Of a stretch of DNA of 57,038 bases, positions 1-57,038 are shown piece after piece. Made by a program: the position numbers and the translations under genes. Each line of letters starts with the position of its first letter. The stretch's first letter is position 1. The notes beneath the pieces were generated by a model. The model was not told the origin of the DNA and did not search any database. It worked only from the letters and a program-made list of their open reading frames with translations. Source of the DNA: an uncultured SAR116 cluster alpha proteobacterium (GTDB lineage: Bacteria > Pseudomonadota > Alphaproteobacteria > Puniceispirillales > Puniceispirillaceae); the NCBI GenBank assembly GCA_902583715.1, contig CACHXC010000007.1:1-57038 (forward strand), given 5' to 3'.

Positions 1-64
1 TATGCTAAGCTATTCATATTGATTGATTCAGTCGCGAATTGGCGCTTGAGATAGGCATCGAACC

Positions 65-81
65 TCCTCTCGAGTGCGCCA
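65..81 (+). repeat. tRNA-Arg(CCG) 3'-end remnant 0
   Basis: Seventeen bases ending in GCGCCA match exactly the last 17 bases of the intact tRNA-Arg(CCG) at 4097-4173 (minus strand), but on the + strand. The preceding TCGAAC also resembles the T-loop, with a small indel. It is too short to be a tRNA gene; I read it as an old attachment-site scar. The rest of 1-277 shows no gene or clear signal apart from the start region of the following ORF. Confidence 0.6.
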
Positions 82-277
82 TTGCCCTCTCTTGATTTCT
101 TACAACTAACAGCAAAAAATGTTGCTCGAGACCTACAATCGTAATGCTGAAGCTTTGAGCGTTGATTGTCAGGGGCAATACAATACAATATCATACCATT
201 AGTCTGCATCCTTCTCCCTCATACTGGGCTGACCAAGTGTTAAATTTTTCCTCGAGCATGATTTTTATTGGTGATAA

Positions 278-1195
278 ATGAACCGAAACCATCCTCTCTT
301 CTTGAAAAACCGTCACGTCACACTTACCGAATTTGGGCACATTACAGCACTCGATGAGCATGATGAAAGTTTCGAAATTTCAAGTGATGGCGGCAAAAAA
401 CTTAAAATGCAAAAGATGTATCACAAATGGCCGCATACACTCCAAAAGTGCAGGAAATGTCTCGCTCGTGGAATACGAATAGTCACACGCTGTAGCGCGA
501 GTTTGGATGAGGGCAGTTTTTTCAATGAAGTATATATCGACCCAAATGGAGCACCTTTGCTGGCCTTCCCACCTGACGGCGAGGATGCTCCCAACACCGT
601 TGAACAACTTATAATGGAACGAATTTGGAAACAAGAAGTATGGGCGGAGGATATTAGCAATCGAAAAGACTTAACACTTGAACAAAATCGATTCAAAAAC
701 GCACTGGCGCAACAGTCAGATCGGGATAAATTTCTTACAGAGAGGACAACTGAGTTTCTTAATAATCGTTATTCAGAGTTTTCAATCAAACGGCTACAAC
801 ATTTGTACATTGATGAGCATACCCGGAGACGAGCCGCAATGCGACTGGGTATAAATTTAGCTGGGCATTCAAATCTGAAGGTGCATCTCGAGGGGCATCT
901 TTACAATACAAACTTCATTCATGTGACTTTGCCTGAGTTTGGTGGCATTGATGGTATCATCGGACTACATCGTAAAGAAGATGGAAACCAGTGGATATCC
1001 ACAATAAACAATGGTGACAACAAATGGTGGGAACATGAAAGCAAAATTGCATACGAAAAGGACGTCGACGAACCGATTGCTCATTATTTAAAAATTTTTA
1101 GCGAAATTCTTAATGATCGGCACGAGCTAGAAAAAACAAAAAAACCAGGGGCTAATGTCCAGCAGACCATTATAAAGTTTCCAAAAAAACCTTGA
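278..1195 (+). CDS. hypothetical protein, orphan cargo gene
   Basis: A 305-residue protein that I do not recognise. It has no signal peptide or membrane segment. It is rich in Lys, Asn, His and Glu, carries one CxxC pair (Cys58, Cys61), and has two similar stretches, HVTLTEFG near residue 13 and HVTLPEFG near residue 216, which could mark an internal duplication. The ATG follows GGTGATAA, a modest ribosome-binding site. Base composition is clearly more AT-rich than the core genes. It is the only gene between tRNA-Arg fragments at 65-81 and 1417-1464, so it is best seen as cargo of an integrated element. Function unknown; that it is a real gene rests on length and an intact frame. Confidence 0.7.
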   Translation: MNRNHPLFLKNRHVTLTEFGHITALDEHDESFEISSDGGKKLKMQKMYHKWPHTLQKCRKCLARGIRIVTRCSASLDEGSFFNEVYIDPNGAPLLAFPPDGEDAPNTVEQLIMERIWKQEVWAEDISNRKDLTLEQNRFKNALAQQSDRDKFLTERTTEFLNNRYSEFSIKRLQHLYIDEHTRRRAAMRLGINLAGHSNLKVHLEGHLYNTNFIHVTLPEFGGIDGIIGLHRKEDGNQWISTINNGDNKWWEHESKIAYEKDVDEPIAHYLKIFSEILNDRHELEKTKKPGANVQQTIIKFPKKP

Positions 1196-1287
1196 CAGTG
1201 AGATTGCGGTTAACTGCGCCGTTACAATAATTCAATCACTTTTAAGTACACAAATATTCTTTTTGTAAAGTTATGTTCACCGAAACA

Positions 1288-1464
1288 TTGCTCCAAAGTT
1301 GCTCCAAAGCTTCGAAGCAGACATGACAATAGGCTTCATCTCAACCATGAGTGATGATACTGTTGTGCATTATAAACCGAAGCTTGCTAATAAATGAGGA
1401 AGGAATTATTGCAATGGCCCTCCTGAGGCAGAGGTCAGAGGTTCGAATCCTCTCAAGTGCGCCA
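1288..1464 (+). repeat. cassette-end unit 1 (doubled 11-mer plus tRNA 3' end)
   Basis: This 177-nt unit aligns without gaps to the unit at 2093-2269. It begins with two perfect tandem copies of TTGCTCCAAAG (1288-1298, 1299-1309), continues through a conserved middle (shared ACAATA, GCTTCA, AATAAATGAG and AATGGCCCTCC) and ends with the tRNA-Arg 3' half. The 1196-1572 gap contains only this unit and flanking AT-rich sequence. The layout (short direct repeats at a fixed distance from a tRNA-derived core) fits the end of a tyrosine-recombinase element, with the repeats as possible arm-type sites; that role is inference. Confidence 0.7.
1417..1464 (+). pseudogene. tRNA-Arg(CCG) 3' half, fragment 1
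   Basis: Forty-eight bases matching the intact tRNA-Arg(CCG) from the anticodon stem through the anticodon loop, variable region, T-arm and CCA, with 45 of 48 identical. The 5' half is absent, so it cannot fold as a tRNA. Two differences fall in the anticodon loop and stem and one in the acceptor strand. Such 3' halves are left at the far end of elements that integrate in tRNA genes. Confidence 0.8.
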
Positions 1465-1572
1465 GACTCCATTCCAAAACCCGCGGAATGTTTACGTTTT
1501 CCAGTCGTTTTCTCGCCAATAAGAATAGTTTACTATAGTACCAAACGTGCTGCTGAGCAGAAACGCACAAAA

Positions 1573-1965
1573 TCATATTTTAAACAGATCTTCCCACCCA
1601 ATAACGAGCACCATTAAATTCAAAATTGCCACAATGGACGGGGCAATGTACCCCTCAGCAGATGTTTTTAAACCTTCGACTGAACCCCATTGACTATGGA
1701 TGGTTTGGTAGCAAACTCCAGCGCCAATGCATGCCTGCACAAAACCATAGACAAACAACAACCAAGCTCCCTCGATTGAGGTCAGTAGGGCGATGGCTAA
1801 AGTGACTGCAAAGCCGGCAGCAAAAGTGCCGACAAGTCTCGTCATTATTGCGCTTCCCTCACCAAATCCATATTTTTCTATGTATTCCCGTGTCTGGACA
1901 ATACACTGATAAGCGTAGATCAAGTTTCCAACTATTATTAGCACTATCAATGAGTAAATCAGCAT
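1573..1965 (-). CDS. small integral membrane protein, unknown function
   Basis: About 130 residues from the chosen ATG at 1965, which has GGAG about a dozen bases upstream; an earlier in-frame start at 2031 would add 22 residues that look non-natural for a membrane protein. About four hydrophobic segments are visible: residues 1-18, around 44-62, 67-85 and 107-125, separated by short polar loops, including YGFGEG after the first and EGYIAPS before the last. No family is recognised. It is the only gene between tRNA fragments 1 and 2, on the opposite strand to them, so it is probable element cargo. Confidence 0.6.
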   Translation of the reverse strand: MLIYSLIVLIIVGNLIYAYQCIVQTREYIEKYGFGEGSAIMTRLVGTFAAGFAVTLAIALLTSIEGAWLLFVYGFVQACIGAGVCYQTIHSQWGSVEGLKTSAEGYIAPSIVAILNLMVLVIGWEDLFKI

Positions 1966-2092
1966 CTCAGGGTAATTCTCCAAACTTTTTAAATCTCTGC
2001 TGTCAAAAAGACATGAACACACGCGCGGCATGGCTCGGCGTGCCGCGCATTATACCGATATTTGTATTCTTAGTTATACGTATATTTGGATA

Positions 2093-2269
2093 TTGCTCCA
2101 AAACTGCTCCAGAACGTCTCATCGGAAATAACAATACGCTTCACCCCGCTCATGAACATTGCTACGGTTGAGCACTATCAACTGAAGCTCGCCAATAAAT
2201 GAGATAGGAACTTTTTGAATGGCCCTCCGAAGGCAGAGGTCAGAGGTTCGAACCCTCTTGGGTGCACCA
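2093..2269 (+). repeat. cassette-end unit 2 (doubled 11-mer plus tRNA 3' end)
   Basis: Ungapped homologue of the unit at 1288-1464, with the same 177-nt length. Its opening pair of motifs is diverged: TTGCTCCAAAA (2093-2103) and CTGCTCCAGAA (2104-2114). The region next to the tRNA fragment (AATAAATGAG, then AATGGCCCTCC) is strongly conserved. The 2032-2686 gap holds this unit, the fragment at its end and the integrase remnant that follows. Confidence 0.7.
2222..2269 (+). pseudogene. tRNA-Arg(CCG) 3' half, fragment 2
   Basis: Forty-eight bases with 44 identical to the intact tRNA-Arg(CCG), covering anticodon loop to CCA. The anticodon loop is unchanged, and the four differences lie in the T-arm and acceptor strand. 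Without a 5' half it is not a functional tRNA. It sits about 100 bases before a decayed integrase reading frame on the same strand, the order expected at an integration junction. Confidence 0.8.
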
Positions 2270-2372
2270 TTACCTAAATGAAGATAATCACATAGTTACC
2301 AGTTTAGGGTATCAGTCTGTTTTCAAAAAAACGCAGTTTTGGCACAGATTTGACATAGTAGAGGTCAAATCG

Positions 2373-2642
2373 ATGGATTGTGTGCTTAGAAGAGGGAAGT
2401 CTTGGAATGCCCAAGTCAGGATTGTTGAATAGCAGGTTTTCACAAAGTCCTTTGGCAAAAAATCAGATGCATTAAGTTGCTAAGACCGTATCAAGCAAAA
2501 CTTGGAAAACACTAGAGTGTTTTGGGACTTAGAGAGATATCAGCAAAAGTTTGTTAGACAAGAAGTCAAAGAAACGCAATCGGATATCGAAAACCACACA
2601 ATGGAATTAGTCTGGTTAAACGTTATTCATGCCAACCTTTAA
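2373..2642 (+). pseudogene. decayed tyrosine recombinase (phage integrase) N-terminus
   Basis: Reading from ATG 2373 gives MDCVLRRGKSWNAQVRIVE, then a TAG at 2430. The same frame continues with QVFTKSFGKKSDAL, a TAA at 2481, then about 50 open codons to the TAA at 2640. The pattern R-G-K-S-W-x-A-Q-V-R followed by K-x-F-x-x-K-x-D-A is the arm-binding N-terminal domain found in many phage-type integrases (RKRGKSWxAQVR...KTFxTKxEA). The catalytic domain (R..HxxR..Y) is absent. Two in-frame stops and no further homologous sequence make it a pseudogene. Position directly after a tRNA 3' fragment supports the reading. The assignment rests on motif recognition only. Confidence 0.55.
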
Positions 2643-2686
2643 GCACTTTAAAATGTAATTTATATGTTGCGTCTGAGATCAACAAA

Positions 2687-3217
2687 TTATTTGAAAGTGC
2701 CTTCAATAAGTGCTTTTTCGATTATCGAACTACCGAAATCTTTTTCAAATCTGTCTAACGTATATTTAACTGCGCTAAAACCTGTTGCTTTTGCTTTGAC
2801 ATCTTCTCTCTGAGCATAGATAGCAATTCTGTATGTATGCTCTCCATCAGGAGGACACATTCCTTTGTAACCCGACCCGCCATGACCCTTGCCGATAGTT
2901 CCCGCAGGTTTGGTTCCAACGTCCAACGAAAAATCGCGAGTGGTAACTGGTATGTTAAAAACATTCCAATGAACCCACACTTTGCCAGCAGGTTTGATTG
3001 CATCAGGATCGTCCACAATTATGGAAATACTTTTCGTGTCTGCAGGCAGATTCGATGCAGAAATTTGAATACTCTTATCTTTGCCACCTTTTTGTCTGCA
3101 TGCGTGGATCTTGCTTATTTTTCCATCAACAACACTCTCAGACGTTAGATTGATTTCCGCATTAGCAGTCTGTGACCACAAAAGAAATCCAACAAAAAAC
3201 AATGATACAAACTTCAT
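2687..3217 (-). CDS. secreted YbhB/YbcL-type PEBP (Raf kinase inhibitor-like) protein
   Basis: A 176-residue protein with a Sec signal peptide (residues 1-20, predicted cleavage after ANA) and a phosphatidylethanolamine-binding-protein fold. Family motifs are clear: VDDPDA near residue 68, HWNVFNIP near 83, and GSGYKGMCPPDGEHTYR near 114-130, which form the anion-binding pocket. An ideal ribosome site AGGAG lies six bases before the ATG. The exported location is firm; the cellular role of bacterial PEBP proteins is not well defined. It lies between the integrase remnant and psiE, so it could be accessory cargo. Confidence 0.88.
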   Translation of the reverse strand: MKFVSLFFVGFLLWSQTANAEINLTSESVVDGKISKIHACRQKGGKDKSIQISASNLPADTKSISIIVDDPDAIKPAGKVWVHWNVFNIPVTTRDFSLDVGTKPAGTIGKGHGGSGYKGMCPPDGEHTYRIAIYAQREDVKAKATGFSAVKYTLDRFEKDFGSSIIEKALIEGTFK

Positions 3218-3547
3218 TTCTTACTCCTAAGGAAAGCAGAATGATTGTCGTGAAAACAATAAAACATTCAGGTATGAAAAGTTAATCCATTATAGTCGCA
3301 AGTTCAAATGTTCTTGTGTGCACCACAGCGGACACCGGGCCAATCAGGCCCAAAACGTGTTTCCAGGCCGATTGTGACGTTACCTTTTGCTATCATTTTG
3401 AACACCCCTATACGAGTGTTATATTATAATGTGATTCAGGGCGCCTTGCGAGAGGGCATGCTTAGTGAAAATCGCACCTAAAGGTAACGCGCGGATAAAT
3501 GTAGAAGCTGTAAACTTAGGTTCAAGGATCACTGAAAGCTGATTTGT
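3218..3547. other. intergenic region without a recognised gene
   Basis: About 330 bases between the PEBP gene start and the end of the PsiE-family gene. I see a short GGGCC/GGCCC hairpin near 3335-3352 and an AT-rich stretch near 3418-3432, but no convincing ORF, RNA or terminator. It may hold the promoter of the PEBP gene. Confidence 0.4.
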
Positions 3548-4012
3548 TCAGTGGTTAAATTTTTCAGGCTCTCTTAACTTTTGCTTTTCCAAACTCAGCT
3601 TGTCTTTCAGGCTCATTAAATATGCTGCAACGGCCAACAATACAATCGCGCCAGCTTCAGCAATCAGCATCCAAGGATCAGCTTCTTTTGAGTGCAGTAC
3701 GATTAACCTGCACAAGGCAGTCATTGCAATGATGATTGGCAATGTAACCGGAATTCTGTTGCTTACGTAAAAAGCGCCAACCATACCTACAATCTCAGCA
3801 TAAATGAAAAGTAAAAACAAATCACCTAATTCGATACTCATTGCCAGGATCATTTTATAAATGTCCATACCTGCGGCAAGCATCGTTAACCCCCCTATCA
3901 CAGCAAGAAGAAACTTCTCACTGTAGAAAGTTGTCCAATGCAATCCTTTGTCTAGCCGCTTATTGAGAAAGAGAGGTATCCAATCAGAGCCTTTTTCTGG
4001 TTTCTTTTTCAT
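3548..4012 (-). CDS. PsiE-family membrane protein
   Basis: A 154-residue inner-membrane protein with about four transmembrane segments (around residues 33-50, 60-80, 86-106 and 114-134). The central block DLFLLFIYAEIVGMVGAFY followed by IPVTLPIIIAMTALCRLIV matches the PsiE family (phosphate-starvation-inducible in E. coli), where a conserved acidic residue lies in the second helix. The C-terminus is a charged cytosolic tail. No Pho box was recognised upstream, so phosphate control is not shown here. It follows the intact tRNA-Arg on the same strand and may be core or island. Confidence 0.75.
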   Translation of the reverse strand: MKKKPEKGSDWIPLFLNKRLDKGLHWTTFYSEKFLLAVIGGLTMLAAGMDIYKMILAMSIELGDLFLLFIYAEIVGMVGAFYVSNRIPVTLPIIIAMTALCRLIVLHSKEADPWMLIAEAGAIVLLAVAAYLMSLKDKLSLEKQKLREPEKFNH

Positions 4013-4066
4013 AATGCCTTCAAAATTTCAGCCATGCGTTAATCGTTTGGAAACAGTCACTGTATC

Positions 4067-4084
4067 CAAGGTCCACGGACCTTG
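4067..4084. other. near-perfect palindrome downstream of tRNA-Arg
   Basis: CAAGGTCC and GGACCTTG flank a two-base centre (AC), 13 bases beyond the CCA end of the intact tRNA-Arg. It has no T-run on either strand, so it is not a classical terminator. It could act as a processing or termination hairpin for the tRNA transcript, or be linked to the integration site. Confidence 0.45.
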
Positions 4085-4096
4085 AAACATGGAAAA

Positions 4097-4173
<77 letters not shown>

Positions 4174-4345
4174 TGAAATGCCGTCATCTGCGGGCCATGC
4201 CCACACATAATGACAGGTGTTTTACCCGGTTGTGCGGGCAAAGCCAATAGCCTGCCAGCAAAATAATTTTGTCACTAAGCTGGGCGCTAAGACAAAAGCT
4301 GTCTTGGTCCCGCGGTGCGCCGCGTTTGGCGTGTGGGCTGGTGGG

Positions 4346-5314
4346 CTATTGTGTTAGGCTGATAAATACATCTTCCAGATCAGGCTCGGCGGTACTGATA
4401 TCACGCACCTCAAATTTTGCTTTTTGCACCTCTGCCAACAGCGCCAGCGTTGTTGTTTTAGCCGGGTCAAAACTTATAGAGAGCCGCCCATCCCGCCAGA
4501 CCGCTCCCAGCTGTTGCAGAGTTTTTGGCAAAGGCGATGCTGGCGGGCTGTCCAATGTTAAATGCAGATGTTTTTTGCCGGCAGAGGCCATCAAATCAGC
4601 TTTTGATTTGGCGGTGATAATGCGGCCCTTATTAACAATTGCAATCTGGTCGCAGAGTGCTTCAGCCTCTTCCAGATAATGCGTTGTCAGCACCACGGTG
4701 ACACCAGTCCCGTTCAGCGTTTTGATATTGTTCCATAACCGTTGGCGCAACGCCACATCGACACCGGCTGTGGGTTCATCAAGAATCAACACTGGCGGTT
4801 GATGCACCATGGCTTTGCCAACCAATAGCCGCCGCCGCATACCGCCTGATAGCCGGCGTGCATACATATCGGCTTGTTCAGCCAGCCCGACCATATCCAA
4901 AATAGCGTTGGTCTGGCGTTCGGCTTTGGGTACGCCATATAATCCCGCCATCAAATCGATGGTTTGTCGCGGCGTGAAGAACGCATCAACATTCAGCTCT
5001 TGTGGAACGATGCCGATATTGGCCCGTGCTTGCCGCGGGTTTTCATCAATGTCGGTGCCCCAAACAATGGCCATGCCAGATGTTTTAATAACGGTGCCAG
5101 CCAGAATATTAATCAAGGTTGATTTGCCTGCACCATTCGGGCCAAGCAGACCAAAAATACATCCCGCTGGCACTTGCAAATCAACATGATTGAGGGCCAG
5201 ATGCGATGGCTTGCCAAGGCTATCACGATAAGTCTTTGACAGGCCTGACAATTCAATCGCCAGACCAGAGTCTGGCCGGTTCACAAAATTTTGGCGAAAG
5301 CGCGTGGTGGGCAT
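4346..5314 (-). CDS. ABC transporter ATP-binding protein (ABC-2 / drug-type)
   Basis: A 322-residue ATPase subunit. Walker A GPNGAGKST is near residues 59-67, the Q-loop VPQE near 104, signature LSGGMRRR near 156, Walker B VLILDEPTAGVD near 176 and the H-loop TTHYLEE near 212. An extra C-terminal domain (about 235-322) is typical of CcmA/YadG-like ATPases that power ABC-2 exporters or lipid/drug efflux. The permease is not adjacent on either side (tRNA-Arg downstream, the zf-CHCC gene divergent), so the substrate cannot be deduced. The start has upstream in-frame alternatives inside the chosen N-terminus, which is poorly conserved up to about residue 17. Confidence 0.9.
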   Translation of the reverse strand: MPTTRFRQNFVNRPDSGLAIELSGLSKTYRDSLGKPSHLALNHVDLQVPAGCIFGLLGPNGAGKSTLINILAGTVIKTSGMAIVWGTDIDENPRQARANIGIVPQELNVDAFFTPRQTIDLMAGLYGVPKAERQTNAILDMVGLAEQADMYARRLSGGMRRRLLVGKAMVHQPPVLILDEPTAGVDVALRQRLWNNIKTLNGTGVTVVLTTHYLEEAEALCDQIAIVNKGRIITAKSKADLMASAGKKHLHLTLDSPPASPLPKTLQQLGAVWRDGRLSISFDPAKTTTLALLAEVQKAKFEVRDISTAEPDLEDVFISLTQ

Positions 5315-5536
5315 AAAACACTCGGGTATGATAGTCGTATGTGATGACCCGTATATATCGGCTTATGTGGGCCCGGGTAAAGCAAAAATAGCCCTTTGTT
5401 TACGCCATTCCAATTGCATCAGCGGCGCAGTCACTATATTCTGTGATGACTGTTTAGATGTATTGGTCTTTGGCGCTTTTGGGGTCTGATATGGGCGGCC
5501 AATCAGACTATTTTGATTGCTAAGAGGATATGCACA

Positions 5537-5743
5537 ATGAGTGACGCACAATTGACTGGCGCTGATCTATCGCTGGCTACACAAACAATTTTTACTGATG
5601 ACAGCCGTGTGGCGTGTAATGGCGGCGGCGGTGCGCTTGGCCATCCGCAGGTGTGGCTGACCCTTGGTGGTGATGGTCAAGTGACTTGCCCTTATTGTTC
5701 GCGTCATTTTGCGGCGTCGTCCCCTAAAGCTGACGACGCATAG
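5537..5743 (+). CDS. zf-CHCC domain protein
   Basis: A 68-residue zinc-finger protein of the type related to the C-terminus of the complex I accessory subunit NDUFS6. Ligand pattern: Cys in VACNGGGG, His in LGHPQVWL, and the CPYC pair in VTCPYCSRHF. The ATG at 5537 is preferred over an upstream in-frame start at 5513 because an AAGAGGA element precedes it and homologues begin here. A GCGTCGTC/GACGACGC hairpin (5714-5739) overlaps the last codons. polA follows 41 bases later, a pairing common in alphaproteobacteria. Confidence 0.88.
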   Translation: MSDAQLTGADLSLATQTIFTDDSRVACNGGGGALGHPQVWLTLGGDGQVTCPYCSRHFAASSPKADDA

Positions 5744-5784
5744 GCATCGCGCCACTGAAAGTAGCCGCCGCAGAGGACCCAAAG

Positions 5785-8691
5785 ATGAGCGATAAGCAAC
5801 AGCTTTTACTTGTCGATGGGTCTGGCTATATTTTTCGGGCCTTTCACGCCTTGCCACCCATGACCCGCGGTGATGGCACCCCGGTAAATGCGGTTTATGG
5901 CTTTACCGCCATGCTAATGAAGCTTATCGATGATATGCAGCCCGACCATGTGGCGGTGGTCTTTGATGTAGCCCGCAAAACTTTTCGGTCAGATATTTTT
6001 CCAGATTATAAAGCCAACCGGTCTGAACCACCTGAAGATTTGGTGCCGCAATTTGCTCTGGTGCGCGAGGCAACAGCCGCATTGGCCCTGCCGGCGATTG
6101 AATTGGCTGGGTTTGAAGCTGATGATTTGATTGCCACCTATGCTGCCGCCGCTGAAGATGCTGGGCTGGCAACCACGATTGTTTCGTCAGATAAAGATTT
6201 GATGCAATTGGTGCGCGGCGACATCACCATGCTGGATCCAATGAAACAGCGCCGCATTGGTGCGGCAGAAGTCGTTGAACGGTTTGGTGTCCCGCCAGAA
6301 CAAGTTGTTGATGTTCAAGCGTTGGCTGGAGACTCGACCGATAATGTGCCGGGGGTGCCTGGGATCGGCATTAAGACCGCCGCGGAACTGATCAATAATT
6401 ACGGTGATCTGGAAACATTGCTTGCGCGTGCTGGTGAAATCAAACAGCCAAAACGCCGCGAAAATTTGCTTCAATTCGCAGAACAGGCACTTATCTCCCG
6501 GCAACTTGTCCTGTTGCGTGATGATGCCCCGATGCCGCTAGATCTTGAAGCACTAAAGACACCAGCGCGGGATCGGGACAAGCTGATTGCGTTTTTACAA
6601 CAACAGGAATTCAAACGCTTGTTGGTACGGATCGGGGCTGATGATCAGGCCAATGTCAGCGGCGTGTATGGTGCTGGCACAGCGGTGCGGTCAATGGCGT
6701 CCAGCCCAGCCCCATCAAGGCCAGCCCCATCAAATCAAGTAACGCGCCAAACTGAACATTTTGCCGCGGGTCATGTTGCTGGGCAAAACGGTCCGGCCAG
6801 CCTGGTTGACGCGCATTATCAACTGATTACCGAGGCCGCGGATTTGCAGGCCTTTTTGGCCCAAGCTCGCGCCCAAGGCTTTGTCGCGGTTGATACCGAA
6901 ACTACCAGTCTAAATGCCGCCACGGCAGATCTTGTTGGCGTGGCTATGGCACTGGCACCGGGTCAGGCTTGTTATGTGCCATTGCGCCATGGGGCGGCGC
7001 AACCGCTTGTCGCTGGACAGACTGGGCTGGATTTTGATGGGGAACAGGATACCGTACCAACTAAACAGATCCCGTTTGATGATGCGATGGCGCTGTTGCG
7101 TGATGTTTTCGAAGACTCGGCCATTCTAAAAATTGGCCATAATTTAAAATATGACTCGCATGTTTTGTTGCGGCCGGCCAATGGTGGCATCAGATTGCAT
7201 CCGGTGGATGACACCATGTGTTTGTCCTATGTGCTGGACACTGGTATTGTGAACCGGCATTCGCTGGATTATCTGGCAGATCATTGGCTGGATTATCAAA
7301 CCATTAAATATGATGATGTTTGCGGCAAGGGCGCGAAGCAGGTGTCATTTGCCGCGATTGCCCCAGAAGCCGCGCTCGATTATGCGGCTGAGGATGCCGA
7401 TATCACATTGCGGCTCTGGCAGATCTTGAAACCGCGACTTGCCGGATCGGGCGTGGCGTCTGTTTATGAACGGTTAGAGCGTCCGCTTATCCCAGTGCTG
7501 GCAGATATGGAATCGCGCGGCATCATCGTTGAACAGTCAATTCTAGCCCGCATGTCAAATGATTTTGCTAGCCGCATGGCACATTACCAAAGTGAGATTC
7601 ATGCCCTTGCTGGCGAGGAATTTAACATCGCCTCACCCAAACAGCTGGGTGAAATTCTATTCGATAAAATGGGTCTTTCCGGTGGCAAGAAAGCCAAGAC
7701 AGGCGCCTATTCAACATCGGCAGATGTGCTCGAGAATCTGTCTGCCAACGGGGTTGAGATTGCGACAAAAGTTCTTGAATGGCGCCATATTGCAAAATTG
7801 AAATCAACCTATGCTGATGCTCTGGTTGAGTCGATTTTGCCGGAGACGGGGCGCGTTCATACTTCATTTTCCATGGTAGGGGCATCGACCGGGCGTTTAT
7901 CGTCATCTGATCCGAATGTGCAGAATATTCCGATCCGAACCGCTGAGGGGCGGCAGATCCGCACTGCCTTTGTGGCCGCGCCCGGGCATAAATTGATATC
8001 GGCTGATTATTCGCAAATTGAATTACGGCTGGTGGCGCATGTTGCTAATGAGTCAAGCATGATTGAGGCGTTTCAGGCCGGTGTCGATATTCATGCCCGC
8101 ACAGCATCAGAGGTGTTTGCCATTCCGCTGGACAAGTTAGACAGCGAAACAAGGCGCCGCGCCAAGGCAATTAACTTTGGCATTATTTACGGTATTTCGG
8201 CGTTTGGACTGGCCCGACAGTTGGGCATTCCGCAAGGTGAGGCGCGGGATTATATTGCCGCTTATTTTGAGAAATTCCCTAATATTAAGGCCTATATGGA
8301 ACGCACCAAAACCGAAGCTCGTGAAGATGGTTTTGTAAGCACGTTATTCGGGCGGCGCATTCACATATCCGGGTTCACCGCAAGCAACCCAGCGATGCGC
8401 GGATTTGCTGAAAGGCAGGCAATCAATGCCCCTATTCAAGGGACCGCGGCGGATATTATCAAACGAGCGATGATCCAGTTACCACCGGTTTTGACAGCGG
8501 AATCAATTCCTGCGGCTATGTTGCTGCAAGTGCATGACGAATTGATTTTTGAAGTGCCGACGGACCGCGCCAATGATGCAATGAAGGTGATCACTGATGT
8601 GATGGAAGGTGCGGCTAATCCGGTTGTATCCCTGGCCATACCGCTGGTTGCCGAGGCTGGAATGGCCGATAGCTGGGCCAAAGCGCATTAA
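5785..8691 (+). CDS. polA: DNA polymerase I
   Basis: A full-length 968-residue polymerase for Okazaki-fragment processing and repair. The N-terminal 5'-3' exonuclease (about 1-290) has LLVDGSGYIFRAFHA, GFEADDLIAT and the SSDKDLMQLV and GDSTDNVPG motifs. The 3'-5' proofreading exonuclease domain (about 345-545) keeps VDTETTSL, so proofreading looks active. The polymerase domain (about 550-968) shows motif A ADYSQIELRLVAH, the O-helix RRRAKAINFGIIYGIS and motif C VHDELIFEV. The start has homologous N-terminal sequence immediately downstream of AGCCGCCGCAGAGG. A linker at about 290-340 is Pro/Ala/Ser-rich. Confidence 0.98.
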   Translation: MSDKQQLLLVDGSGYIFRAFHALPPMTRGDGTPVNAVYGFTAMLMKLIDDMQPDHVAVVFDVARKTFRSDIFPDYKANRSEPPEDLVPQFALVREATAALALPAIELAGFEADDLIATYAAAAEDAGLATTIVSSDKDLMQLVRGDITMLDPMKQRRIGAAEVVERFGVPPEQVVDVQALAGDSTDNVPGVPGIGIKTAAELINNYGDLETLLARAGEIKQPKRRENLLQFAEQALISRQLVLLRDDAPMPLDLEALKTPARDRDKLIAFLQQQEFKRLLVRIGADDQANVSGVYGAGTAVRSMASSPAPSRPAPSNQVTRQTEHFAAGHVAGQNGPASLVDAHYQLITEAADLQAFLAQARAQGFVAVDTETTSLNAATADLVGVAMALAPGQACYVPLRHGAAQPLVAGQTGLDFDGEQDTVPTKQIPFDDAMALLRDVFEDSAILKIGHNLKYDSHVLLRPANGGIRLHPVDDTMCLSYVLDTGIVNRHSLDYLADHWLDYQTIKYDDVCGKGAKQVSFAAIAPEAALDYAAEDADITLRLWQILKPRLAGSGVASVYERLERPLIPVLADMESRGIIVEQSILARMSNDFASRMAHYQSEIHALAGEEFNIASPKQLGEILFDKMGLSGGKKAKTGAYSTSADVLENLSANGVEIATKVLEWRHIAKLKSTYADALVESILPETGRVHTSFSMVGASTGRLSSSDPNVQNIPIRTAEGRQIRTAFVAAPGHKLISADYSQIELRLVAHVANESSMIEAFQAGVDIHARTASEVFAIPLDKLDSETRRRAKAINFGIIYGISAFGLARQLGIPQGEARDYIAAYFEKFPNIKAYMERTKTEAREDGFVSTLFGRRIHISGFTASNPAMRGFAERQAINAPIQGTAADIIKRAMIQLPPVLTAESIPAAMLLQVHDELIFEVPTDRANDAMKVITDVMEGAANPVVSLAIPLVAEAGMADSWAKAH

Positions 8692-8724
8692 GGCAGAAAT
8701 TTGTCTTTTTCGGCTTTTTCTGCC
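8692..8724 (+). terminator. possible polA terminator hairpin
   Basis: GGCAGAAA (8692-8699) pairs with TTTCTGCC (8717-8724) around a U-rich loop of 17 bases directly after the polA stop. There is no clear T-run after the stem, so termination is uncertain. Confidence 0.35.
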
Positions 8725-8820
8725 CTATATTGGCCTTGATTTATGGGCATGAAGAAACTGGTAATATCGCCATTGCGAATAGGGTAACAGCCAGCTGAAT
8801 TATTGTTGCACTATGCGTTT

Positions 8821-8850
8821 GGCCGTATTTGTTTTGGCCGTATTTGTTTT
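8821..8850 (+). repeat. 15-nt tandem repeat in the chvI leader
   Basis: Two perfect head-to-tail copies of GGCCGTATTTGTTTT, with a partial copy (GCGTTT) before them, end 18 bases before the chvI start codon. They could be a recent duplication or a repeated regulator-binding site in the promoter or 5' leader. Confidence 0.7.
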
Positions 8851-8868
8851 GTAAGTGGGAGATCACAC

Positions 8869-9561
8869 ATGGCAGATCGCATTGCGCTGGTTGATGATGA
8901 CCAGAATATTTTGACGTCTGTGGCATTGGCACTGGAATCTGAAGGGTTCGAAGTAGACAGTTACAGTGACAGCGAGGCGGCGCTGGCCGGCATAACCCGG
9001 CGAAAGGTAGATCTAGCGGTTTTGGATATTAAGATGCCGCGCATGGATGGTATTGAGCTGTTACAAAAACTGCGTAATCAGTCGCAACTGCCAGTGATAT
9101 TTTTAACCAGCAAGGATGATGAGCTTGACGAGGCGCTCGGCCTTGGTATGGGCGCGGATGATTATATCACCAAGCCATTTTCACAGCGATTGTTATTGGC
9201 GCGGATCCGCGCTGTATTGCGGCGTGCCAGTGATAATGTCATGACAACAACCGGGCCGAATATCATCAGGCAAGGCCATTTGCTGATGGACCCTGATCGG
9301 CATTTATGTAGTTGGAAAGAAACCGAAGTTAAATTGACGGTCACTGAATTCCTAATACTGCAGGCATTAGCCCAGCGCCCCGGCATGGTGAAAAATCGTG
9401 ACCAATTAATGGATGCCGCCTATGGCGAGAGCATTTTCCTAGATGACCGGACAATTGACAGTCACATCAAACGTCTGCGGCGCAAAATGCGTGCACATGA
9501 CGCGGAATTTGACCAAATAGAAACGCTCTATGGCATTGGCTACAAATATAAAGCAAACTGA
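8869..9561 (+). CDS. chvI: response regulator ChvI (OmpR family)
   Basis: A 230-residue two-component regulator. The receiver domain (about 1-118) has the acidic pocket VDDD, phosphoacceptor Asp53 in [13 protein letters not shown], Thr near 81 in FLTSKDD and Lys near 103 in ITKPF. The C-terminal winged helix (about 135-230) has the OmpR pattern LTVTEFLIL...[13 protein letters not shown]...[11 protein letters not shown]-like sequence. In alphaproteobacteria the ChvI/ChvG(ExoS) pair responds to acid and envelope stress. Start at 8869 fits homologues ([11 protein letters not shown]), with GTGGGAGATC upstream; an earlier in-frame start at 8803 would read through the tandem repeat. chvG follows 42 bases later. 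Confidence 0.93.
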
Positions 9562-9603
9562 ACAAAGCCATGTTGTGATACGGGGGCAAAGGTCATCGCC
9601 AGA

Positions 9604-11226
9604 GTGTTTGTTCAATCCATCAAAGCGGCGTTAAGCCGGGTTGCTGCGAAGCCGTTGGCACCGGTGCGCATGAGCCGCCTGACCGCCCGCATCATGGCGA
9701 TTATGGTCTTCCCGCTATCGATTTTTTTGGTGGGGCTTTTGTCGATAGATCAATATCGCACAACCTTGATCCAGTCCGAATTTATTGCGCTTGAACGGCA
9801 GGGATTTACCTTAGCGCGGTCACTGGCGCTGGCCGAGGCGGACCGTGACCAGCAATTTGCCCGGCGCCGATTATCAGCGGAAACCATGACGCATTTATTG
9901 CCGCTGGTGGGGTTGGGCAGTTCGTTAAGAGCGCGGGTGTTCCAACCAAGTGGGCTATTGCTTGCTGATACCGCGCGGCAAGGCCGATTGCGCATACCTG
10001 TTGAGGTGACGCGGCGCGAGGATAGATCATGGGTTGGTCATGCCCGTGATCATCTAAATAACGCTATGAACAAGGCAGCGTCATTTTTTAGCGCGGATGA
10101 TTTACCACTCTATGTTGAAAGGCGCCGCCAGCGGGCCAATGATTTTGCTGAGGTTTTGTCGGCATTGTCAGGCGAGCCACGCCGGGCGCTTCGTCAAGAT
10201 GCAGGTGGTGAGTTGGTGTTATCAGTTGCCGTTCCCATTCAGGATTTACGACTTGTTCGTGGGGCGTTGCTGATGTCCATCAGCGGCGGCAAAATAGAAC
10301 GCGAATTGGCAAATGTGAATATCGCTTTTTTGCAATTATTTTTGATCGTATTAATCGTTACGATTGGGCTCAGTCTGTATCTGGCGCGGTCAATCACCCA
10401 GCCAATTAGTCGCCTTGCTAGTGCTGCAGATCAATTGCGCCGCAGTGGTGACATGTCACGCCGGCTGCAACAATTGCCGCACCGCAATGACGAAATTGGG
10501 CATTTGTCGGATGCATTGCTTGCCATGACAGATGAACTGCAACGCCGGGTGCAGGCCACCGCCGCATTTGCCGCAGATGTGGCGCATGAAATCAAAAATC
10601 CGTTATCATCGTTGCGCAGTGCAGCCGAAACCATCAGCTTGATCAAAGATCCGGCACAACAGCGAAAATTGATGAATGTGATATTACAAGATGTGGGCCG
10701 CCTTGACCGGCTGATTACCGATATTTCGCAGGCCAGCCGGGTGGATACCGAAATCATCGGCCAAGATGGCGAAACACTCGATTTTGCCGCATTACTGGAA
10801 AATTTCATCCAGTTGCGGCGGCAGAGCTTTGCCGATCACAAGCTTGTTTTAGTCAAGCCTGAACAGCCAATCATGGTGGTTGGACAGGATGGTCGGATTG
10901 TGCAGGTGCTTGATAATCTTCTGAGCAATGCCGCATCGTTCAGTCCGAGTGGTGCCAAGATCATGTTTAACCTCGCTACCAACACATCGCCATCCGAAGC
11001 CATTTTGCATATTCTTGATGAGGGGCCGGGGATCCCTGGCAACCGCCTAGAAACGGTGTTTCATCGGTTCTATTCAGAACGGCCCAAGTCGGAAACTTTC
11101 GGTAATCATTCTGGTCTCGGGCTATCAATCGCCAAACAGATTATTGAAGGGCATGGCGGCAGTCTTGTGGCCAGTAACCGTGACACAGGTGGGGCGTGTT
11201 TTACCCTAACCCTGCCTTTGGCATAG
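9604..11226 (+). CDS. chvG: sensor histidine kinase ChvG
   Basis: A 540-residue membrane kinase partner of ChvI. The first membrane helix is at about 29-48, a periplasmic sensor at about 50-238, and the second helix at about 241-262, followed by a HAMP linker. The HisKA domain has phosphoacceptor His328 in DVAHEIKNPLSSLRSA. The ATPase domain shows the N box QVLDNLLSNAASF, G1 DEGPGIP, F box FHRFYSE and G2 SGLGLSIAK. The chosen GTG start is weakly supported; an in-frame ATG at 9670 (MSRLTARIM) is the alternative. In many alphaproteobacteria hprK follows chvG; here rapZ follows directly. Confidence 0.92.
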   Translation: MFVQSIKAALSRVAAKPLAPVRMSRLTARIMAIMVFPLSIFLVGLLSIDQYRTTLIQSEFIALERQGFTLARSLALAEADRDQQFARRRLSAETMTHLLPLVGLGSSLRARVFQPSGLLLADTARQGRLRIPVEVTRREDRSWVGHARDHLNNAMNKAASFFSADDLPLYVERRRQRANDFAEVLSALSGEPRRALRQDAGGELVLSVAVPIQDLRLVRGALLMSISGGKIERELANVNIAFLQLFLIVLIVTIGLSLYLARSITQPISRLASAADQLRRSGDMSRRLQQLPHRNDEIGHLSDALLAMTDELQRRVQATAAFAADVAHEIKNPLSSLRSAAETISLIKDPAQQRKLMNVILQDVGRLDRLITDISQASRVDTEIIGQDGETLDFAALLENFIQLRRQSFADHKLVLVKPEQPIMVVGQDGRIVQVLDNLLSNAASFSPSGAKIMFNLATNTSPSEAILHILDEGPGIPGNRLETVFHRFYSERPKSETFGNHSGLGLSIAKQIIEGHGGSLVASNRDTGGACFTLTLPLA

Positions 11227-11317
11227 GTTGTGGCCAGTTTTGCGCTGTGCTGTCATTTTGTCAGATATACGTACAAAAGGGGTCTTTTTTATCTTGGATT
11301 TCAGATAGACTGGCGGC

Positions 11318-12205
11318 ATGCAAACTGACGATGCGCCAATAAGATTAGTTCTGGTCACCGGAGTGTCGGGCGCCGGTCATTCAACTGCCCTGAAAATTTT
11401 GGAGGATCACGGCTTTGCCGCGATTGACAATCTGCCAATAGCATTGGTTGACCCGTTAATCGCACTCGAGGTTGAAACTGGTGGGCGTCAAATTGCAATC
11501 GGGCTTGATGCCCGCACCAGTGGGTTTTCCAAAACAGCTTTAGATACATTAGCGCGCAATCTGCGCAAGCGTCTTAGCAATCAGTTTCGGATGGTATTTG
11601 TAACCGCCGCGCATGGTGATTTGATGCGGCGCTATAACGCCACAAGGCGCCAGCATCCGCTAGGCGCTGGCCTGTCGCTTGTGGCAGCCATTACGGCAGA
11701 TATGGAACGCATGGATGATATAAGCGCGATTGCCGATGTGCCTATTGACACGACCAATATGGCACCGGTGGATATGCGGCGGCTGCTACTTGAACGGCTG
11801 AATCTCGCCACAGATACGGCGATGCCGGTTCATATCATATCTTTTTCCTATCGCTATGGATTACCGGACACAGCCGACCAGATATTTGACATGCGCTTTG
11901 CCAAAAACCCGCATTGGGATGATGCGTTGCGCGCGCAGACGGGTCTTGATTCGGATGTTGCCGCCTATATCGCCGCTGACCCTGTTGCCCGTGACGTATT
12001 GACTCATATCAAGCGTATTTTGTCTGAAACATTGGTGCGTATGCGGCATGAGGGGCGACCACATATCACCATTGGGTTTGGCTGTACCGGCGGGCGGCAT
12101 CGCTCAGTTTGGGGGGCACGGCACATAGCTGACTGGATCGCCGATCAGGGCCATCCGGTAGAGATTACGCACCGTGAACTAAACGCAAAACAACGCAATG
12201 AATAG
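11318..12205 (+). CDS. rapZ: RapZ/YvcJ-family nucleotide-binding protein with His in the P-loop
   Basis: A 295-residue member of the RapZ (YhbJ) family. In E. coli RapZ is an RNA adaptor that controls the GlmZ sRNA and amino-sugar synthesis. Family blocks are present: GFAAIDNLP near 31, RRYNATRRQHPL near 104, the FSYRYGLP motif near 175 and IGFGCTGGRHRSVW near 252-265 in the C-terminal RNA-binding domain. The N-terminal Walker A reads GVSGAGHST, so the invariant Lys is His21, coded by CAT. ATP binding may be weakened or absent. The gene lies between chvG and ahcY, where hprK and PTS genes are usually found alongside it. Confidence 0.9.
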   Translation: MQTDDAPIRLVLVTGVSGAGHSTALKILEDHGFAAIDNLPIALVDPLIALEVETGGRQIAIGLDARTSGFSKTALDTLARNLRKRLSNQFRMVFVTAAHGDLMRRYNATRRQHPLGAGLSLVAAITADMERMDDISAIADVPIDTTNMAPVDMRRLLLERLNLATDTAMPVHIISFSYRYGLPDTADQIFDMRFAKNPHWDDALRAQTGLDSDVAAYIAADPVARDVLTHIKRILSETLVRMRHEGRPHITIGFGCTGGRHRSVWGARHIADWIADQGHPVEITHRELNAKQRNE

Positions 12206-12311
12206 TATTTGGCACTGATTGGCATAGGCGCGGTAGTGCTTTTCATCATGCGTCTAATTTGCTATCAGTGCTCGAGCAAATAATTTGTCATGTAAAAGAA
12301 TGGAAAAATTC

Positions 12312-13706
12312 ATGTCACAGGATTATGTCATCACTGATATTTCTCTGGCCGATTGGGGTCGCAAAGAATTGTCTATTGCCGAAACCGAAATGCCCGGTTT
12401 GATGGCGTTACGTGATGAATTTGGCGCGGCAAAACCGCTACAGGGCGCGCGTGTCGCTGGCTGTCTGCATATGACCGTGCAAACCGCGGTTTTGATTGAA
12501 ACGCTTGTTGCACTTGGCGCTGATGTGCGCTGGTCATCTTGTAATATTTTTTCAACGCAAGATCATGCGGCCGCCGCCATTGCGGCATCGGGCGTGCCGG
12601 TGTTTGCGAAAAAAGGCGAAACACTTGGCGAATATTGGGAATATGTTGACTGTATTTTTGATTGGCCAAATGATAGCGCGGCTAATCTAATTCTTGATGA
12701 TGGTGGTGATGCGACAATGTATATTCTGCTTGGTGCGCGCGCCGAAGCTGGAGAGGCGATATTGGCATCACCAAGCTCGGAAGAGGAAGAATTTCTGAAG
12801 GCGCAAATTGATAAACGCATGGCAAGTAGCCCGGGCTGGTTCACCAAACAGCGCGATGCGCTCAAGGGCGTGTCTGAAGAAACCACCACAGGTGTGTTGC
12901 GCTTGTATCAGCTTGCCGAGGCTGGCGGCCTGCCATTCCCGGCAATTAATGTTAATGATTCTGTGACCAAGTCGAAATTCGATAATTTATACGGATGCCG
13001 CGAGTCACTGGTTGATGGTATTCGCCGCTCCACCGATGTGATGCTGGCTGGCAAGGTAGCTGTTGTGGCTGGTTATGGCGATGTTGGCAAAGGCTCTGCA
13101 GCGTCACTTCGTCAAGGCGGGGCCCGTGTTATGGTGACTGAAGTCGACCCGATTTGTGCCTTGCAGGCCGCGATGGAAGGCTATGAGGTTGTAACGATGG
13201 AACAGGCCGTACCAAAGGCTGATATTTTTGTCACCGCCACTGGCAACCGCGATGTGATTACCATTGACCATATGCGGGAAATGAAAGACCGCGCCATTGT
13301 CTGTAATATTGGTCATTTTGATAATGAAATTCAGGTGGCTGCACTGAATAATTATTCATGGTCAGAAGTTAAACCGCAGGTTGATGAGATTGAATTTCCT
13401 GATGGTAAGCGCATGATCTTGTTGGCCAAAGGGCGGTTGGTCAATCTAGGATGCGCCACTGGTCACCCATCATTTGTGATGTCAGCGTCTTTTACTAATC
13501 AGGTGCTGGCGCAGATGGAATTATGGGCCGAAGGTGAAAAATACGAAAATAAGGTCTACACATTGCCGCGTCATCTTGACGAAAAAGTGGCGGCGTTGCA
13601 CCTGGCCAAGGTGGGGGCAACCCTCTCACAACTGCGCCCGGATCAGGCCGACTACATTGGCGTTGAACAGCAGGGCCCGTTCAAAAGCGAACAATATCGC
13701 TATTAA
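12312..13706 (+). CDS. ahcY: S-adenosylhomocysteinase
   Basis: A 464-residue NAD-dependent hydrolase that splits S-adenosylhomocysteine into adenosine and homocysteine, keeping methylation running. It has the bacterial length with the insertion near residues 140-185. The Rossmann motif [12 protein letters not shown], the [14 protein letters not shown] block, [11 protein letters not shown] and the C-terminal KSEQYRY are diagnostic. The start is placed at ATG 12312 (MSQDYVITD) by homology; in-frame starts at 12285 and 12300 exist with no better ribosome site. I saw no SAH riboswitch in the 106 bases upstream. tsaE starts five bases after the stop. Confidence 0.97.
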
Positions 13707-13711
13707 TCAGC

Positions 13712-14236
13712 ATGCCGGTCGTCCGCCTAGAGTTATCTGATCTTGCCGCTACACGGCGTTTTGGCAGATTGCTGGCGGCGCAGTTGCAAGCTGGTGATGT
13801 GATCGCCCTTAGTGGGGCTTTGGGGGCTGGTAAATCAGCATTGGCACGGGCCATTATTCAGGTCGTTGACCCAACTGAGTACGACGTGCCAAGCCCGACC
13901 TTTACCCTTGTCCAGCATTATGCGCTGGCTGATGGGACGCCGTTGTGGCATCTGGATTTATACCGTATTGATGATGCGGAAGATGCCATGGCACTTGGTC
14001 TTGATGATGCCTTTATTGATGCCGTCTGCTTGATAGAATGGCCTGACCGGCTGAAAAAATTTATGCCGAAAACGAATTTGTCTATTCACCTCTATGCTAG
14101 TGATGTAGCAGATGATGCAGTTGGCGAAAGCGGCGTAGGCTCGACCATCCGTTTTGCCGATGTGACCGCACCACCCTACTGGGCGGATCGAATTAAGGGT
14201 CTTGTAGCGGCCATTTCTGCTGGATCTGAAGCCTAG
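13712..14236 (+). CDS. tsaE: tRNA t6A-synthesis ATPase TsaE
   Basis: A 174-residue ATPase of the complex (TsaB, TsaD, TsaE) that makes threonylcarbamoyladenosine at position 37 of ANN-reading tRNAs. Walker A GALGAGKSALARAI (about 34-47), PSPTFTLVQHY (about 64-74), WHLDLYRIDD (about 84-93) and CLIEWPDRL (about 108-116) define the family. It is separated from ahcY by only five bases and is probably co-transcribed with it. A kinase-type fusion (seen in some alphaproteobacteria) is not present. Confidence 0.93.
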   Translation: MPVVRLELSDLAATRRFGRLLAAQLQAGDVIALSGALGAGKSALARAIIQVVDPTEYDVPSPTFTLVQHYALADGTPLWHLDLYRIDDAEDAMALGLDDAFIDAVCLIEWPDRLKKFMPKTNLSIHLYASDVADDAVGESGVGSTIRFADVTAPPYWADRIKGLVAAISAGSEA

Positions 14237-14326
14237 TTATTTTGCGGCGCGGTTTCTGGACGGTTGCCGGGTGGTTTGTTAGGAAGTCCTCTCGCGTTCT
14301 TATTGCTTTGCTATTATACTGGCGTC

Positions 14327-17320
14327 ATGACGCCTCCTTCCGTTTATAGCATTGACGCTGGCTTGCCATTTGCCGAACAGGTGGCGCGCGGGTTAATGAC
14401 ACTTGCCCAAACACCGCAACAACTTGCACGGGCACTGATTTTGGTGCCGTCACGCAGAGGCGGGCAAGCCCTGCAAGCCGCATTTTTGTCGGTCAGTGAT
14501 GGGCAGGCCATGTTGTTGCCGCGCATGGTGCCAATCGGTGATATCGGCGATGAGATGAGTCAAGGTGATCTAATTGGCACGCTTCTCGATGACGCGGCTC
14601 CAGATTTGCGACCAGCCATTACCGCCATGCGGCGTCAGCTTCTATTGGCAAAATTATTGCGGCACGTGCGACTTGGCGATCATCACACCACACAGCCACA
14701 GGCCATGTTGCTTGCTCACGCCTTGGCCCAGCTTCTCGACCAGCTCTATAATGCCGATGCGTCTGCCGATGCATTGCGTGACTTATTGCCTGACGATTTT
14801 TCTGCGCATTGGCAGGATATTCTGGCAATATTGACCATTTTGATTGAACGTTGGCCGGCCATTTTAGCAGATGAGGGCGTGATGGATGCGGTAGACCGCC
14901 GCAACAGCTTCATCCGCTGGCAGGCCGGACAGTGGCAACAAAACCAACCTGATAATTTGATTGTAGTTGCCGGATCGACTGGCAGTATAAAGGCCACACG
15001 CGATTTGATTGCCGTTGTGGCTGGCTTGCCAAATGGGCATGTGGTGCTGCCGGGCCTTGACCGCAGTGCCGGTGATTTGTGGGCCGATATGGCGGCTGAT
15101 AGTAGTCATCCGCAACATGCGCTGGCAGAGTTGCTGGAAACGCTGGATGTAAGCCCAGATGAGGTGCAGGGCTGGCCGGGCCTGCCAGCCGCCTCGCCGA
15201 CACAGCGAGCCCGGCGGCATTTTATCCGTGAAATATTTCGCCCGGCGACAGTCACGGCAGCGTGGCAACGGTTGGGAGACAGCGCTGACTTGCCGGGGCG
15301 GGCCGCGCTGGCCAATCTTAAAATTCTGACCGCCCAAGACCGCCGTGAAGAAGCTAGCCTGATTGCATTATGTTTGCGTGAGGTTTTGGAAACGCCAGAA
15401 AAAACCGCCGCCCTTATTACCCCTGATCGACAGCTGGCCGAACTTGTCATCGCGGAGTTGCAACGCTGGGATATTACCATTGAGGACTCGGCTGGACGGC
15501 CTTTGGCATCAACCCCAACAGGAAAATTTTTGCAATTGCTTGCCACTGCCGTTGCCGATGAGTTCACCCCGTTATCTTTATTGGCCCTGCTCAAACATAC
15601 CTATGCGGCTGGGGGCATGAAGTCGCATGATTTTAAAGCCAGGCTCACAGATCTTGAACTAGCGGTATTGCGGGGTGCCCGCCCGGGCATTTCCGGCATT
15701 GATGGGTTGGTGGCCGCGGTGCCCAGCAAAGCGCTTAAAAATTTTGTTAAACAGCATATTGCCTTGCCTCTTCAACCATTATGCGCGGCCTGGCAGGCGG
15801 CCACCCCCACATTGGCAAGTCTTGTGGCAGGGCTAGCTGAAACCGCCGAATTACTGGCGGCGGATGACATCAATGTCGAATCAGGCCAGCCTGACCGAGG
15901 GCAGGGAGCGTTGCGCTTGTGGGACGATGTTGATGGGCAAGCCGCGGCAAAGCTATTGGCCGATATAGAGACTGATGGCCGTGATTTTGACGTTGCCGCA
16001 GATGATTTTCCGCAGATATTGCAACAGATTTTTGAAACAGCGACAGTGCGCCCGCATGGGTCACCACATCCGCGATTGGCGATTTTGGGCGCGGTTGAAG
16101 CCCGCATGCAGTCTGCTGACCGGATCATTATTGCGGGTTTTAACGAAGGTAACTGGCCACCACATCCAACTGCCGATCCATGGATGAATAATATGATGCG
16201 CAAAGCGGTCGGGCTGCCACCGTATAATTGGCGCACAAGCTTAAGCGCGCATGATGTTTATATGGCGCTATGCGCCGATGAGGTTATGGTCACCCGCGCG
16301 GCGAAAGAGAATAATTCGGCAACCATCAAAAGCCGTTGGTTGCAACGTATGGAAGTTGTTTTAGATGCGCTTGGTCTTGCTGGCGAAGTGGATACAGGAC
16401 AGCAGGAACATGCATGGATTGACCGGTTGCATCCTAAAATTATTCCTACCCCGATTGCACGGCCACAGCCCTGTCCACCTGTTACCGCGCGGCCGCGCCG
16501 TTTTTCGGCGACTGAAATTGATGTCTGGGTGACCGACCCCTATGCGATTTATGCAAAAAAAATCTTAAATTTAAAGCCGCTTGACCCTATTGACCGTCCA
16601 CCAGATGCGGCGTTGCGGGGTAATTTAGTGCATTCCGCATTGGCACAATTTGCCAAAACATACGCCGCCGCAAAGTTACCGGATGATGCCCTAGCACAGC
16701 TTCTAAAATTTGGCGAGGCCGCTTTTGCCCCGCATGTGCAACAGCCGTCAGTGCGGTATTTCTGGTGGCCCCGATTCAAAATTATTGCGGCTTGGGTAAC
16801 CGAAGAGGAAGCGCGGCGCCGTGCCAATGGTCTTGTCCAAATTTATGCTGAAATTAATGGGTCGGTTGATCTTGCTGGGTCATTTGGACCAGTGACTGTA
16901 ACAGCGCGCGCTGATCGTTTGGAGCGCTATGAAGATCTATCACTTAGCATTATCGATTATAAAACGGGCGTGGTGCCATCGGCAAAAATGGTTGAGGACG
17001 GAGCGCGCAATCAATTATCTGTCGAAGCGCTGATTGCCAGCGAAGGCGGCTTTGATCAGGTGCCGGCAGGCCCAGTATCCCTATTGGAATATTGGAAAAT
17101 ATCCGGTGGACGGGCACAGCCAGGCACGATAAAAGCCGTGCATAAAAATGGGTTTGATCCGGCAAAAATGCGGGCAGGTCTCGAATGGCTTGTTGCGGCT
17201 TATGATGACCCCTCGACTTGTTATATTTCCGAACCGGTGCCGTTTTTGGTATCGCCTTTCCGCCCCTATAAGCATCTGGCACGGTGCCGCGAATGGCAGG
17301 TCGGGGCTGAAGATGACTGA
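14327..17320 (+). CDS. addB: AddB, helicase-nuclease subunit B
   Basis: A 997-residue subunit of the AddAB double-strand-break resection complex, of the alphaproteobacterial type. The N-terminal inactivated helicase part starts at LILVPSRRGGQA, where a true P-loop is missing, as in this branch. A helicase-like block FNEGNWPPHPTADPWMN is near 615. The C-terminal PD-(D/E)XK nuclease has GNLVHSALAQF, TARADRLER and IIDYKTG with NQLSVEA. The start is set at ATG 14327 (MTPPSVYSID); a TTG at 14264 would add 21 hydrophobic residues. The last eight bases overlap addA, which implies translational coupling. Confidence 0.94.
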   Translation: MTPPSVYSIDAGLPFAEQVARGLMTLAQTPQQLARALILVPSRRGGQALQAAFLSVSDGQAMLLPRMVPIGDIGDEMSQGDLIGTLLDDAAPDLRPAITAMRRQLLLAKLLRHVRLGDHHTTQPQAMLLAHALAQLLDQLYNADASADALRDLLPDDFSAHWQDILAILTILIERWPAILADEGVMDAVDRRNSFIRWQAGQWQQNQPDNLIVVAGSTGSIKATRDLIAVVAGLPNGHVVLPGLDRSAGDLWADMAADSSHPQHALAELLETLDVSPDEVQGWPGLPAASPTQRARRHFIREIFRPATVTAAWQRLGDSADLPGRAALANLKILTAQDRREEASLIALCLREVLETPEKTAALITPDRQLAELVIAELQRWDITIEDSAGRPLASTPTGKFLQLLATAVADEFTPLSLLALLKHTYAAGGMKSHDFKARLTDLELAVLRGARPGISGIDGLVAAVPSKALKNFVKQHIALPLQPLCAAWQAATPTLASLVAGLAETAELLAADDINVESGQPDRGQGALRLWDDVDGQAAAKLLADIETDGRDFDVAADDFPQILQQIFETATVRPHGSPHPRLAILGAVEARMQSADRIIIAGFNEGNWPPHPTADPWMNNMMRKAVGLPPYNWRTSLSAHDVYMALCADEVMVTRAAKENNSATIKSRWLQRMEVVLDALGLAGEVDTGQQEHAWIDRLHPKIIPTPIARPQPCPPVTARPRRFSATEIDVWVTDPYAIYAKKILNLKPLDPIDRPPDAALRGNLVHSALAQFAKTYAAAKLPDDALAQLLKFGEAAFAPHVQQPSVRYFWWPRFKIIAAWVTEEEARRRANGLVQIYAEINGSVDLAGSFGPVTVTARADRLERYEDLSLSIIDYKTGVVPSAKMVEDGARNQLSVEALIASEGGFDQVPAGPVSLLEYWKISGGRAQPGTIKAVHKNGFDPAKMRAGLEWLVAAYDDPSTCYISEPVPFLVSPFRPYKHLARCREWQVGAEDD

Positions 17321-20300
17321 CCTGATCCATCGTGCCAGTATCGCGCAGGCCCATGCGTCTGACCCCACCGCATCGGTATTTGTGTCGGCCAATGCAGGCA
17401 CCGGCAAAACTAAGCTTTTGACCGACCGGGTATTGCGTTTACTTTTGGCGGGGGCACCTGCTGACAGTATTTTATGTGTTACCTATACCCGGGCGGCAGC
17501 GGCTGAAATGCGTAACCGTATCAATAAACGGTTAGGCGACTGGACCATTATCAGCGCCAAGGCGTTGACCGAAGATCTTCAAAATATGGGTATAGAGACG
17601 CCGCCGCAGGATATGATGCAACGCGCCCGTAGCCTGTTTGCTGAAATCCTTGATAATGATCATGGGCCACGGGTCGAAACCGTCCATTCTTTTTGCCAGA
17701 CCATCTTGCACAGATTCCCCATAGAGGCCGGCATTACCCCACATGCCAGACTTGCCGATGATGATGAACAGGCCCGGCTAAAACGGCAGGCCCGCAATAA
17801 TATTATGGGCGCGTCTGATAACGCGTTGATGCGCGCGGTGCAGTTGATTGCTGAAATGGCGGACGAGGGGCGTGCTGATCAAATTTTGCAGGCATTTTTA
17901 AGCCAAGAAATGCGGCTTGCAGATCCGCAGATTCTTGACAAGGTGATTGCGCATTTTGAAATGGACCTTGAGATCCCAGATACAAAAACCGTAAAAGCGC
18001 AGAAACATGCGGCCATTGCGAGCATTGATATAGAGGGTTTGCGCGCGGTGGCGGCGGCGCTAGACGCATCTGGCGTTGACACGCATAAGCACCGTGCGGC
18101 GCAGATGTCTGTATGGCTGGCACAAACGCCAGCTGATCGTATCGAAAAATTATCTTTTCTTGTTGACGCGCTATTTACTGCGAACGGCCCGCGCAACGAA
18201 CTGGCATTGTCAAATGCGAATATTCGTAAGGCTTTGCCGGACGCCGTCGCCATTCAACAAGCTGTTATTAATGCGATTGAACCCGTTCTATGTGGAGATA
18301 ATGCCCAAATATGCAAACAGATGACCATTGCGCTCTATCGTTATGGAGCCGCCTTCTGTTGTGAATATGAACGATTAAAAGCCATGCGTGGGGTGCTTGA
18401 TTATGATGATCTGGTCAACCGCACTAACAGGCTTCTGGACCAAAGCGATGCCGCGCAATGGGTGGCGTGGAAACTTGACAATGGCATCCAGCATATGCTC
18501 ATTGACGAGGCCCAAGATACCAGCCCGCAACAATGGCAATTGCTCAGACGGCTGATTGATGATTTTTTTGCGGGTGACGGGGCTGATTACCAGCGGTCAC
18601 ATCGCCAGCAAGATTCGCACCGCACTATTTTGCCAGCGCGAAGCGTATTTGCCGTTGGTGATTTCAAACAATCAATTTATTCCTTTCAGGGGGCTGACCC
18701 AAGGGTTATGGGGGATAACCGGAAGGCATTGGCGTTACGGGCAAGCGAGGCAGATAAAGAATTTCGCAATGTGGCGCTATCTGTTTCCTTTCGGTCAAGC
18801 ACGCCAATTTTGCAACTGGTGAATGCGCTTATTCCTCACCGGCCCGGGATAGAGGATTTTAGTACCCATGAGGTGGCGCGTGATGATCTGAACGGTTTTG
18901 TCGAAATTTGGCCGGTGGTCAAATCTGCTGATGCGAAGAAACCAGATAATTTATTTGGTGTGCCGGCCACCAGTAGCTCTAGTGATGTGCAAACCATTGC
19001 CGCGCATCAGTTGGCTAAAACCTTAAAAAAATGGATCGGTCACAAAACCCTGTCGTCGGGCAAAGCTGTTGGGCCTGGCGATATTCTGATTTTGTTGCGC
19101 AAGCGAGGGACCTTTTTTGAACAGATTTTAAAAGCGCTACAACATCATGCGATTCCTGTTGCCGGGGCTGACCGGATGACGCTTGAAGATCAAATTGAAA
19201 TTCAGGATCTTCTCGCGCTTGGCGATGTAATGATGCTTCCAGAAGATGACTTGCAACTTGCGGCTGTATTGAAATCGCCTCTATGTGGGTTTGATGAGGA
19301 CGATTTATTTGATCTTGCGCATGGCCGCGGTCAGGCCAGCCTCTATACCAGATTGATGACGCATCGCGGCGGTAAAAGCAAATTTGGTCAAGTTGCTGAC
19401 CGGCTGGCAGACTGGCGCATAGTCGCTGATCAAGGGTCAGTCTTTGGATTTTTCAGCCATGTATTGGTGAATGGTGGGCGACAGAATTTTATCCGGCGAC
19501 TTGGTCATGCGGTGAATGAATCGCTCGATCATTTTCTGGGTCTGGCGCAAAGCATGGCGCTTGGTGACGGCGTGTCACTGTTGCATTTTCTGGCCGCTAT
19601 TCGTGGCAGTGGCGGCGATATTAAGCGCGATATGGACAGTGCGGGCAGTGATGAGGTGCGCGTCATGACAATCCACGGAGCCAAAGGGCTTGAGGCGCCG
19701 ATTACTATGCTTCCAGATATGCTGAAGCCGCGCACAGTAAATCAGTTGATTGGTGTCGACCAAGCACGGCGCTCGGTTTACTGGATCCCACCAGGAGCGC
19801 CGTTTTATCCACAATTTTTAAAAGATGCTAAAACTTTGCGCCGTGATCTGGAACAGCAGGAGTCAAACCGCTTGTTGTATGTCGCGCTGACCCGTGCTTG
19901 TGAAGGGCTGGTGATTGCCGGATGGGAAAAATCAGGCGGCGTTCGGACGCTGGCGGGCAGTGATTATGCGGCGATCAAATCTGCGCTGGCAACGCTACCT
20001 GATGTTGTCGAGACAGATGATGGCCATATGTATCTCTATACAGCGGCCACCCGCCTTGCAGAGTCGCAACAGGCTGGTCGTACGGCGGCGCTGCCACAAA
20101 AGCCGGTCATTGCGCCCGCCCCAGCAGAGCTTAATTGGATTGACCAGCCAGCCCAGCGTGATGCCCCATCTGACAAGCCCTTGCGGCCATCACAACCCGG
20201 CCTTGATCATGCGCCATTTCCACTTGGTGCTACTCCGGATGGGCAACGCCGCCACAGTGGGCTCGCCTATGGCCGGCTGGCGCACCAGTTACTGGAACTC

Positions 20301-20759
20301 TTGCCATCAGTCACACCAGCCCGGCGCGATGAGGTGGCTCAGCCAATTTTGCGCCAATACCAGGATCTGAGCAAATCCGCCAAAGAAGATATTTTACAGC
20401 GAGTAGAGGCCATCATAATGATGCCCGAACTTGTGCCGCTTTTCAGTAAAGAAGCGCTTGTTGAGGTGCCGATTAATGGGCGGGTTCATGCTGTTGGTGT
20501 GGCCGGACAAATTGATCGGCTTTATGTGGGTGCAGACCGCATTATTCTGGCAGACTTCAAAACCGGTCAGCGTCCGGATGGGCCGCCGCCAGCTAGCTAT
20601 GTCAAACAAATCGCGCTTTATGACGCGCTGCTGGCGCAAATATATCCCGGCAAAGACATCACCAGTTGGCTGGTATGGACACAGACCCAGTTTATTGAGG
20701 ATGTAACGGCGGCGCAACGACAGCAGGCGCTTGGGCGGTTATTTGCTGATCATCAGTGA
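17313..20759 (+). CDS. addA: AddA, helicase-nuclease subunit A
   Basis: A UvrD-family helicase and nuclease of about 1148 residues that pairs with AddB to process DNA ends for RecA loading. Walker A ANAGTGKTKLLTDR, Walker B MLIDEAQDTSPQQW, motif III VGDFKQSIYSFQGADP, motif V MTIHGAKGLEAP and motif VI RLLYVALTRACEGLVI are intact. The C-terminal nuclease retains IILADFKTGQRP and VKQIALYDALL. The start is ATG 17313, inside the end of addB (ATGACTGA overlap); the earlier in-frame start at 17148 lies wholly inside addB and is rejected. AddAB replaces RecBCD in alphaproteobacteria. Confidence 0.95.
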   Translation: MTDLIHRASIAQAHASDPTASVFVSANAGTGKTKLLTDRVLRLLLAGAPADSILCVTYTRAAAAEMRNRINKRLGDWTIISAKALTEDLQNMGIETPPQDMMQRARSLFAEILDNDHGPRVETVHSFCQTILHRFPIEAGITPHARLADDDEQARLKRQARNNIMGASDNALMRAVQLIAEMADEGRADQILQAFLSQEMRLADPQILDKVIAHFEMDLEIPDTKTVKAQKHAAIASIDIEGLRAVAAALDASGVDTHKHRAAQMSVWLAQTPADRIEKLSFLVDALFTANGPRNELALSNANIRKALPDAVAIQQAVINAIEPVLCGDNAQICKQMTIALYRYGAAFCCEYERLKAMRGVLDYDDLVNRTNRLLDQSDAAQWVAWKLDNGIQHMLIDEAQDTSPQQWQLLRRLIDDFFAGDGADYQRSHRQQDSHRTILPARSVFAVGDFKQSIYSFQGADPRVMGDNRKALALRASEADKEFRNVALSVSFRSSTPILQLVNALIPHRPGIEDFSTHEVARDDLNGFVEIWPVVKSADAKKPDNLFGVPATSSSSDVQTIAAHQLAKTLKKWIGHKTLSSGKAVGPGDILILLRKRGTFFEQILKALQHHAIPVAGADRMTLEDQIEIQDLLALGDVMMLPEDDLQLAAVLKSPLCGFDEDDLFDLAHGRGQASLYTRLMTHRGGKSKFGQVADRLADWRIVADQGSVFGFFSHVLVNGGRQNFIRRLGHAVNESLDHFLGLAQSMALGDGVSLLHFLAAIRGSGGDIKRDMDSAGSDEVRVMTIHGAKGLEAPITMLPDMLKPRTVNQLIGVDQARRSVYWIPPGAPFYPQFLKDAKTLRRDLEQQESNRLLYVALTRACEGLVIAGWEKSGGVRTLAGSDYAAIKSALATLPDVVETDDGHMYLYTAATRLAESQQAGRTAALPQKPVIAPAPAELNWIDQPAQRDAPSDKPLRPSQPGLDHAPFPLGATPDGQRRHSGLAYGRLAHQLLELLPSVTPARRDEVAQPILRQYQDLSKSAKEDILQRVEAIIMMPELVPLFSKEALVEVPINGRVHAVGVAGQIDRLYVGADRIILADFKTGQRPDGPPPASYVKQIALYDALLAQIYPGKDITSWLVWTQTQFIEDVTAAQRQQALGRLFADHQ

Positions 20760-20886
20760 AAATAAAGCCTGTCGTCATGCTTGACTGTCATCCGGCCAGA
20801 CCATAAATTCAAACTGCGCAACGCGGCCGTGAGGGTAGGTGCGGGTGAAACGCGATATTGCGCGAACAGCTATGGGGTGGGTAACA

Positions 20887-21207
20887 ATGGCGACTTCTAA
20901 AACAACTGACACTGATTTTTCTGCGGATGTTTTGCAATCTGACAGGCCTGTTTTAGTCGATTTTTGGGCGGAATGGTGTGGCCCGTGTAAGGCAATTGGC
21001 CCAGCATTAGAAGAAATCTCCGACGATAAGGGCGACAGCATTTCAATTGTGAAATTGAATATTGATGAAAATCCGCTGACGCCACAAAAATACAATGTGC
21101 GCGGAATCCCAACATTGCTGATCTTTAAAGACGGCGAAGTTGTTGCCGAAAAAATGGGGGCATTGCCCAAATCACAATTGGAAGATTGGATCAATCAATC
21201 GGTGTAA
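20887..21207 (+). CDS. trxA: thioredoxin
   Basis: A 106-residue thioredoxin that reduces protein disulfides. The active site is FWAEWCGPCKAIGP (Cys-Gly-Pro-Cys), and the cis-proline loop RGIPTLLIFKDG is intact. ATG 20887 (MATSKTTDTDF) fits the family and follows a GGGGTGGG stretch; the earlier in-frame start at 20839 is not supported. It lies 127 bases after addA and is followed by a shared hairpin with folC. Confidence 0.96.
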   Translation: MATSKTTDTDFSADVLQSDRPVLVDFWAEWCGPCKAIGPALEEISDDKGDSISIVKLNIDENPLTPQKYNVRGIPTLLIFKDGEVVAEKMGALPKSQLEDWINQSV

Positions 21208-21232
21208 TTGGCGGATCTGATGAAAATTGTTA

Positions 21233-21263
21233 AAAACGCTGCACGTCAGGCGGGCAGCGTTTT
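21233..21263 (+). terminator. bidirectional terminator between trxA and folC
   Basis: AAAACGCTGC (21233-21242) and GCAGCGTTTT (21254-21263) form a ten-pair stem with an 11-base loop, with A's on the left arm and T's on the right, so it can serve both convergent genes. The right arm overlaps the last codons of folC. Confidence 0.85.
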
Positions 21264-22538
21264 ATTTTGCCATAAAATATGGCCAGCCAGATAGAGTGAC
21301 CCACAAATGATGACCGGTGCATTTTGGTCTAGCTGGTCGAACGCCACCGCCAGCGTCTTGGCAGGCGATGCGGTCAGCCCAAGTTTTTGGGCGGCATCAC
21401 TCATTGCGGTGGCTGATAGACTTGCGTCTTGATCTGGAATCGTGAGACAGGCAACATGACCAGCCAAAGAGGTGATTGGTGCCAGAAATTCAGCCGGATC
21501 GCGAGTATTTAACGCGCCACAAATAACATTCCATCGGCCGTCATGGATGGTGCGTAATGCGGTGGCAAGTGCCGTTGCGCCATGGGCATTATGCGCGCCA
21601 TCAAGCCAAATAGGCTGATAGGGCCAGATGGTGGTAAGCGTCCCTTTATCGAGCTGTTGGACCCGGCCCGGCCATGTGGCCTTGGTGATACCTTCGGGTG
21701 TGTGGGCACCCTTGCTGGAAAGCGCCATAAACGCCAGTCCGGCATTGTCTATTTGATGCGGGCCAGCCAACCCTGGACGCGGAAAATATGTTGTTGTTCC
21801 CGATACGGTCAGACACCCACCACCATCTGGCTTGGGGCTGATAACAAAATCACGACCGGCCATATATAAGGGCGCGCCAATCTTGTCAGCGCACGTCTGC
21901 AGGGTTGCTGCAACCTCAGATGATTGGGCGGCGCTGAAGCAAGGTATGCCTGAGCGCATGATGCCAGCCTTTTGTTCCGCAATACCGGTCAGGCTAGTGC
22001 CTAAAAAATGTTCATGATCACGCGCGATGGGGGTGATAATGGTGGCCAGTGGGGTGGTCAATACATTGGTTGAGTCCAACGCCCCGCCAAGTCCGGTTTC
22101 AAGACATAATAAATCAGCCGGGTGCCGCGAAAACGCCAACATTGCGGCGGCGGTTGTAACCTCGAAAAACGTCACCGCCTGGGTGCCGTTGAGCGCCTCG
22201 ACCTCTTCTAGAAGGTCAGCAAGCGCCGCATCATCAATAAGCGTGCCGGCTAGTCTGATGCGTTCGTTAAACCGGCATAAATGCGGAGAGCTATAGACAT
22301 GCGTGGTGAAGCCGCCGGCCTCGGCAAGGGCGCGTAAAAAGGCGATCACTGACCCTTTGCCATTCGTGCCGGCCACATGAATCGTCGGCGGCAAGCGTAA
22401 ATGCGGGTCACCCAGCTTTCGCAATAATGCAAAACTGCGCTCTAAACCAAGATCAATGAGTTTCGGGTGAAGCGCCGCCAGCCGTGCAAGCGCCTGTTCC
22501 GCCCGTTTGGCAGACTCCGTCATGGTGCTGGTATGCAT
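21246..22538 (-). CDS. folC: folylpolyglutamate synthase / dihydrofolate synthase
   Basis: A 430-residue bifunctional folate enzyme that joins dihydropteroate to glutamate and extends glutamate chains. ATP-binding GTNGKGSV (about 58-65), the Mur-ligase-like LETGLGGALDSTN block (about 147-159), ITPIARDHEHFLG and DGAHNAHG (about 314-321) are present. The start codon overlaps the accD stop by one base (TGATG), so the two are translationally coupled; a second ATG at 22523 is an alternative. The 3' end runs into the terminator shared with trxA. Confidence 0.94.
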   Translation of the reverse strand: MHTSTMTESAKRAEQALARLAALHPKLIDLGLERSFALLRKLGDPHLRLPPTIHVAGTNGKGSVIAFLRALAEAGGFTTHVYSSPHLCRFNERIRLAGTLIDDAALADLLEEVEALNGTQAVTFFEVTTAAAMLAFSRHPADLLCLETGLGGALDSTNVLTTPLATIITPIARDHEHFLGTSLTGIAEQKAGIMRSGIPCFSAAQSSEVAATLQTCADKIGAPLYMAGRDFVISPKPDGGGCLTVSGTTTYFPRPGLAGPHQIDNAGLAFMALSSKGAHTPEGITKATWPGRVQQLDKGTLTTIWPYQPIWLDGAHNAHGATALATALRTIHDGRWNVICGALNTRDPAEFLAPITSLAGHVACLTIPDQDASLSATAMSDAAQKLGLTASPAKTLAVAFDQLDQNAPVIICGSLYLAGHILWQNKTLPA

Positions 22539-23407
22539 CAGGCGGCCTTTATTGAACCCTTTGAACCCATCAGAAAATCGAGGATTTTGCCAAAATAAGC
22601 GGCTTGATCTGACCGTGCGACAACAGCATCTACCATGCCATGGTCCATCAGATATTCGGCTGTCTGGAAATCTTCTGGCAGTTTTTCGCGAACTGTTTCT
22701 TCGATGACCCGGCGCCCGGCAAAACCGATGATCGCCCGGGGTTCAGCAATTTGAATGTCACCAAGCATGGCGAATGACGCGGTGACCCCGCCCGTTGTCG
22801 GATGTGCCAGAAGAACAAAATAAGGCAACCCGGCGTCACGCACTTTTTCCACGGCGACAATTGTGCGTGGAAGTTGCATCAAAGACAGGACGCCTTCTTG
22901 CATTCGCGCCCCGCCGGTTGACGGCACGGTGATCAAGGCGGCATTGCGGGCCACCGCCTCGTTCGCGGCGGCGATAATGCCATTACCAACCATCCGGCCC
23001 CTCGCCCCCCCCATAAAGCGAAAGTCAAACGCGGCCATCACACATGGAAAACCATTCACTGTGCCAGCGGCAACCGCAATGGCGTCATTCAGGCCCGTTT
23101 TGTTGCGGGTATCACGTAACCGGTCGCTATATTTTTTATTGTCACGGAATTTCAGCGGGTCATCTTCGATAGCTGGCAGAGTAATGGTTTCAAATTTACC
23201 GCCATCAAATGTCATGGCAAAGCGTTGTTCTGGCGCTAATGGCGCATGCTGACCACATGTCGTACAGCAATTATTCGCAATTTCGAATTCACGATGAAAA
23301 ATCATCTGGTTGCATGCGGTGCATTTTACCCAGAGATTTTCCGGCACATCATCTGATTGCACCCAGGCTTTGATTTTGGGCAGGACAGAATTTGTAATCC
23401 AGTTCAT
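22538..23407 (-). CDS. accD: acetyl-CoA carboxylase carboxyltransferase subunit beta
   Basis: A 289-residue subunit that transfers carboxyl groups from biotin to acetyl-CoA in the first step of fatty acid synthesis. The N-terminal four-Cys zinc ribbon (KCTACNQM and CCTTCGQH, about 28-53) binds RNA and DNA in E. coli. The carboxyltransferase core shows GGARGRMVGNG, TGGARMQEG and LAHPTTGGVTASF. The alphaproteobacterial order trpA-accD-folC is kept, with 9 bases between trpA and accD. Confidence 0.97.
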   Translation of the reverse strand: MNWITNSVLPKIKAWVQSDDVPENLWVKCTACNQMIFHREFEIANNCCTTCGQHAPLAPEQRFAMTFDGGKFETITLPAIEDDPLKFRDNKKYSDRLRDTRNKTGLNDAIAVAAGTVNGFPCVMAAFDFRFMGGARGRMVGNGIIAAANEAVARNAALITVPSTGGARMQEGVLSLMQLPRTIVAVEKVRDAGLPYFVLLAHPTTGGVTASFAMLGDIQIAEPRAIIGFAGRRVIEETVREKLPEDFQTAEYLMDHGMVDAVVARSDQAAYFGKILDFLMGSKGSIKAA

Positions 23408-23416
23408 TGCATACCC

Positions 23417-24241
23417 CTATTTGCAAATAGCGTTTGTAAGTTCGCATACAAAAGTGGCAACTTTTTGCACTATATCATTATTAATGCCATTTTGCGGTGT
23501 ATCCGACAGGTTTGTGGCAATAATATCAACAACAGCAGATCCCACGACCGCCCCATCTGTAAGGGTGGCGGCTTCGGCGGCTTGAGCTGACGTGCGGATG
23601 CCAAAGCCAGCCACAATCGGCAGGTCGGTTTGTGACCGAATTTGCTGATAGGCCGCAGAAATTGAGTCGCCAGCCGCACTTTTGGTGCCGGTGATTCCCA
23701 GAACCGACACATAATAAACAAAGCCGCTGGCTTCTTCCAAAATGGCGGGCAGGCGGGTTTCGTCACTTGTTGGCGTGACAAGGCGAATGAATTTTAACCC
23801 AGCTTTTTTTGCTGGCAGACATAATTCTGTGTCTTCCTCAGGCGGCAAATCGACAATAATCAGCCCGTCAACACCGGCTGTCACCGCATCAGCGATAAAT
23901 CGATCATTGCCGTAAATATAAATGGGGTTGTAATAACCCATTAAAATCAACGGCGTGTCTGGATGACGTTTTCTAAAGTCAGCGGCGATTTGCAACGTTC
24001 CCGCAAGTGTCATGCCGCCCTTCAAGGCGCGCAATGAAGCGGCTTGTATCGCCGGGCCATCAGCCATAGGATCGGAAAATGGCATGCCGAGTTCAATGAG
24101 ATCAACACCGGCCCCGACCAAAGCATCAAGAAGCGCAGGCGTCGTCGCGGCATTTGGGTCGCCAGCGGTCACAAATACGCCAAGCGTGCCGCGGCCGGCC
24201 GCTTTGGCGTTTGCAAATATTTTTTCTATCCGGCCTGTCAT
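23417..24241 (-). CDS. trpA: tryptophan synthase alpha chain
   Basis: A 274-residue lyase that releases indole from indole-3-glycerol phosphate and passes it to TrpB. Catalytic Glu is in DLIELGMPFSDPMADGP (about 49-65) and catalytic Asp in IIVDLPPEED (about 128-137). The phosphate-binding end GFGIRTSAQA is present. It sits between trpB and accD. Confidence 0.97.
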   Translation of the reverse strand: MTGRIEKIFANAKAAGRGTLGVFVTAGDPNAATTPALLDALVGAGVDLIELGMPFSDPMADGPAIQAASLRALKGGMTLAGTLQIAADFRKRHPDTPLILMGYYNPIYIYGNDRFIADAVTAGVDGLIIVDLPPEEDTELCLPAKKAGLKFIRLVTPTSDETRLPAILEEASGFVYYVSVLGITGTKSAAGDSISAAYQQIRSQTDLPIVAGFGIRTSAQAAEAATLTDGAVVGSAVVDIIATNLSDTPQNGINNDIVQKVATFVCELTNAICK

Positions 24242-24315
24242 AAATGCCTCTTAAATCAATGCAAATGATGGGTGCTATGGATGTTGGATTATCGTCAAAA
24301 AATATGTCACCGCGG

Positions 24316-25539
24316 TTACAACCGCCCTAGCTTGTCGAGCATTGGCAATACCGCACCAAGATCTTTATCACCGCGCCCACACATATTTAAAATCACGATC
24401 TGGTCGGCAGACATGTCACCAATCATGGTGCTGACATAGGCCAACGCATGCGATGGTTCGAGGGCAGGGATAATGCCTTCTTGGCGGGCGCATAGTTGAA
24501 ACGCGACCAAGGCTTCATCATCAGTGGCGCTGACATAATTGACCCGGCCGGTATCATGAAGCCATGAATGTTCAGGCCCAATGCCCGGGTAATCAAGCCC
24601 GGCTGATATCGAATGTGCATCGGTAATTTGGCCATCATCATTTTGTAGCAAATACGTGCGATTGCCATGCAAAATGCCAGGTTGTCCACCGGTTAGAGAG
24701 GCGGCGTGTAAGCCGCTTGGAATGCCTTTACCAGCCGCTTCAACACCATAAATTTCAACGTCTTTGTCATCCAAAAACGGGTAAAACAGCCCCATGGCAT
24801 TTGAACCGCCACCGATGCAGGCTACGATTTTATCTGGCAAACGCCCTTCAGCTTTGATGATTTGTTCACGTGCCTCGGTGCCAATGACTGATTGAAAGTC
24901 ACGCACCATTTGCGGGTAGGGGTGCGGGCCAGCCACCGTGCCGATGATATAAAAATGTGTTTCGGCATTGGTCACCCAATATCGTAATGCCTCATTCATT
25001 GCATCTTTCAGCGTGCCGGTCCCCGCCGTAACCGGGTGGATTTTTGCCCCTAGAAGCCGCATCCGTTCGACATTGGGGCGCTGTCTTTCAACGTCTTCTG
25101 CGCCCATAAATACTTCGCATTTCATATCGAACAACGCACAGGCAGTGGCCGTCGCTACGCCATGCTGGCCAGCCCCGGTTTCAGCAATAATTTTAGTTTT
25201 GCCCATGCGTTTGGCGAGCAATGCCTGACCAATCACATTGTTAATTTTGTGCGCGCCAGTGTGATTTAACTCATCACGCTTCAGATAGAGTTTGGCCCCA
25301 CCGAAATAGGATGTCAGACGATCGGCAAAATATAGTGGGCTTGGCCGACCAATATAGTGTTTTTGGTAATAGGCCAGCTCTGCGGCAAAATCTTTGTCAG
25401 CGCAGGCAGATTTGTAAGCCGATTCAACATTGAGAATCAACGGCATCAAGGTTTCGGCAACAAACCGGCCGCCATGGATGCCAAACCGCCCAGACTCGTC
25501 CGGCTGATTATGATAGGTGTTTAGCGATGCTGTACTCAT
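24316..25539 (-). CDS. trpB: tryptophan synthase beta chain
   Basis: A 407-residue PLP enzyme that condenses indole with serine. The PLP lysine lies in HTGAHKINN (about 92-100), with [14 protein letters not shown] (about 119-132) and the phosphate loop GGGSNAMG (about 242-249). The monovalent-cation and tunnel residues around [14 protein letters not shown] are present. The gene is followed by trpA after 74 bases and preceded by trpF. Confidence 0.97.
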
Positions 25540-25606
25540 AAAATGTCTCTTAACTGGTGCATGCGCCGTGATAGCCGCGCCATGCTGGTGACCCCTACAT
25601 TTTGTT

Positions 25607-26254
25607 TTAGCCTATTTGGGCGGCCCGAATAAAGTCGTGAATTTTGTTTTCATCTTTTTTTCCGCTTTGGCTTTCGACCCCGCTTGATACATCAACCGCA
25701 CTGGCGCCGCTAATCATTACCGCTTCAGTGACTGTATCAATTGTCAACCCGCCTGCCAGCATCCACGGTGTGCGCCCCTGATAATGCGATAAAATCCTCC
25801 AGTCAAAACTGTGTCCGGTGCCGCCGGGTTGTGTCCCTTTTGCCACTTTTGCATCAAAAATAAGCCAATCAGCAACGCCTTCCCATTGGGCGCAAGCCGC
25901 TAAATCCGCACTGGTTTCGATGGGGATCATTTTTATAATTGGCAAGCCAAATTCAGCTTTTATCGCGATTGCAGAGTCAACAGATTCCGCGCCATGCAGT
26001 TGCAGATAATCCGGGCGTGCTGCCGCGATCAATGAGCGCAGTGATGCCATTGTTTGTTCGACGGTTAATAACACCCGCAGCGGCCCGGCATCGAGCAACT
26101 CGTCAATCTGATCAGCAAGGCGGGCCAATGCCTTAAGTTCAAGATGCCGCGGTGACCCCGGATAATGGACCATGCCAACCCATCGTGCGCCAGCGGCATG
26201 ACAATGTTGATAATCGGCGGGTGATGAAATGCCGCAAATTTTTACATCAACCAT
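25607..26254 (-). CDS. trpF: phosphoribosylanthranilate isomerase
   Basis: A TIM-barrel isomerase of about 215 residues acting in tryptophan synthesis. VKICGI at the N-terminus carries the catalytic Cys, [10 protein letters not shown] is the second signature, with [11 protein letters not shown] and VDVSSGVES at the phosphate site. I place the start at ATG 26254 (MVDVKICGI); in-frame starts at 26260 and 26293 are possible, and none has a strong ribosome site. It lies 67 bases before trpB. Confidence 0.93.
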
Positions 26255-26318
26255 GACCATGTCCAATTTGTTCAGGGTGTGCGAGTGCACCATATATTAA
26301 ACGGTGATGCATCAGACG

Positions 26319-26645
26319 TCACGATTCTGGTGTTTGCGGTAAAATTAGGCTGTTGTCTTTTTCGGGGTCTGGTGCAGTTTGCTTGTTTAATTTTTTGATA
26401 TGTGATTGTGCATGCCATAATTTTGCACGAATCGCCAGCATTTGCCCTCCCATCAATATCGCTCCTAAAATGCCGCCAAACGCAAAGGCGCCGACACCAA
26501 ATAGCCAAATGGGAAGGTCAAGACGATGTGTGAGTGGCCATAATGACAGGCTGATCACTGCATCATTTGAGATTGCGAAACTGACGGCCAACCCCATCAT
26601 TGTTACGGTAATGATGATCCATACCAATCGGCCAAAAAAATGCAT
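26319..26645 (-). CDS. LapA-domain (DUF1049) membrane protein
   Basis: A 108-residue protein with two membrane helices (about 8-28 and 48-70), a short SNDAVISLSLWPL beta segment between them and a coiled, charged C-terminus (about 75-108). This is the layout of lipopolysaccharide assembly protein A-domain proteins. It begins 13 bases after ihfB, a neighbourhood conserved in proteobacteria, and is likely co-transcribed with it. A role in envelope assembly is family-based inference. Confidence 0.82.
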   Translation of the reverse strand: MHFFGRLVWIIITVTMMGLAVSFAISNDAVISLSLWPLTHRLDLPIWLFGVGAFAFGGILGAILMGGQMLAIRAKLWHAQSHIKKLNKQTAPDPEKDNSLILPQTPES

Positions 26646-26658
26646 TTTTCAGGACTGC

Positions 26659-26937
26659 CTAGCGGTTCAGGCGCTCGCGCATGCCTTTGCCCATTTTGAA
26701 AAAAGGTACCCTTTTTTCAGACACTTGCACAGATGCGCCCGTACGCGGATTACGGCCAATTCTAGATTTACGGTGACGCACCGAAAAGGCGCCAAAGCCA
26801 CGAAGCTCGACCCGGTCACCGCGTTCAAGCGCACCACCAATTTCGTCAAGTATGGTGCTGACCAGCCGTTCGATGTCGCGGTGGTAAAGTGCTGGATTTT
26901 TTGCCGCCAATTTGGCGATAAGCTCTGACCGTGTCAC
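26659..26937 (-). CDS. ihfB: integration host factor subunit beta
   Basis: A 92-residue DNA-bending protein of the HU/IHF family. [14 protein letters not shown], then the conserved arm [21 protein letters not shown] with the intercalating Pro, identify IhfB. The start codon is GTG with GGAG eight bases upstream. It lies downstream of rpsA, the usual bacterial order, and is separated from it by a strong terminator and repeats, so it probably has its own promoter. Confidence 0.95.
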
Positions 26938-27078
26938 TTAACCCACTCCATTTCTTCGTCAATTCGAATAAAGATAACAATAAGATGCCTATAAGCATCG
27001 CACGGGTCAACCGACAATTCGTAAAATATTGTGCAAGGGGACGATTGATGCCAGATCTGGTCACAGTCGCCCAGATCT

Positions 27079-27113
27079 AAAAATATCAGCCACAATAAAA
27101 TTGTGGCTGATAT
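27079..27113 (-). terminator. rpsA intrinsic terminator
   Basis: A perfect 14-pair stem (27083-27096 with 27100-27113) and three-base loop, followed on the minus strand by a run of five T's. It lies about 90 bases after the rpsA stop. Confidence 0.9.
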
Positions 27114-27134
27114 ATGTGTGGATGTTCAGGCCTA

Positions 27135-27176
27135 GATGTCCCAGTGTGGATGTCCCAGTGTGGATGTCCCACTGTG
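27135..27176 (-). repeat. three tandem 14-nt repeats in the rpsA 3' region
   Basis: Three head-to-tail copies of GATGTCCCAGTGTG (the third with C for G at one place) with a degraded fourth just before (27121-27134). They lie between the rpsA stop and its terminator, so they are probably transcribed. No spacers exist, so this is not a CRISPR array. Confidence 0.8.
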
Positions 27177-27200
27177 GAGATTCTCGCCCGGTATATGGTT

Positions 27201-28916
27201 TTATTTGTCGTCGTCGCTGTCGCGCTTGGCGAGGGCTGCACCCAGAATATCGCCAAGGCTGGCACCGCTGTCTGACGAGCCAAAATCTGCCATGGCTTGT
27301 TTTTCTTCGGCGGTTTCGCGTGCCTTGATTGACAGGGTGAGTTTGCGGGTCTTTTTATCGATGTTGGTCACAACAGCGTCGACCTTTTCACCAACGGCAA
27401 AGCGGTCGCTACGTTGTTCTGCCCGATCACGGCTGAGGTCGGTGCGCCGGATAAAGCCGGTCATGCTCTCACCAACGGTGACATCAATGCCATTGTCGCT
27501 GACGCTAGCAACGGTACAGGTCACGACTTCACCCTTACGGTAAGCATCTGCCTGACCTGCATATGGGTCATCGGTCAGTTGCTTAATGCCAAGTGAAATG
27601 CGTTCTTTGCTGATATCGATATCCAGCACTTTGGCCTTGACCATATCACCCTTGTTGAAGCCTTCTAATGCGGCCTCGCCAGTGGTTTCCCAGCTGATAT
27701 CAGACAAATGTACCAACCCATCAATGTCTTCGGTCAAACCAACAAACAGACCAAATTCGGTGATATTGCGGACTTCACCTTCAATTTCAGTACCGATTGG
27801 ATAGGTTGCGGTGAGGTCTTCCCATGGATTGGCTGTGCATTGCTTCAGGCCAAGCGAAATGCGGCGTTTTGACAAATCAACATCAAGCACCATAACTTCA
27901 ACTTGCTGGCTGGTTGAAACAATCTTGCCAGGATGGACATTTTTCTTTGTCCAGCTCATTTCAGAGACGTGAACGAGACCTTCAACACCAGCTTCAAGCT
28001 CTACAAAAGCGCCGTAATCGGTGATGTTGGTGACACGGCCTTCCATCTTTGCACCAACTGGGAATTTGCCTTCGACGTTTTCCCATGGGTCAGACATCAG
28101 TTGCTTCATGCCTAGCGAAATACGCTGTGTTTCAGAATTAAAGCGGATCACCTGCACTTCTACGGTTTCCCCAATCTGAAGAGCTTCTGACGGATGGCTG
28201 ATGCGCTGCCATGCGATATCGGTAACGTGGAGCAAACCGTCAACGCCGCCAAGATCAACAAACGCACCGTAATCGGTGATGTTTTTTACCACACCCTGCA
28301 ACACCTGACCTTCTTGCAGATTTGATACAAGCTCAGATCTGGCTTCGGCGCGGGACTCTTCAAGCACCGCCCGGCGTGACACCACGATGTTGCCACGGCG
28401 CCGGTCAATTTTCAGGATTTGGAATGGTTGTGGTGTACCCATCAACGGGCCAAGGTCGCGTACCGGCCTGATATCAACCTGGCTGCCCGGCAAAAAGGCT
28501 GTGGCACCAGACAGATCCACAGTGAATCCGCCTTTAACCTTGCCAAAGATAACGCCTGTTACCCGTTCTTGTTTTTCGAATGACGTTTCCAAAACGCCCC
28601 ACGCTTCTTCACGGCGGGCTTTGTCGCGGCTCAGCACGGCTTGACCATTACGGTCTTCCATGCGCTCAACATAAACCTCAATTTCATCACCAATCGCCAC
28701 TTGAGGGGCTTGACCTGGTGCTGCAAGTTCTTTTAATGGGACCCGGCCTTCAGATTTCAGGCCCACATCAATGATCACCGCCTCGCTATCCATGCCGATA
28801 ACAAAGCCGCGGACAACGCTGCCTTCAATATTTGTGCCCTCGCCAAAGCTCTCGGCAAGAAGATCGGCAAAGTTTTCAGTGGCAGTGTCTGCTGCTTTTG
28901 TAGTTGTAGATGTCAA
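27201..28916 (-). CDS. rpsA: 30S ribosomal protein S1
   Basis: A 571-residue mRNA-binding ribosomal protein with six S1/OB domains, starting near residues 31, 113, 203, 290, 377 and 463. Domains 3 to 5 carry the typical pattern G-x-V-x-N-I-T-x-x-G-x-F-V with GLLHVTDIAW, GLVHVSEMSW and GLVHLSDISW. The start is TTG at 28916 with GGAG eight bases upstream; no closer ATG fits the N-terminus. The region between this start and cmk (28917-29186) shows no gene and may carry the promoter and leader. Confidence 0.96.
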   Translation of the reverse strand: MTSTTTKAADTATENFADLLAESFGEGTNIEGSVVRGFVIGMDSEAVIIDVGLKSEGRVPLKELAAPGQAPQVAIGDEIEVYVERMEDRNGQAVLSRDKARREEAWGVLETSFEKQERVTGVIFGKVKGGFTVDLSGATAFLPGSQVDIRPVRDLGPLMGTPQPFQILKIDRRRGNIVVSRRAVLEESRAEARSELVSNLQEGQVLQGVVKNITDYGAFVDLGGVDGLLHVTDIAWQRISHPSEALQIGETVEVQVIRFNSETQRISLGMKQLMSDPWENVEGKFPVGAKMEGRVTNITDYGAFVELEAGVEGLVHVSEMSWTKKNVHPGKIVSTSQQVEVMVLDVDLSKRRISLGLKQCTANPWEDLTATYPIGTEIEGEVRNITEFGLFVGLTEDIDGLVHLSDISWETTGEAALEGFNKGDMVKAKVLDIDISKERISLGIKQLTDDPYAGQADAYRKGEVVTCTVASVSDNGIDVTVGESMTGFIRRTDLSRDRAEQRSDRFAVGEKVDAVVTNIDKKTRKLTLSIKARETAEEKQAMADFGSSDSGASLGDILGAALAKRDSDDDK

Positions 28917-29186
28917 AAAATATCTCCGTTATCGCCGCATTTTGAAAATGTTACGTCCGCATGATAGACGCGGTCGCCGGTTTCTAAAATGTAATGCCTC
29001 AGCCGACATGAGGGCCGCTTTAGCCAAGCACCAACCCCCTTTATGGCTGTCTATGCAAACCATCTGCAAGGGTCCTAAGCGGGTTTTTATGGCGATCATT
29101 TTGATGATTGCCGGCGCTTAAAATTATGTTTTTGGACAGCTGGTGCTTGGTGATCCACCTGTCCGAGACAATGTCGTTAAGTCAGA

Positions 29187-29816
29187 TCATGGCGTGATGT
29201 ACGATAAAGCCAACGCCAGAACATCATCTGCATCCATGCTGGATGTGTCGATGCTAATGGCGTCATCAGCAGGCCGCAACGGTGCCACTGATCGGAACCT
29301 GTCCCGGCTATCGCGTTCTTGCATATCTGTCAGAACGTCGCGGAACATAACCGATTGTCCTGCCTGAAGCAACTCTTTGGTGCGCCGTTCAGCGCGGGTA
29401 CAAATATTGGCATCAATAAAGAATTTGAAATCGGCATGCGGTAACACCACCGTCCCAATATCACGGCCATCCAAAATCGCACCTTTTGGATCCGGTGGGG
29501 TGGCGGCAAACTGGCGCTGTAGATCTAAAAGGGCCGCACGTACCGCAGGCATAGCTGCCACAATAGATGCCATCTCGGCGACTTTTTCACTGCGGATCAG
29601 GGGGCTGGTTGTCAATGCGATATCAAGTTCAACACATGACTTAACACATTGATTTTCATTTATATTTTTTGAGTCTTGACCAGCTTTTAATAACTGCAAA
29701 CCCACCGCGCGATATAATGCGCCGGTGTCTAGATGCGACAGGCCAAGATGTGTGGCGAGCCGTTTGGCGAGGGTGCCTTTGCCGCTGGCAGCGGATCCAT
29801 CAATGGCGACAATCAT
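29187..29816 (-). CDS. cmk: cytidylate kinase
   Basis: A 209-residue kinase that phosphorylates CMP and dCMP. The P-loop is DGSAASGKGTLAKRL (about 6-20), followed by LDTGALYRAVGL, DGRDIGTVVLPHAD (about 118-131) and the lid RRTKEL and RDSRDR arginines. It overlaps the aroA stop by four bases (ATGA), so it is coupled to aroA; rpsA follows downstream, as in most proteobacteria. Confidence 0.96.
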   Translation of the reverse strand: MIVAIDGSAASGKGTLAKRLATHLGLSHLDTGALYRAVGLQLLKAGQDSKNINENQCVKSCVELDIALTTSPLIRSEKVAEMASIVAAMPAVRAALLDLQRQFAATPPDPKGAILDGRDIGTVVLPHADFKFFIDANICTRAERRTKELLQAGQSVMFRDVLTDMQERDSRDRFRSVAPLRPADDAISIDTSSMDADDVLALALSYITP

Positions 29817-31186
29817 GCCACGCCATCCGTAATTGAGGCGCCTATTTCTGACATCCGTGCGGCAAAGCCGGGGAAACTTGTTTCAATGGTTGCGCATCCC
29901 AAAACGGTAATTGGCTTGGCCGCAACCATGCCCAGCGTTAAAAAAGACATGCCGATTCGGTGATCATGCTGGGCGGCAATGGTCACCCCGCCTGCAATTT
30001 TGCTGTCTGTTGCCTGCCCGGTGACTTGCCCGGTCATTTGTCCGGTGATCCGCATTGAGTCATCATCGTAGGCAACGCTAACCCCGCATTGGCGCAACCC
30101 TTCTGCCATCACTTTAATTCGATCAGTTTCCTTGACCCGTAATTCGGCAACACCGCGCATGTCTGTTGTGCCGCTGGCCGCTGCCGCGGCGACTGACAGG
30201 ATCGGATATTCGTCAATCATTGATGCCGCCCGGCTGGCTGGCACTTCAATGCCATGTAACTGGCTGGATTTTACATGAAGATCGGCAGTGATTTCGCCGC
30301 CCTCATTGCGTTCATTGACCCGTTCGATGGACCCGCCCATTTCAATGAGCGTATCAAGCAAACCGGTGCGCAACGGATTCATACTAATACCGGGGATCAT
30401 GACATCACTATTCGGGGTGATTAAAGCCGCCACCATGGCAAAGGCTGCTGAAGACGGGTCGCGTGGCACAGTGATCTGGCGGCCATGAAGAACCGCTTCG
30501 CCCTGAAGCGAGATGAGATGGCTACCGTCCTCATCTGTGGTTTGCTGGACATCGGCGCCGAAATAACGAAGCATGGATTCGCTATGGTCACGAGACGCAT
30601 ACGGTTCGGTGATTTGCGTTGTGCCGCGTGCGTTCAAACTGGCCAGCAAAATTGCTGATTTAATTTGCGCCGAGGCTACTTTGGAGTGATGCTGACAGGC
30701 CAATGGTGACGCGGTGCCAGTAACAGTGACTGGCAAAAGCCCATCGCGGCTTGACATGCTGGCACCGATGCTGGTGAGTGGGTCGGTGATGCGCGCCATG
30801 GGACGGCGGGAGAGTGACGCATCGCCGGTGAATGTGGCTGTGATATCCTGACCGGCAACCACGCCCATCAGCAATCTGACCCCGGTGCCTGAATTGCCAA
30901 GATCAAGCGGCTTTGCGGGTGATATCATGCCATTCAACCCCACACCAAATACCTGCCAGTCACCATTTTTGGTTTTTTCAATCTCGACACCCAGAGCGAT
31001 CAGCGCATCTTTTGTCGCCAGAACATCGGCCCCTTCCAACAAGCCAGAAATACGGGTTTCGCCAACCGCCAAGCCACCTAAAATAAGCGATCTGTGCGAT
31101 ATTGATTTATCGCCGGGCACGTGAATTGTGCCGCGAAGCGCGGCAACCTGTGCCGATCGCAAAATATCTTGGCTGGATTGAGACAT
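29813..31186 (-). CDS. aroA: 3-phosphoshikimate 1-carboxyvinyltransferase (EPSP synthase)
   Basis: A 457-residue enzyme of the shikimate pathway. PGDKSISHRSLILG (about 24-37), LDLGNSGTGVRLLMG (about 95-109), DASLSRRPM (about 122-130) and ELRVKETDRIKVMAEGL (about 354-370) are class signatures. The NSGTGVR sequence with Ala-containing class II features (GDASLSRRPM) resembles glyphosate-tolerant class II enzymes, but I did not test that. A short T/G/Q-rich repeat MTGQVTGQATD near residues 390-402 is a minor oddity. Confidence 0.96.
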   Translation of the reverse strand: MSQSSQDILRSAQVAALRGTIHVPGDKSISHRSLILGGLAVGETRISGLLEGADVLATKDALIALGVEIEKTKNGDWQVFGVGLNGMISPAKPLDLGNSGTGVRLLMGVVAGQDITATFTGDASLSRRPMARITDPLTSIGASMSSRDGLLPVTVTGTASPLACQHHSKVASAQIKSAILLASLNARGTTQITEPYASRDHSESMLRYFGADVQQTTDEDGSHLISLQGEAVLHGRQITVPRDPSSAAFAMVAALITPNSDVMIPGISMNPLRTGLLDTLIEMGGSIERVNERNEGGEITADLHVKSSQLHGIEVPASRAASMIDEYPILSVAAAAASGTTDMRGVAELRVKETDRIKVMAEGLRQCGVSVAYDDDSMRITGQMTGQVTGQATDSKIAGGVTIAAQHDHRIGMSFLTLGMVAAKPITVLGCATIETSFPGFAARMSEIGASITDGVA

Positions 31187-31452
31187 AGGGCGCTCTAAGT
31201 TGTTGCGGTGGTTGTGTTGATCGCATTTTGCGCCTGTCTAGCATTTTTTGCTGATATGACGCAATCAACATGACATCTGGTCTGGCTACTGACCGGTAAA
31301 TTGACGACCTGATGCCGCGTTTTTGCCGCACCCGGGCAAAAAAATGGGTAAATCATCAAAAAATATTTTGACAGAGACCGGAAATTGTATCAAATCGCTC
31401 TGCGTATCAAGCAAGGGTGGCCGTTGAGTTAGCAATGCAGGGGTGATTGATC

Positions 31453-31833
31453 ATGGCAAAAGCGGATCTGGGGACAAAGCGCGCATGTTTAGCATGTGGA
31501 ATGCGGTTTTATGATTTTGGCCGGAGCCCGATTATATGCCCCGGCTGTGGCGCTGAATTCGATACTGAAAATATCATCAAAAGCCGCAAAGGACGCCCAG
31601 CGGCAAAATCAGCGGCGCGTGATGATAGTGACGCGGCCGATGATGATCAGATGGAAGACGATGATAACGCTGATGAGCTGGTAGCCGATGTTGTTGACGA
31701 CAATGACGATGATGATATTGATTTTGATGACGACGACGTTGATGTTGACGATGACGGCCCGGGGATCATTCAAGATGACATCGGTGATGATGATGAGTTG
31801 TTGCCAAATCTCGATAATAAAGACGATAGCTAG
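31453..31833 (+). CDS. TIGR02300/FYDLN-type acidic protein
   Basis: About 126 residues from ATG 31453 (MAKADLGTKR). The N-terminus carries a zinc-ribbon-like CLACGMRFYDFGRSPIICPGCG, the signature of the alphaproteobacterial FYDLN-acid family. The second half (about 60-126) is almost all Asp with Glu, Ala and Val, a disordered polyacidic tail. Function of the family is unknown. It lies between aroA (divergent) and tRNA-Ala. Confidence 0.85.
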   Translation: MAKADLGTKRACLACGMRFYDFGRSPIICPGCGAEFDTENIIKSRKGRPAAKSAARDDSDAADDDQMEDDDNADELVADVVDDNDDDDIDFDDDDVDVDDDGPGIIQDDIGDDDELLPNLDNKDDS

Positions 31834-32001
31834 CGCTCAGTAAGAGTGGCTTATTGTGATCAAGCCGTGAAGTAAACCGAAAAAACTGATGCGCGGTAAA
31901 AAAGCGCTTGCGCTGACGGCTCACGCTGTAATAAACATCTGGTGCTGGCGTGACATGCGTCATCTCTTTTGTTTGCTGATGATCCAGCCGGACAGACAAA
32001 T

Positions 32002-32077
<76 letters not shown>

Positions 32078-32302
32078 ATTTCTCAAAAAATGCAGATGAA
32101 TAGAGCGGGTAAATCCCAATTTTATTTTGTCTTTTCAAAAATTGAATGCATAGATTTTGTTGTGCGCCGCGCCGATTTTTTGTCGAATAGTTCTTCGTTG
32201 TGTCGTTAGATACTCGCCTGATGGTAAAATTCTGTCGGCATCATACTACGGGGCTGGGTACGGTCTGTTTTGGCCATCTGATCAGGCAAGAGGGAGAGTG
32301 AC

Positions 32303-33103
32303 ATGGCAGATCTGCCAAGTGACGACCAAATAACCGAATTCAAAGACAAGGGTGTAACGGTGCTGCGCGGCGTCTTTGCCGATTGGGTTGAGGTGTTGCG
32401 TGCGGGTGTTGATGCCAATATGGCAGACCCTGACCCAAATGCCCGCATTTACAAAGGTGAAAATGGCGGCGGTCGGTTTTTTGTTGATTATTGTAATTGG
32501 TCACGAATCCCCGAATATAAAGACTTTATATTTAACTCTGACGCCGCGGTTCTTGGTGCGGCCTTAATGGACAGCCAGCAGGTTCAGTTGTTTCATGAAC
32601 ATGTATTGGTAAAAGAAGCCGCAACTGGTGTGCCAACGCCGTGGCACCAGGATGCGCCTTATTACTGCGTGGATAGCGCTAAGACTGTCAGCATGTGGAT
32701 CCCGCTCGATGACGTGCCTAGAGACACCGCGCTGGAATTTATCTCTGGCTCGCATAAATGGGATAAATTTTATCGTCCGCAGCGCTTTGATGGGTCTGCG
32801 CTGAATGAAAATGATGGCTTAGAAGCCATTCCGGATATTAATGGCCATCGCAATAATTATGAAATTCTTGGCTGGGCGGTCAGGCCCGGTGATGCCATTG
32901 CCTTTGATTATCGCGCCATTCACGGCGCGCCCGCTAATACCAGCAAGAGCAATCAACGCCGCGCCTTTTCGTTGCGATTGGTTGGAGATGATACGCGTTT
33001 TGTACGGCGTGAAGGGATTGTGACATCGCCGCCATTTCCGGGGGTGACGCTTCAGCATGGCGATGTATTGGCTGGAGATGAATTCCCTATTTTGCGAAGC
33101 TAG
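32303..33103 (+). CDS. phytanoyl-CoA dioxygenase family protein
   Basis: A 266-residue Fe(II)/2-oxoglutarate-dependent oxygenase. The iron ligands are His115 and Asp117 in PWHQDAPYY and His207 in YRAIHGAP, with the 2-oxoglutarate arginine near 219 in QRRAFSLR. The start follows AGGGAGAG. PhyH relatives in marine bacteria act on fatty acids, ectoine, phosphonates or quaternary amines; the substrate cannot be read from this sequence, and the neighbours (tRNA-Ala, convergent ptsN) do not point to a pathway. Confidence 0.85.
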   Translation: MADLPSDDQITEFKDKGVTVLRGVFADWVEVLRAGVDANMADPDPNARIYKGENGGGRFFVDYCNWSRIPEYKDFIFNSDAAVLGAALMDSQQVQLFHEHVLVKEAATGVPTPWHQDAPYYCVDSAKTVSMWIPLDDVPRDTALEFISGSHKWDKFYRPQRFDGSALNENDGLEAIPDINGHRNNYEILGWAVRPGDAIAFDYRAIHGAPANTSKSNQRRAFSLRLVGDDTRFVRREGIVTSPPFPGVTLQHGDVLAGDEFPILRS

Positions 33104-33157
33104 CGCCATTCAGTGCGGTCAGGTTTTCAGGTTTTCGCCAAGAAAAACGTTGAGCAA

Positions 33158-33199
33158 ACAGCATAAATGATGCAACCAAGCTTAAAATTTTTATGCTGT
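33158..33199. terminator. possible hairpin between the PhyH gene and ptsN
   Basis: ACAGCATAAA (33158-33167) pairs with TTTATGCTGT (33190-33199), which overlaps the ptsN stop codon. The loop is long (22 bases) and no strong T-run follows on either strand, so termination is uncertain. Confidence 0.35.
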
Positions 33200-33653
33200 C
33201 GAGGCGTGATGCTGATCAAAGAAATGTCTGATATCTGATACTGTTTTGGCGCCGCGCATCGCCTGACAGATGGTGCTATCAGCAAGATGTTTTGCCGACA
33301 TGGACACCAGTTTCAGATGATCGCAATCAGCCTGATCAGGGCCGAGAATTGTACAGATAATATCGACCGGTTTTTTTATCATGGACGTCAAAGGCAACAG
33401 CCCTTTCAAGGGTGGTTATGGTCACCACACTTTGCGTCAGGCCCGCAAGCTCAGAGTGCGGTATGGCCATGCCACCACCAATCGCGGTGCTGCCAAGTCG
33501 CTCACGTTGAGTCAGAGCATCAAAAATTGCCCGTGCTGGGACCCCGGTCAATGATCCGGCATGCGCCGAAATATGCTCAAGGAGATGTTTTTTGCTGGTG
33601 GCTGACACGCCAACCATCACGCCGTCAGCAGGCAGATGGTCCAAAAGAGGCAT
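33191..33653 (-). pseudogene. ptsN: PtsN (EIIA-Ntr) gene with a one-base frameshift
   Basis: Two overlapping frames together give one EIIA-Ntr protein. The first frame runs from ATG 33653 through GGGMAIPHSEL, where His66 is the phosphorylation site, to FDVHDKK. The second continues with KKPVDIICTILGP to the stop at 33191. The break falls at seven T's (33371-33377; A7 in the mRNA). Removing one A restores 153 residues, the normal length of the family. Unshifted, the first frame ends after 105 residues, without the C-terminal part. It could be a sequencing error, a true mutation, or a gene read through by slippage at A7. It follows lptB, its usual place, but rpoN and hpf are absent. Confidence 0.8.
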
Positions 33654-33785
33654 TAAAAATCCTCAAGAAATGACAGAAAAAGCTCAGTCAAAAATGCCTG
33701 TTCGGCCCTAACGCACTAGTAAGCGGAGCATCCGTAGGCGCGGATCACGGTGCTGTCAAGCCATCATTATCTGGGGCGGCAGGGA

Positions 33786-34565
33786 TTATATGCTAAAGCG
33801 ATCACCAAGATAGACTTGGCGGACGCCAGAATGTTGCACTACTTCATCTGGCGTGCCCTGCATCAACATCGCACCATCATGGATGATATAGGCGCGATCA
33901 ACAATATCAAGCGTCTCGCGAACATTGTGATCAGTGATCAAAACGCCGATTCCATGGTCTTTTAAATGGCCAATCAAATCACGAATTTCCCCAAGCGCAA
34001 TCGGGTCAATCCCGGCTAATGGTTCATCAAGCAACAAAAAGGTTGGTCGCGCGGCCAACGCGCGCGCAATCTCAAGCCGGCGCCGTTCACCGCCTGACAG
34101 ATTCACTGATGGTGTGTTGCGCAGGTGGGTGATGCCAAATTCAGCCATCAATTCATCAAGCGTAGCGTCTCGCTCATCATCACTATCATCTAGCGTTTCA
34201 AGAACCGCACGGATATTTTGCTCGACGGTCAAGCCGCGAAAAATACTCGATTCTTGTGGCAAATATCCCATGCCAAGCCGCGCGCGCTGAAAAATGGGCA
34301 GGGTGGTTACTTCCTGCCCGTCGATATATACGCTCCCCTCATCCGCCGAAATCAAGCCGGCCAACATATAAAATGTGGTGGTTTTGCCAGCGCCATTTGG
34401 CCCGAGTAAACCAACAGCTTCACCGCGATTTAATTGGATAGAGACATTGCGCACAACCCGGCGTTTATTAAAACTCTTGCCAATGCCATCGGCGCGCAAG
34501 CCTGACTGGCTACGCACCAAAGTGGGGTGCTGTCCAAGTCCAAATTGTGAATCCAATATTGCCAT
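33786..34565 (-). CDS. lptB: LPS export ABC transporter ATPase LptB
   Basis: A 259-residue ATPase that powers LPS extraction from the inner membrane with LptF and LptG. Walker A GPNGAGKTTTFYML (about 55-68), Q-loop LPQE, signature LSGGERRRLEIARALA (about 157-172), Walker B LLLDEPLAGIDP (about 178-189) and the H-loop ITDHNVRETL are intact. The N-terminal 25 residues before DGIGKSF are an extension of uncertain start. It follows lptA after 76 bases. Confidence 0.96.
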   Translation of the reverse strand: MAILDSQFGLGQHPTLVRSQSGLRADGIGKSFNKRRVVRNVSIQLNRGEAVGLLGPNGAGKTTTFYMLAGLISADEGSVYIDGQEVTTLPIFQRARLGMGYLPQESSIFRGLTVEQNIRAVLETLDDSDDERDATLDELMAEFGITHLRNTPSVNLSGGERRRLEIARALAARPTFLLLDEPLAGIDPIALGEIRDLIGHLKDHGIGVLITDHNVRETLDIVDRAYIIHDGAMLMQGTPDEVVQHSGVRQVYLGDRFSI

Positions 34566-34641
34566 CTATGCCGCCGAGTAATTGGTCAACTGCCCCGGGT
34601 GCATAATCGCGACCATCACGGACAGTCTATTATGCACTCTT

Positions 34642-35454
34642 TTACGGTTTTAACACGCCTGTAACGCGTTTGCCAGTGTTGTCTGACAACAGCCTGCTGA
34701 TTTCCTTATCAAATTCGACCTCGGCCCGGGCGCCTCGCATAATATTATCGCGATCAATGATTTTGACATTGCCGAACAAGTCGGCGCGGTCGGTTGCGGC
34801 AACATAATTCAGGCGATCAGCAGTGGCGACAATGCCCTTTGGCGTGACAACTTTTGCCTCGCCCTTGGCGTCTATCGTTTTAATGGACCCATCTTCAGCA
34901 AGAAAGGCGACAACCCTCTCCCCTTCAACAACACGGCCAGTATCGTCTTCATAAGCGGCCGCGCCACTAGCAACCACCTGTTTTTTGGCTATATCGCTGG
35001 CATTATATGTGATGGACCCAGTGGCGGTCATACGGCCGCGCGGGCTTGTCACAATGGCTTGTGGGCCGGCCAGGTCATAAGTTTCGTCGCCGATGATGTA
35101 GTCCAGTTTTGCGCCGCGCGCGACATTATCACCATTGACAAAAACCACCGATCCGGTGGCGGTAACGTCTGTCAGGTCTCGCCCCTTTGATTGTGGGTCG
35201 TAGCGCGCGATAATTTCATCGGCTTTCAGGCGTTTATCATCCTGTTCAACTATGGCGTCACCAATAGCGATGTAAACACCTTTGGTTTGGTCCCACTCCA
35301 ACGAGATTCTGGCCTCGATCGATACCGGCGTTGATTGGGCATTTTGCGCCAGTGCCGGATGGCACAGCGTGATTGCGACATAGGTAAGGGCGGCGACAAG
35401 ACAAGCTGCTGGTCGATTGTGGGCTCGGGCCTTGTTCAATTTGATTTCGGACAT
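34642..35454 (-). CDS. lptA: periplasmic LPS bridge protein LptA
   Basis: A 270-residue protein with an N-terminal signal segment (about 15-37, cleavage probably after ALA) and an OstA-like beta-jellyroll. Repeated strands such as DDKRLKADEIIARYDP, VTATGSVVFVNGD and GEAKVVTPKGIVATADRLNY are typical. It would form the periplasmic bridge between LptC and LptD. The order lptC-lptA-lptB with 20 and 76 base gaps implies one operon. Confidence 0.88.
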   Translation of the reverse strand: MSEIKLNKARAHNRPAACLVAALTYVAITLCHPALAQNAQSTPVSIEARISLEWDQTKGVYIAIGDAIVEQDDKRLKADEIIARYDPQSKGRDLTDVTATGSVVFVNGDNVARGAKLDYIIGDETYDLAGPQAIVTSPRGRMTATGSITYNASDIAKKQVVASGAAAYEDDTGRVVEGERVVAFLAEDGSIKTIDAKGEAKVVTPKGIVATADRLNYVAATDRADLFGNVKIIDRDNIMRGARAEVEFDKEISRLLSDNTGKRVTGVLKP

Positions 35455-35474
35455 CCTATATCACCCCACCTGAA

Positions 35475-36128
35475 TCAATTTGCCGTTGTGCCGGTTCGCA
35501 TCACCATGCGCGCGGCGCCGCCAAACAAGATCCGGTCTCCATTATCAAAGACGGTCATGGTCTCGGCGTCAATACGCCGGGCATCATCTGTGACGGTGAC
35601 TGGAACAAGCGATCGCATTTCACCAAGTTCTAAATCGGCAAACAACGAGTCAGAGTTAAGTGTGAGATTTCTTGCCGGCTGCATAACAACTACATTTCCG
35701 GCCATATCGACGATATTATCTGGCTGGTCAAACACGCCATAATTCGACTGGAGTTTGATGATCTGGCCGTTTTTCATGGTGATGGTGGCGCGTGGTTGTT
35801 GCATATCGATATGGCCAGACCCATTATTGACTTCAGACGCCTGATCAGCGGTGATCAAAAATGGCTGACCAGACGATGTGACGCCTTGATAGCGCGCCCC
35901 AGTAAGGGCGATTTCGCCGCTGTTGCTTATCTTAACGTCTTTGATTTCCAGCTTACTATCACTAGATTGATGCAGAAAGCCAAGCCAGCTCGCCACCAAC
36001 AGGGTGACCGCGACACCAATACCAAGCAAAACAACCGATAGCCGCCGCGACGGCCTTTGTTCATCCTGAACAGATCGTGTGCGCGGGGTGAATTGACGGC
36101 GTTTTGATGAGGATGGCGTGCGGGCCAT
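35475..36128 (-). CDS. lptC: LPS export protein LptC
   Basis: A 217-residue bitopic inner-membrane protein. The cytosolic N-terminus is strongly basic (about 1-28), a single membrane helix lies at about 29-49, and the periplasmic domain has the LptC-type repeats IALTGARYQGVTSSGQPF and LQSNYGVFDQPDN. It anchors LptA to the LptBFG complex. It starts 33 bases after rnd and precedes lptA. Confidence 0.85.
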   Translation of the reverse strand: MARTPSSSKRRQFTPRTRSVQDEQRPSRRLSVVLLGIGVAVTLLVASWLGFLHQSSDSKLEIKDVKISNSGEIALTGARYQGVTSSGQPFLITADQASEVNNGSGHIDMQQPRATITMKNGQIIKLQSNYGVFDQPDNIVDMAGNVVVMQPARNLTLNSDSLFADLELGEMRSLVPVTVTDDARRIDAETMTVFDNGDRILFGGAARMVMRTGTTAN

Positions 36129-36161
36129 AAGGGGCGCTCCGGTTCGGCAAGATATGTTGGT

Positions 36162-36773
36162 CTAATGATGGAAAATATCCAGATCGGCGAAACCACCCAG
36201 ATCAAGCGCTGTGCGGGTGCGGATGAACGCGAAACAGGCCGCGGCAAGATGTTGGCGCGCTTCACGCTCTAGCATGTTGTCAAGACGGGTGCGTATTTGA
36301 TGCAGATACATCACATCACCTGCGGCATAAGTGGCCTGATCATCCGTCAGATTGTCGGCGCCCCAGTCAGATGATTGCTGTTGTTTGGATAGATCAACCC
36401 CCAATAATTCGCGGCATAAATCTTTCAAACCATGCCGATCGGTGTAGGTGCGGGCCAATTTTGAGGCGATTTTGGTGCAATATATGTCGCCGGCGATTGG
36501 CCCAATATTATTTTCAAGAACGGCAACATCAAACCGGGCAAAATGAAATAATTTGGTCCGCGCAGGGTCACCCAAAAGGGCTGTTAAATGTGGTGCGTCA
36601 GCGCGTGGATGGGCGATTTTAACGAGATGGGCATCTCCATCTCCAGCTGATAATTGCACCAGACATAACCGATCACGAAGCGGGTTCAACCCCATCGTTT
36701 CGGTGTCAATCGCGATGCTTGCGCCCAGATCAATGGTTTCCGGCAGATCGTCATTGTGAATATGAATGGCCAT
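36162..36773 (-). CDS. rnd: ribonuclease D-type 3'-5' exonuclease
   Basis: A 203-residue DEDD exonuclease, the short form without HRDC domains that is usual next to lptC in alphaproteobacteria. Exo I is AIDTETMGL (about 21-29), Exo II HFARFDVAVL (about 77-86) and Exo III TYAAGDVMYLHQI (about 152-164). It likely trims the 3' ends of structured RNAs such as tRNA precursors. It is the first gene of the lpt operon. Confidence 0.9.
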   Translation of the reverse strand: MAIHIHNDDLPETIDLGASIAIDTETMGLNPLRDRLCLVQLSAGDGDAHLVKIAHPRADAPHLTALLGDPARTKLFHFARFDVAVLENNIGPIAGDIYCTKIASKLARTYTDRHGLKDLCRELLGVDLSKQQQSSDWGADNLTDDQATYAAGDVMYLHQIRTRLDNMLEREARQHLAAACFAFIRTRTALDLGGFADLDIFHH

Positions 36774-36913
36774 GACGTTACTCTAACTTCAGATTTTTAC
36801 CCAATTCATATCCCCTCCGTATCTATGCGGGACATGGGTAACAAGCGGCTGTTCTAAACCTGCCAAGGCAAAAAAATCTGTTGGTCTCAAAAAACGTAAT
36901 AAACAAATTAAGG

Positions 36914-37201
36914 CTAGCTATCGTCTGACCATTCATTTTGTGCGTCAAACCATAGCCTTCCAACGGTAAATGGAAGCTCAGCCATAGTCAAATTTTCATT
37001 ATCTATGCGGCTATTTGATTGCGGTGCTGTGCTCAGCGCAAATAAGTAGTTGGCAATATTCCAATTTTGGTCATTTTCGTGAGTGAGCACAAGAAACAGT
37101 AACTCAAGCTTTATATCATCACTAAACAGCTTGAGAAATTGTTTCTCTTTGCTTTTATATGCCAGCGCCCGCAATGGCCAGCTGGGCGTTATCGGTTCCA
37201 T
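36914..37201 (-). CDS. hypothetical protein downstream of tRNA-Leu
   Basis: A protein of about 95 residues that I do not recognise, from ATG 37201, which has AGGAAGG just upstream. The frame is open back to a GTG at 37309. It has no signal peptide, membrane helix or metal motif; it is acidic at the C-terminus. The gene is more AT-rich than its neighbours and lies about 270 bases beyond the 3' end of tRNA-Leu. I see no tRNA-Leu fragment on the far side, so an inserted origin is only a guess. Confidence 0.4.
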   Translation of the reverse strand: MEPITPSWPLRALAYKSKEKQFLKLFSDDIKLELLFLVLTHENDQNWNIANYLFALSTAPQSNSRIDNENLTMAELPFTVGRLWFDAQNEWSDDS

Positions 37202-37474
37202 CTCGCCTTCCTGTCGATCACATGCCCTAAAGAGCGCAACAAAAGGAGACTGAAACCACGCAATATTGAGACCAGAGGGGATATGCCTGCCCGCATCACG
37301 ATTTGTCACTGTAATTAAATTATTCTTTCAAGTGATTTATCAAAGTGCTGCGATTTGGCCCGACTGATAATGTGGCGATGCCAGTATGCGGCGCGCCATA
37401 TGACGGTATTAAAACCATGCAGGGATACGACCTGGCGACCAGAGATGATGCTGTAATTTTGGCTGTGAAGATAA

Positions 37475-37561
<87 letters not shown>

Positions 37562-37868
37562 ACGACTTTATCAGGCGGTTGATGCAACCGGATCCTAACG
37601 GGCCGAGAGGATAGCTGTAATCACGCCGGTGTCAAACCTTTTTAAAGTCGGTAACGACCCGGCAAAATAAGCGCCAAACTGCGCTGCAGTAAAGCCACTT
37701 TAATCTTAAAAAACCAGCACAATTCATCGTGATGGGATTGAAATGCCTGACATGCTGATCTACTTTGGCATGCGGTTCGGGTAATGCGCTGTCTGGCTAC
37801 ATGATCCATATAACGGTGCAGTGCGTGCGTCTGGTAACAACAAGCTAAACGAAACCTGGGGTAACAAG
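37562..37868. other. intergenic region without a recognised gene
   Basis: About 307 bases between tRNA-Leu and the NDUFA9-like gene. It must hold the two divergent promoters, but I find no clear -35/-10 pair, RNA or terminator. Confidence 0.4.
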
Positions 37869-38822
37869 ATGATACATACCGTGGCGGTAATTGGTGGATC
37901 TGGGTTTGTCGGTCGGGCGACAATCGAAAAATTGGCGCAGGCTGGCAAACAGATCATTGTGTTATGTCGGAACAGTGACCGGGCCAAATTTCTAAAACCG
38001 ATGGGACGCATTGGTCAGATCACCATTGTCGCTGGTGATGCGCTAGATGATGCGGCACTGGAATCGGTGTTGGCACCTGCTGATGCGTTGGTGAATATGG
38101 TTGGCATTCTGGCCGAGACTGGGGCGCAAAAATTTTACCCTCTACAGGCTGAATTGCCGAAACGCATCGGGCAGATGGCGGCGAGGCATCAGCATCAGGC
38201 GGTGGTGCATCTATCAGCAATTGGTGCGGATGCTACATCGGCCAGCCGCTATGCAAAGACCAAGGCGGCTGGTGAAGCTGGGCTGAAGGCGGCTTTTCCA
38301 AAGGCCGTTATTTTGCGTCCGTCGGTGATTTTTGGTCCGCGTGACGATTTTTTCAATCGGTTTGCCGCTATGGCGCAAATCGCCCCAGCCCTGCCCTTGC
38401 CTGGCGGCGGGCATATGCGGATGCAGCCGGTGTTTGTTGAAGATGTCGCGGCGGCTATTCTTGTCGGGTTGGGGATTGCCGGCGGCGATCTGAAAAAACA
38501 GCCTGCCGGGCGTATTTATGAACTTGGCGGACCTGACATCTGCAGTTTTCGCCAGTTGATGGCCTTGACGCTGCAATATAGCCAGCGTCGCCGGCTGTTG
38601 GTGCCAATACCGTTTGCGGCAATGACCGTGGGGGCAACTGTTGTTGGGCTATTGCCCAACCCGCCTTTGACCACAGATCAATTACGCTTGCTGAAAATGG
38701 ATAATGTGGTTGCCAATGGGGCGCTCAAATTGGCCGATCTTGGTATTGTGCCCACCAGCATTGATGCGGTTGTGCCCAGCTATCTGGCGCGGTACCGGCC
38801 GGGCGGCCTGTTTCGTAAATAG
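37869..38822 (+). CDS. NAD(P)-binding NDUFA9-like / atypical SDR protein
   Basis: A 317-residue extended-SDR protein related to the complex I assembly subunit NDUFA9. The dinucleotide motif is VIGGSGFVGRATIEKL (about 7-22), with LVNMVGIL (about 76-83), YAKTKAAGE (about 120-128), where the Tyr-x-x-x-Lys pair is kept, and LRPSVIFGPRDDFFNRF (about 138-154). The start ATG 37869 (MIHTVAVIGG) follows GGGGTAACAAG; 16 upstream in-frame residues are excluded. It could be a complex I accessory factor or an epimerase. It converges on uppP with one base between stops. Confidence 0.85.
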   Translation: MIHTVAVIGGSGFVGRATIEKLAQAGKQIIVLCRNSDRAKFLKPMGRIGQITIVAGDALDDAALESVLAPADALVNMVGILAETGAQKFYPLQAELPKRIGQMAARHQHQAVVHLSAIGADATSASRYAKTKAAGEAGLKAAFPKAVILRPSVIFGPRDDFFNRFAAMAQIAPALPLPGGGHMRMQPVFVEDVAAAILVGLGIAGGDLKKQPAGRIYELGGPDICSFRQLMALTLQYSQRRRLLVPIPFAAMTVGATVVGLLPNPPLTTDQLRLLKMDNVVANGALKLADLGIVPTSIDAVVPSYLARYRPGGLFRK

Positions 38823-38823
38823 G

Positions 38824-39642
38824 CTAAACCGGAACAATCCAGCCAAGCTTTAGCCCCAAAAGCAAGATAACGCCAAGCCCCAGCCGGTAGACAACAAAAA
38901 TTGTGAAATTTGCCTTGGCCAGCCAAGACATCATCATGCGAATCGCCAGCCATGCAAATAATGCTGACAACAGTGCCAATAAGGCCGCGTCAATGCCAAG
39001 CTGAACGTCGCCAGCATCCACCAGGTCAATGGTTTTTAACAGGCCGGCCCCGGCAATCGCTGGCAAGGATAACAGCAGTGAAAATCGCGCCGCCGTCACC
39101 CGGTCATAGCCGAAAAACCGCGCGGCAGTCATGGTGACGCCAGAACGTGACGCCCCTGGGATCAGCGCACAGATTTGCATCAGCCCAATGCCTATGGCGG
39201 CCGACCAGCGCATATCACTCAGCGTATTCAGGCGGTCCCGACACCGGTCAGCGGCCCATAACAGCCCGGCGAACACTAAATTAGCCCATGCCAATGTGGT
39301 TACCAGTGTCAGCCAGTGCCAGTCGGCATAATTCACTACAAACCCAACCAGCACGATTGGCATGGTTGCCGCTATGATCATCAGGCCAAGCCGCCTGTCG
39401 CTGGTCTGCTGGGCGTTGGCCGCGCGGCCAAACATGGCGGCGGTGATGGTAAAAATATCTTGCCGGACATAGATCAACACCGCCGCCAACGTGCCAACAT
39501 GCGCGGCCACGGCAATCGTTTGGCCCTGATAAGGCTGGGCGGTCAGGACTGGGACCAGCACAAGATGCCCGGATGATGATACCGGTAGAAATTCGGTCAC
39601 GCCCTGAATAGCGGCAATGAGAAGAATAAGACTAAACGGCAT
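38824..39642 (-). CDS. uppP: undecaprenyl-diphosphatase (BacA/UppP)
   Basis: A 272-residue multi-span membrane enzyme that recycles the C55 lipid carrier for peptidoglycan and O-antigen synthesis. The catalytic signature is QGVTEFLPVSSSGHLVL (about 13-29), and the second PGASRSGVTM (about 162-171). About eight membrane segments follow. Start at ATG 39642 with AGGATG upstream; an earlier in-frame start at 39699 would add a non-conserved leader. Confidence 0.95.
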   Translation of the reverse strand: MPFSLILLIAAIQGVTEFLPVSSSGHLVLVPVLTAQPYQGQTIAVAAHVGTLAAVLIYVRQDIFTITAAMFGRAANAQQTSDRRLGLMIIAATMPIVLVGFVVNYADWHWLTLVTTLAWANLVFAGLLWAADRCRDRLNTLSDMRWSAAIGIGLMQICALIPGASRSGVTMTAARFFGYDRVTAARFSLLLSLPAIAGAGLLKTIDLVDAGDVQLGIDAALLALLSALFAWLAIRMMMSWLAKANFTIFVVYRLGLGVILLLGLKLGWIVPV

Positions 39643-39963
39643 ATCGCATCCTGTTGGTGATTTGATCCCATGGCTACAAATAATCACGGGATAAAACAAG
39701 GGGGCAAATCATGTCCATACAGGTGGCACGGTGGCTTGCACCAACGCCAGTCAGGCTTAAATAGTTCCAAATCGGACCTAAAAATGGAATTATGCAGGAG
39801 TGTGTTTGCTTGATATTGCATCGGGCTTGCAAATTTTGGAAAAAAAGGGTAAATATTGTTGACTAATTATGAGGAGGTTTGGTTGCGTGGTGGTATGTCC
39901 TCAGGGAACCAGAGCCATCATGACTTAATTTATGCTGTCACAGCCAAGCGCCGGGAGGCAAAT
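39643..39963. promoter_or_regulatory. divergent control region of uppP and gltDB
   Basis: About 320 bases between divergent starts. A weak candidate promoter for gltDB is TTGCAA with a 17-base spacer and TAAATA (about 39829-39857). A GAGGAGG ribosome-site-like sequence at 39871-39877 precedes an in-frame TTG (39883) and ATG (39895), which could give a longer GltD or a short leader peptide. No riboswitch recognised. Confidence 0.35.
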
Positions 39964-41412
39964 ATGTCATCAAAAATGCTTCAATTCGTAGCGACAAAAA
40001 AAGCCATGCCAGAGAAACGGGCGGCTGATAATCGTGTGGCCGATTTTGATGAAATTTATAATGACTTTGACGCGTCTGCGGCCGAAACCCAGGCGTCGCG
40101 CTGTTCGCAATGCGGTGTGCCATTTTGTCAGGTGAATTGCCCGTTGCACAACAACATCCCGGACTGGCTGATGATGACGGCTGAAGGCCGGTTGCAAGAA
40201 GCCTATGAATTATCGTCGCAGACCAATAATTTTCCTGAAATTTGCGGACGCATCTGCCCGCAAGACCGGCTCTGTGAAGGCAGTTGCGTGATCGAAAAAG
40301 GCTTTGAGTCAGTCACCATTGGGGCGGTGGAAAAACACATAACCGAAACGGCATTTGCCGAGGGGTGGGTCAAACCCGCCGCACCGCGCCATGAACGAAG
40401 CGAATCAATTGGCATCATCGGGGCTGGCCCAGCCGGTTTGGCGGCGGCGGAAATGTTGCGGCACCGCGGCTATCAGGTACATGTCTATGACCGGTATGAC
40501 CGCGTCGGCGGGTTGCTGATTTATGGCATCCCTGGCTTTAAACTTGAAAAAGACATTGTTGAACGGCGTGGCAATCTACTGCGCGATGGGGGGGTAACTT
40601 TCCACCTTGGCGTTGATGTTGGAAGCGGCGCACACAGCTTTGACAAATTACGTGCGGCCCATGACGCAATTTTGATTGCCACCGGTGTTTATAAAGCCCG
40701 CGATATCAGCTTGCCGGGTGTCGGGCTCGATGGCGTCGTGCCAGCATTGGATTATCTAACAGCGTCAAACCGCAAAAGCCTTGGCGATTCAGTGCCGGCA
40801 TTTGACAATGGTATGCTCGATGCGGCTGGCAAGCATGTAGTGGTGATCGGCGGGGGGGATACCGCCATGGATTGCGTTCGCACAGCAATCCGCCAGAAAG
40901 CAGAATCGGTCAGTTGTTTATATCGCCGCGATCGGGTGAATATGCCGGGGTCACAGCGAGAAGTGCAGAACGCTGAAGAAGAGGGCGTGGTGTTTAATTG
41001 GTTGTCAGCCCCGCAGGCTTTTATTGGTGACGACCAGGTGCGGGCGGTGCGCGCACAACGCATTCATCTTGGCCAGCCCGATGCCACCGGGCGGCAGGTG
41101 CCAGAGGTGATTGACGGATCATTGCATGAGCTGCCAGCAGATCTGGTGATCAAAGCGCTTGGGTTTGATCCTGAAGATCTGCCAAAATTATTTGGTCAAG
41201 ACGCATTAGAGGTGACCCGCTGGGGTACGGTTAAAATTGACTGGCAGACCATGATGACACCAATGGACGGGGTGTTTGCCGCTGGCGATATTGTGCGCGG
41301 TGCCTCGCTGGTTGTCTGGGGTGTGCGTGACGGGCGGGATGCCGCCGAACAAATTGATCGCTGGATCAATGCTGCGGTTGACGCGCCGCGCATTGCAACA
41401 GCAAGGAGCTAA
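39964..41412 (+). CDS. gltD: glutamate synthase small (beta) subunit
   Basis: A 482-residue FAD/4Fe-4S subunit that moves electrons from NADPH to GltB. The N-terminal Cys cluster CSQCGVPFC...CPLHNNIP...CGRICPQDRLCEGSC binds iron-sulfur centres, the FAD fold is GIIGAGPAGLAAAE, and the NADPH fold VVIGGGDTAMDCVRTA. The start is ATG 39964, with GGGAGG seven bases upstream and a length matching E. coli GltD. gltB begins five bases after the stop. Confidence 0.96.
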   Translation: MSSKMLQFVATKKAMPEKRAADNRVADFDEIYNDFDASAAETQASRCSQCGVPFCQVNCPLHNNIPDWLMMTAEGRLQEAYELSSQTNNFPEICGRICPQDRLCEGSCVIEKGFESVTIGAVEKHITETAFAEGWVKPAAPRHERSESIGIIGAGPAGLAAAEMLRHRGYQVHVYDRYDRVGGLLIYGIPGFKLEKDIVERRGNLLRDGGVTFHLGVDVGSGAHSFDKLRAAHDAILIATGVYKARDISLPGVGLDGVVPALDYLTASNRKSLGDSVPAFDNGMLDAAGKHVVVIGGGDTAMDCVRTAIRQKAESVSCLYRRDRVNMPGSQREVQNAEEEGVVFNWLSAPQAFIGDDQVRAVRAQRIHLGQPDATGRQVPEVIDGSLHELPADLVIKALGFDPEDLPKLFGQDALEVTRWGTVKIDWQTMMTPMDGVFAAGDIVRGASLVVWGVRDGRDAAEQIDRWINAAVDAPRIATARS

Positions 41413-41416
41413 AGCC

Positions 41417-44400
41417 ATGACCAAACCATTTGATGCCCAAGACTATCTGGTGCGCCGGGCGCGGAACGAAGGCCGGCTGGGCGCCGCTGGTGTGTATAGC
41501 CCGGACATGGAGCATGATGCCTGCGGTGTGGGATTTGTTGCGGCGCGTGATGGCCAACCAAACCGGGCCGTTGTCGAATCCGCCATTGAAGCCTTGCAAG
41601 CTATTTGGCATCGCGGTGCGGTTGACGCTGACGGCATGACCGGGGACGGCGCCGGCATCCATATCGAAATCCCACGCGATTTTTTCATCGAGCATATTGC
41701 CCGCACCGGCCATGATGATGATGGTGGGCGGCTGGCTGTTGGCATGGTGTTTTTGCCGCGCACAGATTTGGCCGCCCAAGAGCGATGCCGTTGTATTGTT
41801 GAAGAAGAAATTCTGGCGTTTGGGCATTTTATCTATGGCTGGCGGCAGGTACCTGTCGACATCAGTGCGCTCGGCCAAAAAGCCATCGCAACTCGTCCAG
41901 AAATTGAACAAATCATGTTCTCTATGCCAACAGATATGAGCGAAGTGGACGCCGAAAGACAGCTTTATCTTGTGCGCCGACGGATTGAAAAGGCGGTGAT
42001 CGAGGACCTGATCAGTGATTTTTATATCTGTTCATTGTCAACCCGTTCAATCATTTATAAAGGCATGTTTCTGGCCGAGCAGGTCACTGCCTTTTTCCCG
42101 GATTTGCTGGACCGGCGGTTCGTGTCGTCATTTGCGATTTATCATCAGCGCTATTCGACCAATACCAAACCCACATGGCGGCTGGCACAGCCATTCCGGG
42201 TGCTGGCCCATAATGGCGAAATAAATACTATCCGGGGCAATCAAAACTGGATGAGCTGTCATGAAGACAGGATGGAATCTAAACTATTCGGCACGCAAAT
42301 CGATGATTTAAAGCCGGTTGTTGCCAAAGGCAGTTCTGACTCGGCGGCGCTAGATGCTGTCTTTGAGTTGCTGTTGCGGAGCGGCCGTGACCTGCCCATG
42401 GTCAAAACCATGATGATTCCAGAAGCGATTGATGTCAGCGCGGATAATCCGCGGGCCAATCTCTATGCCTATTGTAATTCGGTGATGGAACCATGGGACG
42501 GGCCGGCGGCGATTGCGGCCTATGCCGGCGACTGGGTGGTGGCTGGTCTTGACCGTAACGGTTTACGGCCCTTGCGGTATGTGGTGACGCATGATGGGCT
42601 GGTGATCGCCGGGTCTGAAACTGGCATGGTGGTGGTCCCAGATACCAATATTGCCGAACGTGGGCGTCTTGGGCCGGGTGAAATGATCGGCATTAATTTG
42701 GCTGAGGGCCGGCTGTATAAAGACCAAGAACTCAAAGACGAGCTGGTTCAAAAATGTGATTGGGGCCAATGGATTGGTCGGGCGAAACAGATGGATTCCT
42801 TGTTGGCGAATGCGTCAGGCAAGGCCAGTGCCCCTCTCGATGCAAAAGAGGCTCGGCGGCGTCAATATATGGCGGGCTGGACGATGGAAGATGCCGAACT
42901 GGTGCTGCAGCCTATGGCGCAAACCGGCAAAGAGGCCATTGGTTCGATGGGTGATGACACGCCGCTGGCGGTGTTATCAGGGCATTATCGTGGCCTGCAT
43001 CATTTTTTCAGACAAAATTTCTCGCAGGTGACAAACCCGCCAATCGACTCATTGCGCGAGCGTCATGTTATGACCCTGCGGACGCGGCTTGGCAATCTCG
43101 GCAATATTTTGGATGAGGCGCCAGAGCAATGTGACCATCTGTTGTTGCACTCGCCAGTGCTGACCGTGCCAGAGTGGGACGCGCTATGCCTGTATCTTGG
43201 GGATAAGGCGGCAACGATAGATTGTACATTTGTTGATGATGGCAGTGATCATGCCTTTAACGTCGCGCTTGAGCGTATTCAGGCCGAGGCTGAAGAAGCC
43301 GTGCGGTCGGGATGCGAACATGTCATGCTGACGGATCGCAATGTGAGTGAAGACCGCGTACCATTACCAATGATTTTGGCCACAGGCGCGGTGCATTCGC
43401 ATCTTGTAAGACAGCAATTGCGTACATTCGCATCCGTCAATGTGGCCAGTGGCGAATGTCTTGATGTGCATCATTTTGCGGTGTTGATTGGTGTTGGGGC
43501 GACAACCGTCAATGCCTATGTTGCCGAAGCAGCCATTGCTGATCGCCAGGTACGCGGGTTATTGCGGGGTCTGGAAATTGCAGATGCGGTTGCCAATTAC
43601 CAAAAGGCTGTTGAAGATGGGTTGCTGAAAATCATGTCAAAGATGGGTATTTCGGTGATCACCTCGTATCGTGGGGGTTATAATTTCGAGGCGCTTGGGC
43701 TATCTCGCTCACTTGTCGCCACTTATTTCCCGCCCATGTCATCCCGCATTTCTGGCCTTGGTCTTAAAGGGATCGCGGCCGGCGTGTCGGCGATGCACAA
43801 AAAGGCATTTGCCGTCGATGATGTGCATCTGCCGGTGGGTGGTTTTTTCCGTTATCGCAAATCTGGCGAGCGGCATGCCTTTGAAGGGCAATTGATCCAC
43901 GCCATGCAACATGCGTGCGATACGGGTTCGTATGAAAGCTGGAAAAAATATTCGGCATTGGTGGCGTCACAAGACCCGATCAATTTGCGTGATCTTCTTG
44001 ATTTTAAATCAATGCATGAGCCAGTTGATATTGATCGGGTTGAATCCATCACCGGCATCCGTAAACGGCTTGTGTCACCTGGCATTTCGCTTGGCGCACT
44101 CAGCCCAGAGGCGCATGAAACATTGTCGATTGCGATGAACCGGATCGGTGCAAAGTCAGATTCGGGCGAGGGTGGTGAGGACCCGGCACGCTTTAAATTG
44201 CGCGAAAATGGGGACAACCCATCAAGCGCAATCAAACAGATTGCATCTGGGCGGTTTGGCGTGACCGCTGAATATCTGAATAATTGTCAGGAAATTGAAA
44301 TCAAGGTGGCACAAGGTGCCAAGCCTGGTGAGGGCGGCCAGTTGCCGGGCATCAAGGTCGATAGCCTGATTGCGCGGCTTCGCCATTCAACGCCGGGTGT

Positions 44401-45955
44401 CACATTAATTTCGCCGCCGCCGCATCATGACATATACTCGATCGAAGATTTGGCCCAGTTAATCTATGATTTAAAACAAATCAATCCGAATGCCAAAGTC
44501 TGTGTCAAACTTGTGGCATCAACCGGCATTGGCACAATCGCCGCGGGTGTTGCCAAGGCCAAGGCCGACGCCATTTTGGTGTCTGGTCACGGTGGGGGCA
44601 CCGGGGCCAGCCCGCAATCATCGATCAAACATGCTGGCATGCCATGGGAAATGGGCTTGTCCGAGGTGCATCAGGTCTTGTCGATGAATGATTTGCGTAA
44701 CAAGGTTGTGCTACGCACCGATGGTGGGCTGAAAACCGGCCGTGACATTGTCATGGCGGCTATGTTGGGGGCAGATGAATATGGTATTGGCACATCTTCG
44801 CTGATTGCCATGGGGTGCATTATGGTGCGCCAATGTCATTCGAACACATGCCCAGTTGGCGTTTGCACACAGCGTGATGATCTGCGTGCTAAATTTGAAG
44901 GCACCCCAGAAAAAGTTGTTCAGCTCTTTACCCATTTGGCCGAAGAGGTGCGTGAAATTCTGGCGGGTCTTGGCTTTACCTCATTGCAACAGGTCATTGG
45001 CCGTACTGACCTGCTGACACAGGTCAGCCGCGGTGATGCGGCACTTGATGATCTTGACCTGAATCCGATTCTGGTGCGTGTTGATGGGGCGACTGATTTG
45101 GTGAGTTGCCGCAACATGCCGCGGGTTGAAGTGCCGGATACGCTGGACTCATTGATGGTGGATGATGCTAAATTGGCACTGGAAAATGGCGCCAAGATTC
45201 AACTCTCTTACAATGTGGAAAATACCCAGCGTGCCATTGGCGCAAGGTTGTCATCGCATATTGTGCGGCGCTTTGGCATGACTGGTCTGCGCGAAGGGCA
45301 TATTTCGGTGCGTCTGCGTGGGTCGGCTGGGCAATCGCTTGGGGCGTTTGCGACTCAAGGGCTGTGGCTGGAGGTGATTGGTGACGCTAATGATTATGTT
45401 GGCAAGGGCCTGTCTGGCGGGGTGATTGTGATGCGTCCATCGGCGGCGGCCAGCTATATCGCCAGCGACAATACCATCATTGGCAATACGGTTTTATATG
45501 GGGCGACGTCAGGCAAATTATTTGCTGCCGGACAGGCAGGTGAACGTTTGTGCGTCCGGAATTCCGGTGCCACCGCCATTGTTGAGGGGGCCGGTTCAAA
45601 TGCATGTGAATATATGACTGGTGGCAAGGTCGTTGTGTTGGGTGAAGTGGGGCAGAATTTTGGTGCTGGCATGACCGGCGGCATGGCCTTTATTTATGAT
45701 CCACAAGACAGTTTTCTTGACCGCGCCAATACTAAAACCCTGTATATTGGCCGTATCCAACATCCACATTGGGACGCGGTGTTGCGTGATCTGATCATCG
45801 AGCATGGTAAGGCCACAGAAAGCGTCATGGCGGCGCGGTTACTGAATCAATGGGCAACGGCGGTCGGGCAGTTTTGGCAGGTCGTACCAAACGAAATTAT
45901 CCCGGTACTAGACGTGCCGCTTGACACAGGTGATGCGGCGTCACAAACGGCGTAA
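41417..45955 (+). CDS. gltB: glutamate synthase large (alpha) subunit
   Basis: A 1512-residue enzyme that makes two glutamates from glutamine and 2-oxoglutarate. A propeptide of about 36 residues precedes the catalytic Cys in HDACGVGF, an N-terminal nucleophile amidotransferase. The FMN-binding synthase domain has SGHGGGTGASP and the 3Fe-4S loop has CIMVRQCHSNTCPVGVC. The C-terminal right-handed beta-helix carries GANDY and GGxxxV repeats. The order gltD then gltB matches Azospirillum rather than E. coli. AAGGAG lies 8 bases before the start. Confidence 0.97.
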   Translation: MTKPFDAQDYLVRRARNEGRLGAAGVYSPDMEHDACGVGFVAARDGQPNRAVVESAIEALQAIWHRGAVDADGMTGDGAGIHIEIPRDFFIEHIARTGHDDDGGRLAVGMVFLPRTDLAAQERCRCIVEEEILAFGHFIYGWRQVPVDISALGQKAIATRPEIEQIMFSMPTDMSEVDAERQLYLVRRRIEKAVIEDLISDFYICSLSTRSIIYKGMFLAEQVTAFFPDLLDRRFVSSFAIYHQRYSTNTKPTWRLAQPFRVLAHNGEINTIRGNQNWMSCHEDRMESKLFGTQIDDLKPVVAKGSSDSAALDAVFELLLRSGRDLPMVKTMMIPEAIDVSADNPRANLYAYCNSVMEPWDGPAAIAAYAGDWVVAGLDRNGLRPLRYVVTHDGLVIAGSETGMVVVPDTNIAERGRLGPGEMIGINLAEGRLYKDQELKDELVQKCDWGQWIGRAKQMDSLLANASGKASAPLDAKEARRRQYMAGWTMEDAELVLQPMAQTGKEAIGSMGDDTPLAVLSGHYRGLHHFFRQNFSQVTNPPIDSLRERHVMTLRTRLGNLGNILDEAPEQCDHLLLHSPVLTVPEWDALCLYLGDKAATIDCTFVDDGSDHAFNVALERIQAEAEEAVRSGCEHVMLTDRNVSEDRVPLPMILATGAVHSHLVRQQLRTFASVNVASGECLDVHHFAVLIGVGATTVNAYVAEAAIADRQVRGLLRGLEIADAVANYQKAVEDGLLKIMSKMGISVITSYRGGYNFEALGLSRSLVATYFPPMSSRISGLGLKGIAAGVSAMHKKAFAVDDVHLPVGGFFRYRKSGERHAFEGQLIHAMQHACDTGSYESWKKYSALVASQDPINLRDLLDFKSMHEPVDIDRVESITGIRKRLVSPGISLGALSPEAHETLSIAMNRIGAKSDSGEGGEDPARFKLRENGDNPSSAIKQIASGRFGVTAEYLNNCQEIEIKVAQGAKPGEGGQLPGIKVDSLIARLRHSTPGVTLISPPPHHDIYSIEDLAQLIYDLKQINPNAKVCVKLVASTGIGTIAAGVAKAKADAILVSGHGGGTGASPQSSIKHAGMPWEMGLSEVHQVLSMNDLRNKVVLRTDGGLKTGRDIVMAAMLGADEYGIGTSSLIAMGCIMVRQCHSNTCPVGVCTQRDDLRAKFEGTPEKVVQLFTHLAEEVREILAGLGFTSLQQVIGRTDLLTQVSRGDAALDDLDLNPILVRVDGATDLVSCRNMPRVEVPDTLDSLMVDDAKLALENGAKIQLSYNVENTQRAIGARLSSHIVRRFGMTGLREGHISVRLRGSAGQSLGAFATQGLWLEVIGDANDYVGKGLSGGVIVMRPSAAASYIASDNTIIGNTVLYGATSGKLFAAGQAGERLCVRNSGATAIVEGAGSNACEYMTGGKVVVLGEVGQNFGAGMTGGMAFIYDPQDSFLDRANTKTLYIGRIQHPHWDAVLRDLIIEHGKATESVMAARLLNQWATAVGQFWQVVPNEIIPVLDVPLDTGDAASQTA

Positions 45956-46055
45956 CGGATGCAGCGCTTGACCAGCACAGATCGAGGCTGATGCGTGGAT
46001 TAGTGGCGTTGAAAAGCTGATTGCGTCGGTCGGGGCTTTGGTGTAAGTCACCAAA

Positions 46056-46553
46056 ATGGTTGAAATTTCAAAGCAAACAGTAGCCGATGATGTGGCAGTT
46101 GAGCTATTGATGGACGGGGCATTTGGCCCGGCCCGTTATAGCCGGTCTGTTTGGTTGTTACGTTCTGGGCCGCCGGTTGCTGATTTATGCTTGGTATTAC
46201 GCGTCTCTGACGCCATGTTGGCATCACTTCGGTTCTGGGAAGTGCAGCTTGAGCAGCAGACCGTGTTGCTTTTGGGGCCACTTGCTGTCCAGCCAGATTT
46301 ACGTGGTCGAGGGTATGGCTTGCAGATTGTGGCAGAAGGGTTGGCGCGAGCCGCGGCCATAGGAAAATGGCCATTGGTACTGGTGTCAGGCGAGCCGGAT
46401 TACTATCCAAAATTTGGTTTTGTGCCAGCCGCCCCCTATCAGTTAGCCTGGCCGGGATTCGTCGAGCCAGAACGGTTGCAATTTCTGGAATTACACCAAG
46501 GGGCGTTGGCAGCGTTACGCCCCCCCTTGCGGGTACGGGCCATAGATGCATAA
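46056..46553 (+). CDS. GNAT-family N-acetyltransferase
   Basis: A 165-residue acetyltransferase resembling the YhbS group. The acetyl-CoA loop LGPLAVQPDLRGRGYGLQIV (about 71-90) and the SGEPDYYPKFGFVPA block (about 110-125) are typical. The acceptor substrate is unknown. The minus-strand frame of equal length is an antisense shadow. It lies 100 bases after gltB and is followed by the GST gene. Confidence 0.85.
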   Translation: MVEISKQTVADDVAVELLMDGAFGPARYSRSVWLLRSGPPVADLCLVLRVSDAMLASLRFWEVQLEQQTVLLLGPLAVQPDLRGRGYGLQIVAEGLARAAAIGKWPLVLVSGEPDYYPKFGFVPAAPYQLAWPGFVEPERLQFLELHQGALAALRPPLRVRAIDA

Positions 46554-46581
46554 GGCAAAATAAGTTAGGGTGTATTAATCA

Positions 46582-47256
46582 ATGCGTGTGCTGCATCACT
46601 ATCAGCTGTCGGCCTCGGCACGATTTATCCGTTTGGTTCTGGCTGAACGTGGCCTCGTGTTTCTCCCAAAAATTGAAATCCCTTGGGAGCGTAATGACGC
46701 GTTTTTGTCGTTGAACCCGGCGGGGGACGTGCCGGTATTGGTGGCGGAAGATGGATTGGTCGTGTCCGGCGGTACGGTGATTGCTGAATATATTGAAGAA
46801 ACCGAACCTGCCAGCACCACAGATTTATTGTGGGGAGAGGCGCCAATGCGCGCTGAAATCCGACGTTTGGTACAGTGGTTTGAATTTAAATTCAACCGTG
46901 AAGTAGGTGGCCCATTAGTCAGTGAACGGGTGATCAAACGGTTTTCTGGATCAGGTGACATATCTTCATCAGTGATCCGCGCGGCGCTGAATAATTTGCA
47001 AATTCATATGGATTATATCGACTGGCTTTCAGAACAAGGCAATTGGCTGGCTGGCAAGAGATTGTCACTGGCTGATCTGGCGGCTGCGGCGCATCTGTCT
47101 GTGCTTGATTTTTTAGGTGACATTGACTGGAGCCGCCACCCGGAAGCAAAAATCTGGTATTCGAAAATGAAGTCGCGGCCGTCGTTCCGCGATCTCTTGG
47201 GGGATCAGGTTGTTGGCTTGGTGCCCCCGCTACATTACAGCGATATGGATTTCTAG
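46582..47256 (+). CDS. glutathione S-transferase family protein
   Basis: A 224-residue protein with a thioredoxin-fold N-domain (MRVLHHYQLSASARFIRLVL, about 1-20; DVPVLVAEDGLVVSGGTVIAEYIEE, about 49-73 in parts) and a helical C-domain with LADLAAAAHLSVLDFLGDIDW. The Ser/Ala next to the first strand fits beta-like or zeta-like GSTs. Glutathione use is likely by family but not shown. It begins 28 bases after the GNAT gene. Confidence 0.85.
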   Translation: MRVLHHYQLSASARFIRLVLAERGLVFLPKIEIPWERNDAFLSLNPAGDVPVLVAEDGLVVSGGTVIAEYIEETEPASTTDLLWGEAPMRAEIRRLVQWFEFKFNREVGGPLVSERVIKRFSGSGDISSSVIRAALNNLQIHMDYIDWLSEQGNWLAGKRLSLADLAAAAHLSVLDFLGDIDWSRHPEAKIWYSKMKSRPSFRDLLGDQVVGLVPPLHYSDMDF

Positions 47257-47278
47257 CCAGACAGCGATCGACAAATTG

Positions 47279-48052
47279 TTAAATGCCAGGGCTGGTATTG
47301 GCGATCAGCGACACCAGCTCGTCAAGAACGCGTTCCAACTGGGCCAATTGGCGCGGCTCGGAAAATCGGTGTGTGGCGGTTTTGTCCAAGAGCACCGCCA
47401 CATCGTCTGATTGCAATTGGTCTGCTAGTCTGGTTGCGGTTTGCCATGGCACCTCGGCATCTTGTATGCCATGCAACAAACGCACTGGTACAGTGATCGG
47501 CAACGGCGCCTGTAATCGTAGATGCTGGCGCCCATCCTCGATTAAATGATAAGGGTAAACCACCGGATCATCCGCATAGGGATTTTCAAAGCTGATTTGC
47601 CCAGATGCCTGAAAACCGGCTTTTGCCGCCTCATCGAGTGGATTCCAGATCAATTCTTCGGTGAAATCAGGTGCGGCGGCGACGCCAACAAGGGCCGCAA
47701 TGCGTGCCGGCCGGGCCAGCGCCAGATTAAGCATGAGCCACCCACCAAGAGATGACCCCACGACAATTTGAGGGCCGTCGGTATGGGCGTCGATCATGTT
47801 AATGGTATCGCGGGTCCAGTCTGAAATATTGGTCTGCAGAAAATCACCGTCAGACTGACCATGACCGCTATAGTCAAAACGCAAAAATGACTGTCCGCGC
47901 CGCTGTGCCCAAGCCTCTAAATGCATGGCCTTGCTACCATTCATGTCAGACCCATGGCCGCATAAAAACACAACACCTGGTTGTGTGCCAGCATGCCGGT
48001 TATAGGCGATGGCGCCAAATTGATCTATGATATGTTTAGAAACTTCTGTCAT
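47279..48052 (-). CDS. alpha/beta hydrolase (ABHD10-like)
   Basis: A 257-residue hydrolase. The oxyanion region is FLCGHGSDMNGSKA (about 27-40), the nucleophile Ser lies in VGSSLGGWLMLNLA (about 98-111), Asp in LLHGIQDAEVPW (about 198-209) and His in ATHRFSEP (about 226-233). This pattern fits esterases near ABHD10. I start at ATG 48052; GTG 48061 and ATG 48058 are close alternatives. It converges with the GST gene and diverges from the glycosyltransferase gene. Confidence 0.87.
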   Translation of the reverse strand: MTEVSKHIIDQFGAIAYNRHAGTQPGVVFLCGHGSDMNGSKAMHLEAWAQRRGQSFLRFDYSGHGQSDGDFLQTNISDWTRDTINMIDAHTDGPQIVVGSSLGGWLMLNLALARPARIAALVGVAAAPDFTEELIWNPLDEAAKAGFQASGQISFENPYADDPVVYPYHLIEDGRQHLRLQAPLPITVPVRLLHGIQDAEVPWQTATRLADQLQSDDVAVLLDKTATHRFSEPRQLAQLERVLDELVSLIANTSPGI

Positions 48053-48071
48053 CCCCATCACCTTGCGCTAT

Positions 48072-48084
48072 AGTAGCGGCTACT
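48072..48084. promoter_or_regulatory. 13-nt perfect inverted repeat between divergent genes
   Basis: AGTAGC-G-GCTACT lies in the 59-base gap between the hydrolase and glycosyltransferase starts. It could be an operator shared by both promoters, but no regulator is known for it. Confidence 0.3.
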
Positions 48085-48111
48085 CAAGTCTCATCCAGCA
48101 CGTCTTTTATA

Positions 48112-49305
48112 ATGACAAAACCAACAATCAAATTCAAACGCCTATCTGGTAGACGACCGGTGATCGTGCAAATTCTGCCAGCGTTGGTGCGCGGCGGTGT
48201 TGAGAGAGGCACGGTTGAAATGGCGCAAGCCATTCAGGCCGCCGGCGGGCGTGCCGTGGTGATTTCAAATGGTGGGCCGCTGGTGCGGCATATCGAACGA
48301 TACGGGGGCAAGCATATTGTCTTGCCGGTGCATGTAAAAAACCCGTTGCGCTGGCCCGGGTTGCGCCGCCAGTTGAAGACAATTTTTGAAGCTGAGAACG
48401 CTGATATCGTACATGTGCGCTCACGCGTGCCAGCATGGCTTGCGCTGACGCTAGCGAAATCCATGGGCATTGCCACGATCAGCACTGTGCATAGCCGATT
48501 TACCGCCAAATCATTTTTAAAGCGCCGCTACAATTCCAAACTTCTCGATGCCGGACAGGTGATTGCCATTTCTGACTATGTGCATGGTCTGATTACCAGC
48601 CAATATATTGGTGTTGAGGACCGCTTGACGGTTGTGCATCGCGGTGTTGATACCGACACATTTGATCCGGCGGCTGTCAGTCAAGCGCGGATCATCAATT
48701 TTGCTGATACGGTGGCACTGCCTGAAGATGTTCCGGTGATTATGATGCCAGCGCGGTCTTCATCATGGAAAGGTCATCATATTTTGCTTGATGCGCTGGC
48801 AAAGCTGAAAGATCTGAATTTTGTCTGTCTTTTTGTTGGTGCCAGTGATGGCAAGGCTGGGTTTGTGAAAGACATAACAGATTATGCCAATGCCCGTGGT
48901 CTGGAAGGCCGGTTTCGGTTGACCCCGGTGGTTGATGACATGCCAGCCGCGCTGATGGTGGCCGATGTTGTTGTAATGCCATCAATCACGCCGGAACCAT
49001 TTGGCCGGGTTGCGCTTGAAGCCCAAGCCATGGGGCGGCCGATCGTCGCATTTGCGCATGGCGGTGCGGTTGAATCAATTGAGCATGGAAAAACCGGGTG
49101 GCTGGCAACGCCCGGCGATGTTGACAGTTTGGCAGAAAATTTGCGCGCCGCTTTAAAATTAAAGCCGCGCGCCAGAAACGCCCTTGCAACGCATGCACGC
49201 GCGCACATCAACGCGCATTTTTCAACGGATAAGATGTGTCAGGAGACGCTGAAAATATATCGCCGTATGCTGGCAAAAAACCAGAAGAATAGAGCTGCTG
49301 GGTAA
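48112..49305 (+). CDS. family 1/4-type glycosyltransferase
   Basis: A 397-residue GT-B fold enzyme. The N-domain opens with VIVQILPALVRGGVERGTVE (about 17-36) and has DIVHVRSRVPAW (about 99-110). The C-domain has the donor block PSITPEPFGRVALEAQAMGRPIV (split about 291-313) with HGGAVESIEHGKTGWL. It probably adds a sugar to LPS core or a surface glycan using a nucleotide sugar; specificity is not readable. The start is ATG 48112, without a strong ribosome site. Confidence 0.88.
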   Translation: MTKPTIKFKRLSGRRPVIVQILPALVRGGVERGTVEMAQAIQAAGGRAVVISNGGPLVRHIERYGGKHIVLPVHVKNPLRWPGLRRQLKTIFEAENADIVHVRSRVPAWLALTLAKSMGIATISTVHSRFTAKSFLKRRYNSKLLDAGQVIAISDYVHGLITSQYIGVEDRLTVVHRGVDTDTFDPAAVSQARIINFADTVALPEDVPVIMMPARSSSWKGHHILLDALAKLKDLNFVCLFVGASDGKAGFVKDITDYANARGLEGRFRLTPVVDDMPAALMVADVVVMPSITPEPFGRVALEAQAMGRPIVAFAHGGAVESIEHGKTGWLATPGDVDSLAENLRAALKLKPRARNALATHARAHINAHFSTDKMCQETLKIYRRMLAKNQKNRAAG

Positions 49306-49460
49306 GCCGGCATAGTGGCTCTGACGGCCGAATGCGCTTGGGCTTGAGTTTTCAGTAGTGAACGACTATTTTCGGTGCGTTTCATGAGGCGGTGTCGGTG
49401 TCGCCGTGCCTGATGAGATGTCCATTCGCATACGAGTTAAAACAAAGGTAAATCGATACA

Positions 49461-51386
49461 ATGCCAAATATCACGCTTCCAGATGGGTCGGTTCGATCAT
49501 ATGATGGGTCGGTAACCGCCGCGATGATTGCAAGCGATATTGGCCCCGGATTGGCAAAGGCGGCATTGATCGCGGTTGTTGATGGTGATGAATGGGATCT
49601 GTCGCGCCCAATCGAGACAGATGCCGCGGTGGCGCTGGTCACGGCTAAAGATGACGCGGCATTGGCATTGCTACGTCATGATTGTGCGCATGTGATGGCC
49701 GAAGCTGTATTAGAGCTTTTCCCGGAATCGCAAGTGACCATTGGCCCGGCCATTGAAAACGGGTTTTATTACGATTTCCACCGCGACACAGCTTTTTCCG
49801 AGGATGATCTTGCCGCTATTGAAAAACGCATGCATGAGATTGTTGATCGCGATGAAGCCATTGTGCGTAGCGTCTGGTCACGGGATGATGCTGTTGCCTT
49901 TTATCAAAAAAATAACGAGCCTTTCAAAGTCGAACTTGTCGAGGCCATTCCGGCTGACGAAACGGTAACATTCTATCAACAGGGCAATTTTATTGATTTA
50001 TGCCGGGGGCCTCATGCACCGTCGACTGGCAAGATCGGACATGCGTTCAAATTGATGAAGGTGGCTGGCGCCTATTGGCGCGGCGACCCAAACCGGCCAA
50101 TGTTGCAACGTATTTATGGCACAGCCTGGACGAGCGAAAAGGACCTCACTGCCCATTTGACAATGCTGGAAGAGGCGGAAAAGCGAGACCACCGGAAACT
50201 TGGCAAACAACTGGGGCTGTTTCATCTTCAAGAAGAGGCGGCGGGATCGGTTTTCTGGCATGCAAAAGGCTGGGTGCTTTATCGCGAAATCGAAGCCTAT
50301 GTTCGGCGCCGGCTTGACGCGGCGGGTTACAGCGAAGTGAAAACACCACAATTGGTTGACAGATCGCTGTGGCAGGCGTCAGGCCATTGGGAAAAATTCG
50401 GTGAAAATATGTTCACCGCGCAGTCTGAAGATGAGCGCACCTTGGCGCTGAAACCGATGAATTGCCCGTGCCATGTGCAGATCTTCCGGCAAGGCGTCAA
50501 GTCTTATCGCGATTTGCCCCTGCGCATGGCTGAGTTTGGATCGTGTCACCGGAACGAGCCATCAGGTGCATTGCATGGCATTATGCGGGTGCGTGCCTTT
50601 ACCCAAGATGATGCGCATATTTTTTGTACCGAAGATCAAATTACCGAAGAGTCAGTTAAATTCTGCGCATTATTACAATCCATTTATGCTGATTTTGGGT
50701 TTGATGATGTGCGGGTTAAATTTTCCGACCGCCCCGATGTAAGGGCGGGTGATGATGCCACATGGGACCGCGCCGAGGCGGCTCTGACCGATGCCACCCA
50801 TGCGGCTGGCCTTGATACGGTTTTAAATCCGGGTGAGGGCGCTTTTTATGGGCCGAAGCTGGAATTTGTTTTACGTGATGCGATCGGCCGTGATTGGCAA
50901 TGCGGTACGTTGCAGGTTGATTTTGTCCTGCCAGATAGTCTTGACGCTGAATATGTTGGTGAAGATGGCAACCGGCATCGCCCGGTTATGTTGCACCGGG
51001 CAATTTTGGGGTCTATGGAACGCTGGATTGGCATCTTGATAGAGCAATATTCTGGCCGTATGCCGGCATGGCTGGCGCCGGTACAAATTGTAGTGGCGTC
51101 GATCACAGATAGTGCGAACGACTATGCGCGTGAGGTTGCCGCCCGCGCCGCCGCGGCTGGCCTTCGTGTTGAAACTGACCTTCGCAATGAGAAAATCAGC
51201 TATAAGGTGCGGGAGCACAGCGTCATGAAAGTGCCGTTTATTCTGGCGGTTGGCGGACGTGAAGCCGAAGCTGGTACGGTGGCACTGCGGCGCCTTGGGT
51301 CAAATGACCAACAGGTGCTGGATGCGAATGAAACCATTTTGATGCTAAGAGACGAAAGTCTTGCACCTGACATGCAAAGCCGCTAA
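49461..51386 (+). CDS. thrS: threonyl-tRNA synthetase
   Basis: A 641-residue class II synthetase. The N-terminal TGS domain (about 1-62) precedes the editing domain (about 63-225), with [11 protein letters not shown] and the SAD motif [14 protein letters not shown]. The catalytic core has motif 1, motif 2 ([20 protein letters not shown]), the zinc Cys and His residues NCPCHVQIF and FTQDDAHIF, and motif 3 [14 protein letters not shown]. The C-terminal anticodon domain starts near 545. An AAAGGT lies 12 bases before the ATG. A weak AAAACTGGCA/TGTTGGTTTT hairpin follows the stop (51405-51430). Confidence 0.97.
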
Positions 51387-51507
51387 ATAACCGTGAAATA
51401 CTAAAAAACTGGCAATTTTGTGTTGGTTTTGTTAGTTATTCTAGCCTGAATGTTGCACGGGACCCGGCAAACAGACAGGTGCAGTATGTCAGCTACAGGA
51501 GAGTTAC

Positions 51508-52044
51508 ATAGCACGTCCACATAGTAATACGCCGCCAACAATTGACGGCCCGCGCATCAATGGGGCCATTCGTGCGCCAAAGGTGCGTTGTATTGACCCT
51601 GACGGCGAACAGCTTGGGGTTCTTGATACGTTTGACGCCATTCGCAAAGCCGAAGATTTTGGCCTAGATCTAGTTGAAGTCCAGCCCAATGCAGATCCAC
51701 CGGTATGCAAAATACTGGATTATGGCAAATTCAAATATGAAGCGCAGAAACGCGCGAATGAAGCTCGCAAAAAGCAAAAAATTATCGAAGTCAAAGAGAT
51801 CAAGCTTCGTCCTAACATTGATGAGCATGATTATCAGGTGAAGATGCGCAATGTGCAGAAATTCTTGAATGCCGGCGATAAGGTCAAGGTGACACTGCGC
51901 TTTCGTGGCCGTGAAATGGCGCACCAAGAGCTGGGCGCGAATGTGTTGACGCGGGTGCGTGAAGAAACAGATGAATTTGCCAAAGTCGAGGCCATGCCAA
52001 AAATGGAAGGCCGGCAAATGATCATGGTATTGGCACCAAAATAG
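51508..52044 (+). CDS. infC: translation initiation factor IF-3 (ATA start)
   Basis: A 178-residue factor that checks start codons and separates subunits. The in-frame sequence from ATA 51508 reads [17 protein letters not shown] and joins [17 protein letters not shown], the conserved IF-3 N-domain, followed by [21 protein letters not shown] and the C-domain [15 protein letters not shown] and [20 protein letters not shown] is four bases before the ATA. The nearest conventional start (GTG 51583) would cut the first 25 residues. IF-3 genes in E. coli use AUU and autoregulate through it; AUA would fit the same logic. rpmI and rplT follow. Confidence 0.93.
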
Positions 52045-52241
52045 GCACCATATTGACAGGTGATATCTGTGTTGGCTGGCTGATAAGACCAAGCGGTTTT
52101 CAGGGCTTGATTCCGCGGCCATATCACCGTATAAACGCAGCGTTTTGAAGATTGCCGCGACCGGGCCTGAAAAAATAGGGCATGCCCGGCCGGTAAATGC
52201 CAATAATTAATTGGCCCCCTTTACAAAAGAAAGAGGTTAAA

Positions 52242-52439
52242 ATGCCCAAAATGAAGACCAAAAGTGGTGCGAAAAAACGATTTCGCCTCACCGCCAGTGG
52301 CAAGGTTCGTGGCTCTGCCGCCTTCCTCAGCCACAATCTAAGACGCCGTTCCCAGAAAATGAAACGTCAAGCCCGTGGCACCATGATTTTGAATGATGCT
52401 GATGCGCGGATTGTAAAACGTTTCCTTCCCTACGCTTAA
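52242..52439 (+). CDS. rpmI: 50S ribosomal protein L35
   Basis: A 65-residue, basic ribosomal protein: [20 protein letters not shown] at the start and [17 protein letters not shown] in the middle are diagnostic. The start is ATG 52242 with AAGAGG upstream. rplT follows 13 bases later, an order found in nearly all bacteria. In E. coli L20 represses this operon; whether that happens here cannot be read directly. Confidence 0.96.
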
Positions 52440-52452
52440 CGGAGGCTGGAAC

Positions 52453-52806
52453 ATGGCACGCGTTAAAAGAGGTACCACGACACATGCTCGTCACGCCAAA
52501 GTGATTAAGGCGGCAAAGGGCTATTACGGACGTCGTAAAAACACATTCAGAACAGCAACCCAAGCGGTCGACAAAGCGCGGCAATATGCCTATCGTGACC
52601 GCCGTGTCCGCAAGCGGGAATTTCGCGCATTGTGGATCCAGCGGATCAATGCAGCAGCGCGTTCGCATGACCTGACTTATTCGCAAATGATGGGTGGCTT
52701 GATCAAAGCCGGTATTGAGATTGACCGGAAAATGCTTGCTGATCTGGCGGTGAATGAACCGCAGGCTTTTGCGGCCTTGGTCGAACGGTCAAGAGCGGCA
52801 AGCTAG
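52453..52806 (+). CDS. rplT: 50S ribosomal protein L20
   Basis: A 117-residue protein needed early in 50S assembly. [21 protein letters not shown] at the start (split), [19 protein letters not shown] and [21 protein letters not shown] are typical. An ATGG start follows GGAGGC. It ends just before a nested hairpin that likely terminates the infC-rpmI-rplT unit. Confidence 0.97.
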
Positions 52807-52835
52807 GGGTATTCCCGCACTATTTAAAAAACGCT

Positions 52836-52905
52836 AAGCCGTTGCTTTGACCTGTATCTGCCCGACTATGTGGCAGGGACATGCCAGCAACGGCTTGTTT
52901 TATTT
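52836..52905 (+). terminator. nested hairpin terminator after rplT
   Basis: AAGCCGTTGCT (52836-52846) pairs perfectly with AGCAACGGCTT (52886-52896), enclosing a smaller CTGCC/GGCAG hairpin (52858-52876). A GTTTTATTT tract follows. It may terminate the ribosomal-protein operon or act as an attenuator for pheST. No Phe-rich leader peptide was found. Confidence 0.55.
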
Positions 52906-52950
52906 GATTGGCATGATGCCAAGGCGTAAGACGATGAAGGGTGAGACATT

Positions 52951-54051
52951 ATGCAAGGCCTTGATGCCCAGAGTCTAAAATTTGTATCTGATGAAATTGT
53001 ACAGGCGGTGGACGCGGCTGAAAATCTTGATGAGTTAGAAGCTGTGCGGGTCAATGCACTTGGCAAAAAGGGACGAATTTCCCTGCTGATGCGTGCATTA
53101 GGCGGCATGGATGCTGATGCGCGGAAAGCTGCTGGTCAAGCTCTTAATATCGTCAAAGACCAAGTGGCCGCGGCGCTGGAGTCAAAACAATCTGCCTTGG
53201 CACAAGCGGCGCTGAATGAAAAACTGGCCACTGAAGCCATTGATGTCAGCTTGCCATCACGCCCCAATAGCGAGGCACGCCTGCACCCGTTATCGCGCAC
53301 CATTGAAGAGGTGCTGGCGATTTTTGCCGAAATGGGGTTCCAAGTGGCCGAAGGGCCAGATATCGAGTCTGATTATTATAATTTTACCGCATTGAATATC
53401 CCGCCTGAACATCCGGCTCGCCAGGAACATGACACATTTTATCTCCCGGCAAATGCGGATGGCCAGCGCAAAGTGTTGCGCACGCATACCTCGCCAGTCC
53501 AGATTCGTACTATGGAAGCAAGTGAGCCGCCAATTCGCATTATTGTGCCGGGGCGCACCTATCGGTCTGATCATGACGCGACCCATTCGCCTATGTTTCA
53601 CCAATGTGAAGGGCTGGTGATTGGTAATGGCATTCATATGGGGCATTTAAAGGGCTGTCTTATTGATTTTTGCCGGGCCTTTTTCGGCGTTGATGATTTG
53701 CCGGTGCGGTTCCGTCCTAGTTATTTTCCCTTTACCGAACCATCTGCCGAGGTCGATATCGGCTGTACACGTGATGGTGGCGGGTTGAAAATTGGTGCTG
53801 GTGATGATTGGCTGGAAATTTTAGGATCCGGCATGGTCAATCCGCGGGTGCTGGCCAATTGTGGCTATGATCCGGAAAAATATCAGGGCTTTGCTTTTGG
53901 TATGGGTATTGAACGCATTGCGATGCTGAAATATGGCATCCCAGATCTACGTACATTTTATGACAGTGATCTGCGCTGGATGCGGCATTACGGGTTTCTT
54001 CCTTTTGATGCGCCGTCTATACATGCCGGTTTGGTTGGGGGAGCAGGCTGA
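52951..54051 (+). CDS. pheS: phenylalanyl-tRNA synthetase alpha subunit
   Basis: A 366-residue class II subunit. The N-terminal coiled-coil tRNA-binding part (about 1-85) precedes the catalytic core with [49 protein letters not shown] and [11 protein letters not shown] (motif 3). The final base of its stop TGA is the first base of the pheT ATG. It loads phenylalanine on tRNA-Phe as an alpha2-beta2 tetramer with PheT. Confidence 0.97.
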
Positions 54052-56453
54052 TGAAATTTACCCGCGACTGGCTGTTTGATCATTTACAAACAGACCGTTC
54101 ATTGGACGAAATTCTCGAGGCGCTCCCGATGCTGGGTCTAGAAGTTGAGTCGGTCGTTGACCGCGCTGAGGTGCTTGCTCCCTTCACCATTGCCGAGGTG
54201 CTGTCTGCCACGCAACATCCAAATGCGGATAAGTTACGTGTGTGTATGGTATCAACAGGTACAGGTGAACCAGTGCAAGTGGTATGCGGGGCGCCAAACG
54301 CACGGGCGGGTATGAAAGGTGTGTTCGCACCGGTTGAGGCTTTTGTACCGGGCATTGAACTGACGTTAAAAGCTGGAGAAATTCGCGGTGAGGTGTCAAA
54401 TGGGATGCTATGTTCTGAGCGTGAAATGCAATTATCTGATGAGCATGATGGCATTATTGAATTGCCAGCTGACGCACCGGTTGGTCAGCCATTTGCGCCC
54501 TATGCCGGACTAGATGATCCAATCATTGAAATTGCGATCACACCAAACCGAGCTGACTGTCTTGGGGTGCGCGGCGTGGCGCGTGATTTAGCGGCGGCTG
54601 GCTATGGCAAGTTAAAACCGCTGGACACAGCACCACATCAAGGCACATTTGACAGCCCGGTGCGCTGGCAGTTGGATCTTGGCGGACAGGACCATTTATG
54701 TCCGTCAATCACGGGCATTGCGTTTGATAATGTGACCAATCCGGCCAGCCCAGAATGGATGGCCCGACGTCTTACAGCCGTTGGCCAGCGTCCGATCAGC
54801 GCGCTTGTCGATATCACCAATTATGTGATGATTGATCTTGGTCGTCCCCTTCATGCCTATGATATTGATAAAATAAACGGCGATACGCTCTATGTGCGGT
54901 TGGCCAAGCAAGGTGAAACATTCGCCGCGCTGAACGAAAAGATCTATGACCTTAGCAGTGACATGCTGGTGATTGGCGATGCTGATGGGACTGATGATCT
55001 TGCCGGGGTCATGGGCGGTGAACGCACAGGCGTGCGTGCTGAAACCACAAGAATGTTTCTTGAAATTGCGATTTTTGACCCGATTTCAGTCGCTACCACA
55101 GGGCGCCAACTCAACCTTCATTCAGATGCGCGCTATCGTTTTGAACGTGGCTTGGATGCGACAGCGCCGCAAACCATGGCCGGGCATATAGCACGTTTAG
55201 TGACATCTATTTGTGGCGGCCAAGCCAGCCATGCGGTTGAAGCCGGAAGCGGTGTTGATTGGCAACGTCAGATTGATTTGACACCAGATAAACTCACGCA
55301 GTTGACGGGTATTGAACTGCCAGCAGACCGCCAGCAACACATCCTTGAACAACTTGGATTTATTGTCGAGACAACGGCAACAGGCTGGCGGGTCACGCCA
55401 CCATCATGGCGCGGTGATATTGATGGTGCGGCGGATCTGGTCGAGGAAATTGCCCGTATTCACGGATTTGACCATTTGCCAGTTATGGCATTGCCGCGCA
55501 CGCAAGAGGTGCCACAACCAGCGGTTAATGCCGCGCAATTGCGCCCTTTGCAATTACGCCGCGCGCTCGTGGAATGTGGGTTAATGGAAGCGGTCACGTT
55601 TTCCTTTCTGGCACCAAAAGAGGCTGATTTGTTTGGTGGTGGCGCGGCAGCTTTGACATTAGTGAATCCAATCAGTGCCGATTTGTCGGTTATGCGCCCG
55701 TCAGCCTTGCCTAATTTGCTACAGACGGCTGGCCGCAATCAGGATCGTGGTGAAGTGGATTGTGCCATGTTCGAGGTTGGCCCGGTATTTTTGGGTGATC
55801 AACCCACCGATCAGCGCACCGCCTGTGCTGGTATTCGTCATGGTCATACGGCACCGCGCGAATGGCACGGCCAGCGCCGGCGTGTCGATGTGTTTGATGC
55901 TAAGTCAGATGCCGAAATGGCACTGGGCGTGCTGGGTGTGCGCAAAGCCAGCCTTCAGGTAGACAAATCTGCACCAAATTATTTTCACCCGGGGCGTTCC
56001 GGCGTATTGACGCAAGGCCGCACAAAATTGGCCAGCTTTGGCGAATTGCACCCAAATATTGCGTCACATTTTGGCTTACGCGGCCCGATTGTCGGGTTTG
56101 AGCTGTTTCTCGATGACGTGCCATTGGCAAAAGCCAAAGGGCCGGCCAGAAGCTTGTTAAAAATGTCGGCGTTTCAGCCGGTGAGTCGGGATTTTGCTTT
56201 TGTTCTTGATGCGGATGTTGCCGCAAGTGATTTGTTGCGGGCGGTTAAATCTGCCGCTGGGCCGTTGTTGAGCGATATACAGCTTTTCGATGTCTATCAG
56301 GGCAAGGGTATTGAAGATGGGAAAAAATCACTGGCGGTGACCATCACCCTGACGCCGCAAAAAGCCACATTGACCGAACAAGAGATTGAAAAGATATCTG
56401 CGGCGGTGGTGGCGCTTGCCAAGAAAAATTGTGGAGCCATCCTGCGCGGGTAA
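54051..56453 (+). CDS. pheT: phenylalanyl-tRNA synthetase beta subunit
   Basis: An 800-residue subunit. The N-terminal EMAP-like tRNA-binding domain (about 40-150) has HPNADKLRVCMVSTG and VCGAPNARAGMKGVFAP. The B3/B4 editing core (about 210-390) has DITNYVMIDLGRPLHAYD, the B5 domain follows (about 400-475) and the C-terminal ferredoxin-fold anticodon domain (about 705-800) has FQPVSRDFAFVLD and SLAVTITLTPQKATLT. It is translationally coupled to pheS by a one-base overlap. Confidence 0.97.
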   Translation: MKFTRDWLFDHLQTDRSLDEILEALPMLGLEVESVVDRAEVLAPFTIAEVLSATQHPNADKLRVCMVSTGTGEPVQVVCGAPNARAGMKGVFAPVEAFVPGIELTLKAGEIRGEVSNGMLCSEREMQLSDEHDGIIELPADAPVGQPFAPYAGLDDPIIEIAITPNRADCLGVRGVARDLAAAGYGKLKPLDTAPHQGTFDSPVRWQLDLGGQDHLCPSITGIAFDNVTNPASPEWMARRLTAVGQRPISALVDITNYVMIDLGRPLHAYDIDKINGDTLYVRLAKQGETFAALNEKIYDLSSDMLVIGDADGTDDLAGVMGGERTGVRAETTRMFLEIAIFDPISVATTGRQLNLHSDARYRFERGLDATAPQTMAGHIARLVTSICGGQASHAVEAGSGVDWQRQIDLTPDKLTQLTGIELPADRQQHILEQLGFIVETTATGWRVTPPSWRGDIDGAADLVEEIARIHGFDHLPVMALPRTQEVPQPAVNAAQLRPLQLRRALVECGLMEAVTFSFLAPKEADLFGGGAAALTLVNPISADLSVMRPSALPNLLQTAGRNQDRGEVDCAMFEVGPVFLGDQPTDQRTACAGIRHGHTAPREWHGQRRRVDVFDAKSDAEMALGVLGVRKASLQVDKSAPNYFHPGRSGVLTQGRTKLASFGELHPNIASHFGLRGPIVGFELFLDDVPLAKAKGPARSLLKMSAFQPVSRDFAFVLDADVAASDLLRAVKSAAGPLLSDIQLFDVYQGKGIEDGKKSLAVTITLTPQKATLTEQEIEKISAAVVALAKKNCGAILRG

Positions 56454-56527
56454 CTTGCGCTATCATCAAATCAACTCATGCCCGGCGGCATCACCTCAAT
56501 TTGTTGTCTGTGTTTTTCTGTCAGCGT

Positions 56528-57038
56528 CTAGCCCATATGTTCGACATCGGGCATAGGAAAAAGACTGCTGGTGTCCTCACCTTTTGCCAGCTTTTCTATG
56601 ACATCAGCTTCGAACTGCACTTTCTTTTGTGCGTCGGACAAGACTGAATCTGCGCGGGCTAATGGGACAACTGTGACACCATCGTCGTCAGCCAAAATGA
56701 TATCGCCAGGGGTTACCGATATGCCGCCACAGCTGATCACGTCGTCGATGGATCCGCCCCATCCCTTATGCGGACCTGCCGGGCTGGTGGCGCTGGCAAA
56801 AACGGGCAATGGCATATCGCGCAATTCAGCGACATCACGCACCGCCCCATCGACAACAACGCCATTTATCTTTCTCAACATTGCGCGGCTGTTTAAAATA
56901 CCGCCCCATACGGCCCGATCATCAAAATTTTCAGCGTCGATTACCAGCACTTCGCCTGGGCGCAACAAATTGATAATGGTGTGCATCGCTGCATTGTCTC
57001 CAGCAACCGAAGCAATGGTGCGGGCCTGCCCAACAAAA
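56528..57038 (-). CDS. RraA-family protein, partial (5' end beyond window)
   Basis: The last 170 or so residues of a RraA / 4-hydroxy-4-methyl-2-oxoglutarate aldolase-type protein; the frame stays open to the end of the window. GDNAAMHTIIN at the N-terminal side, GGILNSRAMLRKINGVVVDG (about 20 residues), AVRDVAELRDM and GDIILADDDGVTVVP are typical, with the Arg-Asp pair that binds the carboxylate substrate and metal. RraA regulators and aldolases share the fold, so which activity it has is open. It converges with pheT. Confidence 0.85.
   Translation of the reverse strand, partial: FVGQARTIASVAGDNAAMHTIINLLRPGEVLVIDAENFDDRAVWGGILNSRAMLRKINGVVVDGAVRDVAELRDMPLPVFASATSPAGPHKGWGGSIDDVISCGGISVTPGDIILADDDGVTVVPLARADSVLSDAQKKVQFEADVIEKLAKGEDTSSLFPMPDVEHMG

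Follow-up and report, generated by a model that had tools for sequence, protein, structure and literature searches.

A cis-mobilizable element retains both attL and attR, while its integrase is absent. The tycheposons attributed to Hackl et al. 2023 are said to combine a tRNA target, a tyrosine recombinase and metabolic cargo in a marine host. A passage in PMC10872708 gives their size as 4-200 kb. Additive flexible genomic islands with tRNA direct repeats are described, in portions of two papers, for Ca. Actinomarinales (PMC7771536) and as fGI-2 of Methylopumilus (Methylophilaceae; PMC10872708). In Dehalococcoides, ssrA-specific islands have been identified, and part of PMC3146451 reports the integration module in 16 of 31 of them. 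The general rule, as worded in part of the Islander paper (PMC4383910), is that the target is regenerated and a fragment is displaced; sections of PMC11389934, a review of mobilizable elements, give the context. For SAR116, the words genomic island and integrase are absent from the portion seen of the main text of PMC8547437, as are the words tRNA and integrase from that of PMC12421898. The titles and abstract beginnings covered by a partial literature survey contained no description of SAR116 tRNA-Arg arrays.

The tRNA-Arg fragments of the window

The window analysed here is a stretch of 57,038 nucleotides from an uncultured SAR116 cluster alphaproteobacterium and comprises the entire contig C7 of a genome bin (60% complete, 1.49 Mb, 51 contigs), so that the contig begins at base 1. 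It was compared with 136 genomes at the level of the order and 61 at that of the family, the latter including the window's own; the relatives are mostly draft genomes of different species, and the comparison is one between species only. The following features were assigned.

5-82, plus strand: putative right-end att region, degenerate and of a third type, with 17 nt from the tRNA-Arg 3' end (65-81) as its terminus; alignment with relative G018
278-1195, plus strand: 305-aa cargo ORF; ORF list
1256-1464, plus strand: attR of a GCTCC-type element, double arm 1288-1306, core 1417-1464; profile (training copy), exact arm, core 45/48
1573-2031, minus strand: 152-aa cargo ORF, small membrane-protein-like, membrane character judged by eye; ORF list
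2060-2269, plus strand: attR of another GCTCC-type element, with its arm at 2093-2111 and its core at 2222-2269; profile (training copy), core, arm
2270-2519, plus strand: left end belonging to an element with a different type of integrase; tblastn, alignment, DNA match
2687-3217, minus strand: gene of the phosphatidylethanolamine-binding-protein family; Pfam PF01161, E = 7.2e-24
3548-4012, minus strand: PsiE-family gene; Pfam PF06146, E = 9.5e-20
4097-4173, minus strand: intact tRNA-Arg(CCG), the attachment gene; tRNA calls, Rfam, gene order

A preliminary description had reported three partial copies of the tRNA-Arg(CCG) 3' end on one strand, and all three lie on the plus strand within 2.2 kb, two of them strong and one weak. 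The long fragments 1417-1464 and 2222-2269 correspond to positions 30-77 of the intact tRNA with 45/48 (93.7%, E = 4.9e-15 in the own genome) and 44/48 identities (91.6%, E = 1.1e-13), as had been stated. The core scores at the three places are 42, 40 and 18, compared to a best score of 15 in 300 dinucleotide shuffles of bases 1-4090. The third copy, 65-81, consists of 17 nt, all identical to the tRNA-Arg 3' end, and is weak when taken alone (profile E = 1.5). Bases 5-82, however, align with L026:13369-13292 of G018 over 79 nt with 77% identity, both sequences halting at the tRNA end; it is these roughly 80 nt of surroundings, recurring in a relative, that lend support to the fragment.

The long fragments were also said to end homologous units of 177 nt. 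The two units are 76% identical across 178 nt, and a profile extends their homology to about 210 nt (1256-1464 and 2060-2269); since both window units were used to build the profile, its scores for the nine training units are circular, and the one unit beyond the training set, in G043, had been chosen by its arm pattern. In the aligned units, two 7-mers with an 11-bp period are followed by about 100-112 nt (110 nt in the window) and then by the 3' part of the tRNA from the anticodon arm.

Ahead of the intact tRNA-Arg(CCG) lie an ABC-ATPase-like gene and polA; many mapped relatives have the same gene order, the names of the flanking genes being assigned via similarity clusters and by eye. Within bases 1-5000, Rfam reported a tRNA at 4100-4173 only, and for this reason a tRNA-Arg(tcg) called by ARAGORN at 2187-2284 on the minus strand is probably spurious. 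The 60 nt past the intact tRNA (4037-4096) match relative G017, and the joint stretch 4037-4173 is 94% identical; a hairpin recognised by eye in 4037-4096 may be the tRNA terminator or a further left end. The gene at 2687-3217 has matches in 5 of the 61 family genomes including its own (E <= 0.001), two of the four others being weak, and constitutes flexible content between the array and the tRNA. The PsiE-family gene at 3548-4012, with matches in 18 of the 61 (own included), is flexible and adjacent to the tRNA. In G022, two identical intact tRNA-Arg(CCG) copies are present (C49:51-127 and C21:79165-79241), each near a contig end. The drafts G016, G031, G044 and G059 likewise break near tRNA-Arg(CCG), as expected for the site of a variable island.

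Two features had been overlooked in the preliminary description, namely the orientation of the array and an integrase remnant. Since the intact tRNA is encoded on the minus strand, the fragments are inverted relative to it. In G007, G015, G020 and G027, which carry tRNA and fragment on one contig, the repeats share the direction of the tRNA. The gene for the 152-aa protein is antisense to the tRNA in G017 and G028 and antisense to the fragments in G018; its orientation in the window is antisense to the fragments and sense to the tRNA. The opposite direction of the array requires either an inversion in the lineage of the window or a chimeric contig.

The remnant, at 2270-2519, is what is left of a further element, namely its decayed left end and the start of its integrase. 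It contains a decayed double arm (2341-2358) and an N-terminal integrase remnant of 49 codons with internal stops (2373-2519). By tblastn it matches tRNA-Arg-adjacent integrases of G038 and G039 (E = 3.9e-7 and 7.7e-7), and the DNA matches run through the tRNA-integrase junctions of L032, L033 and L037.

Arm sites and integrases in relatives

A search of the 136 order-level genomes for the double arm TTGCTCCANNNNTGCTCCA gave eight exact copies, every one of which belongs to family f1 and adjoins a tRNA-Arg(CCG) 3' end or fragment. Four are right arms 101-112 nt before the core, and four are left arms 46-47 nt past the tRNA end. When one mismatch was allowed, 29 matches were obtained in 23 of the 136 genomes, against four for the reversed pattern; 11 of the 29 lie beside a tRNA-Arg(CCG) 3' end or fragment, consisting of the eight exact copies and 3 of the 21 with one mismatch. 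For the other 18 no link to tRNA-Arg was seen; the one closest to a fragment, in G004, is 0.9 kb away from it.

The matching left arm lies 46-47 nt past the tRNA-Arg end in four relatives and adjoins an integrase gene in two of them. In G037, 47 nt separate the intact tRNA from this arm, which overlaps the start region of the gene for a tyrosine integrase of 335 aa, and the arrangement in G050 is the same, with the integrase gene cut by the contig end. With relatives (E <= 1e-40) in 50 of the 136 genomes, this integrase belongs to a common protein family without specificity for the site. Other arm types that share the 11-bp layout were recognised by eye at this tRNA, G039 and G056 being examples. 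A related integrase of G015 is located at a tRNA-Phe 3' end (L197:14464-15743), which is a second site of integration some 58 kb downstream from tRNA-Arg.

Decay of the integrase gene was seen in several relatives. In G007, the single-cell genome AG-894-E05 of the SAR116 cluster (same family; CABYIQ010000002.1), the 1,055 bp after the tRNA contain a left arm, 16 integrase codons, two small genes, a right arm and a tRNA fragment. In G028, the left arm is mutated and about a dozen integrase codons remain. Eleven intervals with att sites of the same strand on both sides were collected, two from the window, three from G018 and one each from G005, G007, G015, G020, G027 and G039; two of these (window 82-1464 and one in G018) depend on the weak end of the 5-82 type. 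An integrase was identified in the G015 interval (itself one of the queries), an integrase with an in-frame stop in that of G039 and the 16-codon stub in that of G007, while 8 of the 11 gave no match to the 14 local integrases; a Pfam integrase search of 16 genomes, including those bearing the intervals, agrees at these places. Neither window interval (1,383 and 805 bp) has a recombinase match, and 82-277 and 1465-1572 have no integrase match. No GCTCC left arm follows position 81 or 1464, so the window intervals, in which a left arm is not recognisable, are incomplete elements. For a second element in G020, no far end was found up to record coordinate 941,000.

The preliminary description had considered such an array untypical for this lineage, as far as known. 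At least 20 tRNA-Arg 3' fragments are present in at least 13 of the 61 family genomes (G000, G004, G005, G006, G007, G015, G018, G020, G025, G027, G038, G039 and G043), and the array is therefore not atypical. The fragments were counted by hand and had to begin no earlier than tRNA position 17, end within positions 75-77, and show at least 80% identity over at least 39 nt; matches of less than 80% identity, possibly to other tRNAs, and one of 33 nt in G009 were left out.

In wider searches, none of 11 arm-plus-tRNA loci on viral contigs had an arm-only profile match at E <= 1. Named genome contigs contained 75 such loci; the arm profile was matched by L143 (G005) and L191 (G007), an arm with a tRNA-Pro-like end was present at seven betaproteobacterial loci (L119, L142, L153, L161, L189, L190 and L192), and the remaining 66 were judged by profile score, the matched stretch being inspected for 7. 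For phage records, the 20 listed of 122 matches involved the tRNA only. The sequence TGCTCCANNNNTGCTCCA, the same double arm, lies within about 140 nt of tRNA-Pro(CGG) in betaproteobacteria (L257:7535-12863, L259:9076-9246, L262:9482-9715 and L263:511-685), with an adjoining 462-aa integrase at L259. This hints at a wider group of integrases that can be found by their arms. Similar double arms precede what was taken by eye for the 3' end of another tRNA at L171:2118-2259, L179:2953-3094 and L193:13-154, and the arm may therefore serve further tRNA types.

Cargo genes and their turnover

The 305-aa and 152-aa ORFs were found where they had been placed before. For the 305-aa protein, no Pfam match above the cut-off and no match in PHROGs, NCBIfam or PADLOC was obtained. 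Its ORF has matches in 8 of the 61 family genomes including its own, the other seven being 45-63% identical; none of the 28 family genomes with at least 90% completeness and at most 5% contamination contains one. The 152-aa protein is without a family match, and its ORF has matches in 19 of the 61 genomes (own included). Four window genes and three cargo genes gave no defence-gene match.

One gene per event, as had been suggested, fits the two window intervals only; intervals elsewhere contain an ABC transporter operon of five genes, an operon of four genes, or 28 kb of DNA. In G005, the transporter operon encodes a pair of ATPases, a pair of permeases and a binding protein of the branched-chain amino acid type; the second ATPase was assigned by clustering, and the remaining four genes were scanned. 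The cargo of G018 comprises a sulfatase alone, a four-gene operon and a DHFR-containing group, in which the GTP-cyclohydrolase and pterin-enzyme neighbours were named by eye. The four-gene cassette (L075:4858-8775), located between two tRNA-Arg fragments, codes for proteasome-like, transglutaminase, Alpha-E and ATP-grasp proteins. The cargo of G020 is a TPR-sulfotransferase with two small genes, and that of G007 an 89-aa protein with a DUF2784 protein.

Variable gene content behind conserved boundaries had been expected to support serial integration, and different genes do lie behind similar boundaries in the relatives, as seen between species only. Of the nine homologous right ends, eight have different genes in front of them, and the ninth (G005:390) lies at a contig start. 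G005 and G007, with right arms 87% identical, were rejected as an example of similar ends with different cargo, the G005 cargo lying beyond the contig start. After the common end of the 5-82 type, the window has the 305-aa gene and G018 the DHFR-containing group. G018 has both this end and an end beside the 152-aa gene, the 3' end of which adjoins the att unit as in the window, and other genes adjoin both ends.

A fixed arrangement of the three fragments with the same genes, sought in G017, G028 and G018, was found in none of them. The distance between the 152-aa gene and the tRNA is 3.7 kb in both G017 and G028, where the 3' end of this gene does not adjoin an att unit; the 305-aa gene lies 27 kb from the tRNA in G017 and on a separate contig in G028. 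No fragment was found next to either gene in these two genomes; the link between gene and att site is therefore not constant, and this placement speaks against a strict history of one scar and one gene.

Origin of the array and comparison with known systems

The units of the window are best read as the right ends (attR) of tyrosine-integrase elements. Such units belong to an integrase family that adjoins the same tRNA in two relatives, and they therefore represent scars of serial integration at tRNA-Arg(CCG) with cargo retained, a well supported reading that upholds the earlier proposal of one scar per event. The array as a whole is with high probability a fossil stack of such elements. This reading builds on the att anatomy, its recurrence at tRNA-Arg, the integrases with a matching left arm in two relatives and the integrase remnants. 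The tRNA-Arg(CCG) would serve as the attachment site for several tyrosine-integrase element families in the SAR116-type family, with a crossover presumably in the anticodon arm. An incoming element would restore the tRNA with its own 3' half, and the old 3' half would be displaced outward as a fragment marking the far end of the element. Successive integrations would stack, and integrase genes would presumably be deleted or truncated later while some cargo was kept, probably by selection. The stack would consist of two GCTCC-type right ends (1256-1464 and 2060-2269), the degenerate end 5-82 and the decayed left end 2270-2519, separated by single cargo genes, and would later have been inverted relative to the tRNA, unless the contig is chimeric.

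The fragments might instead have been kept for a function of their own, as regulatory elements or functional tRNA-like RNAs, and two 3' halves still 92-94% identical to the tRNA would agree with this; the 5' half of the tRNA is, however, missing from the fragments and replaced by arm sequence, the copies in relatives are variously degraded, and the Rfam search recognised the intact gene alone, so that this explanation is extremely improbable. Chimerism, in which the array and the tRNA-polA region would come from different places and have been joined by assembly, is suggested by the incomplete and fragmented bin and by the contradictory orientation, including that of the 152-aa gene in comparison to G017 and G028. 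On the other hand, the repeats of at least 20 nt in bases 1-5000 are att units and tRNA parts only, with none between 2272 and 4088, where the switch would fall, and the best relatives of the array genes are within the same genus, which makes a chimera quite unlikely.

The cassettes could also still be mobile, as integrase-less minimal units with conserved ends that a helper element's GCTCC-arm integrase moves in trans. The G007 element, with both arms, a tRNA end on each side, two small genes and the 16-codon stub, would fit such a unit, as would the 9 of 11 intervals that are integrase-free or contain a stub only and the eight different gene contents preceding eight homologous right ends. 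Against this, the intervals of the window, G018 and G005 are without a recognisable left arm, the window arms are only 67% identical to each other, and no match to the G037 integrase at E <= 1e-40 is present in what has been assembled of the window's genome; continued mobility is thus rather improbable. It is likewise unlikely that SAR116-type bacteria hold integrase-less operon cassettes with conserved arms as a stock anchored on a tRNA, moved in trans by helper integrases in an integron-like manner with tRNA fragments replacing attC. The fossil stack remains the preferred reading, with the first observation of the fragments confirmed and its interpretation supported in part. It suggests how little-cultured ocean bacteria acquire single operons at one fixed chromosomal spot, with a transporter, a sulfatase and small membrane proteins as examples of what was gained at tRNA-Arg. 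The G037 integrase and its arm sites form a concrete testable pair, along with the 1,055-bp integrase-less element of G007.

Among the known systems, an assignment to integrons or CALINs was rejected, since the G037 integrase reaches 50.4 bits with the integron-integrase model, below the cut-off of 265, and the window is without such a gene. The likeness to tycheposons drawn in the preliminary description is reasonable as an analogy: tRNA target, tyrosine recombinase (here in relatives), metabolic cargo and marine host are shared. An assignment to them was nevertheless rejected, with window intervals of 0.8 and 1.4 kb against the size range given in part of PMC10872708, and no recombinase match in either. 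Cis-mobilizable elements and tandem accretion share integrase-less units between att sites with the present locus; both ends are kept in the G007 element, whereas the window intervals keep one. The Dehalococcoides islands, as far as described in the portion of PMC3146451 used here, are likewise tandem islands divided by 3'-end repeats of one RNA gene, many without an integration module, but depend on a serine recombinase, while tyrosine integrases are present here.

Closest are the additive islands, which, in the relevant parts of PMC7771536 and PMC10872708, consist of small cassettes ending in a tRNA 3' direct repeat and stacked at the tRNA, with variable cargo, in aquatic bacteria. Several tRNA 3' repeats at one locus are present in the window, and variable cargo lies behind similar ends, as seen between species only. 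In contrast to the islands as described in those parts, att arms and a cognate integrase (in relatives) are identified here, lineage and tRNA are different, and the array is inverted; an integrase beside the tRNA with matching arms is present in G037 and G050, and the window has a remnant of another arm type. Since its repeats do not run in the direction of the intact tRNA, the window can be filed only as a rearranged derivative. The locus is thus of a kind already known, that of the additive islands with tRNA direct repeats, of which the window contains a rearranged copy.
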